Virus record (IMG/VR): IMGVR_UViG_3300026077_000008
Location: 1-41,418 of that record
Length of the DNA stretch: 41,418 nucleotides
Origin: a virus
Reading direction: 5' to 3' (one strand)
The notes beneath the pieces were generated by a model that did no database searches, was not told where the DNA came from, and saw only the letters and a program-made list of their open reading frames with translations. Shown here one piece after another: positions 1 to 41,418 of the stretch (within the stretch, counting starts at the first letter, position 1; each line of letters opens with the position of its first letter). The position numbers and the translations under genes were made by a program.

Positions 1-116
1 AAGGGCAGCAGGACAAATACAAATCGCCGAGGGCAAGCATATTCTGCCCACGCCCTGCGACCTGACTGCTCCGTGATCTCAGGACCTGCCAATTCATTTT
101 ACAAGACAAGCGGATA

Positions 117-142
117 AGAGAGGCACAACGCCTCTCTTTTTT
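117..142 (+). terminator. Rho-independent terminator
   Basis: A perfect 8-bp stem, AGAGAGGC (117-124) and GCCTCTCT (130-137), closes a 5-base loop and runs directly into a T tract ending at 142. This is a classical intrinsic terminator for + strand transcription entering the window from the left. It separates an upstream transcription unit, not seen here, from the structural block that follows. Confidence 0.85.
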
Positions 143-470
143 CATGCTTTGAGATAATGCTGGCGCTAACAAGCGTCAACGAGCAGTAGGACCCAGTATA
201 TGGCGTTCATACGGGGGCGGGGGCGAAAACCGCTGACTCCCCTAATCTATAACGGACCAATCTCGACCTCTAAAAATATCGAAGTTTGAAAAATTTTTCG
301 CAAGAAAAATCCGTCTGAGGCCTCGAAGGCCCTCAAAGTCTTTCTGTGGAAAACCCCCGCTAAGACCCTCAGAGATCAGAGAATCCTGAAATGCCGAGTA
401 ATATTGAGAGATTTGGAAAATTCCTTACAGATATATAAAAATGACTACACAATACAACTGAATATAATCA
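143..470. other. Non-coding GC-richer leader
   Basis: About 330 bases with no ORF I can support. The stretch is visibly richer in G and C than the rest of the window down to about 400. It contains a G5-C-G5 run (213-223), a perfect palindrome GAAAAATTTTTC (288-299), and a hairpin at 316-335 (TGAGGCCT, loop CGA, AGGCC-CTCA with one bulge) without a T tract. CCCCCGC at 354-360 could pair with 217-223. No tRNA-like cloverleaf was found. It could be an untranslated leader, a structured RNA or a junction with foreign sequence. Confidence 0.5.
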
Positions 471-653
471 ATGTCAAATTTTGAAACATCTACTGAGATA
501 GTCTATGACGATGTAGATGAAAAACAATCAGTGGCAATACCAGAGGATCTCTTAGAAGAATTGGAATGGAAAGAAGGCGATATTTTGGAATGGGAGTATC
601 ACGACTATAATGGACTTCCTGGCCTTCGCCTACATAAAGTAGGCAATGATTGA
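471..653 (+). CDS. Small AbrB/MazE-like (SpoVT fold) protein
   Basis: This 60-residue protein has a central segment of the type 'VAIPEDLLEELEWKEGD' (about residues 21-37), followed by an acidic 'LEWEYHD' strand. That is the swapped-hairpin pattern of AbrB/MazE/SpoVT DNA-binding domains: a beta strand, 'IP..L...L.W..GD', then a strand. Family members bind DNA as dimers and act as transition-state regulators or antitoxins. No toxin gene is adjacent, so a stand-alone regulator or modified structural use is more likely than a toxin-antitoxin pair. The start ATG follows an AT-rich stretch (TATATAAAA at 431-439, TATAAT near 462). The stop overlaps a short palindrome, GAGAGAAATTCTCTC (652-666). The domain call is by motif only; the role is unknown. 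Confidence 0.65.
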   Translation: MSNFETSTEIVYDDVDEKQSVAIPEDLLEELEWKEGDILEWEYHDYNGLPGLRLHKVGND

Positions 654-729
654 GAGAAATTCTCTCGAACTAGTTAAAAACTACTCTAAGATCCTCTCAG
701 CCACGGCACCGTAGCGTCTTTCATATAAT

Positions 730-3700
730 ATGAGTACTGCAAACTCGAATCAAAACTGTACTCCTACTAAGGAGGAAGTAAAAGCATCTGTTACTGTTGA
801 ATGTCCTTCTAGTAACTACGATGATGACTGGGAATTGGTAACTATTAATTATACTGATAAAGTTTATAATGAAGTTCAAGGTATTACTTTAACTAACGGA
901 ACTTTAAGGGAGAAATGGAATACTTCAAACGACCCAAGATATCAAGAATATAATAGCTCTACAGGACTCCCGATTTTCGAGAACTACTGTAGAATGGATA
1001 AAGGTGTAGATGAGGGATATTTTTATCATCTATGGCAATATCCAGCTACTCATACATCAGTAAAAGATATAACCATTAAATATGTTCCTATCTGTTTAGA
1101 TACAGATGGAGATCCAACTACTAATTGTTCAGGTAATTCATATTCTTCATCAGCAGGTGGTTCTTGTACTCGTAAAGCGAAGATAACGAATAATTTTACA
1201 TTAGATAGAGTTGATCTGAGTATAGGTGGTTTACCTACTGTAGAAGATCATTGGGTCTATCAAGCGGCAACAGAAGACCCTGCATTAATCTTTACCTATA
1301 AAACTGATACTAGAACTGTAATTAAAGCTGGAGATGTTATAAACGGTCATACAGTAACCGAGGTAGCGAACTTCTGTGATACTAGAACTGAACAAAAGAG
1401 GGTTCATAGGGTTGTAGGGGATTCTGGGTTCATTCTGAATAATGTTAAGAATATACAAGTAGGGGATGTTATAAGGGGTTTTATGGGTGATGAGACTCAA
1501 TTCCCTACTGGTCTTACTATTAAATCCATTGATACAGCAACTAATAAGGTTAGGGTGAATCTACCCAGTGGATTTTTAGGGTTTAATAGAACAAAAAGAA
1601 AGAAACTTAGAAATGTTACTATAACTGCGGCAGAACCAAATCAAATACCTGATACAAATTACTGTTATGCTAAACTAGCATCCAATGTAACACTTGGTAA
1701 TCGTAAATTATGTTTCAGACTTGAAGGGCCTGGTATACATGATAATGATTGGAAGTGTAATACTAATACCCTTGGTGGTGATTGGACAGGTGAAAAAGTA
1801 TTCAATGAAGGTGGTAATGCAATCTTCAATAGTATGGGTACAAGAACGTGGACTATTACTAAGGGTGATGCCACTATTACTATGAGAGCAGAACCTATTA
1901 ATGATGGAGGAGAATATGACTCTAATTGGTATATTTTTCAAGTATCAGGTACTTTACCTCCTGTAGGTACTACTTTTCAGTCTACACAGAACGGTGGTAG
2001 AGGTAATGTAATAATAAAATTCAAAGTTACTGGTATTCCAGATCAAGTTACTACTACTGGAAGTGACTTTACTAAGGATGCCGAGTACACTGGCAGTATT
2101 TCTGGTGCAACAATTGTAGCAAGATCGGGTTGGGGTATCAAAGATCGTGCGGCAGTGGTCGGAATTATCGTTAGTAAGCGTAAAGATATACTATATGAAC
2201 CTATTTTTGAGAAGGAAGTTGATGTTATTGAAGAGGATTTAAACAATTTAGCGACAAAGTTCCCTGGCATCAACACACTGAATGAAATAAAATCGTCAGA
2301 ATACCGTCCAATTGTTGTAGATAGTCCTTGTGACCCATATTTGACTCCAAATACCGATATTCCACTCAATGTTGGTAATGCAGATAACACTACAAGACAA
2401 TATTCCGACAATAATGCGACCATAAGTACGAAAATTAATGAAAAAGTTGATGAATTAGCGGGTACTGCGTCTGTAACGGAGATTGCTGATGCAATTCAGA
2501 CCATAACTATCGCAGAAAGTACTGTACTTACCGATAATAATGAATTATCTGACGATGCTCAGACTAATATTGATAAAATTAGAGGTAAATCGGGTGGTGA
2601 TAACACTGAAGTTGAACTTACTACGAAACAAGATACTAGTGTTAACACTCTAATCACTAATATTCTTACTAAATTTGAGGAAGTTCCTGAAGATATGAGT
2701 AGTTTACTACCAGAACACGTACCTGCTGTTACAAATAAGATAGATGGAGAGAATATTGGTGAAGTTGAACTTAGAAAGAACGCATTTCGTGATGTTCCCG
2801 TAAAACAAGATGGAATTTATTATATTGTAGAAGATCTTTCAATGGAAGATCGTAGTTATGAGAATATTGGCAGAAATGCGAATAGAGATACTATTACTGC
2901 GAATTTATTACCAAGATGGTTATATGGAAGTCCTACAGTGGGTACTGAAGTTGCTGGAGAGACCGAAATTGTCATTTCTGGTACTGCATTGGGTGGTGCT
3001 ACCCCTGCAAATGACTTAAAAATACTCGTATCTGGTGTAAATGACTCAACAGGTGCAATTACAGAGTATCAGGTAGCATCTAATGCGGTTCCGAAACTGG
3101 GATATACATCTATTACACCTTCTTCCTTACAAACACAACAAACTAGGACTACTTTTAATATTACATCATCAGGTGGAAACTATACTGCTGCAATTAACAC
3201 TAATTCTGGTAATGCCGCATATAAAGTAGGTCAACAATTAGTTTTTAAAGGTTCTAATCTTGGTGGAACTGATGGAACTGATACAAATGATCAGAATGAC
3301 TGTTATATAACCATTACAGGACTCTCAGGGAACCAAATAAGTACTTTTGATGTATCTGGTACATCTACAGGTGGAGCGACCTTCTCGAACCTTTCACCTC
3401 AGATAGATTTACCAAGATTTGATGTTGGTGTTGCATGGCAATCAACAGAATCTATTGCTGATGACATTTATACTGTTGCGATTAATCAAGAAAAAGCTGG
3501 TACTGGTTATTTGGTAGGTGACGTAATTAGAATCAATGGAAGTTTACTAGGAGGAACTAATGGAGTTCATGATATTGATGTTACCGTAACAGCAGTTGAT
3601 TTTACTGGTGGTTTACAAACTTATACCTTTACTGGTACTCCAGAAACACTCTATACTGGTGTAAGTGGTACTAATACAGATAATAAGAACGGATCTGGTG

Positions 3701-4710
3701 CGACATTTGATGTATTGAAGGGTACAACATCCACGGGTACTGGATTATACATCGTAAATGTTGCGAATGTTGGTAGTCTTTATAATACTGCTGTACAACC
3801 TGCTGGAATGTCAATTGGTGTTGATAATGCTCGTAAAGGTAGACTGAAGGTAACTGGTGGTAATTTAAATGACTTCCCTACTAACTTTACAATCACTTTT
3901 CAACAAAATGCACCATCACCGCTTCAGAATGGTACTGCATATGGTGCTATTAAAGCAAGTAATGATAAATTATTTGTATATTATCCATTAATAGTGGATG
4001 GTATTCAAGTTCCTATTACTGAGAGTGGTAGATTCCAATTTAATACTGCTAGAGTTAGACTTAGTAGTAATGCTCAGGGTATTACGACATTTACTCTTGG
4101 TTTGAATCAAGTTACACAAACTGTTAATTATTATACTGGTAGTGGATTGACAAACTACGTTAAAGATATTGATTTGAGTGCGCCTGGTGCGGTATATCCA
4201 AATAAATCATGGAGAGGTGCGGATTTTGAGTACAGAAGTACTTATTTTAAGGAATATGAGTTTGATATGGTAAATTTATCAACAAATATTGCTAAATCAA
4301 GTTTCTTTAAAGGAAATCCACTTCAATTAGAATCTATTACTTCAAAGATGACAGATGAGTTAAAACCAACTGATTCTGTTATTAAAGTTGAAAATACGGA
4401 TAAGTTTTTGAGTTCTGGATATCTTATGATACCAAAATGGATCAGAAAAACGGAAATTTATTTAGATATGGGTACTGGCGAGAATCAAACCAAAAATGAG
4501 CGTAATCATTACTTCTATGATGGAGAAGAGATCGTATTCTACGGTTCTAAGACCGATACTGAGTTTAGAGATCTTGAAAGATCGCAATTTAATTCAGATG
4601 CTCTATTTACGACCAGTATGGAACCCTATGCGAAAAGTGGTGGTGTTGTAAATAGCTATCAGTCGGGTTATTCCGTTCAACAATATTGGCCCTATCAATC
4701 AGGAGGATAA
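730..4710 (+). CDS. Large virion structural protein upstream of spike tip
   Basis: A 1326-residue beta-rich protein, poor in Lys/Arg patches and rich in Thr, Ser, Gly and Asn, typical of phage tail or baseplate surface proteins. I do not recognise the N-terminal half. Around residues 820-890 and 920-977 there are two copies of a module with 'VG..(L/I).(F/I).GS.LGGT.G', which looks like an internal duplication. Near residue 1264 a hairpin of the type 'GEEIVFYGSKT.T.F' closely resembles one in the giant protein at 8398. The C-terminus ends in Tyr/Gln/Ser/Gly-rich sequence. The next gene, a PAAR-like tip candidate, starts at the base after its stop, so a hub, spike or fibre-attachment role is plausible but inferred. 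The start ATG at 730 lies just after TATAAT and has no strong ribosome binding site. Confidence 0.8.
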   Translation: MSTANSNQNCTPTKEEVKASVTVECPSSNYDDDWELVTINYTDKVYNEVQGITLTNGTLREKWNTSNDPRYQEYNSSTGLPIFENYCRMDKGVDEGYFYHLWQYPATHTSVKDITIKYVPICLDTDGDPTTNCSGNSYSSSAGGSCTRKAKITNNFTLDRVDLSIGGLPTVEDHWVYQAATEDPALIFTYKTDTRTVIKAGDVINGHTVTEVANFCDTRTEQKRVHRVVGDSGFILNNVKNIQVGDVIRGFMGDETQFPTGLTIKSIDTATNKVRVNLPSGFLGFNRTKRKKLRNVTITAAEPNQIPDTNYCYAKLASNVTLGNRKLCFRLEGPGIHDNDWKCNTNTLGGDWTGEKVFNEGGNAIFNSMGTRTWTITKGDATITMRAEPINDGGEYDSNWYIFQVSGTLPPVGTTFQSTQNGGRGNVIIKFKVTGIPDQVTTTGSDFTKDAEYTGSISGATIVARSGWGIKDRAAVVGIIVSKRKDILYEPIFEKEVDVIEEDLNNLATKFPGINTLNEIKSSEYRPIVVDSPCDPYLTPNTDIPLNVGNADNTTRQYSDNNATISTKINEKVDELAGTASVTEIADAIQTITIAESTVLTDNNELSDDAQTNIDKIRGKSGGDNTEVELTTKQDTSVNTLITNILTKFEEVPEDMSSLLPEHVPAVTNKIDGENIGEVELRKNAFRDVPVKQDGIYYIVEDLSMEDRSYENIGRNANRDTITANLLPRWLYGSPTVGTEVAGETEIVISGTALGGATPANDLKILVSGVNDSTGAITEYQVASNAVPKLGYTSITPSSLQTQQTRTTFNITSSGGNYTAAINTNSGNAAYKVGQQLVFKGSNLGGTDGTDTNDQNDCYITITGLSGNQISTFDVSGTSTGGATFSNLSPQIDLPRFDVGVAWQSTESIADDIYTVAINQEKAGTGYLVGDVIRINGSLLGGTNGVHDIDVTVTAVDFTGGLQTYTFTGTPETLYTGVSGTNTDNKNGSGATFDVLKGTTSTGTGLYIVNVANVGSLYNTAVQPAGMSIGVDNARKGRLKVTGGNLNDFPTNFTITFQQNAPSPLQNGTAYGAIKASNDKLFVYYPLIVDGIQVPITESGRFQFNTARVRLSSNAQGITTFTLGLNQVTQTVNYYTGSGLTNYVKDIDLSAPGAVYPNKSWRGADFEYRSTYFKEYEFDMVNLSTNIAKSSFFKGNPLQLESITSKMTDELKPTDSVIKVENTDKFLSSGYLMIPKWIRKTEIYLDMGTGENQTKNERNHYFYDGEEIVFYGSKTDTEFRDLERSQFNSDALFTTSMEPYAKSGGVVNSYQSGYSVQQYWPYQSGG

Positions 4711-5037
4711 ATGAGACCAGTACAAGTTTTAGGTGGAGCAGATGGACCTTCAGTTTTTGGTTGCTGCACATGTTTTCCATTTGTTGTAGTACCAGTAATA
4801 CAGAAGGAATTCCATTTAGGACTTCCAGAAGGTACTACAGGACAACCACTAGTACCTGCTCCTGGCATAAACTGCTGTGGTAGAGGGTGTAGTCCTTGTG
4901 TATGTCCTAGAGTCATGGTTGGAATAAGTAAACACTTTGTATTGGGTAGAATGACCTCTCATATAGGTGATCCTAACCCTCCTTCCGTACCACGTTTGAA
5001 TATTGCAACACCAGCTCCTAAATTTATTTACAGCTGA
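4711..5037 (+). CDS. Cys-rich PAAR-like tail spike tip candidate
   Basis: A 108-residue protein whose ATG directly follows the previous stop and has a strong AGGAGG ribosome binding site (4701-4706) inside the previous gene. The segment 'KHFVLGRMTSHIGDP' (residues 74-88) resembles the '(V)NG.P.AR.GD' part of PAAR proteins, which cap the central spike of T4 (gp5.4) and type VI secretion systems. It has eight cysteines in two clusters (residues 18, 19, 21 and 55, 56, 60, 63, 65) plus His 35, 75 and 84, suitable for metal binding as in PAAR tips, which bind zinc. The size matches gp5.4-type proteins (about 100 residues). Its position before gp25 and gp6 fits a baseplate role. PAAR membership is inferred from a weak motif; a cysteine-rich structural protein of another type is the alternative. 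Confidence 0.6.
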   Translation: MRPVQVLGGADGPSVFGCCTCFPFVVVPVIQKEFHLGLPEGTTGQPLVPAPGINCCGRGCSPCVCPRVMVGISKHFVLGRMTSHIGDPNPPSVPRLNIATPAPKFIYS

Positions 5038-5077
5038 TCTTTTTTATGTTATAATAAATCTAGTTTTTATTTAACTG

Positions 5078-5227
5078 ATGGCTAGACGTTTTTCTGTTTC
5101 TGGTAGTTCTGTAGTAACTATTGAACCAAAACCAAAGAAATCAAGACAGGGACAAGGTAAACATTCTAAATTCTCTGCATCAAGCAGGAATCATAAAAGA
5201 AAAATCTATCGAGGTCAAGGAAAGTAA
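5078..5227 (+). CDS. Small basic protein of cyanophages
   Basis: A 49-residue protein beginning MARRFSVSGSS and ending in a Lys/Arg/Gly-rich tail (HKRKIYRGQGK). It has many Lys and Arg residues and few acidic ones, so it should bind nucleic acid or acidic protein surfaces. I recognise the type as a short basic protein often seen near baseplate genes of marine T4-like phages; no function is known to me. The ATG at 5078 follows an AT-rich gap containing AATAAATC (5053-5060), a weak late-promoter-like motif. The stop is three bases before the next ATG at 5231. Confidence 0.7.
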   Translation: MARRFSVSGSSVVTIEPKPKKSRQGQGKHSKFSASSRNHKRKIYRGQGK

Positions 5228-5230
5228 TCT

Positions 5231-5416
5231 ATGCGAATCCAAATCTGGTACTCTGAGCATGTTGAACAGTGGAGGTGGAGTTTGTATACACGCAAATATG
5301 CTACAAATGGGTCTCCGACCCATTTAACTGGATCGGCATCAAAAATAAGAGATGCTATGGAGGATGTATCCAAACGAGTTGAATACTTAACTAATAATGA
5401 TTATGCAAGACACTGA
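5231..5416 (+). CDS. Conserved small hypothetical protein
   Basis: A 61-residue protein starting MRIQIWYSEHVEQWRWSL, with an aromatic-rich N-terminal strand pair and a C-terminal helix (about residues 37-55, 'ASKIRDAMEDVSKRVEYL'). It is spaced only 3 bases from the preceding stop, consistent with co-translation. A competing frame (5121-5327) overlaps it but lacks the small-protein pattern and ribosome binding site. I recognise the general type from cyanophages but not a function. Confidence 0.7.
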   Translation: MRIQIWYSEHVEQWRWSLYTRKYATNGSPTHLTGSASKIRDAMEDVSKRVEYLTNNDYARH

Positions 5417-5417
5417 C

Positions 5418-5636
5418 ATGACTAAAGACAAAAGAAAATTAAAAGCACAAGTTAAATCCAGATGGTATTATATTTTCTGGGGTGCTGCTACCGTATCAGT
5501 ATTTGCTGGACAGATTTATGTAGGAAATGGTTTCCGTAGAATGGCTGAAAGTTTTGATAGAGGTGTAGACACTCTTATTGAAGAAGTTGAGAAAGAAAGA
5601 TGGTTGGATGGTGGTATAATTTGGTTGAGTAATTAA
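5418..5636 (+). CDS. Small single-pass membrane protein
   Basis: A 72-residue protein with a very basic N-terminus (TKDKRKLKAQVKSRW) followed by one hydrophobic segment, roughly residues 15-35 (YYIFWGAATVSVFAGQIYVG), and an acidic helical C-terminal part. The positive-inside rule suggests an N-in, C-out inner-membrane protein. Three in-frame ATGs exist (5397, 5403, 5418). I chose 5418 because it sits immediately after the upstream stop and gives the basic N-terminus directly, but 5403 or 5397 would overlap the upstream gene by only 14-20 bases and cannot be excluded. Its role among baseplate genes is unknown. Confidence 0.65.
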   Translation: MTKDKRKLKAQVKSRWYYIFWGAATVSVFAGQIYVGNGFRRMAESFDRGVDTLIEEVEKERWLDGGIIWLSN

Positions 5637-5638
5637 TC

Positions 5639-5926
5639 ATGTATCAAGCCCTACCGAGTAGGCTACACATTAAAGATAGCCCCATAGCAGGACAAGGATT
5701 ATTTGCCAAAGAGGATATTCCAGCTGGAATGGTATTAGGAATGTCCCATTTGATTGTGGATGAAGTAATTTACAGAACACCTTTGGGTGGTTTTATAAAT
5801 CATAGCGATGATCCTAATTGTGTAAAATGGAATGAAGATGATAAGTATTTCGTCAAAACTATTCGTCATATTGATCAAGGCGATGAGTTATTTTTAAAAT
5901 ATACGTTCTATAGCATAAAAACCTAG
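5639..5926 (+). CDS. Minimal SET-domain protein (putative lysine methyltransferase)
   Basis: This 95-residue protein carries the hallmark SET motifs in order: 'GQGLFA' (18-23) in the N-terminal strand, 'INHSDDPNC' (53-61) corresponding to the NHSxxPN cofactor and pseudoknot motif, and 'GDELFLKYTFY' (81-91) carrying the C-terminal GDEL and catalytic-type Tyr. SET enzymes transfer methyl groups from S-adenosylmethionine to lysine side chains. At 95 residues there is only the SET core, without recognisable pre-SET or post-SET zinc regions. The start at 5639 is two bases after the upstream stop. It lies in the run of small genes between the spike-tip candidate and gp25, so substrates could be virion or host proteins; this is inference. 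Motifs are clear; activity is untested. Confidence 0.85.
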   Translation: MYQALPSRLHIKDSPIAGQGLFAKEDIPAGMVLGMSHLIVDEVIYRTPLGGFINHSDDPNCVKWNEDDKYFVKTIRHIDQGDELFLKYTFYSIKT

Positions 5927-5968
5927 CGAAACTCGCATATATAGCTTAACGAATATCGTTTTATAGCC

Positions 5969-6418
5969 TTGTCGTTTAGCGTATCGAGATCTACTGCTCC
6001 AACCAAAATAGTAGACACTTACTTGGGGAAGACTTCTAGAGCATTTAAAGATATAAGCTTTAATTTCTCTAAGAATCCTATCACCAAGGATATTGTTGTA
6101 CTCAAAAATGAGGAAGCAATCAAGCAGTCGGTTAAAAATTTAGTATTAACGCAAATTGGTGAGCGACATTTTAGTCCACTTCTAGGAACATCAACAACGT
6201 CCTATCTGTTTGAATTGTCCACTGGATTTTCTGAAAATGCTTTACTTGAAGAAATTGAAGATGTATTAACGACTTTTGAGCCTAGAATTGCTCTATCGTC
6301 TGTTACTGTCAATGCTGAAGAAGATTTAAACAGATTTGAATGCTTTATTGAATATTATATTATTGGTATTCCTCAGGCATTACAGACAATCGATTTCATC
6401 TTAGTCAGAGAAAGTTAA
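5969..6418 (+). CDS. gp25: Baseplate wedge subunit gp25
   Basis: A 149-residue protein matching T4 gp25, a baseplate wedge component related to type VI secretion TssE. Visible signs are the conserved Glu-Pro-Arg motif in 'TTFEPRI' (residues 104-106), the upstream 'LTQIGERHFSPLLGT' segment and a length near the T4 protein (132 residues). gp25 nucleates sheath assembly at the baseplate together with gp6 and gp53. The best start is TTG at 5969, as no in-frame ATG lies near the conserved N-terminus, and no clear ribosome binding site precedes it. Its stop abuts the gp6 start at 6419. Confidence 0.92.
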   Translation: MSFSVSRSTAPTKIVDTYLGKTSRAFKDISFNFSKNPITKDIVVLKNEEAIKQSVKNLVLTQIGERHFSPLLGTSTTSYLFELSTGFSENALLEEIEDVLTTFEPRIALSSVTVNAEEDLNRFECFIEYYIIGIPQALQTIDFILVRES

Positions 6419-8401
6419 ATGGAGTTACCATCAGTAGCGTCTTTAGAGTTTGAACAACTTAAAGCGTCTATAAAAAATTATATCAAAACAAAATCAGATT
6501 TTACTGATTATGACTTTGAAGGGTCTAACCTTTCAATGTTAGTTGATATTCTTGCGTATAATACATTATATACAAGTTATAATATTAATATGGCATCTAA
6601 CGAGTTAAATCTCGATACTGCCGTTTTAAGAGATAATATAGTTTCACATGCAAAGAAATTAGGTTACAATCCAATTTCTTATCAATCTTCAAAGGTTGTT
6701 GTTGACCTTACATGTAGTAATATAACTGGTTATAAAAGATTAGGTCTTAAGTCTGGACCTGTATTACAGACTAGTCTGGGTGGTAAGAATTATACTTATG
6801 TAGCAACTGATCCTATTAACCTTGCAATAGCTCCAGGCGCTAGTAGTGCGGTCTTCAGAGATGTTGAATTGGTTGAAGGTACAGTATTCGATATGAATTA
6901 TACTGTAGACACTTCAAACGAGCATCAGAGGTTCTGGATACCAAATAATTATATTGATTCTAGTACTGTAAAAGTATTTGTTAAGGATGATGCAAGTGCT
7001 ACTACTTCAGTAGAATATACAAGGAAAAATACAGTTGTAGGTGTTAAACCATCTGACACAGTTTTCTTTGTAGAAGAGGTTCAAGATCAGAAATATGAAG
7101 TAATTTTTGGTGATGATGTAATTGGTAGAAAATTACAAAATGGTGAAGTAGTAACTATTAGATATATTGTAACAGCAGGTGCTGAACTCAATAATGTTAA
7201 AGAAAGTTCCTTACAATTTGTTGGAACTGTTGAATATGTTGATGCTAGTGATGTTACTGGAAAACTTGCTTTAAGTAATGTTTCATTTACTTTAAATGAG
7301 ACAAATTCAAGTGGTGGTGCTTCATTTGAAAGTATTTCTTCTATAAAGTATAGAGCACCAAGATATTATGCTGCACAGGAAAGAGCAGTTACTATTAGTG
7401 ATTATGAATCATTAATAATGCAACTTTATGGTAATACTGATTTGGTTAAGGTTATTGGTGGCGAATCACTTGTACCACCTCAGTATGGTAAAGTCTTTAT
7501 TACTATTAAACCTAAAGTAGGTGAAGTTGTTAGTACTACTGAAAAGTCAAATATAGTAAAGGATCTCAAGGATTATATTGTTGGATCTATCACACCAGTT
7601 ATCTTAGATCCTAGAAAACTTAAAATTAGAGTTAGAGCAGTTGTTCAGTATGATAAAGATAAAACACGAAGAAGTGCTGCAGCATTGGCTAAGTTAATTC
7701 GTGATTTACTTGTTGATTATGAAAATTCTGACGCATTTAAGAATTTTAATGGAAGATTTAGTAAATCTGAGTTACTTGCTGCAATTCAGAATTTAGATAA
7801 TTCTTTCTTATATACTAATGTTAAAACTAGAATATGTGCCGAAATTGATCTAACTTCTTCTCCAGCAGAAACTCCTATTGATTATAGTGGATCATTCTTC
7901 ACTAAGATGAAGAGTAAACTTGATGGAAAATATTCTATTATTTCTTCTTATTTCTGTTATCCAGGCTATGCAGATCCAGTATTCCTTGGAGTTCCTTCAG
8001 AGTTGGATGGTTGTAATTTAGATAACAACATTTATATATTTGATAAAGATGGAAATAAAATAGGTATTGCTGGAACAATTGATTTTGAGACAGGTGAATT
8101 TTCCTTCTCTATTCCATCATGTACTGATGGACCCATAGATCTATGTGGTTTACAGGATGGACCAGATTTAGAGACAGATACAACAACTTATCCTGATATT
8201 ATTATTGATGATCCAATTATTCTAGATGATGACGATCCTGACTCTGATTTAGATGATGATACAACTATTGGTGAACCAACTATCGGTGATACTGTTGGAG
8301 ACCCAACTGTAACTCCTATAACTAGTGTTGTAGATGATCCTAATAATATTATTACTATTGACGACTTTACTCCAGAAACAGATCCTAGCCGCTGCTCATG
8401 A
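6419..8401 (+). CDS. gp6: Baseplate wedge subunit gp6
   Basis: A 660-residue protein with the gp6-type N-terminus ('LEFEQLKASIKNYIK', then 'DILAYNTLYTSYNINMASNE', residues about 40-61). gp6 dimers form the inner ring of the baseplate and link the wedges. The length equals T4 gp6. The last 90 or so residues (from about 570) are an unusual low-complexity acidic tail, with runs such as DDPIILDDDDPDSDLDDD and alternating Thr/Pro/Asp/Ile. This does not look like the conserved gp6 fold and is probably a lineage-specific extension. The stop overlaps the ATG of the giant gene (ATGA at 8398-8401), indicating translational coupling. Confidence 0.92.
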   Translation: MELPSVASLEFEQLKASIKNYIKTKSDFTDYDFEGSNLSMLVDILAYNTLYTSYNINMASNELNLDTAVLRDNIVSHAKKLGYNPISYQSSKVVVDLTCSNITGYKRLGLKSGPVLQTSLGGKNYTYVATDPINLAIAPGASSAVFRDVELVEGTVFDMNYTVDTSNEHQRFWIPNNYIDSSTVKVFVKDDASATTSVEYTRKNTVVGVKPSDTVFFVEEVQDQKYEVIFGDDVIGRKLQNGEVVTIRYIVTAGAELNNVKESSLQFVGTVEYVDASDVTGKLALSNVSFTLNETNSSGGASFESISSIKYRAPRYYAAQERAVTISDYESLIMQLYGNTDLVKVIGGESLVPPQYGKVFITIKPKVGEVVSTTEKSNIVKDLKDYIVGSITPVILDPRKLKIRVRAVVQYDKDKTRRSAAALAKLIRDLLVDYENSDAFKNFNGRFSKSELLAAIQNLDNSFLYTNVKTRICAEIDLTSSPAETPIDYSGSFFTKMKSKLDGKYSIISSYFCYPGYADPVFLGVPSELDGCNLDNNIYIFDKDGNKIGIAGTIDFETGEFSFSIPSCTDGPIDLCGLQDGPDLETDTTTYPDIIIDDPIILDDDDPDSDLDDDTTIGEPTIGDTVGDPTVTPITSVVDDPNNIITIDDFTPETDPSRCS

Positions 8402-11400
8402 AATATCTAAGCGACCACTCAGTAGACCTCTCACATTTAATAGAAAATCAATTCCCTCAATATGTAAGGGAAGATAGTGCAACTTTTATAAAGTTCATTA
8501 AGGCTTATTATGAATCGCAAGAACTAAAGAATTCACCTTTAGATATTGCACAGAATTTGATAGAATATTATAATATTGGTTATTATAAAAAAGCTGAGTT
8601 AGTAGAAAATACTAAATTGAATGGTAATATTGCTGATAGTGCTACTACGATTACTGTAGATAGTACTGTTGGTTTTCCAAATAAAGGGTATATTCAAATT
8701 GATGATGAAATAGTCTATTATGGATCTAAGACTACGACAACATTTGTAGATTGCGTGAGAGGTACATCTGCACTTATATTGTCTAATATACCACTTTCTC
8801 AACTTAGTCTTACTACATCATTAGCAGAGGATCATCTTGATAATACAATAGTCACTAATATTGCATATGAGTTTACATCTGAATTCTTTAGAAGAATTAG
8901 ATCTGAAATTGCTGTTTTAATACCTGAAAATCTTGTAAGTGAATTAGATTTATCATCCTTCTTTTCTAGGATTAGAACTTTTTATGCTTCAAAAGGAAGT
9001 TTAAATTCTCATGCAATTCTTTTCAGAATTCTATTTAATGATAAAAAGGTAAAATTTAATACACAAACAAGGGGTTCTGGTGCAACTCTCAAAATTCCTA
9101 ACTTTGATGGTAAAATTACTGGTGTTGAAATAACTGATGGTGGGTCTGGATATGATTCTAGATCATCTAGTGGTAGTTTAATTAATCCTCCTATTATAGA
9201 AGTTTTTGGTAGTGGTACTGGTGTTGATGTTGCTAATCCAACAGCTGTACTTACTGTTGATAGTATTACTAGTGGAGTCATTGATGGAGTAACAATTACA
9301 GATGTTGGTCAAAACTATGTTGGTCCTATTACTGCGTTTGTAAGAGAAAGAGATTTTGCTGAAGAAGAATTAGTTACTTCAATTTCTGGAAATGGTAGTG
9401 GTATCGTTGAAAGTTGGGATTTTAATACTGGAGAACTTACATTAACTAATATTATAGGATTTTTTGTTAATGCTGATGAATTAGAGTCTAATAGTGGTGA
9501 AGGAGCAAGAGCATATGTAGATACTTTTGAAATTGTATCTCAAGATCCAGAAATAGAGTTTCCGAAGGATTATCTATTCAGACCTTCACATTCAAACTTC
9601 TCTGGAAAGAAATTAGCTAGATTGGAGGTTATTAATAAGAAATCTAATATTTCTGATCCTTCTTTAGACATTATTGTTAAGAATAAGACTGTACCACCAT
9701 CATATATCACATTTGTTCAGGATCAAGATAGTGTATTTGGTGTATCTAACGTAACTATTGAAAGTAGTGAAGTTTTAAAGATTGATAGTGCTGGAAAACC
9801 GACATATGAGGCTGATATTGAAATTAATGATGATTTCAATAAAATATACCTCCCAGCGTCAACTCAACTAGTTCAATCATATAATTCTGCTTCTGATACA
9901 ATAATTACAGTTGATGATGCATCTGGATTTCCTACTACAAAAGGTCAGATCTATATTGATGATGTAATCATTGATTATACTGAAAGAACTGTAAATCAAT
10001 TCTTAGGTTGTACTGTTGTTTCTGGATCTGGTACTAAAGCAGTTTCTACTGAAGTAGTTGCTTATGGAAGGTATAGAACAAGAAAAGAGTATACAAGAGG
10101 TGAATTTGTAGGATTAGGTCAAGAAAGATATTTTGGAGAAAATTTATATAGATCAGTAGCTGAAGGTAAAGCATCTAGTACAGTTGATCCTACTCATACT
10201 TTAGGAACGGTTAAAGTTGGTACTATTGAGTGGGAATATATTGGAAGTTCTAAAGTAAGTTATTTTGTTGATGTTTTTGTTGGTTTCCCTGAAAAGACTT
10301 GTACTGGTAATGAAGGAGAATTAACTATAAGAGTTGATAAAGTAAGAGATTTAGCTGTAGGTCAATTAGTAGTTGGTTCTGGTATAGGTGTTGGTGCAAG
10401 AATTCGTTCTATATCAGGAAAAGAATTAACTTTATCCATACCAAATACTTCAAAAGTTATTGGTGGATGTATATTCTCTTCTGCACAAGCAAGATTAGTT
10501 GGATTAGTTGATGCAGTCACTATTGAGAAGAGTGGTGCTTTATTCAGTCCTCAAAAGTACTTCTTTGATGATAAAACTTATGAAGATTTTTCAGGAACAG
10601 AATATAGTTCATGGACAATTAATAGTGACCATACATTAGATACAGACAAAGATTTTGTTGGTATTTCTCAGATTTATAACTATAAATCACCAAAAGATCA
10701 ACATGTTTATGTTTCATCTTCTGCTATTCCAGGCTATATTTTTAGTGGCTCTGTAAATGCTAAAAATAGGGTTCTTTCAAATATCTTTGATGGATATACT
10801 AATGCTTTTACTCTCAGTGGACTTAGTACTCCTGTAGAGAAGGATTTATTCATTTTTAGAAATGCATTATTACAAGATCCATCATCAGATTATGATGTTA
10901 TCAATAATGTATTAGTTTTTGATGAAACTCCTAGTCAAAATGAATCTGTTTATGTTAGATATTTTAATGATACTAATAAAGTAACAAAATTATCATTCAC
11001 ACAAACCTCTCAAGCTGCTGCTAATTCTACAATTACTTTAAGTGGTTTAGGATCTTACAATACTTCAAATGATTATCTATTTGTAACTGTAAATGGTGTA
11101 TTACAAGTCGGAAATGCTGTTAGTTACAATAATACAAGTAAAATAGCAACATTTACTGATAATGTAAACACTCTTACTACAAAATTAACACCTTTAGGTC
11201 CTTCACAGACATTTGATGTTACTGATGCAACTTATAATGCTGTTAATGGTTTGATGGTACTTACCATTGGTGCTCATAGTTTAACAACTAGTGATTCAGT
11301 TAGGATTACTCCTAATTCATTACCATTTACTTGTACTATGGATGGTAATACATCACAGAAGACTTATCCTAGAGTAACCGACCCTGCATATGATACATCC

Positions 11401-14400
11401 CTTGCTGTACAGAGTCCTACAGCGACTACAATCACTGTTAACGTTGGTGCGAGTCCTTTGGTAAACCACAACGTTACTGGTGGTCAATATGACCCAATAT
11501 CAGGTTTGATGGTATTAACAATAGGTTCTCATTCACTTAAGGTTGGTCAAAGCGTTAAGATTGCTAATGGTGCATTGAAATTCCAATGTGCTAAGGATAA
11601 TTACGCAACAGATCATAGTTATCCTCGTACAACTGACCCTGTTTATAATACAGCAGTTGAAATTACAGCAATTACTTCAGATAGTATCACAATGAGAGTT
11701 GGTACTTCTACAGATACATCTAGTCATAGATGGAAACCTTCTTATACTGCAACTGCTGGTGTTGTAAGTGGTGGTAATTATACTCATACTTGGACTGGAA
11801 ATACTGTAAAAGATGCTGTTAAAATTGGTGGTACTCGTTATAATCCTAATACAGGTGTTCTAACACTTAGAATTTCTAATAGTAATCTTTTGGTAGGAGA
11901 TAAAATTAAGATTGCTGACGAAGGATTGACATTCAGATGTGCTAAAGATGATTATACATCTAATCATTCATATCCAAGAACAACAGATCCTTCTAGTGGT
12001 CAATGGCTGGAAGTAACAAATATTAGTGGCGAAGAACATGTAGTTAATGTAAATGTTGCATTTGATACTGTTGATAGATACGCACATAACTTTATTTCAT
12101 CTGTAACTGATTCTATTACCAGAAGACCTGATAAAGTAGTAGCTTATTGGATAAAAAATGCAAAAGTTTTAGATGCACTTACATCATCAGCTTCTAAAAC
12201 GTATACATTACAAAGTTCAAGTTCTAATTATACTGCCGCAACTACTGATACTGTATTTGTTGCTATAAATGGTGTTATACAAAAACCAACAACTTCTTAT
12301 ACGATATCTGGATCTACATTAACCTTTAATGAGGTTAATTCTGGAACCGCAATTACTGTTATTGATTTGGAAGATGGTAGTGGTGGAGCAGATATTGAAA
12401 ATGTTGATCTAACTGGTCTTGCTGGTATTAATCAGGATAAGGATAATTATAAATTACAAAAATTAGTTAAGAGAATTCCTTTCCCTGCAAGTGTTATAAA
12501 TGAAAATATTTTAAGAACATCTAAATCACTTTCACCATCAAAAACTCAAAAAGCTATTGGTATTACTGTAGATGGTATTCAATATCAAAGTATTCATGGT
12601 AATAGAGTTCCCTATGGTGCTGTAAAATCAATTACTATCGGTTCTGGTGGTACATATGAAGTTCCATTTGATCTTACTACAACAGGTATAGGTAAATTCT
12701 TAAAAACTTCATATCCAAAGGTTGTTTTCACTAAAAATGGTGGAGAATCATCTGATTTAACTGTAAGTGAAACAGTATTTGATATTTCCGCTGGAATTAA
12801 GAAAATTGATATTAATAAGTTCTTAGATACTACTAATCTAAGTGGATTTACTATAAAACCAAATGTTCAAGTAATTAATAATAATGTAACAAATCCAACA
12901 GGATTTAGAAATGCTGTAGTTGATGTTGGTTATAATAAAGGATCTATAGATTCATTTATTGTAGTGGATTCTGGATCTGGATATATTGAAGCACCAACAA
13001 TAAAAATAACTGGTGGTGGTAAACTTGAATCTGAAAATTATAATATTCCTTTCTTCAATACAGTTACTAAAGATAATATTGTAACTATGGAAGGTTCTAT
13101 TATATCTTCTAAGAGTAGTTCTCCCACAATTACATTAGCAACTCCTGTAGGTAGTTCATTTAATGCTAATCCTGTAACAACAGTTGATAGTGGTTCTAAA
13201 GGAGAAGTTAAAGTATTCGTTGCTAATGGTCAGATTGTAGCAACACAGGTTGTTAATAAAGGTCAAAATTATTATACAAAACCAACTCTTAAAGTTAATG
13301 GTGTTGGTACAGGTGCTGTTTTAGAAGTTACTTTAGATGGTAGTGGTGGATTAAATGGAGCAATAATAGTAAATGCTGGTAGTGGTTATACTGTTCCTCC
13401 TGTAGTTACTGTTCAAAATGATGATACTTTAGCATCTGCTAGTTCAACACTAAATGAGTGGACATTTAACATACCATTTAGATTTAATACTAAAATAGAT
13501 GAATTTGGTGGATATGTATTTGATGAAAATTCAGGTGCCAAGTTAAAAGTAGAATCATTTACATCAAGTACATTAGTCATGTCTGATGCTACTACAGATG
13601 TAGTAGTTGGAATGGAAGCTACTCATCCACAGTTACCATCTGGTACATTCGTAACTAAAGTTGATAATTCATCAAAAACAATTTATCTTTCTAGATCTGG
13701 ATTAGATCAAGTTACAGATATAACATTAAATGGTGCAACTGTAAGTTTCTATCAAGGTGATGATAGATTTAGAGGAACACTTAAGGCACAAGAAGTTTCA
13801 TCTACAACTTTCCCTGATTCTAGATTAAAATTCCAGTATCTACAATTAAAGAATACTAGTAAATTTGAAGATTATTATGGTATTGTTAAACCAGGCACAT
13901 CACATACTGCAACTACTGGTACTACATATGATCCCACAACTGGTATTGTCAAGGTTACTACAACCACTGCTCATGGATTAGCAAATGGAGATTATGTTAA
14001 TTTTGCAGATGGATCATTAAAATTCTCATGTAATTTCAATGGTGCTACTGGTGCTAGTTCTCAAAAGGATTATCCAAGATCCACTGATTATGCAAGTGGT
14101 AAATATTTAAAAATTTCTAAAGTAACCAATACTACTTTTGAAGTTACAATTTTAGATGTAATTCCTTCAACTAATGTTAATGAACATATATTTGTTTCTG
14201 CAACAGCAGATGGTATTACTAGTGCAAAACATTCTAAATTAGTTGGATTCTCTTATGATGGACATCCAATATACTGTAAGTATGGTTTTACTACTGCTTT
14301 AGATAAAACTTCTGGAATATCAGAACAGACTTCATCTTGGAGACTTAAAGGTAATAGATTTAATGGGCCATCAGTTGCTGATTATCCATTAGGTTCTTTT

Positions 14401-17400
14401 ATAGAAGATTATGAATATGATAAGACATTTGGAACTCTAGACGAATTTAATGGTAGATTCTGTGTAACACCAGAATATCCAGATGGTGCATACTGTTACT
14501 TTATGGTAGATCAGTTCCCATTTGTTGTTGGTCCAAAATATTTCTCAGATCCAGATTGCTATAACACTGGACAAAATAGAACAAATGATAGAGTTCCTAA
14601 ACATTTTGTTAGAGTTAATGATACTGCAAATACATATTTCCCACAGGAAGAAAGAAATATAAACAAATCTATTCTCTTTACTGATTATTCATCTGTTGGT
14701 ACTGTTGATGATGTATACATCGAGACAGCAGGTGATAATTATAGAGTTGGTGATAAATTAGTATTTGATAATGATGATACTGGTGGATCTGGAGCAATTG
14801 CTTATGTTAGTTCTGTAGATTCTCCACCTATTTCTTCAGTTTCTATTGCTGATGGTGTAATTGAGTTTACCTTTACTGGTAGTCACTCAATTTCTAAAAA
14901 TGATGTTGTAGATGTTACATATACAAAACAAACTACAACTACAGAAATTAATTTAGATACTATTCCTACAATACCTACTGTATTAAGTGGTAAGAGTGTT
15001 TATGCTGTAGTTTTAGAATCTCATAAGATTTACAGACTTAAGTTTGGTACATCTAGACCATATAACTTATCCTTTGATATTTTAAATTTCAATCCATATT
15101 ATCAGAAGGATATCAATTTACAATCAACTTATTTTGATATAGATCCATCAAAAGTTCCAAGTGTTGTATTTGTACATACAGATAATGCAATATTTGAACT
15201 TAGAGTAGAAGAAGCTCCTATTATTGGTAGACATAAAGTTACTGAAGTAATAACATCAAATTCATTTACTGTAAAAGATAATAGTGTTAAAACAGCAGAT
15301 ACATCAGTAATTGATATCGCAATAAGATCTAATGGTGCATCTGGACCAATTAAAACGGTAAATGTTGTTAATGGTGGTGGTGGATATAGAGTTCTGCCTG
15401 GAGTAACTAGTGTTTCTTCTGTTTCTGGAAAAAATGCTGTTATACAAGCAACATCAACCACAATTGGTAGTATTAATTCTATTAAGTTTATTACTTACGG
15501 TGATAAGTTCTATGGATCTAAGACTGTAAGAAATTATGTAGATCTTCCTATTACAGTAAAGGTAAAATCTAATTTTGAAATTGAATCTGTCAGTGTTGTT
15601 AACAGTGGATCAAATTATCTATTAAGTCCTTATGTTAGGGTAAATGGATTAAATGATGCTGCAACTCTAGAACCGACATATAGTGTTGGTGAAGTTGTTG
15701 ATATGAAGGTATTAGAAGGTGGTAGTGGATTTAGTGAAGAACCAACTATTGAAGTATTCAGTCAAAACGGTGGTTCTGGTGCTAAATTTGTAAGTAAACT
15801 AAGAAGAAAATCATTAGTTGTTGGTGATGCTATTACTATTAAAGATAAGAGTAGTACTGCTAAAATTCTTTCCGTTGATACAAGATCTTCTACAGTAGAA
15901 TTACTTGTTACTTCTGGATCAATTTTAAAAGATGATGTAATACTTTCTTCTGATGGTAGAACTTATGGTACTATTATAGAGGTTAATACTGCAAAAGCTT
16001 ATTCTAAATCACAGTCATTTGGTCAAATTAAAGAAAAATTTGTCGGATCTGTAGGATTTATCAGTGATAGTTTCCAAAAACTTGGTGATAATGTTTATTA
16101 TCAAGATTGGGCATATAGTCTTTCAAATGATAGAAATATTATTGAGTGGAGGAAGAATGTTAATGATAATACCCATCCAGCTGGATTTAGATTATTTGGA
16201 AAAAATAGATTATATAGTAGAAAGTCTTTATTAGGTAGATCACAGAATATTGTAAGAAGTGCTGTTACTTTCAAATCTACTATTAGTAGTCTATTAGATG
16301 CAGATATAGAAAGTCCAAAATGTACTAAAGGGTATATTTATTTTCATGGTTTAGCAAATCCAAATCCATATAAACTTAATGATATTGTATTTGGTTCTAT
16401 AACTGGCAATCTTGCAAGAGTTATAGAAGTTGGGGTTGGATATATTGTTGTATTATATTTTGGTGAAGAAATTCAGATTGGTGAACAAGTAATCAATTAT
16501 CTTAGAAATGTATCTATTACCAATTCTTCTGTAACTGATAAAACATTATTAGCAGTTAATGGTATCTTACAGTCTCCAAATGAATCTTATAAGATAGTTG
16601 ATAAGAATATTCTTCCACAGTTCCCAATATTCCCCAACGATGAGTTAGTAACACATCATTTAACTACTTCTTTCAATATTGTTGAGGGATCTGGTATTAA
16701 TAATATTAATGAAGTTAATTTAACTAAAGGTGGAGTAAATTATACTGCTTCCAATAGTGATCATTTAATAGTCTCTATGAATGGTGTTATTCAGAAGAGT
16801 ACTAATTTATCATTAATTAATGGTGGTAAGACTATTAAATTTACTGGTTCAACTTTAGATGGACAAAGTAAACCAGAATTTATATTAGAACACGCTCAAT
16901 TACAACCTTTGACATTTACTGGAGCCGCTGGTACACAATTTACACTTAATGTAAATCCATCTTCCGATTGTAAACTGTTAGTATTCTTTGTAGGTGTTGA
17001 TCAATCTCATTTATTGACAGACTATACTGTTAGTGGAAGTACAATTACTTTCTCTGCAAGTGTTGATCCTACTGAGATATTTGGTTGGCATATAGATGAA
17101 ACAGTTACTTGTGAGAAAGTTACTTTACCAAATCTATATTCTAATGCTGCGGTTGGTAAAGATAAAGTATGTAATCAAGCTGGTAATGTAAAACTAGAAA
17201 TAAAGTCAGATAATGTAAAGAGAGCAAATGATTTCTTTGAGGTAGAAAAAGAACAATTAGATGGAACTATGTTCCTATCTGGTAGTAAAACTTATGGTTT
17301 TGGTACTAAATTCAAGACTTCTAACCCAGAGAATTCTAGTAGTCATGTAGAAATTATTAATGACATTTCTAATAAAGTTAATGGTGTTACATCTACATTT

Positions 17401-20400
17401 GACCTTAAGATTAATAAGAATCAAGCTTATACTCCTGTAGATGGTGTTAATTCATTACAAGTAGTAGTGAATGGAACTATATTGGGTAAGAATAATAGAA
17501 CTGTAACTCCTACAACTGCTTCTTATACTGCAACAACTGGAATAATAACTCTTACAGTACCTAATCATCAATTTGCTAATAATGATCTTATTAAATTTGC
17601 TGATGGTGCTATTACATTTACATGTAGTATGGATAATAATCTTACCAGACATTCATATCCAAGATCTACAGATCCTATCAGTGGTGAGTGGGTCAAAGTT
17701 TCAAACGTAACTACAAATACATTTGATGTTCAAGTTGGTAAATCACCTCAGAGGGTATACACTGCTACTGGTGGAAGTTACGCTGCTTCATCAGGATTAC
17801 TTACATTAACTATTGGTGGTCATATTCTTAAATCTGGTGATAAAATTAAGATTAGTGATAATTCATTGAAATTTAAGTGTGATGAAGACAGTTTTGGTTC
17901 TGTACATACATATCCTCGTACTACAATTGATAACCATACTGCTGAGTCTGGCACTACTTACAATCCATCTACAGGTATTATGACAGTTAAGGTAACTGGA
18001 CATAGTATGAGAGATAAGGATTGGATTAGATTTGATAATGAGTCTATTAAATTTACATGTGATTTTGGTCAGACAGAGAAATCATATCCGAGAGTAGGTG
18101 ATCCTGTAAGTGGTAAATGGATACCAATTACATATGTTGATGCTAATACCTTTACTGTTGATATACTTCAAGGTATAACACCAACAAATACTACTGCTCA
18201 TACATTTGCTTCAGCAACTGCAAATGGTATCAAACAGAAACGTGATAGAGCATTTGATGCTCCAGTTAATATTGAATCTGTAACTGCTAATAGTATAACA
18301 TTGGATGTAGGTATTTCTGATAATAGAACACATCAGTTTGTTACAAATACATCAGATATTGTAAAAAATAATATAATTGCTGGTGGTGGATATCCACATA
18401 CATTCCATTCTGCTACAGTTGGTGGTGTTAAGAGTTCTACTGGATATACAATTAGTGGTACTCAAATTACATTTGCAAAACCTCCATCAATTACTGATAA
18501 GGTTTCAATTAAAGATTTTGTAACCACATATAAAGCAAATACTGGTACTAAGAAAGGTGCTGAGTTAGATGAATTTAATGTTGCAAATGGAGTAAGAAAA
18601 GTATTTAATATCTCTGATGATGGTGTACCAGAGACAGTTCAAAATAAGACTGATCTATTCACTATAAAAAATGGTATTCTTATTAAACCAGATATTCATT
18701 TGGGTGGTACTGGATTTAGACCTAATCCACAACTTCAAAGTGCTGTTAATAATAAAGTAACTTTCAAAGATGCTCCAGCAGCTGCTGATAGTGTTGGTAT
18801 GATGGTCTTTAATAGACAATTATCAGCTGCTAATAAGAGAAATTGGGTTCTTGATAGAAATGAAGAATTTGATAATGTCAGAAAATTATTTACACTACAA
18901 TTAGCAAGACCTGACCATACTAAAGATTGGGCTGATTTAATAGGAGTTCCTACTGCTGAAAGTCTAATAGTTGTTAAAAATGATAAGACTCTTGTTCCAA
19001 CAACTGACTATACAATAGTTACACCTACAGATCCTAATGATATAAATGATGGTTCTGGATCGTATAGAATACAGTTTACTACTGCACCATTAACTACAGA
19101 TATTATTCATATTCAATATACAGCAAATGATGCTAATTTTGAGGATAGAACTAGTGAATTATCCCAAACTTCTGCAAAAGTATTATCTTACACAACTGCT
19201 TTAACTGGATCTGGTTGGATTCCTTTCTGTTATGTTGATGGTGATTATATTGATCAAGGTGATGTAACACACGATTCAGCTGCAAAAACACTTACATTTA
19301 CAGATAATACAACATTAGCATCTCAAAGTGTAGAAGTTCACTTTAAGAAAGCAACTTTAAATCCAACTAATGTTTATGGTGATATATTAACTGGTGAATT
19401 AATAGTTAAACAACGTGCTGATAGTAATGGAGTTTATAATAATGTAGAAATTGGAACTACTAATAATACATATAATTTACTTTTGAGAAATGGTTCATCT
19501 AATAGTACTATCACAGGGGTTAAAGTTGTTAATATCTTACTAAGAAATGGTTCCACACAACTTATAATAGGATCTAATCATTATCGTATACTTACGATGA
19601 ACTTGAATAATCCTGCTATGTTTGATGCTGCAGGAGCTACATTTGTTGGTGCAAATGGTATTGTATTAGCACCAGATGATCACTTTGATCATTCTGGATC
19701 AGGTACAGCAGCATCTACTGGAATTGGTGATGGTAAGACATATGCAGCAATACAATTTAAATTCTATGGATATATGAATAAGGGTATTGGTGCTACTTGG
19801 TGGCAATCAGACCCAAGAGGAATGCCTTATCTTGCAAAAATTGATATCATTACACATGACAAAGATGATGGTGATGGAAGACTCAGAAGAGTTAACATGC
19901 TCGATCAATCACAAGGATTCTTTGGTGGTAATGCTAGAAGAAGCTTTAGATTAGAAGTTGATGGTGTTAGATATTCCAATTATACTGGTTATGAAGATAT
20001 TATTGTTATAAAGAATGATATACCTTTAACACAAAATACACATTACACATTATCAGGAATTGCTAATTCAGCTACTGCTGAAAAGGGTGTTATAACTTTC
20101 GTTACTGCTCCTGCTGAAAATGATGATATCTATATGGTTGCAATGTATGATAATGAATTGATTGCCCTAACTTCTGTTAATGCTACTACTTACACTACTA
20201 GTAGAGTACTTACTACAGCAGAAAGAGAAAGTCTAATTGTTTTTGCTGGAAATAAATTTAAATTTGGTAATGGTAATGGATATACCATTGCTAGTAATGG
20301 ACAGACTATAACATTCCCAAGTAATCCTGGCACTGGTACTGCTCCTTGGGGTATTCTTGCTACTACTGGTAAAGTTGCTGATAAAATTCATACTCCTTTT

Positions 20401-23400
20401 GATGGTACAGAACCAGCATTTAATTTATTCTTAGATAATGAAAACTTTGTACCAGTTGGAACACAGTCCAATGATGCTAGTCCAGATCAAAATAGTTTAT
20501 TTGTAACTAAAAATGGTTCTCTTTTAATTCCAACTACAGATTATACTATAGGAGGAACTATAGGTTCTAAGATTGTATTTAATGTTTCACCATCAGCGGG
20601 TGATGATATTACTATATCATCTCAAGGTTTAGTTAAACCACTTGATAATATTACTGGTACTGGGGTAAAAACTTATACTATTCAAAGTTCTAGTACCGAT
20701 TACTATCCAAATGCTCTCATTGGTAGACCAAGAGAATTGGAAAATCAGGTTATTGCTATTAAAAATAATAAAGTACTAGATCCAATAAAGGATTACTATG
20801 TTTTCAATGAAACTATTACATTTACTGATACATTAACATCAAGTGATACTGTAAGATTATTTGATTGGTTGGGTGATCATGATGATGTTGCTGTAAGTTC
20901 TTATAATCAACAGGTTGAAGTTAATGAAACTATTCAATTACCTGGCGAGACTAAGAGAAGAACTGTAACAGCAGTCCATTCTCCAACTGCAATTAGTGTT
21001 GATACTCCTAGTGGAAATACAAGTCCATCTGGTCTTGTTGCAAGACCACAGATAACTGATGGTGAGTTAAAATCAATTACCGTTTCTAACGGTGGAGTTG
21101 GCTATCCACAGAATACAAAATTCCGTACATACGGTCTTGGAGATTCTGCTTCTGCAAATACGATATTAGTTCCAACTAAAGGAAATAGTATTAAGACTAT
21201 CACTGGTTCTACTACCAATACAGCAAGTAATGCTGCATATGTACCATCTACAGGTGTTTTAACATTAACTATTCCCCATCATGGGTTGAATACTGGTGAT
21301 AATATTAAGATTGCAGATGAGTCATTAACATTTACATGTTCAATGGATAGTTATGCCACAGAACATAAGTATCCAAGAACTTCTACAAATACTCATTCTG
21401 TATCTACAGCAACTTATGAACCTACTACAGGAACATTAAATATTACTACTACAAAACCTCATAATTTACAACTAGGTGATAGGATTAAGATCGGTGATAA
21501 TGCATTAACCTTCAAATGTTTGTTAGATAGTTATCAGACTACACATACTTATCCAAGATCTACAGATCCATTTAGAGATAAATGGTTGCCTGTAAGTAAT
21601 ATTGGAACATCATCATTCTCTGTTAATGTTGGTTCTGCTCCTTTAGGATATCATACACCAACAGCTGTTGAATATGAACCTGCTACAGGTATCATGACGA
21701 TGAATATTGGTTCTCATAATATTAAACTTGGAGATCCCATTAAGATAAACAAAGAATCATTAACATTTACTTGTACACAGGATGGAAATCTAACACAAAA
21801 ATCATATCCAAGGGATAGTGTTACTTATCATACAGCATCAAATGCAATTTATGAACCTACTACTGGTATCATGACTGTTACTATTAACAATCATGGATTT
21901 ATTAAAGGTGAATTTATCAAATTTATGGTTGGTTCTATACAATTTAGATGTGCAACTGATGGTACTAATCAACCAAAAGCTTATCCTAGAACTTCCGATC
22001 CAGTATATGATACATGGTTAAAGGTTGATAATATAACAACTAATACATTTGATGTTCAGGTTCTTGATTCTATACCTTCCACAAATGTTACTACTCATGT
22101 TTTCGCAGGGGCAGATATTAATGGTATTGCTAAGAAAGTTGATCAAGCATATGAAACTGCACTTACCGTAACAGCAATAACATCTGATACAATCAGTGTA
22201 AATGTTCTTTCTAAGATTCCATCTACTAATACTAGTGTTCATACGTTTGTTGAAGCGTCTGACAATTGTATAGTCTCTGGTGGTGGTTATACACACAGAT
22301 TTGTTTCTGCTGCAGCAGATTGTTTAACCGAGAAGAAAGACTTTGCTTCTGAACAATGGTTAACATCGACTGTAGTTGATATGAATACACTTACAGTTAA
22401 TGTTGGTAAGGTACTTGCAAATACTCAATACACACCAACAGCAGTTAATTATGATCCTGTAACTGGATTACTAACATTAGATGTTGGTTCTAACTTTGAT
22501 GAATTAAAAGTTGGAAAGAGTATTATAATTGCTGATAATTCACTTAAATTTAAGTGTGCTATGGATGGTAATGATAGTGTTAAATCTTACCCTAGACCAG
22601 GCATAGACAAAGCATCTGGAAGATCTCTTCCAATTACTGCAAAATCTGGTAATACAATTACTGTAGATGTGGGTGCTTCTGGTACTAATACTACGTTTAC
22701 ACCTACTAATGCTCAATATAATCAAGCAACTGGTGATATGGTATTGGTTATAGGACAACATGGATTGCGTAAAGATACAAATGTAGTCCTAGTTAATCAA
22801 TCATTATCATTCCAATGTGCTAAAGATGGTTATATATCTACCACTACATATCCTCGCCCTGGCACAGACCCAGTTGCAGGTGAAAAATCAATTGCAATAA
22901 CAGACGTTGGATCTACTGAACACACAGTAACATCAGCATCTTATGATGCTGCAAATGGTCTAGTGACCATAAGTGTTTCAGATCCTAGTGATAAATTTGC
23001 AAATGATGATTATGTGTTAATTAAAGATAATGCTCTTGTATTTACATGTGGTTTAGATGGAAATGCTACCCAACATTCATATCCTCGTCCATCATTTGAT
23101 TATCCAAGTGGTAGATGGATGAAGATTTCTAGTAAAACACATTCTAGTGGTACTAGTACATTTAATATAACTGTTGGATCATCAACATATACTGGTACTC
23201 ATACATTTGTAGGTGCAGCTGTTGATGCTTTAGAGAGACAAAATGGTGAGATTACTATCAATGTTGGATTTGATTCTAACACCAGTAACCAATACCAACA
23301 TAGATTTGTTTCTGCAACAAGTGGTGCGGTTAAGTATACACCAAACTCTACTCATACATTCCAGACAGGACAAGCTTCTGCTAACAACTGTATTAGTATG

Positions 23401-24048
23401 AATGGTGATTCTACACATAAATTTGTCAGATCATCTACAAATGGTATCTCTGTTGAGGAGAAAACATTTGTATCAGTTGGTGATACTGTTATAGATTATG
23501 TCGGACATAACCTTGATAATACAACATTAGTTCCAACTTATGAAACATATGTGGTAAGAGATCAACAGTTAACTTCCAGTGATGTTACATTTGGTACTAA
23601 ATTATCAGCTGGTATTAACACATCTGTTGAAACTATACCAGTTACAGGTACAGGAATGGCTTCTGAAAGTAATATTTCTATTACTATAACTTCAGGCAGT
23701 GGTTCTAGTGCCGTCCTTCAACCATTTGTTGTTGATGGAAAAATTACTAAAGTAGTTGTTGAAACTGCTGGTAGTGGTTATGATTCCACCGATATTACAT
23801 TGGCTGTAACTAATGGTGGTGGATCTGGTGCTGTATTAGAACCTGTTTTAAATAGTTCTGGTGCATTTACTAGTGTGACAGTTGTTAATGAGGGTATTGG
23901 GTATGATTCCTATAGGGCTTTCATAAATAAGGAAGTTATAGAATATACCAATCACACTACTACCAACTTGAAGGGTGTGACTAGAGGAGTAGCAGGTAGT
24001 ACTGCTGCAACTGGTGCTCAAAATGATAAAGTCTACTTCGACTCGTAA
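8398..24048 (+). CDS. Giant modular virion protein in the gp7 position
   Basis: A single 5216-residue ORF. The N-terminus ('IENQFPQYVREDSATFIKFIKAYYE', split here for length: residues 16-40) is of the type found in marine phage baseplate proteins encoded between gp6 and gp8, the place of T4 gp7. Recognisable modules: 'DDEIVYYGSKT...RG' hairpins (about 95-122 and 511-543); GSGY...PP beta modules (about 243-265, 1520-1680, 2320-2460 and 5120-5180); at least ten 'NG.(I/L)...DY' modules; 14 copies of a Cys/YPR module in four clusters; and a YHYH domain (about 1945-2055). It is almost entirely beta and poor in Cys apart from the YPR modules. No frameshift is visible along 15.6 kb. It is most likely an elongated baseplate-peripheral or fibre-like protein that contacts the host; this is inferred. 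Naming it gp7 rests on gene order. Confidence 0.88.
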   Translation: MKYLSDHSVDLSHLIENQFPQYVREDSATFIKFIKAYYESQELKNSPLDIAQNLIEYYNIGYYKKAELVENTKLNGNIADSATTITVDSTVGFPNKGYIQIDDEIVYYGSKTTTTFVDCVRGTSALILSNIPLSQLSLTTSLAEDHLDNTIVTNIAYEFTSEFFRRIRSEIAVLIPENLVSELDLSSFFSRIRTFYASKGSLNSHAILFRILFNDKKVKFNTQTRGSGATLKIPNFDGKITGVEITDGGSGYDSRSSSGSLINPPIIEVFGSGTGVDVANPTAVLTVDSITSGVIDGVTITDVGQNYVGPITAFVRERDFAEEELVTSISGNGSGIVESWDFNTGELTLTNIIGFFVNADELESNSGEGARAYVDTFEIVSQDPEIEFPKDYLFRPSHSNFSGKKLARLEVINKKSNISDPSLDIIVKNKTVPPSYITFVQDQDSVFGVSNVTIESSEVLKIDSAGKPTYEADIEINDDFNKIYLPASTQLVQSYNSASDTIITVDDASGFPTTKGQIYIDDVIIDYTERTVNQFLGCTVVSGSGTKAVSTEVVAYGRYRTRKEYTRGEFVGLGQERYFGENLYRSVAEGKASSTVDPTHTLGTVKVGTIEWEYIGSSKVSYFVDVFVGFPEKTCTGNEGELTIRVDKVRDLAVGQLVVGSGIGVGARIRSISGKELTLSIPNTSKVIGGCIFSSAQARLVGLVDAVTIEKSGALFSPQKYFFDDKTYEDFSGTEYSSWTINSDHTLDTDKDFVGISQIYNYKSPKDQHVYVSSSAIPGYIFSGSVNAKNRVLSNIFDGYTNAFTLSGLSTPVEKDLFIFRNALLQDPSSDYDVINNVLVFDETPSQNESVYVRYFNDTNKVTKLSFTQTSQAAANSTITLSGLGSYNTSNDYLFVTVNGVLQVGNAVSYNNTSKIATFTDNVNTLTTKLTPLGPSQTFDVTDATYNAVNGLMVLTIGAHSLTTSDSVRITPNSLPFTCTMDGNTSQKTYPRVTDPAYDTSLAVQSPTATTITVNVGASPLVNHNVTGGQYDPISGLMVLTIGSHSLKVGQSVKIANGALKFQCAKDNYATDHSYPRTTDPVYNTAVEITAITSDSITMRVGTSTDTSSHRWKPSYTATAGVVSGGNYTHTWTGNTVKDAVKIGGTRYNPNTGVLTLRISNSNLLVGDKIKIADEGLTFRCAKDDYTSNHSYPRTTDPSSGQWLEVTNISGEEHVVNVNVAFDTVDRYAHNFISSVTDSITRRPDKVVAYWIKNAKVLDALTSSASKTYTLQSSSSNYTAATTDTVFVAINGVIQKPTTSYTISGSTLTFNEVNSGTAITVIDLEDGSGGADIENVDLTGLAGINQDKDNYKLQKLVKRIPFPASVINENILRTSKSLSPSKTQKAIGITVDGIQYQSIHGNRVPYGAVKSITIGSGGTYEVPFDLTTTGIGKFLKTSYPKVVFTKNGGESSDLTVSETVFDISAGIKKIDINKFLDTTNLSGFTIKPNVQVINNNVTNPTGFRNAVVDVGYNKGSIDSFIVVDSGSGYIEAPTIKITGGGKLESENYNIPFFNTVTKDNIVTMEGSIISSKSSSPTITLATPVGSSFNANPVTTVDSGSKGEVKVFVANGQIVATQVVNKGQNYYTKPTLKVNGVGTGAVLEVTLDGSGGLNGAIIVNAGSGYTVPPVVTVQNDDTLASASSTLNEWTFNIPFRFNTKIDEFGGYVFDENSGAKLKVESFTSSTLVMSDATTDVVVGMEATHPQLPSGTFVTKVDNSSKTIYLSRSGLDQVTDITLNGATVSFYQGDDRFRGTLKAQEVSSTTFPDSRLKFQYLQLKNTSKFEDYYGIVKPGTSHTATTGTTYDPTTGIVKVTTTTAHGLANGDYVNFADGSLKFSCNFNGATGASSQKDYPRSTDYASGKYLKISKVTNTTFEVTILDVIPSTNVNEHIFVSATADGITSAKHSKLVGFSYDGHPIYCKYGFTTALDKTSGISEQTSSWRLKGNRFNGPSVADYPLGSFIEDYEYDKTFGTLDEFNGRFCVTPEYPDGAYCYFMVDQFPFVVGPKYFSDPDCYNTGQNRTNDRVPKHFVRVNDTANTYFPQEERNINKSILFTDYSSVGTVDDVYIETAGDNYRVGDKLVFDNDDTGGSGAIAYVSSVDSPPISSVSIADGVIEFTFTGSHSISKNDVVDVTYTKQTTTTEINLDTIPTIPTVLSGKSVYAVVLESHKIYRLKFGTSRPYNLSFDILNFNPYYQKDINLQSTYFDIDPSKVPSVVFVHTDNAIFELRVEEAPIIGRHKVTEVITSNSFTVKDNSVKTADTSVIDIAIRSNGASGPIKTVNVVNGGGGYRVLPGVTSVSSVSGKNAVIQATSTTIGSINSIKFITYGDKFYGSKTVRNYVDLPITVKVKSNFEIESVSVVNSGSNYLLSPYVRVNGLNDAATLEPTYSVGEVVDMKVLEGGSGFSEEPTIEVFSQNGGSGAKFVSKLRRKSLVVGDAITIKDKSSTAKILSVDTRSSTVELLVTSGSILKDDVILSSDGRTYGTIIEVNTAKAYSKSQSFGQIKEKFVGSVGFISDSFQKLGDNVYYQDWAYSLSNDRNIIEWRKNVNDNTHPAGFRLFGKNRLYSRKSLLGRSQNIVRSAVTFKSTISSLLDADIESPKCTKGYIYFHGLANPNPYKLNDIVFGSITGNLARVIEVGVGYIVVLYFGEEIQIGEQVINYLRNVSITNSSVTDKTLLAVNGILQSPNESYKIVDKNILPQFPIFPNDELVTHHLTTSFNIVEGSGINNINEVNLTKGGVNYTASNSDHLIVSMNGVIQKSTNLSLINGGKTIKFTGSTLDGQSKPEFILEHAQLQPLTFTGAAGTQFTLNVNPSSDCKLLVFFVGVDQSHLLTDYTVSGSTITFSASVDPTEIFGWHIDETVTCEKVTLPNLYSNAAVGKDKVCNQAGNVKLEIKSDNVKRANDFFEVEKEQLDGTMFLSGSKTYGFGTKFKTSNPENSSSHVEIINDISNKVNGVTSTFDLKINKNQAYTPVDGVNSLQVVVNGTILGKNNRTVTPTTASYTATTGIITLTVPNHQFANNDLIKFADGAITFTCSMDNNLTRHSYPRSTDPISGEWVKVSNVTTNTFDVQVGKSPQRVYTATGGSYAASSGLLTLTIGGHILKSGDKIKISDNSLKFKCDEDSFGSVHTYPRTTIDNHTAESGTTYNPSTGIMTVKVTGHSMRDKDWIRFDNESIKFTCDFGQTEKSYPRVGDPVSGKWIPITYVDANTFTVDILQGITPTNTTAHTFASATANGIKQKRDRAFDAPVNIESVTANSITLDVGISDNRTHQFVTNTSDIVKNNIIAGGGYPHTFHSATVGGVKSSTGYTISGTQITFAKPPSITDKVSIKDFVTTYKANTGTKKGAELDEFNVANGVRKVFNISDDGVPETVQNKTDLFTIKNGILIKPDIHLGGTGFRPNPQLQSAVNNKVTFKDAPAAADSVGMMVFNRQLSAANKRNWVLDRNEEFDNVRKLFTLQLARPDHTKDWADLIGVPTAESLIVVKNDKTLVPTTDYTIVTPTDPNDINDGSGSYRIQFTTAPLTTDIIHIQYTANDANFEDRTSELSQTSAKVLSYTTALTGSGWIPFCYVDGDYIDQGDVTHDSAAKTLTFTDNTTLASQSVEVHFKKATLNPTNVYGDILTGELIVKQRADSNGVYNNVEIGTTNNTYNLLLRNGSSNSTITGVKVVNILLRNGSTQLIIGSNHYRILTMNLNNPAMFDAAGATFVGANGIVLAPDDHFDHSGSGTAASTGIGDGKTYAAIQFKFYGYMNKGIGATWWQSDPRGMPYLAKIDIITHDKDDGDGRLRRVNMLDQSQGFFGGNARRSFRLEVDGVRYSNYTGYEDIIVIKNDIPLTQNTHYTLSGIANSATAEKGVITFVTAPAENDDIYMVAMYDNELIALTSVNATTYTTSRVLTTAERESLIVFAGNKFKFGNGNGYTIASNGQTITFPSNPGTGTAPWGILATTGKVADKIHTPFDGTEPAFNLFLDNENFVPVGTQSNDASPDQNSLFVTKNGSLLIPTTDYTIGGTIGSKIVFNVSPSAGDDITISSQGLVKPLDNITGTGVKTYTIQSSSTDYYPNALIGRPRELENQVIAIKNNKVLDPIKDYYVFNETITFTDTLTSSDTVRLFDWLGDHDDVAVSSYNQQVEVNETIQLPGETKRRTVTAVHSPTAISVDTPSGNTSPSGLVARPQITDGELKSITVSNGGVGYPQNTKFRTYGLGDSASANTILVPTKGNSIKTITGSTTNTASNAAYVPSTGVLTLTIPHHGLNTGDNIKIADESLTFTCSMDSYATEHKYPRTSTNTHSVSTATYEPTTGTLNITTTKPHNLQLGDRIKIGDNALTFKCLLDSYQTTHTYPRSTDPFRDKWLPVSNIGTSSFSVNVGSAPLGYHTPTAVEYEPATGIMTMNIGSHNIKLGDPIKINKESLTFTCTQDGNLTQKSYPRDSVTYHTASNAIYEPTTGIMTVTINNHGFIKGEFIKFMVGSIQFRCATDGTNQPKAYPRTSDPVYDTWLKVDNITTNTFDVQVLDSIPSTNVTTHVFAGADINGIAKKVDQAYETALTVTAITSDTISVNVLSKIPSTNTSVHTFVEASDNCIVSGGGYTHRFVSAAADCLTEKKDFASEQWLTSTVVDMNTLTVNVGKVLANTQYTPTAVNYDPVTGLLTLDVGSNFDELKVGKSIIIADNSLKFKCAMDGNDSVKSYPRPGIDKASGRSLPITAKSGNTITVDVGASGTNTTFTPTNAQYNQATGDMVLVIGQHGLRKDTNVVLVNQSLSFQCAKDGYISTTTYPRPGTDPVAGEKSIAITDVGSTEHTVTSASYDAANGLVTISVSDPSDKFANDDYVLIKDNALVFTCGLDGNATQHSYPRPSFDYPSGRWMKISSKTHSSGTSTFNITVGSSTYTGTHTFVGAAVDALERQNGEITINVGFDSNTSNQYQHRFVSATSGAVKYTPNSTHTFQTGQASANNCISMNGDSTHKFVRSSTNGISVEEKTFVSVGDTVIDYVGHNLDNTTLVPTYETYVVRDQQLTSSDVTFGTKLSAGINTSVETIPVTGTGMASESNISITITSGSGSSAVLQPFVVDGKITKVVVETAGSGYDSTDITLAVTNGGGSGAVLEPVLNSSGAFTSVTVVNEGIGYDSYRAFINKEVIEYTNHTTTNLKGVTRGVAGSTAATGAQNDKVYFDS
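11212..12120 (+). repeat. YPR module cluster 1 (3 copies)
   Basis: Three tandem copies of an approximately 80-110-residue module within the giant protein, at residues about 939-1241. Each copy runs 'Y.P..G.(M/L)...I..H.L..GD.(I/V)KI', then '(S/A)L.F.C..D', then 'YPR.TDP', then a strand ending 'V.VG'. The Y of YPR is encoded at 11365, 11620 and 11971. Confidence 0.85.
13906..14230 (+). repeat. YPR module, single copy 4
   Basis: One isolated copy of the same module. It has 'TYDPTTGIVKV', 'AHGLANGDYVNF', 'SLKFSCNF' and 'DYPRSTDY', the last with Y encoded at 14071. It directly precedes the YHYH domain. Confidence 0.8.
14236..14555 (+). other. YHYH domain embedded in giant protein
   Basis: Residues about 1947-2053 of the giant protein read 'GFSYDGHPIYCKYGF', then about 50 residues later 'LDEFNGRFCVTPEYPDGAYC', then 'FPFVVGPKYF'. 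This order matches YHYH domains (DGHPIYG, D.(C/F)NGRF.VTPEYPDGTYAYF, FPY..GP), a family of unknown function seen in secreted bacterial and viral proteins. In this copy the glycine usual after 'HPIY' is Cys. Confidence 0.8.
17515..18440 (+). repeat. YPR module cluster 2 (3 copies)
   Basis: Three further copies, with the Y of YPR encoded at 17656, 17911 and 18085. The third is shorter between the Cys and YPR ('FTCDFGQTEKSYPRVGDP'). Each retains 'L/I.F.C' and an 'H.F' strand downstream. Confidence 0.85.
21214..23340 (+). repeat. YPR module cluster 3 (7 copies)
   Basis: The largest cluster, with the Y of YPR encoded at 21370, 21550, 21805, 21982, 22588, 22849 and 23080. Spacing varies from 59 to 202 residues because some copies are followed by extra 'H.FV.A' strands. 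The last three copies share YPRP instead of YPRT/S, which suggests a later local duplication within the cluster. Confidence 0.85.
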
Positions 24049-24053
24049 ATAGA

Positions 24054-24062
24054 GTATAAATA
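24054..24062 (+). promoter_or_regulatory. T4-like late promoter
   Basis: GTATAAATA lies in the 44-base gap between the giant gene and gp8, 30 bases before the gp8 ATG. TATAAATA is the T4 late promoter consensus, and cyanophage late genes use close variants. Confidence 0.65.
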
Positions 24063-24092
24063 ACATTAAACATAAAAAAATCGTAAGAGAAA

Positions 24093-25661
24093 ATGCCATC
24101 ACTAGTTTCTGACAATTTCAGAGTATTTGCTGCGGAGCAGTTTATGGAGGCTCTTGAGGAACCTCTAGATTCTTCTGGTAATCCTCTTTCCGACTCTTCC
24201 ACAGAGGCATTGAGAGACAGGAGTAAAGTTTATATTTTTATAGGTCGTTCACAAACTTGGAATGCTGAAAGATATTCAGGATTAGGTTTTAATGATATTG
24301 ATACTATACCTTCACCAACAGATTCATTTGATGAGTTGAGTGAGATATATGATGATATGATCGCTATGAAGAGAATTACTCGTAGTGATGTTAACCAAGT
24401 TATTAGAAAAAGAACTTGGAAGACTAATACTCGTTATGATATGTACAAACATAACTATTCAACGGGTTATCAGTCTGCCACTGGAGCAAACAAACTCTAT
24501 GATTCACAATTCTATGTGATGAATAGTAATTATGATGTTTATAAGTGTATCTATAATGGTGAAACTCCTGCTAATCCAAATGGAGTTGTTTCTACTGTAG
24601 AACCAACAGGAACATCAACTTCTATCTTTACAACTTCAGATACTTATAGATGGAAGTATATGTATACACTAGGTATTAACGATTTTGTTAAATTCGTTTC
24701 TAGTGATTTTATGCCAGTTAAAACAGATTCTAATGTTGTTAGTGCTGCTGCTTCTGGTGCTGTTGACCAAGCATTAGTAAGAAATGTTGGAACTGGTTTG
24801 ACAGCAGGTACTTATTTCGCTCCTGTTATAGGTGATGGTAGTACACTTGCAGTAGTTACTTTTACTGTATCTAATACTGCTCCTATTGCTGGTCAAATTG
24901 ATCCAAGTACGGTTTCACTTGCTGTAGTTGGTGTAGGATATACTTACGGTAAAATTAATCTTGCAGAGTGTTATTCAACATTAGCTGCTGCACAAGCAAG
25001 ATCTGTTTCTCCAACAGACCTTTCTGCTGGTTCACCTAGTATTGATGCTATCATCTCACCACCTGACGGACACGGTTCTAATGTTGTGAGAGAACTTGGT
25101 GGTTATAGAGTGATGGTTAATAAGGCTGTAGAATTTCTAGATGGTGCTGGTGACGTACCTACAGATATGCAGTTTAGAAGATTTGGTCTAGTTTCAGACC
25201 CACAGACTCCAGGCAACTCTGATTTAACATCAAGTACTGCTGCTGTATGTAAAGCGATTAAATTCCCTGCAGCATCTTCTGTTAACTACACTATTGGTGA
25301 AGTAATAACTCAAACAACTACTGGAGCAAAAGGTAAGGTAATTCATTGGGATTCTGTTAATAAAATTCTTAGATATTTCCAAAATGAATATACTGCTGTA
25401 GATCAAACTGGTAATAATAAGTACAAACTAACAGAATTTAGTGGTTCAAATGCAATTACTGGAGCACAATCTGGTACTGCATTAACTCCTGATACAGCTG
25501 CTAGTGGTACTACAACTGTTGCTGGTAGAGCATTTACTACTGGTTATTCTGCTTCAGAGGTCAAAAAATTTAGTGGATCTATTCTGTACATTGAGAACAG
25601 AAAGACTATCATTAGATCTGATGACCAGATCGAAGATATTAAGCTCGTTATTGAGTTCTGA
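24093..25661 (+). CDS. gp8: Baseplate wedge subunit gp8
   Basis: A 522-residue protein whose N-terminus ('MPSLVSDNFRVFAAEQFMEA') and following 'YIFIGRSQTW' segment are of the type annotated gp8 in cyanomyoviruses. gp8 is a dimeric component of the outer wedge that helps join wedge proteins to the rest of the baseplate. It is longer than T4 gp8 (334 residues), with extra Thr/Ser/Ala-rich sequence in the second half. It lies between the giant gp7-position gene and the tail-fibre-like genes, as expected from T4 order. The start has a plausible TAAGAG ribosome binding site about 10 bases upstream, and a late promoter precedes it. Confidence 0.8.
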   Translation: MPSLVSDNFRVFAAEQFMEALEEPLDSSGNPLSDSSTEALRDRSKVYIFIGRSQTWNAERYSGLGFNDIDTIPSPTDSFDELSEIYDDMIAMKRITRSDVNQVIRKRTWKTNTRYDMYKHNYSTGYQSATGANKLYDSQFYVMNSNYDVYKCIYNGETPANPNGVVSTVEPTGTSTSIFTTSDTYRWKYMYTLGINDFVKFVSSDFMPVKTDSNVVSAAASGAVDQALVRNVGTGLTAGTYFAPVIGDGSTLAVVTFTVSNTAPIAGQIDPSTVSLAVVGVGYTYGKINLAECYSTLAAAQARSVSPTDLSAGSPSIDAIISPPDGHGSNVVRELGGYRVMVNKAVEFLDGAGDVPTDMQFRRFGLVSDPQTPGNSDLTSSTAAVCKAIKFPAASSVNYTIGEVITQTTTGAKGKVIHWDSVNKILRYFQNEYTAVDQTGNNKYKLTEFSGSNAITGAQSGTALTPDTAASGTTTVAGRAFTTGYSASEVKKFSGSILYIENRKTIIRSDDQIEDIKLVIEF

Positions 25662-25668
25662 TTATACT

Positions 25669-25676
25669 AATAAATA
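25669..25676 (+). promoter_or_regulatory. Late promoter-like motif
   Basis: AATAAATA in the 37-base gap after gp8, 23 bases before the next ATG. It matches the ATAAATA core of T4-like late promoters but lacks the leading T. Confidence 0.5.
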
Positions 25677-25698
25677 CTAAAAAAGAAGTCGTTCGGCA

Positions 25699-28600
25699 AT
25701 GCAAAAGACCAATCTAAAACTGGCGCCATACTTTGATGATTTTGATAGTACTAAAAACTATCAAAAGATTCTATTCAAACCTGGCTACCCAGTGCAGGCT
25801 AGAGAACTTACTCAACTGCAAACTCAGTTACAGAATCAAATTGAAAAATTTGGAAATCATACATTTAAGGATGGTTCTGTAGTTATACCTGGCCAGATTG
25901 GATATGATCTGCAATATGACGCTGTTTTAGTTCAGAATTTAATTGGTGGTTTAGAAGTAGAAGCGACTAGAAGTACTTTAGTTGGTAAAACTATTAAAGG
26001 TTCAACTACTGGAGTAGAGGCAGAGATTGTTAATACTATATCAGTTGCTACAAGTACAAAGAATGCTATTACATTATATGTAAAGTACACTAAGGGTGGT
26101 ACTAGTACATCTGGTGTTCAGTCATCCAAATTTGCTAATAATGAAACTTTAATTGATACAACGACTAATCTTAGTGTTGCTCAAACATATCTTTCAAATG
26201 CATCTGCATATACTGGAAGTATAGCATATATTACTAATGGAATTTATTATATTCGTGGATTCTTTGTAGAAGTATCAGATGAGAGTATAATTCTCGATCA
26301 ATATTCAAATAAACCAACATATAAGATTGGTTTAACAGTAACGGAAGAAAAAGTAACTAGTGATGAAGATAGTACATTATTTGATAATGCAAATGGATAT
26401 TCCAACTTTGCTGCACCAGGCGCTGATAGATTAAAGATCAGTGTAAAACTATCAAAAGAATTAACTAGTTTCTCTGATAATGGTAATTTCATTGAATTAC
26501 TAAGATTAAATAATGGTAAGTTAAATAAAATTGTAGAGACTAGTGTATATAATGAATTAGAGAAAAATCTTGCTAGAAGAACATATGATGAGTCTGGTGA
26601 TTACACAGTAAAAGATTTTGGTGTAAAAGTAAGAGAAGCTCTTGATAATGGTGAAAATGGTGGTATCTATAATCCTAATGAAGTTATTGCAGATGGTAGA
26701 ACCATTTTAGCAAGAGAACCACTCGAAACTGATCCTGAAAATTCTATTAATGGTAATAATTATTATGCTTTAGAGGTATCGCCTGGAAAAGCATATGTTA
26801 GAGGATTTGAAATTAATAATGTCGCTAAGAAATATGTACTTGCTGAAAAAACAAGAGTACAATCTTCATCAAATAATAAGAGTGCAAGTACAAGTTTTGG
26901 ATCCTATTTTACAGTAGCATCTTCTGTTCAAAGTGTTAATCCTGGCGAAACCTTATCTTTAAGAGATAGTAGTAATGTCGTTATTGGTAATGCACGTGCT
27001 GTAGGATTGATTCCTGAGGGCAGTGGTTCTAGACTATATGTAGAAGATGTTACTACATTTACCGATATTGTTGTATCAGGTGATGCCACTGCATTAGAAT
27101 CTGGTGATTTTGTATTTTCTTCTAGAGGATCTAGAGGTGTAGTTGTATCTGATAGTCTTTCTAGTGGTAGTACAACAATTAAATTACGTCAAGTTGTAGG
27201 TAAGTTTACTAATGGAGATGTTGTAAGTAATAGTAGAGATTCTAATACATTTACAGTATCTACTGGAGCTGCATCTGTTACTGATAAAAATATTGATAAT
27301 GTTGCTAATATAATTAATGGTCTTGGATATACTGCTACTTTGACTGCTAATGCAGGTCTTAAAACTAGTGGTAAAAATTGGTTTACTGAATTATCAGATT
27401 TACCTGTAAAATCAATTAGTGATTATTCTTATACGAAACTAGCAAAAATAACTGTTGGTGTTGATAATAATAACTCAGTCTCAATAACTGCTCCAAATAA
27501 CTTTACTCCTTTAGGTACAGGATATTATATTACTTCAAGTGCTGGTGATCATACTGCAACTGCAACTGTTACTGGAAATACTTTAGTATTATCATCAATA
27601 AGTGGATCTCCAGCTTCTGGAACTAATCTAACTGTTTGGTATAAATTAAGAGTTGACAATGTTTCTGTCAGAACAAAGAATAATAAAACATTCCAATATT
27701 TATCGGTAACTAAGAATAAAACATCTAGTGATACAGTTTATGGTAATAGATTTGTAGATAAAGAGATTAATTTAAAATTCCCAGATGTTTATAAAATACA
27801 TGCTATTCACCAAGCAGCTGTAAGTGGTGTAACTAATGAACAAATGTTTGATCGCTGTACTGTTAATGATGCAGCAGATCTAAAGACTGGAGATATTATT
27901 CAGAGTGGTTCTTTAAGAGCAAAAATTATTTTCAAGAATGGTGTTAATCTTCATTTGAAGTATTTACAAACACAAAAATTTGCTGCTGGAACAAATTTAA
28001 TTACACAATTTACTGTTGTTAATAATCCTATTTTAGTTGGAAGATATTTAACTGAAGTAATACATGGTAGTTATATTGATGTTACGGATAATTTTGCTCT
28101 GATTAAAAATGACACAGAGGATAGTTATAGAATTTCTAAGTTAACTAGACTATCAAATAGGGCAACACCATCAGAAAAAATTACTATTGTATTTGATTAT
28201 TTTGAACATCAAAATACAACAAATGATTTTTATACTACAAGTTCCTTTAATACTGCTAATGATGGAGATGTAGAATATGTTGATATTCCTAATTCTTATA
28301 ATGGAACATCATATACTAATGTATTAGACTTTAGAGGTACTTATACATCAACATCCGCTTCTGGTTCTGGTACAGTATCATCACCATATGTTTCTAGTAA
28401 TGCAAAATCAGCATTTGATATTTACGAACAATCTAAAAGTTCTCCTATAATTCCATATCCTACTGAATTTGCTACATATGATTTTGTTTATTATACTCCA
28501 AGAATTGATAGATTATATCTCAGTAAGGATGGTAAGTTTGTAATATCACAAGGAGCTCCTTCTGTAAATCCAGTAATACCTGAATCAGTTGCAGATTCTT

Positions 28601-31600
28601 TATTGATTAATACAATTTCTATACCAGCTTATCTTAAAGATGTTTCTCAGATTTCATTAGAGAAAGAGAATAATAGAAGATATACCATGAAAGATATCGG
28701 TTCTTTGGAATCGAGAGTTGATAGTATTGAATACTATACAACTTTAAGTCTACTTGAGACTGATACTAATAATATGACGATCCTTGATGGTAGTGGAAAT
28801 AATAGATTTAAAAATGGATTTCTTGTAGATAACTTTAAGTCTCTTAATTTTACTGACAGCAATAATTCAGATTATAATATGTCCATTGATACTACTCAGG
28901 GACTAATGAGACCATATCCATATTTAAATAATATTGGATTTAAATGGTCGGAAACAACAGATGTTGAAATAACTAATGCTGATGAACTTAATCCATTAGT
29001 ACCAACAAAAATTGGTGGGTTACAAAAAACTGGTGATTTCTTATCTCTTCCATATACAGAAGATCAATTTGCTTCTAATCCATATGCTAGTAAAGTAGTT
29101 AATTTAAATCCGTTCAATGTATTTACATGGATTGGAGATTTTAAAATATCACCAGAAAGAGATGTCTGGTTTGACACCAAGAGAACTGCTCCAGAAAATG
29201 TACCTCAAATAGACCTTACAGGACCCATTAAATTCCTTTATGATAGGAGTGGTGCTGATGGAAATAAATGGGGTGATTGGGCTAATACTGGTAGTGAAAG
29301 AGTTAGTGGTGGTACGGAGTTTACCGATAAAAGAACTGGTGTAAGAAATAGTTTCAGTACTGTCACACAGAATATTGAAGTTGGTGATAGAATAGATGGA
29401 ATTCAGAATATTGAGTTTGCTAGATCTATTGTTATAGATGCAAAGTCATCAAGAATGAAACCAAATACAAATCTATATTTCTTTATTGATGGTGAAGATA
29501 CTAATGATGGCATATATCCTAAACTCTTTAGGAATATTACTAGAACTGTAAATAGTACTTCTTTTGTTGTTGGTGAACAGGTAAGGATTGAAGCACAATC
29601 TGATCCTGGCACAAATCAAATCATTGCAGAAGTAGTTGCTGCATCTAAGTATGATGCTTCTATAACTGCTAATTATACTGGTGCATCTACTGTACTTGCA
29701 ATTGATAATGTTACTACTTTAGATGGTACTTTATTAAATCCATCAAGTCCTTCAGATAAAGTTAAGATAACAGGACTTACTACTGGTGCTGTCGCAGAGG
29801 TTAGTTTAACAAATCCTAGAATTTCAACTAATGACGAGGGAACTGTAGATTTCTTTATTATAGTTCCACCAGAAAAAATAGAAACTGGTAATTCAAGATT
29901 AGTATTAACAGACCAAGAAACTTCTACAACTGTAGAAGGTATATCTGATACTAATGCAGTTGCTAATTATGACTCAGAAGGAACTCTATTTGAACTAACA
30001 AGTTTAAGTATAGATATGCAGATTCCTCAAATTACTGTAACACCTATTGAGGAAACAAGACAAAGATTTATACCTGATCCTCCTCCACCTCCACCTAATA
30101 ACTGCGACCCATTAGCACAATCATTCTTTGTTGATGCTATTGAAGGTGGAATGTTTATTACATCTATTGATGTATTCTTCCAATCTAAAGATACTAAGAT
30201 ACCTGTAACTATTGATATTCGTACTGTAGAAAACGGATCACCTACACAAACTATTCTTCCTTATAGTGTAAAAACACTTGAAGCTTCAAAGGTATCTACT
30301 TCTGCTTTAAAAGCTGATGATCCAACAAGATTCTATTTTGATTCTCCAGTATATGTAGCAAATGGTCAAGAGTATGCATTTATTCTTAGATCCAGATCTT
30401 TAAATTATAAAGTTTGGGTTTCTAGATTAAATCAGGTTGATGTAACTACTGATCAATTAATTGATAAACAACCATATGCAGGGTCATTGTACAAATCTCA
30501 GAACATGAGTAGTTGGACTCCAGACCAAATGGAAGATATTAAATTTAATATTAATAGAGCTAAATTTACAACTGGTAGTAAATTAACAGCACAGTTGACA
30601 AATAGTACAGTACCTAGAGTATCACTTCCAACAGATCCTTTATTCTTTACGACTAATTCAGCTGATCTTACTATTTTACATCCAAACCATTGTATGCACA
30701 CAAAACAAAATTATGTTAGCATCTCTGGTGTAAAATCAAATGTGCCAAATACTAAATTGGTTACTTCTTTAGGTAATTCACAATTTATAGTTGATACAAC
30801 TGTTACTTTGGCTGATGGAACTTATACACCTACCAAGTTTAATAATACAAATGTTGGTCAAGATAACTGGGGTTATATTAAGGTTAACGATGAGATAATT
30901 GCTTATAAAGCAGTTAGTGGAAGTACAATAACAGTTCCTATTGGTGGTAGAGGAATAGGTAATAGTATTATTGTTTCTCATGCTACAAATTCTGTAGTTG
31001 AATACTATAGTATTAATGGTATTCCTTTGACAGAAATTAACAAAGTACATCAATTAAATGATGTGACTGATATGGATAGGTATAAGATTTCTGTTACTTC
31101 AAAAGCTAATGAGACTACTCAATTAGGTGCTAAAGACATAAAAGCAAGTAGAAATCTACAATTTGAAAGTATTACACCAAGATTAAATGAGATAGTATTC
31201 TCTGGTACAGAATTTTCTGCAAGATTAGATACAATTGCTGGTGCTTCAGTTAGTGCTAAGAATACAGGAACTTTCTCATCCTTACCTCAAACTACTCTTG
31301 CTAATTTAGAAGTAAATGAATTGGATGCTTCTAGTGTTATTCTTTCTCCAGAAAATCAAACACAATATTTTGGTTCTACTGATTCATTTAAATTCTATGC
31401 TGATATGAAGAGTACAGTTGATAACTTAAGTCCGATGTTTAATCTATCTGGATCATCTGTTGTTACTGCTATGAATCGTATTAATAGAGTTAATAAAACA
31501 GATGGAACTATAGATATTTCAAGTGAACTTAATTCTGAGGGATCATTACATGATTCTGTTTATATTACTAAGAAAGTGACATTGGATAATTCATCTACTT

Positions 31601-31890
31601 CCATTAAAGTTTTCTTTGATGCCATAAGAAGACAGGGAGTTGATATTAAGGTGTTTGCCAAGGTTAAGAGAGATGATGAGTCAGATGATTTCAATTTATT
31701 AGATTACATTGAAATTCCTTCTACAAATTATCCATCATCACCAGATAAAGAAACATATAGAGCATTTGAATATGAGATCACTAGTTTACCTGATTTTAAA
31801 GAATATTCTATTAAGGTAGTTATGATTGGTAATGACCAATCTAATGCTCCTAAAGTAAGAAACTTTAGAGGAGTTGCTCTTGCAGTATAA
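25699..31890 (+). CDS. DUF4815-type baseplate/tail protein
   Basis: A 2063-residue protein. The first 80 residues ('LAPYFDDFDSTKNYQKILFK', then 'GYPVQARELTQLQTQLQNQI' and 'FGNHTFKDGSVV') fit the DUF4815 family of phage tail proteins. The middle is a chain of beta modules. Around residues 1458-1470 there is a polyproline hinge (DPPPPPP), after which a globular region begins ('CDPLAQSFFVD'). A 'VNDEIIAYKAV...GGRG' hairpin lies at about 1728-1755, similar to those in the giant protein. Gene order puts it in the place of T4 gp9/gp10, the fibre connector and peripheral baseplate proteins, but I cannot claim direct homology. It likely forms part of the outer baseplate or a fibre. Confidence 0.8.
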   Translation: MQKTNLKLAPYFDDFDSTKNYQKILFKPGYPVQARELTQLQTQLQNQIEKFGNHTFKDGSVVIPGQIGYDLQYDAVLVQNLIGGLEVEATRSTLVGKTIKGSTTGVEAEIVNTISVATSTKNAITLYVKYTKGGTSTSGVQSSKFANNETLIDTTTNLSVAQTYLSNASAYTGSIAYITNGIYYIRGFFVEVSDESIILDQYSNKPTYKIGLTVTEEKVTSDEDSTLFDNANGYSNFAAPGADRLKISVKLSKELTSFSDNGNFIELLRLNNGKLNKIVETSVYNELEKNLARRTYDESGDYTVKDFGVKVREALDNGENGGIYNPNEVIADGRTILAREPLETDPENSINGNNYYALEVSPGKAYVRGFEINNVAKKYVLAEKTRVQSSSNNKSASTSFGSYFTVASSVQSVNPGETLSLRDSSNVVIGNARAVGLIPEGSGSRLYVEDVTTFTDIVVSGDATALESGDFVFSSRGSRGVVVSDSLSSGSTTIKLRQVVGKFTNGDVVSNSRDSNTFTVSTGAASVTDKNIDNVANIINGLGYTATLTANAGLKTSGKNWFTELSDLPVKSISDYSYTKLAKITVGVDNNNSVSITAPNNFTPLGTGYYITSSAGDHTATATVTGNTLVLSSISGSPASGTNLTVWYKLRVDNVSVRTKNNKTFQYLSVTKNKTSSDTVYGNRFVDKEINLKFPDVYKIHAIHQAAVSGVTNEQMFDRCTVNDAADLKTGDIIQSGSLRAKIIFKNGVNLHLKYLQTQKFAAGTNLITQFTVVNNPILVGRYLTEVIHGSYIDVTDNFALIKNDTEDSYRISKLTRLSNRATPSEKITIVFDYFEHQNTTNDFYTTSSFNTANDGDVEYVDIPNSYNGTSYTNVLDFRGTYTSTSASGSGTVSSPYVSSNAKSAFDIYEQSKSSPIIPYPTEFATYDFVYYTPRIDRLYLSKDGKFVISQGAPSVNPVIPESVADSLLINTISIPAYLKDVSQISLEKENNRRYTMKDIGSLESRVDSIEYYTTLSLLETDTNNMTILDGSGNNRFKNGFLVDNFKSLNFTDSNNSDYNMSIDTTQGLMRPYPYLNNIGFKWSETTDVEITNADELNPLVPTKIGGLQKTGDFLSLPYTEDQFASNPYASKVVNLNPFNVFTWIGDFKISPERDVWFDTKRTAPENVPQIDLTGPIKFLYDRSGADGNKWGDWANTGSERVSGGTEFTDKRTGVRNSFSTVTQNIEVGDRIDGIQNIEFARSIVIDAKSSRMKPNTNLYFFIDGEDTNDGIYPKLFRNITRTVNSTSFVVGEQVRIEAQSDPGTNQIIAEVVAASKYDASITANYTGASTVLAIDNVTTLDGTLLNPSSPSDKVKITGLTTGAVAEVSLTNPRISTNDEGTVDFFIIVPPEKIETGNSRLVLTDQETSTTVEGISDTNAVANYDSEGTLFELTSLSIDMQIPQITVTPIEETRQRFIPDPPPPPPNNCDPLAQSFFVDAIEGGMFITSIDVFFQSKDTKIPVTIDIRTVENGSPTQTILPYSVKTLEASKVSTSALKADDPTRFYFDSPVYVANGQEYAFILRSRSLNYKVWVSRLNQVDVTTDQLIDKQPYAGSLYKSQNMSSWTPDQMEDIKFNINRAKFTTGSKLTAQLTNSTVPRVSLPTDPLFFTTNSADLTILHPNHCMHTKQNYVSISGVKSNVPNTKLVTSLGNSQFIVDTTVTLADGTYTPTKFNNTNVGQDNWGYIKVNDEIIAYKAVSGSTITVPIGGRGIGNSIIVSHATNSVVEYYSINGIPLTEINKVHQLNDVTDMDRYKISVTSKANETTQLGAKDIKASRNLQFESITPRLNEIVFSGTEFSARLDTIAGASVSAKNTGTFSSLPQTTLANLEVNELDASSVILSPENQTQYFGSTDSFKFYADMKSTVDNLSPMFNLSGSSVVTAMNRINRVNKTDGTIDISSELNSEGSLHDSVYITKKVTLDNSSTSIKVFFDAIRRQGVDIKVFAKVKRDDESDDFNLLDYIEIPSTNYPSSPDKETYRAFEYEITSLPDFKEYSIKVVMIGNDQSNAPKVRNFRGVALAV

Positions 31891-31892
31891 TT

Positions 31893-32114
31893 ATGGAAAA
31901 TCCAGAAGTTGAAGGGCATCCAGATCTTAGTAGAGATACTAAGTCTGGTGCTATAATTAATAGAAATACTTATAGTTACGAACAGTATATGAAAAGCTAT
32001 AAGAAGAGAATAGATAATGATAATAGACTGGATGATTTAGAAAAAACAATTAACGAAACCAAGAAAGAGATCGATACTATTAAGGATCTTCTTTTACGGC
32101 ATATTATGGCATAA
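31893..32114 (+). CDS. Small coiled-coil tail accessory protein
   Basis: A 73-residue hydrophilic protein. The N-terminal half contains 'NTYSYEQYMKSYKKRI', and residues about 42-70 form a probable coiled coil ('RLDDLEKTINETKKEI.TIKDLL'). It starts two bases after the stop of the DUF4815 gene. I recognise the type from cyanophage structural clusters; a small adaptor or assembly factor is possible, but no function is known to me. Its stop overlaps an ATAAATA motif. Confidence 0.7.
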   Translation: MENPEVEGHPDLSRDTKSGAIINRNTYSYEQYMKSYKKRIDNDNRLDDLEKTINETKKEIDTIKDLLLRHIMA

Positions 32115-32136
32115 ATAGTCTTGAGAAACTAATCTC

Positions 32137-32145
32137 CTATAAATA
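32137..32145 (+). promoter_or_regulatory. T4-like late promoter
   Basis: CTATAAATA in the 52-base gap, 22 bases before the ATG at 32167. A second ATAAATA lies at 32111-32117, overlapping the upstream stop, so this gap may hold two late promoters. Confidence 0.65.
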
Positions 32146-32166
32146 TAGTATAAGTGGTAGATCCTA

Positions 32167-32496
32167 ATGGCAGCAGTTCATAATCTATATGTTGATCAGG
32201 GTGCTGACTTTACTGTCGAAGTCGGTATATATGATGATAATAATGCGGCTTGGAATCTAACTGGCTATTCTGTAGCTGCTAAGATTAAAAAATCGTATTA
32301 TAGTTCAACTTCAACTAGTTTTACTGCAACTGTAAGTTCTACCTCAACTGGAACAGTCGTTCTAACACTTCTAGACTCTGTGACAACAGCAATGGATCCT
32401 GGCAGATATCTATATGACGTTATTGTTACGTCAGCTGGTGGTACAAAAACAAGAGTTATAGAAGGAATTGTCACAATCAACCCTGGCGTCACATGA
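32167..32496 (+). CDS. Small beta-rich tail protein
   Basis: A 109-residue protein ('HNLYVDQGADFTVEVGIYDD' near the N-terminus, 'DPGRYLYDVIVTS' and 'VIEGIVTINPGVT' at the end). The pattern of a short opening strand, 'G.dft..v', a variable loop, then 'G.Y.YDv.vt...g......G.v.i.p' is typical of small immunoglobulin-like phage tail accessory domains of the BppU N-terminal or neck-passage type. It is immediately followed by, and overlaps by ATGA (32493-32496), another small structural gene. A late promoter precedes it. Structural role inferred. Confidence 0.75.
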   Translation: MAAVHNLYVDQGADFTVEVGIYDDNNAAWNLTGYSVAAKIKKSYYSSTSTSFTATVSSTSTGTVVLTLLDSVTTAMDPGRYLYDVIVTSAGGTKTRVIEGIVTINPGVT

Positions 32497-32705
32497 ACAC
32501 TAAAGTTACTGTTCGGAACACACCCCAAGTCATTACTGTTGCCGCTTCGGCTGGCGCAAGTGGAAGGCTCGCTTCCTTGACTGACGTAAATTTAACTTCT
32601 GCAGCTGATGGTGCCGTTCTCCAATATGATGTTACAACTCAAACATGGGTAGCTAGAAATATTTTAGAAAACTCAGGTTTGACCATCAACGCAGGCTTCT
32701 ATTAA
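32493..32705 (+). CDS. Short fibre-like protein
   Basis: A 70-residue protein, Ala/Ser/Thr-rich, with 'LASLTDVNLTSAADGAVLQYD' (split: residues 27-47) and 'TWVARNIL'. 'L.DV.....dG..L.yd..t..W' is the common phage tail-fibre hairpin ('DVD.T..ADGDVLVYDA.TGKW'). It overlaps the previous stop by four bases. It probably works with the 716-residue protein encoded 23 bases downstream. Confidence 0.75.
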   Translation: MNTKVTVRNTPQVITVAASAGASGRLASLTDVNLTSAADGAVLQYDVTTQTWVARNILENSGLTINAGFY

Positions 32706-32727
32706 ATCTTTCACATAGGAACAAACA

Positions 32728-34878
32728 ATGGCAACTTTCATTAAAGTTAAAAGGTCGAGTACAACACCAACCGCAACTCCGAGTAATCTAAGAAACGGTG
32801 AATTTGCACACAGTTATGGTGCTGGTACTTATACAGACTATCAAACCACAAATAACGGTGCATCAAACGTTGCTTCTGGTGGTAAACTCTTCATAGGTCA
32901 AGGTACTGAAGACTCTTCTGGACATGCTGCAAATATAGATGTATTGGGTGGTAAGTATTTCACTGACATGTTGGATCATGGTCATGGTACTTTAACTAAT
33001 AACTCTGCTGTAATTGTTGACCAGTCTGGTAAAATTGATGTATTTAATGTTGATAATTTAACCCTTAATGATAATACTATATCATCTAGCGACAATAATG
33101 GGGATGTAATTTTTGATCCAAATGGATCTGGTGAAGTAAGAATACCTGATGATACTTTCTTAGCATTTGGTGCTGGTGCTGATGGGACTGCGACAAATTC
33201 TGATGCTAAGATTGAATATGATGAAAATAGTACAGACAAAGTTCAAGTAACTGGTGCAAACTGGAAATTTAATTGCACAGTTGAATTTGATAATGTCATT
33301 ATTGGGCCTGGTACTCCAAGTTTTGATATGACTGATAACACTACTGATGCTTTTGTAATTAAAGAAGGTAGTAATCAGTATGTTGCAATTGATACTACTG
33401 ATAATTCCGAATTAATTACATTTGGTAGTGCTAATGTTGATATAGATAACGATCTGAATATTGACGGTGGAGATCTTACAACTAATGCAACAACATTTAA
33501 TTTATTAGAAACAAATGCAACTTCAGTAAATGCATTTGGTACTGCTACTACAATTGATATCGGTGCTACAACTGGTACTACTACAATCAATAGCCCAACA
33601 GTAACGGGTAGTCAGACAACACAGAATGTTTTTAATGGCTCTGCAACAACAGTTAATGCTTTTGGTGCTGCAGCTGCTCTGAATATGGGTCATACGACTG
33701 GTACTGCTACACTTAGGAACCCAACCGTAGTTGGTACTGAGGCGACTCAAAATCTTTGGAATGCTACAGCAACAACAGTCAATGCTTTTGGTGCTGCAAC
33801 TGCTATTAATATGGGTACTAATGCAACTACATTAGACCTTGGTGATATAAGAATTAAAGGAAATACAATTTCCACAGATAGTAACTCTGCAACAGAACTT
33901 GTTATCGACCCATTCCCTGATGCTGGAGATGCTGGTGGTGATGTTATCATTCGTGGTAATCTTCAAGTTGCTGGTACTACAACAACTGTTAACTCTTCTG
34001 AATTGTCAGTTAATGATCCTATCTTTACGGTTGGTGATACTGTAAGTTCTAAGAGTGTTGTTCAAACTGCAGCAAGTGGACAAAACCAAGTTATAGTTGA
34101 TAATCCTTCATCTGTTGTTGAGGGTGCAACAATTACTGGTACTGGAATTGCTACATCAACTACTGTATCTAACGTAGAGGTTGAGTGGAATACTAATGCT
34201 GGTGCTTCAAGTGATGGACAATTTGGAACCGCACCATCAGCTGGTGATGATATTTGGTTCTGGGATGGTACTAGTTTCTCAAAGATTGGTACTTATGTTT
34301 CTCAAGCTGCTAATGCAGTTAAGATTAACTTAATCGCAAATGTCTCTTTAGGATCCGATAATTTCTATGATGGTGGAAGCCTAACTAGTGTCGGAACTGG
34401 AACTCCTACTGCTGCTCAAAAAGTTGGTATTACTAAAGTAAGTACAAAGGTCTTTAAGACAACTACATTTACTGTAAGTAACAACACAACTTCTAGTATT
34501 GCAGTAGATACACAACTTACAATCAGTCAAGCAGTTGACGACAATCTAGACCGTGGTATTCAGTTTAAGTATCTAAAATCTAACTCTTCTAAAGTTGGTT
34601 TCTTTGGATACGATGATGACAATGATGCTTTTGTATTCATCAAGGATGGTACAAATAATTCTAATCTCTTTAGTGGAACTAGAGGAGAAGGTTGGTTCAA
34701 AACTGTTAAACTTGATGATGGTGTAAACAAAGGTGTTGCCTATTTCAACTCTGATCTTAAGATAACTAGAACAGTTGCTGCTGGTACTGCTGATGTTGAC
34801 ACATCATACCAGATTTTAACCGCCACATCTGCTGGTGTTCCTACATGGACTACAACTGTAGATGGAGGCACTTATTAA
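32728..34878 (+). CDS. Tail fibre-like structural protein
   Basis: A 716-residue protein, with an AGGAAC ribosome binding site before the ATG. The N-terminus ('IKVKRSSTTPTATPSNLRNG') is the 'KRS...P....L..GElA' opening common in cyanophage fibre-like proteins. Residues about 257-372 hold three tandem approximately 42-residue repeats containing 'VNAFG.A..I.MG', the repeat type seen in phage fibre shafts. The second half has further Thr/Ser/Gly-rich strands and ends 'TWTTTVDGGTY'. It likely forms a trimeric shaft at the tail or neck; host-range function is possible but not shown. Confidence 0.78.
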   Translation: MATFIKVKRSSTTPTATPSNLRNGEFAHSYGAGTYTDYQTTNNGASNVASGGKLFIGQGTEDSSGHAANIDVLGGKYFTDMLDHGHGTLTNNSAVIVDQSGKIDVFNVDNLTLNDNTISSSDNNGDVIFDPNGSGEVRIPDDTFLAFGAGADGTATNSDAKIEYDENSTDKVQVTGANWKFNCTVEFDNVIIGPGTPSFDMTDNTTDAFVIKEGSNQYVAIDTTDNSELITFGSANVDIDNDLNIDGGDLTTNATTFNLLETNATSVNAFGTATTIDIGATTGTTTINSPTVTGSQTTQNVFNGSATTVNAFGAAAALNMGHTTGTATLRNPTVVGTEATQNLWNATATTVNAFGAATAINMGTNATTLDLGDIRIKGNTISTDSNSATELVIDPFPDAGDAGGDVIIRGNLQVAGTTTTVNSSELSVNDPIFTVGDTVSSKSVVQTAASGQNQVIVDNPSSVVEGATITGTGIATSTTVSNVEVEWNTNAGASSDGQFGTAPSAGDDIWFWDGTSFSKIGTYVSQAANAVKINLIANVSLGSDNFYDGGSLTSVGTGTPTAAQKVGITKVSTKVFKTTTFTVSNNTTSSIAVDTQLTISQAVDDNLDRGIQFKYLKSNSSKVGFFGYDDDNDAFVFIKDGTNNSNLFSGTRGEGWFKTVKLDDGVNKGVAYFNSDLKITRTVAAGTADVDTSYQILTATSAGVPTWTTTVDGGTY
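33496..33843 (+). repeat. Three 42-44-residue shaft repeats
   Basis: Tandem protein repeats within the fibre-like gene. Each copy has '(N/S)AT(S/T)VNAFG(T/A)A', then '(I/L)(D/N)(I/M)G', then 'TTGT.T.(I/L).(S/N)PTV.G...TQN'. Copies start near 33496, 33628 and 33754; the third is truncated after its 'NMG'. Confidence 0.8.
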
Positions 34879-34897
34879 ATTATAAAGTGAGGTAATT

Positions 34898-35077
34898 ATG
34901 ACCCCTGATGAAGCAAATGCACTCATGCAAGTTATGAGTGAAAAAGTAAGTCAATTGGTAAGAGAAAATATGTTGTTTGAGTCAAAGATTATTAGTTTGA
35001 CTCAACAATTGAAAAAATATCAAGATGATGAAAAACAGTCCGCCGAGATTTTAGAACCCGATGGCAAGTCCAAATAG
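34898..35077 (+). CDS. Coiled-coil microprotein before gp13
   Basis: A 59-residue protein starting MTPDEANALMQVM, mostly helical and probably coiled coil (residues 10-50, 'MSEKVSQLVRENMLFESKI' and 'SLTQQLKKYQDD'). A GAGG ribosome binding site (34889-34892) lies 5 bases before the ATG. It overlaps the first 17 bases of gp13 in another frame. Spacing, ribosome binding site and composition support a real gene. Function unknown; it may be co-produced with the neck proteins. Confidence 0.7.
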   Translation: MTPDEANALMQVMSEKVSQLVRENMLFESKIISLTQQLKKYQDDEKQSAEILEPDGKSK

Positions 35078-35906
35078 TAAAGCCACTCTTAAAGAATATT
35101 GTCTAAGACAGCTTGGAAAACCTGTCGTGGAGATTAATGTCGATGAAGATCAAGTTGATGATTTGATTGACGACACTATACAAATTTTTCAAGAGCGGGT
35201 TTATGATGGAGTTGAGAGGATGTACTTAAAGTACAAACTCACTGAAAATGATATTACTAATGGGGGTGGTGGTAGTGCCAATGCAGGTAGAAATGAAACT
35301 ATTACTGCTACAGATACTAATGATGGTGCTTCTGGTACTTCTCGTACCCTCAATTTTGAACAGGGACGGGGATATTTAACAGTACCAGATCATATTCTTG
35401 GTGTAGAGGGAATTAAAAAAGTCTCTAACACTATGGTTAATAATATGTTTGGTTTTAGATATCAGTTCTTTTTGAACGATTTCTATAATTTTTATGCATA
35501 TGATATCCTTAATATGGAGATCACATTACAATATCTAGAAACATTGAATTTCTTGATAGAAGGTAATAAGGATATTAGATTTAATAAAGTAACTAATAGA
35601 CTTTATATTGACATTGATTGGGATTTAGCACAAGCAAACGATTATATTGTAATTGATTGTTATAGGGCAGTTGATCCTACAACATTCACTAAGGTTTATA
35701 ACGAAAGATTTGTAAAGAAATATGCCACTGCTAAGATAAAGAAACAGTGGGGTCAGAATTTAATTAAATTTACTGGTATTAAAATGCCTGGTGGAGTCGA
35801 ATTTAATGGTAGACAGATATATGATGATGCTATTCAAGAATTAACTACTCTAGAAGAACAGATGTTATCAACATATGAAACACCACCATTAGATTTCGTG
35901 GGATGA
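35061..35906 (+). CDS. gp13: Neck protein gp13
   Basis: A 281-residue protein with the gp13-type N-terminus ('LKEYCLRQLGKPVVEINVDE', then 'DQVDDLIDDTIQIFQE'). T4 gp13 (309 residues) forms the ring that closes the DNA-filled head and joins it to gp14 and the tail. Residues about 70-95 are a Gly/Asn/Thr-rich loop (NGGGGSANAGRNE...). The C-terminal helix region ('ATAKIKKQWGQNLIKF', 'QELTTLEEQM') is of the usual type. One base separates it from gp14, in the order gp13-gp14-gp15-gp16 known from T4. Confidence 0.88.
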   Translation: MASPNSKATLKEYCLRQLGKPVVEINVDEDQVDDLIDDTIQIFQERVYDGVERMYLKYKLTENDITNGGGGSANAGRNETITATDTNDGASGTSRTLNFEQGRGYLTVPDHILGVEGIKKVSNTMVNNMFGFRYQFFLNDFYNFYAYDILNMEITLQYLETLNFLIEGNKDIRFNKVTNRLYIDIDWDLAQANDYIVIDCYRAVDPTTFTKVYNERFVKKYATAKIKKQWGQNLIKFTGIKMPGGVEFNGRQIYDDAIQELTTLEEQMLSTYETPPLDFVG

Positions 35907-35907
35907 T

Positions 35908-37743
35908 ATGGCTAAGAATGTATATTTTACTATAGGTACTAAGTCTGAACAAAGACTGTATGAGGATTTAATTATTGAATCCATGCAGATCTATGGTCTA
36001 GATGTATATTACTTACCTAGAGAAATGGTAACAACTGATAGGTTGTTTAGAGAGGATACTCTTGCTAAATTTGATGAGAATTATATGATAGAAATGTACC
36101 TCACCAACTATGATGGATTTGAAGGTGATGGAACATTATTAACAAAGTTTGGTGTAAGGATTTCAGAAGAAGCAACATTTATTGTATCAAGACGTAGATG
36201 GGAAGATCTTATACAAGCAAAATCAAATAATCTTGTTTCTGCTGAAAGACCAAATGAAGGAGATGCAATATACTTCCCATTAACAAAACAGTTATTTCAA
36301 ATTAAATTTGTAGAGAATGAAACACCTCTAAGACCTCTTGGAGATGTACCTACATTTACACTTGTTACTGAACTCATGGAGTTCTCTGATGAGAGACTAG
36401 AAACTGGTTTAGATGAAATAGATAAGATTGCTGCAGAGACAGCATACTCTATTGTCCATAAAGTTACTAGTGGAATTAAGTATATTAATGTTACTCAAGC
36501 TGGTACTGGATATGGATCAAATACAACAGTAAACTTCAATACTCTAGCTGGTGCTGTTCCTCCTACAAATATAGTTCCTACAATAACAAATACAGCTGTT
36601 TCTTCTATTGCTATATCTAATCCTGGCAGTGGATATACAACAACTGCTCCTACAGTAACCATTACTGGTACTGGAACTGGTGCTGCAGCTGAAGCTATTC
36701 TTTCTGCTGGAGGTAATTTTAAATTTGGTGAATTGGTATATGGTACTAAGTCCACAGCAGATGTAACGTCATCTACACCAAATGCTACATGGAATTTAAT
36801 AAATACATGGAATATTCGTAAAGCTGGTATTGGATATACAACAGCACCTTTAGTTACTATAGGAAAACCTGATGCTCAAACTGCAACAGGGACTACAACT
36901 ACAACAAATGGTATTGTTACAGCCTTAACCATAACATCTGCTGGAGAAACCTATCCAGATAGTATTAGTAATATTCCTACCTCAACTAGTGGTAGTGGAA
37001 TAGGACTAAAAGTAAATGCTACTGCAAGTAATGGTGTGATTCAAACTGTAACTATCCACACTGCTGGAACTGGATATGCTATAGGAGATACAATCAATAT
37101 TATACCAACAGGATTCCAAGGAACTCAAGCAGTATGTACAATAACAGGTGCATCTAATAAGGTTGGTTCAGTTGCAATGACTGCTGGAGGTAGTGCATAT
37201 ACATCAGCACCTACAGTTACATTTTCCGCCCCAGATATATCTGGTGGAACACAAGCAACTGGAACTGCAAATTTATCAGCTGGGGCTGTTGCAAGTATTT
37301 CAGTTACAAATGCTGGAAATGGTTATACGTCACCACCTACAGTGACTATTGCTGATCCAACTAAAACTCAAGCACTTGCTACAGCTACAGTAACTAATGG
37401 AACTATTAGTGCTATAAACTTAACTACTGCTGGTGCAGGGTATGTAGCAACACCTAGAATTATAATTGCTCCTTCTCCAAATGAAGCAAAAGGTAAGGTT
37501 GCGAGATGGGATGTAACTAATAAAGAATTAGAACTTATAGATATAGTAGGTAAGTTCTCCGATGATGATACCTTAGTTGGTGCAGAATCGCAAGCTGAAA
37601 CTGTGATAGATAGTTTTAGTAGTATAGAAATTGAAAACGCATCTTCATCTGAAAATGCATTTTTTGAAACCGAAGGGGATTCACTTCTTGATTGGTCAGA
37701 AGGTAATCCATTTGGTGAAGTTGGTAATTCTGGAGTATTCTAA
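35908..37743 (+). CDS. gp14: Neck protein gp14 with large repeat insert
   Basis: The N-terminal 185 residues ('LYEDLIIESMQIYGLDVYYL', 'FIVSRRRWEDLI', 'EGDAIYFPLTKQLFQIKFVE', 'ELMEFSDERLETG') match gp14, which joins the gp13 ring to the tail terminator. Residues about 188-526 are an insertion of some seven or eight short beta repeats of the form 'I..AG.GY...P.VTI', after which gp14-like sequence resumes ('GKVARWDVTNKELELI' to the end). Total length is 611 residues, against 256 in T4. The insert is in frame and continues smoothly, so the protein is probably functional, with a decorated neck. It overlaps the gp15 start by one base (TAATG). Confidence 0.87.
   Translation: MAKNVYFTIGTKSEQRLYEDLIIESMQIYGLDVYYLPREMVTTDRLFREDTLAKFDENYMIEMYLTNYDGFEGDGTLLTKFGVRISEEATFIVSRRRWEDLIQAKSNNLVSAERPNEGDAIYFPLTKQLFQIKFVENETPLRPLGDVPTFTLVTELMEFSDERLETGLDEIDKIAAETAYSIVHKVTSGIKYINVTQAGTGYGSNTTVNFNTLAGAVPPTNIVPTITNTAVSSIAISNPGSGYTTTAPTVTITGTGTGAAAEAILSAGGNFKFGELVYGTKSTADVTSSTPNATWNLINTWNIRKAGIGYTTAPLVTIGKPDAQTATGTTTTTNGIVTALTITSAGETYPDSISNIPTSTSGSGIGLKVNATASNGVIQTVTIHTAGTGYAIGDTINIIPTGFQGTQAVCTITGASNKVGSVAMTAGGSAYTSAPTVTFSAPDISGGTQATGTANLSAGAVASISVTNAGNGYTSPPTVTIADPTKTQALATATVTNGTISAINLTTAGAGYVATPRIIIAPSPNEAKGKVARWDVTNKELELIDIVGKFSDDDTLVGAESQAETVIDSFSSIEIENASSSENAFFETEGDSLLDWSEGNPFGEVGNSGVF
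36470..37485 (+). repeat. GSGY/PP beta-repeat insert in gp14
   Basis: About 340 residues of degenerate repeats inside gp14. Readable units include 'AGTGYGSNTTV', 'PGSGYTTTAPTVTI', 'AGIGYTTAPLVTI', 'AGTGYAIGDTINI', 'GGSAYTSAPTVTF', 'AGNGYTSPPTVTI' and 'AGAGYVATPRIII'. Very similar units occur in the giant protein at 8398. Confidence 0.85.
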
Positions 37744-38807
37744 TGTTAGGAAAACATTTTTATCACGAAATTCTTAGAAAAACTATTATTGGTTTTGGAA
37801 CTATATTTAATAATGTAGAATTACAAAGAACTGATAGTGCTGGGAGTGTCGTACAAACAATTAAAGTTCCTTTGAACTATGGCCCAAGAGAGAAGTTTCT
37901 TGCAAGGATAGAAGCAGAACCTTCACTAGATGGTCGTGCTGAGACACAAATCACATTACCCAGAATTTCATTTGAAATGAAAGGTATTAATTATGATCCA
38001 TCTAGAAAATTAGGACCTATACAAATACAAAGATCACAGAAATCTACAGATACAGAAAAGAGTTACTCTACATACAGTCCTGTACCATATAACTGTGAAT
38101 TTGAATTAAACATTCTAAGTAAAAATAACGAAGACTCTGTACAGATATTAGAACAGATTCTACCTTATTTTCAACCGATGTTTAATATTACTATTAATCT
38201 TATAACATCAATTGGAGAGAAAAAAGATATACCTATAATTTTAAATAATGTTGGAATATATGATGACTATGAAGCAGATATGAGTACAAGAAGAACCTTG
38301 ATTCATACTCTTAATTTTACAGCAAAGACATATCTATACGGACCTGTATCTACTGCTGAGATGATTAAGAAGGTTAATGTTGATATTAGTGCTGCAATGA
38401 CCACTGGATCAAGACACGTTAGATACAGTGCAACACCAGCTGCTAAGACTGATCAGAATAGAGATGGTACTTCAATACCACCTACACAATTCAATGTTTC
38501 CAGTAACACTATTACATTAGCAGGTCATGGGTTTGTTACTCAGGATAAGGTTACATACAACTCAGATCCATCTGGTACACCTGTTGGTGGATTAACAGAT
38601 AAGAGTAATTACTTTATAATTAAGATTGACAATGATAACTTTAGAGTTGCTAAATCTAAGTCTTATGCTAGACAAGGATATGCAATTGACATCACATCAC
38701 AACCAACAGGTAATGATCAGAAGTTCTCTGTCATTAACACACTAGATGATGCATTTATTGATGCTGGTGATGACTTTGGATTTAATGAAAGTTGGACTAA
38801 TTACTAA
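37743..38807 (+). CDS. gp15: Tail terminator / sheath stabiliser gp15
   Basis: A 354-residue protein. It aligns by eye with T4 gp15: 'HFYHEILRKTIIGFGTIFNN' at the start, 'KVPLNYGPREKFLARIEAEP', 'ETQITLPRISFEMKGINYDP', 'ILEQILPYFQPMFNITI' and 'RRTLIHTLNFTAKTYLYGPV' in order. gp15 caps the tail tube and sheath and docks the tail to the neck. T4 gp15 is 272 residues; here residues about 240-335 form an extra beta module ('LAGHGFVTQDKVTYNSDPSG', 'NYFIIKIDNDNFRVAKS') that resembles modules in phage fibre proteins. One-base overlaps on both sides show tight coupling. Confidence 0.9.
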   Translation: MLGKHFYHEILRKTIIGFGTIFNNVELQRTDSAGSVVQTIKVPLNYGPREKFLARIEAEPSLDGRAETQITLPRISFEMKGINYDPSRKLGPIQIQRSQKSTDTEKSYSTYSPVPYNCEFELNILSKNNEDSVQILEQILPYFQPMFNITINLITSIGEKKDIPIILNNVGIYDDYEADMSTRRTLIHTLNFTAKTYLYGPVSTAEMIKKVNVDISAAMTTGSRHVRYSATPAAKTDQNRDGTSIPPTQFNVSSNTITLAGHGFVTQDKVTYNSDPSGTPVGGLTDKSNYFIIKIDNDNFRVAKSKSYARQGYAIDITSQPTGNDQKFSVINTLDDAFIDAGDDFGFNESWTNY

Positions 38808-39235
38808 TGAGTGATACATTTGATAAATTGAATAAAACATTCAATGTTGAGGTGACTGAAACACCTGAAGGTGGTTGTCTTCCAAGAAAGAATCAAATTA
38901 CCGATGTAACTCCTAAAGGAGAGACAGATGTAACTGATGATTATCAGTATAGTAGATCTCAATTATACAGATTGGTTGAAACTGGTCAGGAAGCGATTCA
39001 GGGTGCGTTAGAAGTTGCACAGAGTACAGATCACCCAAGAGCGTATGAAGTCGCTGGTAACTTGATTAAGAACGTGGCTGATATAACTGATAAATTATTA
39101 GATACACAGAAGAAATTAAAAGATATAGAAGCAGAGAAAGTTCAGAAAGGACCTTCTACAGTAAATAATTCAGTATTCTTTGGTTCTACAGCAGAACTTC
39201 AGAAGATGCTTAAACAAAAGATGTCAGATAAATAG
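38807..39235 (+). CDS. gp16: Small terminase subunit gp16
   Basis: A 142-residue mainly helical protein. The central region ('YSRSQLYRLVETGQEAIQGA', 'STDHPRAYEVAGNLIKNVAD', 'DKLLDTQKKLKDIE') and the end ('NSVFFGSTAELQKMLK') are of the cyanophage gp16 type. gp16 forms a ring that recognises the genome and stimulates the large terminase gp17 during packaging. It is slightly shorter than T4 gp16 (164 residues). It directly follows gp15 in T4 order, but gp17 does not follow here; small genes and the electron-carrier cassette intervene. A late-promoter-like ATAAATA overlaps its end. Confidence 0.87.
   Translation: MSDTFDKLNKTFNVEVTETPEGGCLPRKNQITDVTPKGETDVTDDYQYSRSQLYRLVETGQEAIQGALEVAQSTDHPRAYEVAGNLIKNVADITDKLLDTQKKLKDIEAEKVQKGPSTVNNSVFFGSTAELQKMLKQKMSDK
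39228..39234 (+). promoter_or_regulatory. Late promoter-like motif
   Basis: ATAAATA within the last codons of gp16, 22 bases before the next ATG. Spacing matches the other late promoter candidates in this window. Confidence 0.5.
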
Positions 39236-39256
39236 AATTAAACGGAGTTAAGAGTC

Positions 39257-39508
39257 ATGGTATTAAAACCATATGGATCAGCAGTCGATATTAAAGCTGG
39301 AGCTGGTGCTTTTGCTGGAGATAAGTTAGTATGGGTTGTTAATACTCATAGTGATGCTGCTAAAGTTACCGTAGCAAATGCTACACCAGCAATCATTTAC
39401 GTTCCTGCTGGGGAAGGGATTATAATAGAGAAGGAGCCTGGTGCAGCACTTGAAGCAGCTACTGCTGGTTCTAATGTATGGGCAACAGCTGTTGCATATG
39501 CCAATTAA
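39257..39508 (+). CDS. Small beta-rich protein after gp16
   Basis: An 83-residue protein beginning MVLKPYGSAVDIKAGAGAFA, then 'KLVWVVNTHSDAAKVTVANA', then 'IIYVPAGEGIIIEKEPG'. Alternating hydrophobic strands suggest a small beta sandwich. The type is familiar from cyanophage structural clusters and could be a virion decoration or tail protein, but no function is established to me. A late-promoter-like motif and an ACGGAG ribosome binding site precede the ATG. Its stop overlaps the next start (TAATG at 39506-39510). Confidence 0.75.
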   Translation: MVLKPYGSAVDIKAGAGAFAGDKLVWVVNTHSDAAKVTVANATPAIIYVPAGEGIIIEKEPGAALEAATAGSNVWATAVAYAN

Positions 39509-39777
39509 TGGAGTGGGATCTAGAGGATCTTAAACAATCCATCATTGACAGTGCTGCTGATTATGATAAAATTATGAAAGAAGATGAATTTATCCAATCA
39601 TTAATATCAAAAGGATTTGTTTATGATGAAGATAAAGATAGATGGTTCCGTCTTTGGACTACCAATAATGGACAAGAGATCTGTCTAGAACTTTATCAAA
39701 AACAACCTGATGGTAAATGGAAACAAATTATGTCTGGAGAAAGTGAGGATTCTGTTTTTTATGAAGAGCTCGTATAA
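39508..39777 (+). CDS. Hypothetical acidic protein
   Basis: An 89-residue protein ('WDLEDLKQSIIDSAADYDKI', then 'FIQSLISKGFVYDEDKDRWF', then 'NGQEICLELYQKQPDGKWKQ'). Acidic, with an N-terminal helix and a three-strand C-terminal half. The chosen ATG overlaps the upstream stop by one base; a longer reading from 39478 would overlap it by 31 bases and adds no sensible sequence. It overlaps the next gene by 17 bases. Function unknown. Confidence 0.75.
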   Translation: MEWDLEDLKQSIIDSAADYDKIMKEDEFIQSLISKGFVYDEDKDRWFRLWTTNNGQEICLELYQKQPDGKWKQIMSGESEDSVFYEELV

Positions 39778-39976
39778 GATATGTTCAGCATGTCAATCAC
39801 AATGGTTGGATGGTCAATTGTATTGGACTTCAGGTAAAATGGGATGTCCACATGATCTAGCAGGATTATTGTGTAATGATGTAGATCACCCAAAATGTAT
39901 AAATCCATGTAAAGGTTCCACTAGTGGGGTTACATGGGCACAAAGGAGGCAATTTTTAGATGACCTTGAGTACTAA
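39761..39976 (+). CDS. Cys-rich small protein, possible metal binder
   Basis: A 71-residue protein with six cysteines: C8 and C11 in 'CSAC', C29, C38, C46 and C50 ('HPKCINPC'), plus His 31 and 43. The CxxC plus 'C...H' pattern suggests a small zinc-binding fold. It starts at the ATG at 39761, inside the end of the preceding gene, and overlaps the following one by 17 bases. I do not recognise a family. Confidence 0.72.
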   Translation: MKSSYKICSACQSQWLDGQLYWTSGKMGCPHDLAGLLCNDVDHPKCINPCKGSTSGVTWAQRRQFLDDLEY

Positions 39977-40136
39977 TTATCGAAATGAATTAATAGATAT
40001 ATGCTGTCGCATTATATCAACTGATGGTGAAGTTACATTAGAAGAGAGAATTTGGATGAATAAATTATGTGATCATAATCGTCATGCAAAGGATCTTGTT
40101 GGCGCTCTTCTTTGCCCAGACTTTGTAGACAAATAA
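39960..40136 (+). CDS. Small hypothetical protein
   Basis: A 58-residue protein, 'MTLSTNYRNELIDICCRIIS' followed by 'TDGEVTLEERIWMNKLCDHN' and a short end 'LVGALLCPDFVDK'. It is strongly helical with a short polar turn in the middle; the 'TDGEVTLEE' turn is EF-hand- or TerB-like in spacing but too short to assign. An AGGAGG ribosome binding site (39944-39949), 10 bases upstream, supports the start. It ends the run of overlapping small genes. Confidence 0.75.
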   Translation: MTLSTNYRNELIDICCRIISTDGEVTLEERIWMNKLCDHNRHAKDLVGALLCPDFVDK

Positions 40137-40184
40137 ACACAGAGTCTTGAAACAAAAACACTAATAAGTAAAAATACCTGTTTT

Positions 40185-40201
40185 CAGTATAAATAATACT
40201 G
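40185..40201 (+). promoter_or_regulatory. Late promoter inside a palindrome
   Basis: TATAAATA (40188-40195) is the T4 late promoter consensus. It sits within a perfect inverted repeat, CAGTAT (40185-40190), AAATA, ATACTG (40196-40201). It lies in the longest gap (94 bases) of the right half of the window and would drive the 53-residue gene, petE, petF and nfuA. A second TATAAATC lies at 40223-40230. Confidence 0.65.
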
Positions 40202-40230
40202 TAATTTATGCGAGCCCACGGCTATAAATC

Positions 40231-40392
40231 GTGTCTCACTATACAGTCGGTTATCACGACCTACTACAACAACATTATGAAATATGTGAGTATGCAGAAG
40301 ACGCATACGCAGCAATTCAACACAGTAAAGAGGATGTACCTGCATTAAGGGAACATCCTCTTTTTATTGATTATTGTCTAAAGGAGATTTAA
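40231..40392 (+). CDS. Small cyanophage protein upstream of petE
   Basis: A 53-residue protein starting at GTG (an in-frame stop lies two codons upstream): 'SHYTVGYHDLLQQHYEICEY', then 'AEDAYAAIQHSKEDVPALRE', then 'HPLFIDYCLKEI'. I recognise this type, with a 'YTVGYHD' opening, 'YEICEYA.DA' and a 'C.KE' end, as a recurrent small protein of cyanomyoviruses of unknown role. Its last codons contain the AAGGAG ribosome binding site of petE, and its stop is two bases before the petE ATG. The gene contains a terminator-like hairpin (40327-40365), so its coding sequence may also regulate petE. The alternative frame from ATG 40208 (44 residues) is less convincing. Confidence 0.75.
   Translation: MSHYTVGYHDLLQQHYEICEYAEDAYAAIQHSKEDVPALREHPLFIDYCLKEI
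40327..40365 (+). terminator. Terminator-like hairpin inside the small gene
   Basis: A perfect 11-bp stem, AAAGAGGATGT (40327-40337) and ACATCCTCTTT (40353-40363), with a 15-base loop, followed by T residues to 40365. It has the form of an intrinsic terminator but lies within a gene and 30 bases before the petE start, so it may act as an attenuator, an RNA stabiliser or a partial terminator. Confidence 0.6.
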
Positions 40393-40394
40393 TT

Positions 40395-40775
40395 ATGACA
40401 ACAATGATAATAAAACATAAGCATGAAATCATGTGGTGGATGTCAAGGTTGACTATAATGTTAACGGCATTATTTCTTTCTATGACATTAGCAGCACAAG
40501 CATATGCTGCTGAGATACAAATGGGTGCAGGAGGCAACTTAGTCTTTGAACCAAACGAGGTGACGGTCTCAGTAGGAGATACAGTCACCTTTATTAATGG
40601 AGACCTACCTCCTCACAATATAATGTTTGCAGGTCATGAAGAACTATCTCATCCCGACCTAGCATTCATGAGTGGAGAACAATTCCCAGTTACTTTCACA
40701 GAAGCAGGAGACTATGAGTTTCAATGTGATCCTCATGCTGGTGCTGGTATGAAGGGTGTTATTCATGTATCCTAA
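40395..40775 (+). CDS. petE: Plastocyanin
   Basis: A 126-residue precursor of a type 1 copper protein that carries electrons from cytochrome b6f to photosystem I in the thylakoid lumen. Residues 1-39 form a Sec-type signal peptide: basic start, hydrophobic '[15 protein letters not shown]', cleavage after AYA or AYAA. The copper ligands are visible: His74 in 'PPHN', then Cys111, His114 and Met119 in 'CDPHAGAGM', matching the C-x2-H-x4-M spacing of plastocyanins. The start ATG 40395 has an AAGGAG site 8 bases upstream; an in-frame TTG at 40374 is less likely. Plastocyanin genes are known auxiliary metabolic genes of marine cyanophages, and this one is likely to keep electron flow going during infection. 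Confidence 0.95.
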
Positions 40776-40801
40776 ATAACATTGCCTCGTATATTCCCAT
40801 T

Positions 40802-41089
40802 ATGGCATCCGTAACTCTTAAGACACCAGAAGGTGAAACAAATACCTTTGAGTGTGACGAAGATACCAGTATTCTTGATGCATTAGAAGAAGCGGGTCTG
40901 GAACATAACTATTCATGTCGTGCTGGATCTTGTTCTTCTTGTTGTATGAAGATTATCGAAGGAACAGTAGATCAGGAAGATCAGTTCTTTTTAGATGATG
41001 ATCAGATGGAAGATGGATTTGTTTTAACATGTGTTGCAAAACCAACTTCTGATGTCGTATTATTGACTGATCAAGAAGACAATCTTTAA
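40802..41089 (+). CDS. petF: Plant-type [2Fe-2S] ferredoxin
   Basis: A 95-residue soluble ferredoxin. The cluster ligands are Cys39, Cys44 and Cys47 in '[10 protein letters not shown]' and Cys77 in 'VLTCVA', exactly the plant/cyanobacterial pattern. It accepts electrons from photosystem I and passes them to reductases; phage ferredoxins may redirect electrons to phage-encoded enzymes such as bilin reductases or ribonucleotide reductase. An additional Cys48 follows the third ligand, where many ferredoxins have Ala. The protein is acidic, as usual for the family. It lies 26 bases after petE, without an obvious ribosome binding site, and one base before nfuA. Confidence 0.95.
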
Positions 41090-41090
41090 T

Positions 41091-41321
41091 ATGGAACTCA
41101 ATGAAGAAAACGTACTCATAGTCTTAGAAGAACTTATTCCCTATATTGAAGCTGATGGTGGATACCTCCAACTCTACGATATAGAAGATGGATATGTTAA
41201 AGTAAAGTTAGGTGGTGCATGTGAGACATGTGCTATGAGTACTATGACTTTAAAGCAAGGCATAGAACGTAAACTGATGGAAGAGATTCCTGATGTTAAA
41301 GGTGTTGTACAGGTATTATGA
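41091..41321 (+). CDS. nfuA: Nfu-type Fe-S cluster carrier
   Basis: A 76-residue protein consisting only of the NifU C-terminal (Nfu) domain: 'ELIPYIEADGGYLQLYDIED' near the start, then the cluster-binding Cys44 and Cys47 in 'GGACETCAMSTMTLKQGIE', and the 'EIPDVKGVVQVL' end. Dimers of such proteins bind a [4Fe-4S] cluster through two CxxC pairs and pass it to target proteins; in cyanobacteria the stand-alone Nfu is a main scaffold, serving photosystem I. Its place right after ferredoxin suggests supply of Fe-S clusters during infection, but this is inference. It overlaps the next gene by ATGA (41318-41321). Confidence 0.92.
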   Translation: MELNEENVLIVLEELIPYIEADGGYLQLYDIEDGYVKVKLGGACETCAMSTMTLKQGIERKLMEEIPDVKGVVQVL

Positions 41322-41418
41322 AGGGTTACACAAAGGAAATGATCAAGGAGATCTTAGGATCCTCTTGGCCTACTATGCCTGAAGACCACGAGACTGGTAA
41401 TCAGATGAGAAGAAGAAA
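41318..41418 (+). CDS. Partial hypothetical CDS at window end
   Basis: The first 33 codons of a gene cut by the window: 'MKGYTKEMIKEILGSSWPTM' then 'PEDHETGNQMRRR'. It starts by ATGA overlap with nfuA and is therefore probably co-translated. No family is recognised. It may be another small gene before gp17. Confidence 0.6.
   Translation, partial: MKGYTKEMIKEILGSSWPTMPEDHETGNQMRRR

Follow-up and report, generated by a model that had tools for sequence, protein, structure and literature searches.

We describe a compact, unnamed family of SET-domain proteins carried by marine phages and scattered marine bacteria, recognizable by the signature R-T-P-L-G-G-F-I-N-H-S and by a shortened segment equivalent to SET-I. 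We favor, at somewhat better than even confidence, the reading that the gene product is a functional SET methyltransferase of reduced size, with a lysine on a protein common to unrelated marine phages and bacteria as the likeliest substrate.

SET enzymes are known above all for the marks they place on plant and animal histones, and research on them has dealt mostly with eukaryotes and the pathogens that attack them. Bacterial SET proteins (PMC3980110), the viral protein vSET, and annotated SET proteins in uncultured tailed phages were known before. A literature search that missed most subscription journals found no paper on this family and none discussing phage SET proteins. The initial annotation did allow for bacterial and viral members, but by calling SET enzymes mainly eukaryotic and these members scattered it understated the prokaryotic and phage side.

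The SET gene of a cyanophage

The stretch analyzed, hereafter the window, is a 41,418-base virus record (IMG/VR IMGVR_UViG_3300026077_000008) that carries T4-type genes for the baseplate, head closure, tail sheath and small terminase subunit. Its plastocyanin matches exclusively cyanophages and marine viruses; the window therefore most likely derives from a cyanophage whose host is a marine cyanobacterium. The features discussed below are:

4711..5037, + strand: spike-tip (PAAR-like) candidate, by position only
5397..5636, + strand: small ORF upstream of SET, PHROG 2000 (function unknown), its stop 2 nt before the SET ATG
5639..5926, + strand: SET-domain gene, 95 codons plus stop, ATG start
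5678..5707, + strand: SET residues 14-23, SAM-binding motif I SPIAGQGLFA (GxG); S14, G18 and G20 near-invariant in 257 relatives
5774..5806, + strand: SET residues 46-56, family signature RTPLGGFINHS including the NH motif N54-H55, from the alignment of relatives
5879..5911, + strand: SET residues 81-91, C-terminal catalytic motif GDELFLKYTFY with Y88 at the catalytic Tyr position, from the alignment of relatives
5969..6418, + strand: gp25-type baseplate wedge protein, by PHROG 261 and 43 (baseplate wedge subunit) and tblastn
6419..8401, + strand: gp6-type baseplate wedge protein, by tblastn to Synechococcus phage gp6
40374-40775: petE (plastocyanin), 69% identical to the P-RSM6 copy

The SET gene had been placed between the spike-tip candidate and gp25. 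That order holds, but the PHROG 2000 ORF intervenes before the SET gene; gp25 starts 42 nt after it. The spike-tip candidate had no PHROG match in the profile search, and phage ACG-2014d has a PAAR protein annotated at the equivalent place. The T4-type late promoter motif TATAAATA occurs at three sites in the window, no more than expected by chance and none of them before the SET gene, and a related motif gave nothing. Farther downstream, positions 8398-24048 form one ORF of 5,216 aa, apparently with many internal repeats of ~100 residues each.

Fold, conservation and selection

The 95-residue protein matches the Pfam SET profile (PF00856; E 6.1e-13, 49.6 bits, cutoff 22.4), and the same holds for every one of 22 sequences in a diverse alignment of the family. 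This match, the structural model and the relatives together bear out the initial description of a SET protein with intact NHSDDPNC (residues 54-61) and GDEL/Y motifs. By profile it is also a member of PHROG 28741 (function unknown), which covers 93 of its 95 residues (E 5e-46) and whose annotation omits the SET identity. The AlphaFold model, built from 22 sequences from the window and IMG/VR, has a mean pLDDT of 89.6 and confidently predicts a SET fold, with vSET and MLL1 as PDB matches by Foldseek and structural alignment.

vSET (PBCV-1 A612L) is a chlorovirus H3K27 methyltransferase that acts on eukaryotic host histones (PMC3089700). It resembles the window protein in being a small stand-alone viral SET domain, and is the top Foldseek match to the model (E 1e-6), aligning with Z 11.7, rmsd 2.1 over 85 residues and 28% identity. 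Those 85 residues cover a span of 105 in vSET, the alignment ending at model residue 88 and vSET residue 105. The best sequence match is to MLL/KMT2 SET domains (phmmer 1.7e-5; profile 8e-11 to about 1e-9), and the model aligns with MLL1 at Z 11.9, 88 of its residues spanning 123 in MLL1, which is ~35 longer. MLL/KMT2 SET domains belong to large histone-modifying complexes. Unlike vSET, the window protein would act in a host without eukaryotic histones, which cyanobacterial and other phage hosts lack. A host chromatin-like protein may be its target, the evidence pointing neither way.

The shortening falls on the substrate side: between strand 32-40 and the NH motif, the model leaves a hairpin and a short helix. 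In larger SET enzymes this place, between the same strand and the NH motif, is occupied by the SET-I segment, which helps to choose the substrate and bind peptides; here its equivalent would be reduced to a short hairpin bearing the invariant RTPLGG. The SET proteins in the loci checked are 90-167 residues long, and no fused protein hinting at function was found among them. The closest viral fold match (BFVD A0A218ML49) is a SET domain within a 971-aa uncultured-virus protein, a fusion that may hint at function. Two other assignments were rejected: PADLOC gave no match and hence no hint of a known defence role, and an NCBIfam match to a Legionella effector, fragmentary and far below cutoff, was taken as generic SET similarity.

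Relatives occur in Prochlorococcus phages P-SSM7 and P-RSM6, a single-cell marine virus, pelagiphage Kolga, and at least about 600 IMG/VR contigs: a pattern scan confirmed at least 596 places among the 600 matches listed, and other scans found 201, 86 and 578 places encoding close relatives, in sets that overlap to some extent. In an alignment of 257 distinct sequences, spanning relatives down to ~40% identity, the GxG and NH cofactor motifs and the C-terminal E-L-x-x-x-Y are invariant or nearly so. G34, R46, G50, G51, F52, N54 and N60 are invariant, H55 is kept in 255 of the 257, and Y88 in all 255 that reach that position, counts biased toward the signature (one scan searched for it; three others used several patterns). 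Loss of the catalytic Tyr in homologues, named initially as the observation that would speak against the enzyme, was thus not seen. Pairwise comparison of the phage copies gives a median dN/dS of 0.146, a rough value with dS near saturation. The SET gene is under purifying selection, and this value and the 201 pattern-matched IMG/VR places show that the ORF is no product of chance.

Two viral copies carry NC in place of NH (L200:2859-3263 and L205:3137-3541) and are possibly altered or inactive. Such variants, and a family with no known activity, would suit an inactive relative in which the SET fold serves for structure or binding. The conserved positions are, however, those of the cofactor and active site, with Tyr88 and Asn54 invariant, and we consider an inactive protein highly improbable.

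Gene neighborhoods and candidate substrates

In T4-like marine phages the usual place of the gene is immediately ahead of gp25. In 55 of 80 IMG/VR loci gp25 starts less than 80 nt after the SET stop, and in seven more it lies within 2 kb; no gp25 was seen in 18, in some because the contig ends. The SET-gp25 order is kept even between SET copies only ~50% identical, and in P-RSM6 the SET gene is immediately upstream of gp25. One other group of marine phages has SET between the TerL and portal genes, likewise in a structural block (21-23 loci, including L321 and L325). Such positions would suit methylation of a virion protein as the particle assembles, with gp25 or a different baseplate protein as the target; virion proteins were one of the two kinds of target originally suggested from the gene's location.

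The neighborhoods do not support the step from location to a virion target. In cultured Kyanoviridae the slot before gp25 is variable, holding small ORFs, purM or ferredoxin, and most Kyanoviridae records with gp25 give no SET match. Relatives adjoin nrdB in P-SSM7, which has no SET before gp25, follow primase/helicase in Kolga-group phages, sit among sugar-nucleotide genes in some other phages, and occur in bacteria. Because the gp25 slot is variable and relatives lie in other contexts, location is weak evidence for a baseplate role. SET has also diverged less than its neighbor gp25 (median distances 0.36 and 0.55), as would be predicted for a target other than gp25; a Mantel test of the two sets of distances (r 0.49) indicates partial co-inheritance and is not decisive. 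No gp25 lysine was specific to SET-bearing phages in a comparison with only six gp25 proteins from phages lacking SET, and the sole strongly conserved lysine is present in five of those six. The wide-ranging contexts and the lower divergence of SET make a dedicated virion target less likely, and we judge methylation of a virion protein to be quite unlikely.

In bacterial genome assemblies the family is found on 26 contigs from scattered marine bacteria of several phyla. One of these contigs (L086) is clearly phage DNA in a bacterial bin, since gp25 follows its SET gene. The gene is patchily distributed: 11 of 249 Flavobacteriaceae genomes carry it, against 1 of 53 in Pelagibacteraceae and 5 of 98 in Porticoccaceae. 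A SAR11 single-cell contig (L085) carries a copy at 5001-5282 between chromosomal genes: ccm genes plus a Nudix gene lie to one side of it, and pagL, ftsY and ffh to the opposite side. In a tree of 94 columns for 90 rows, whose deeper branches are unreliable, this copy nests within the supported main phage group (98/95), which suggests phage-to-cell gene transfer. Other bacterial copies have housekeeping genes as neighbors. Three Bacteroidota assemblies (L088, L090, L095) have SET inserted in an arginine gene cluster, in the order argG-argC-SET-proC-argD, with SET overlapping proC in L095. At least seven Porticoccaceae loci (L096, L099, L102, L104, L107, L109, L110) share a conserved fabB-SET neighborhood, with fabA upstream where the contig reaches and redoxin and ssb downstream.

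These metabolic neighbors, argC-SET-proC in Flavobacteria and fabA-fabB before SET in Porticoccaceae, would fit a small molecule as substrate, as would a phage protein without the full SET-I, the aid to peptide binding. There is precedent in BurB, a bacterial, SAM-dependent enzyme of SET fold and an S-methyltransferase on free methionine, which proves the fold capable of small-molecule methylation (PMC12542666). However, our protein is nearer in sequence and fold to protein lysine methyltransferases, and its match to BurB is marginal (E 0.76; 95 vs 172 aa). The bacterial neighbors come from different pathways and point to no shared metabolite; we regard a small-molecule substrate as unlikely. 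Since the bacterial neighborhoods agree on no single pathway, no candidate target emerges from them either.

Proposed function and significance

We prefer methylation of a protein lysine. The enzyme is predicted to bind SAM via its SxxxGxGxFA and NH motifs, and would transfer the methyl group at a narrow site that Tyr88 closes off. One short enzyme is kept across phage genome plans and bacteria of several phyla, and the relatives of solved structure that come nearest to it in profile and fold comparisons are protein lysine methyltransferases. Because SET enzymes most often methylate a protein lysine, as these relatives do, such a lysine is our best guess; the target might be a lysine of an abundant host protein, for example, rather than a specific baseplate protein. 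Against this reading stand the divergent bacterial neighborhoods and the aromatic lysine channel as judged from sequence only: Tyr88 is present, but the switch position two residues before it, usually Phe or Tyr in histone enzymes, is mostly Leu or Val across the 257 relatives, and the Tyr of the MLL1 first-strand motif aligns with an aliphatic residue 35 in most family members.

Our guess at the benefit to the phage goes further, and we hold it only tentatively: this very abundant marine-phage family may methylate one conserved bacterial protein across unrelated hosts, redirecting the infected cell. If true, this would be a phage counterpart of histone methylation with a bacterial target.

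The annotation of PHROG 28741, now labelled unknown, can already be improved to SET, and the cultured carriers P-SSM7, P-RSM6 and Kolga make SET function directly testable. Many hundreds of fragments of ocean phages keep the compact gene under purifying selection, and the same invariant site occurs in free-living bacteria. We therefore suggest that SET methylation, of protein or metabolite, is a common and unstudied part of marine infections.
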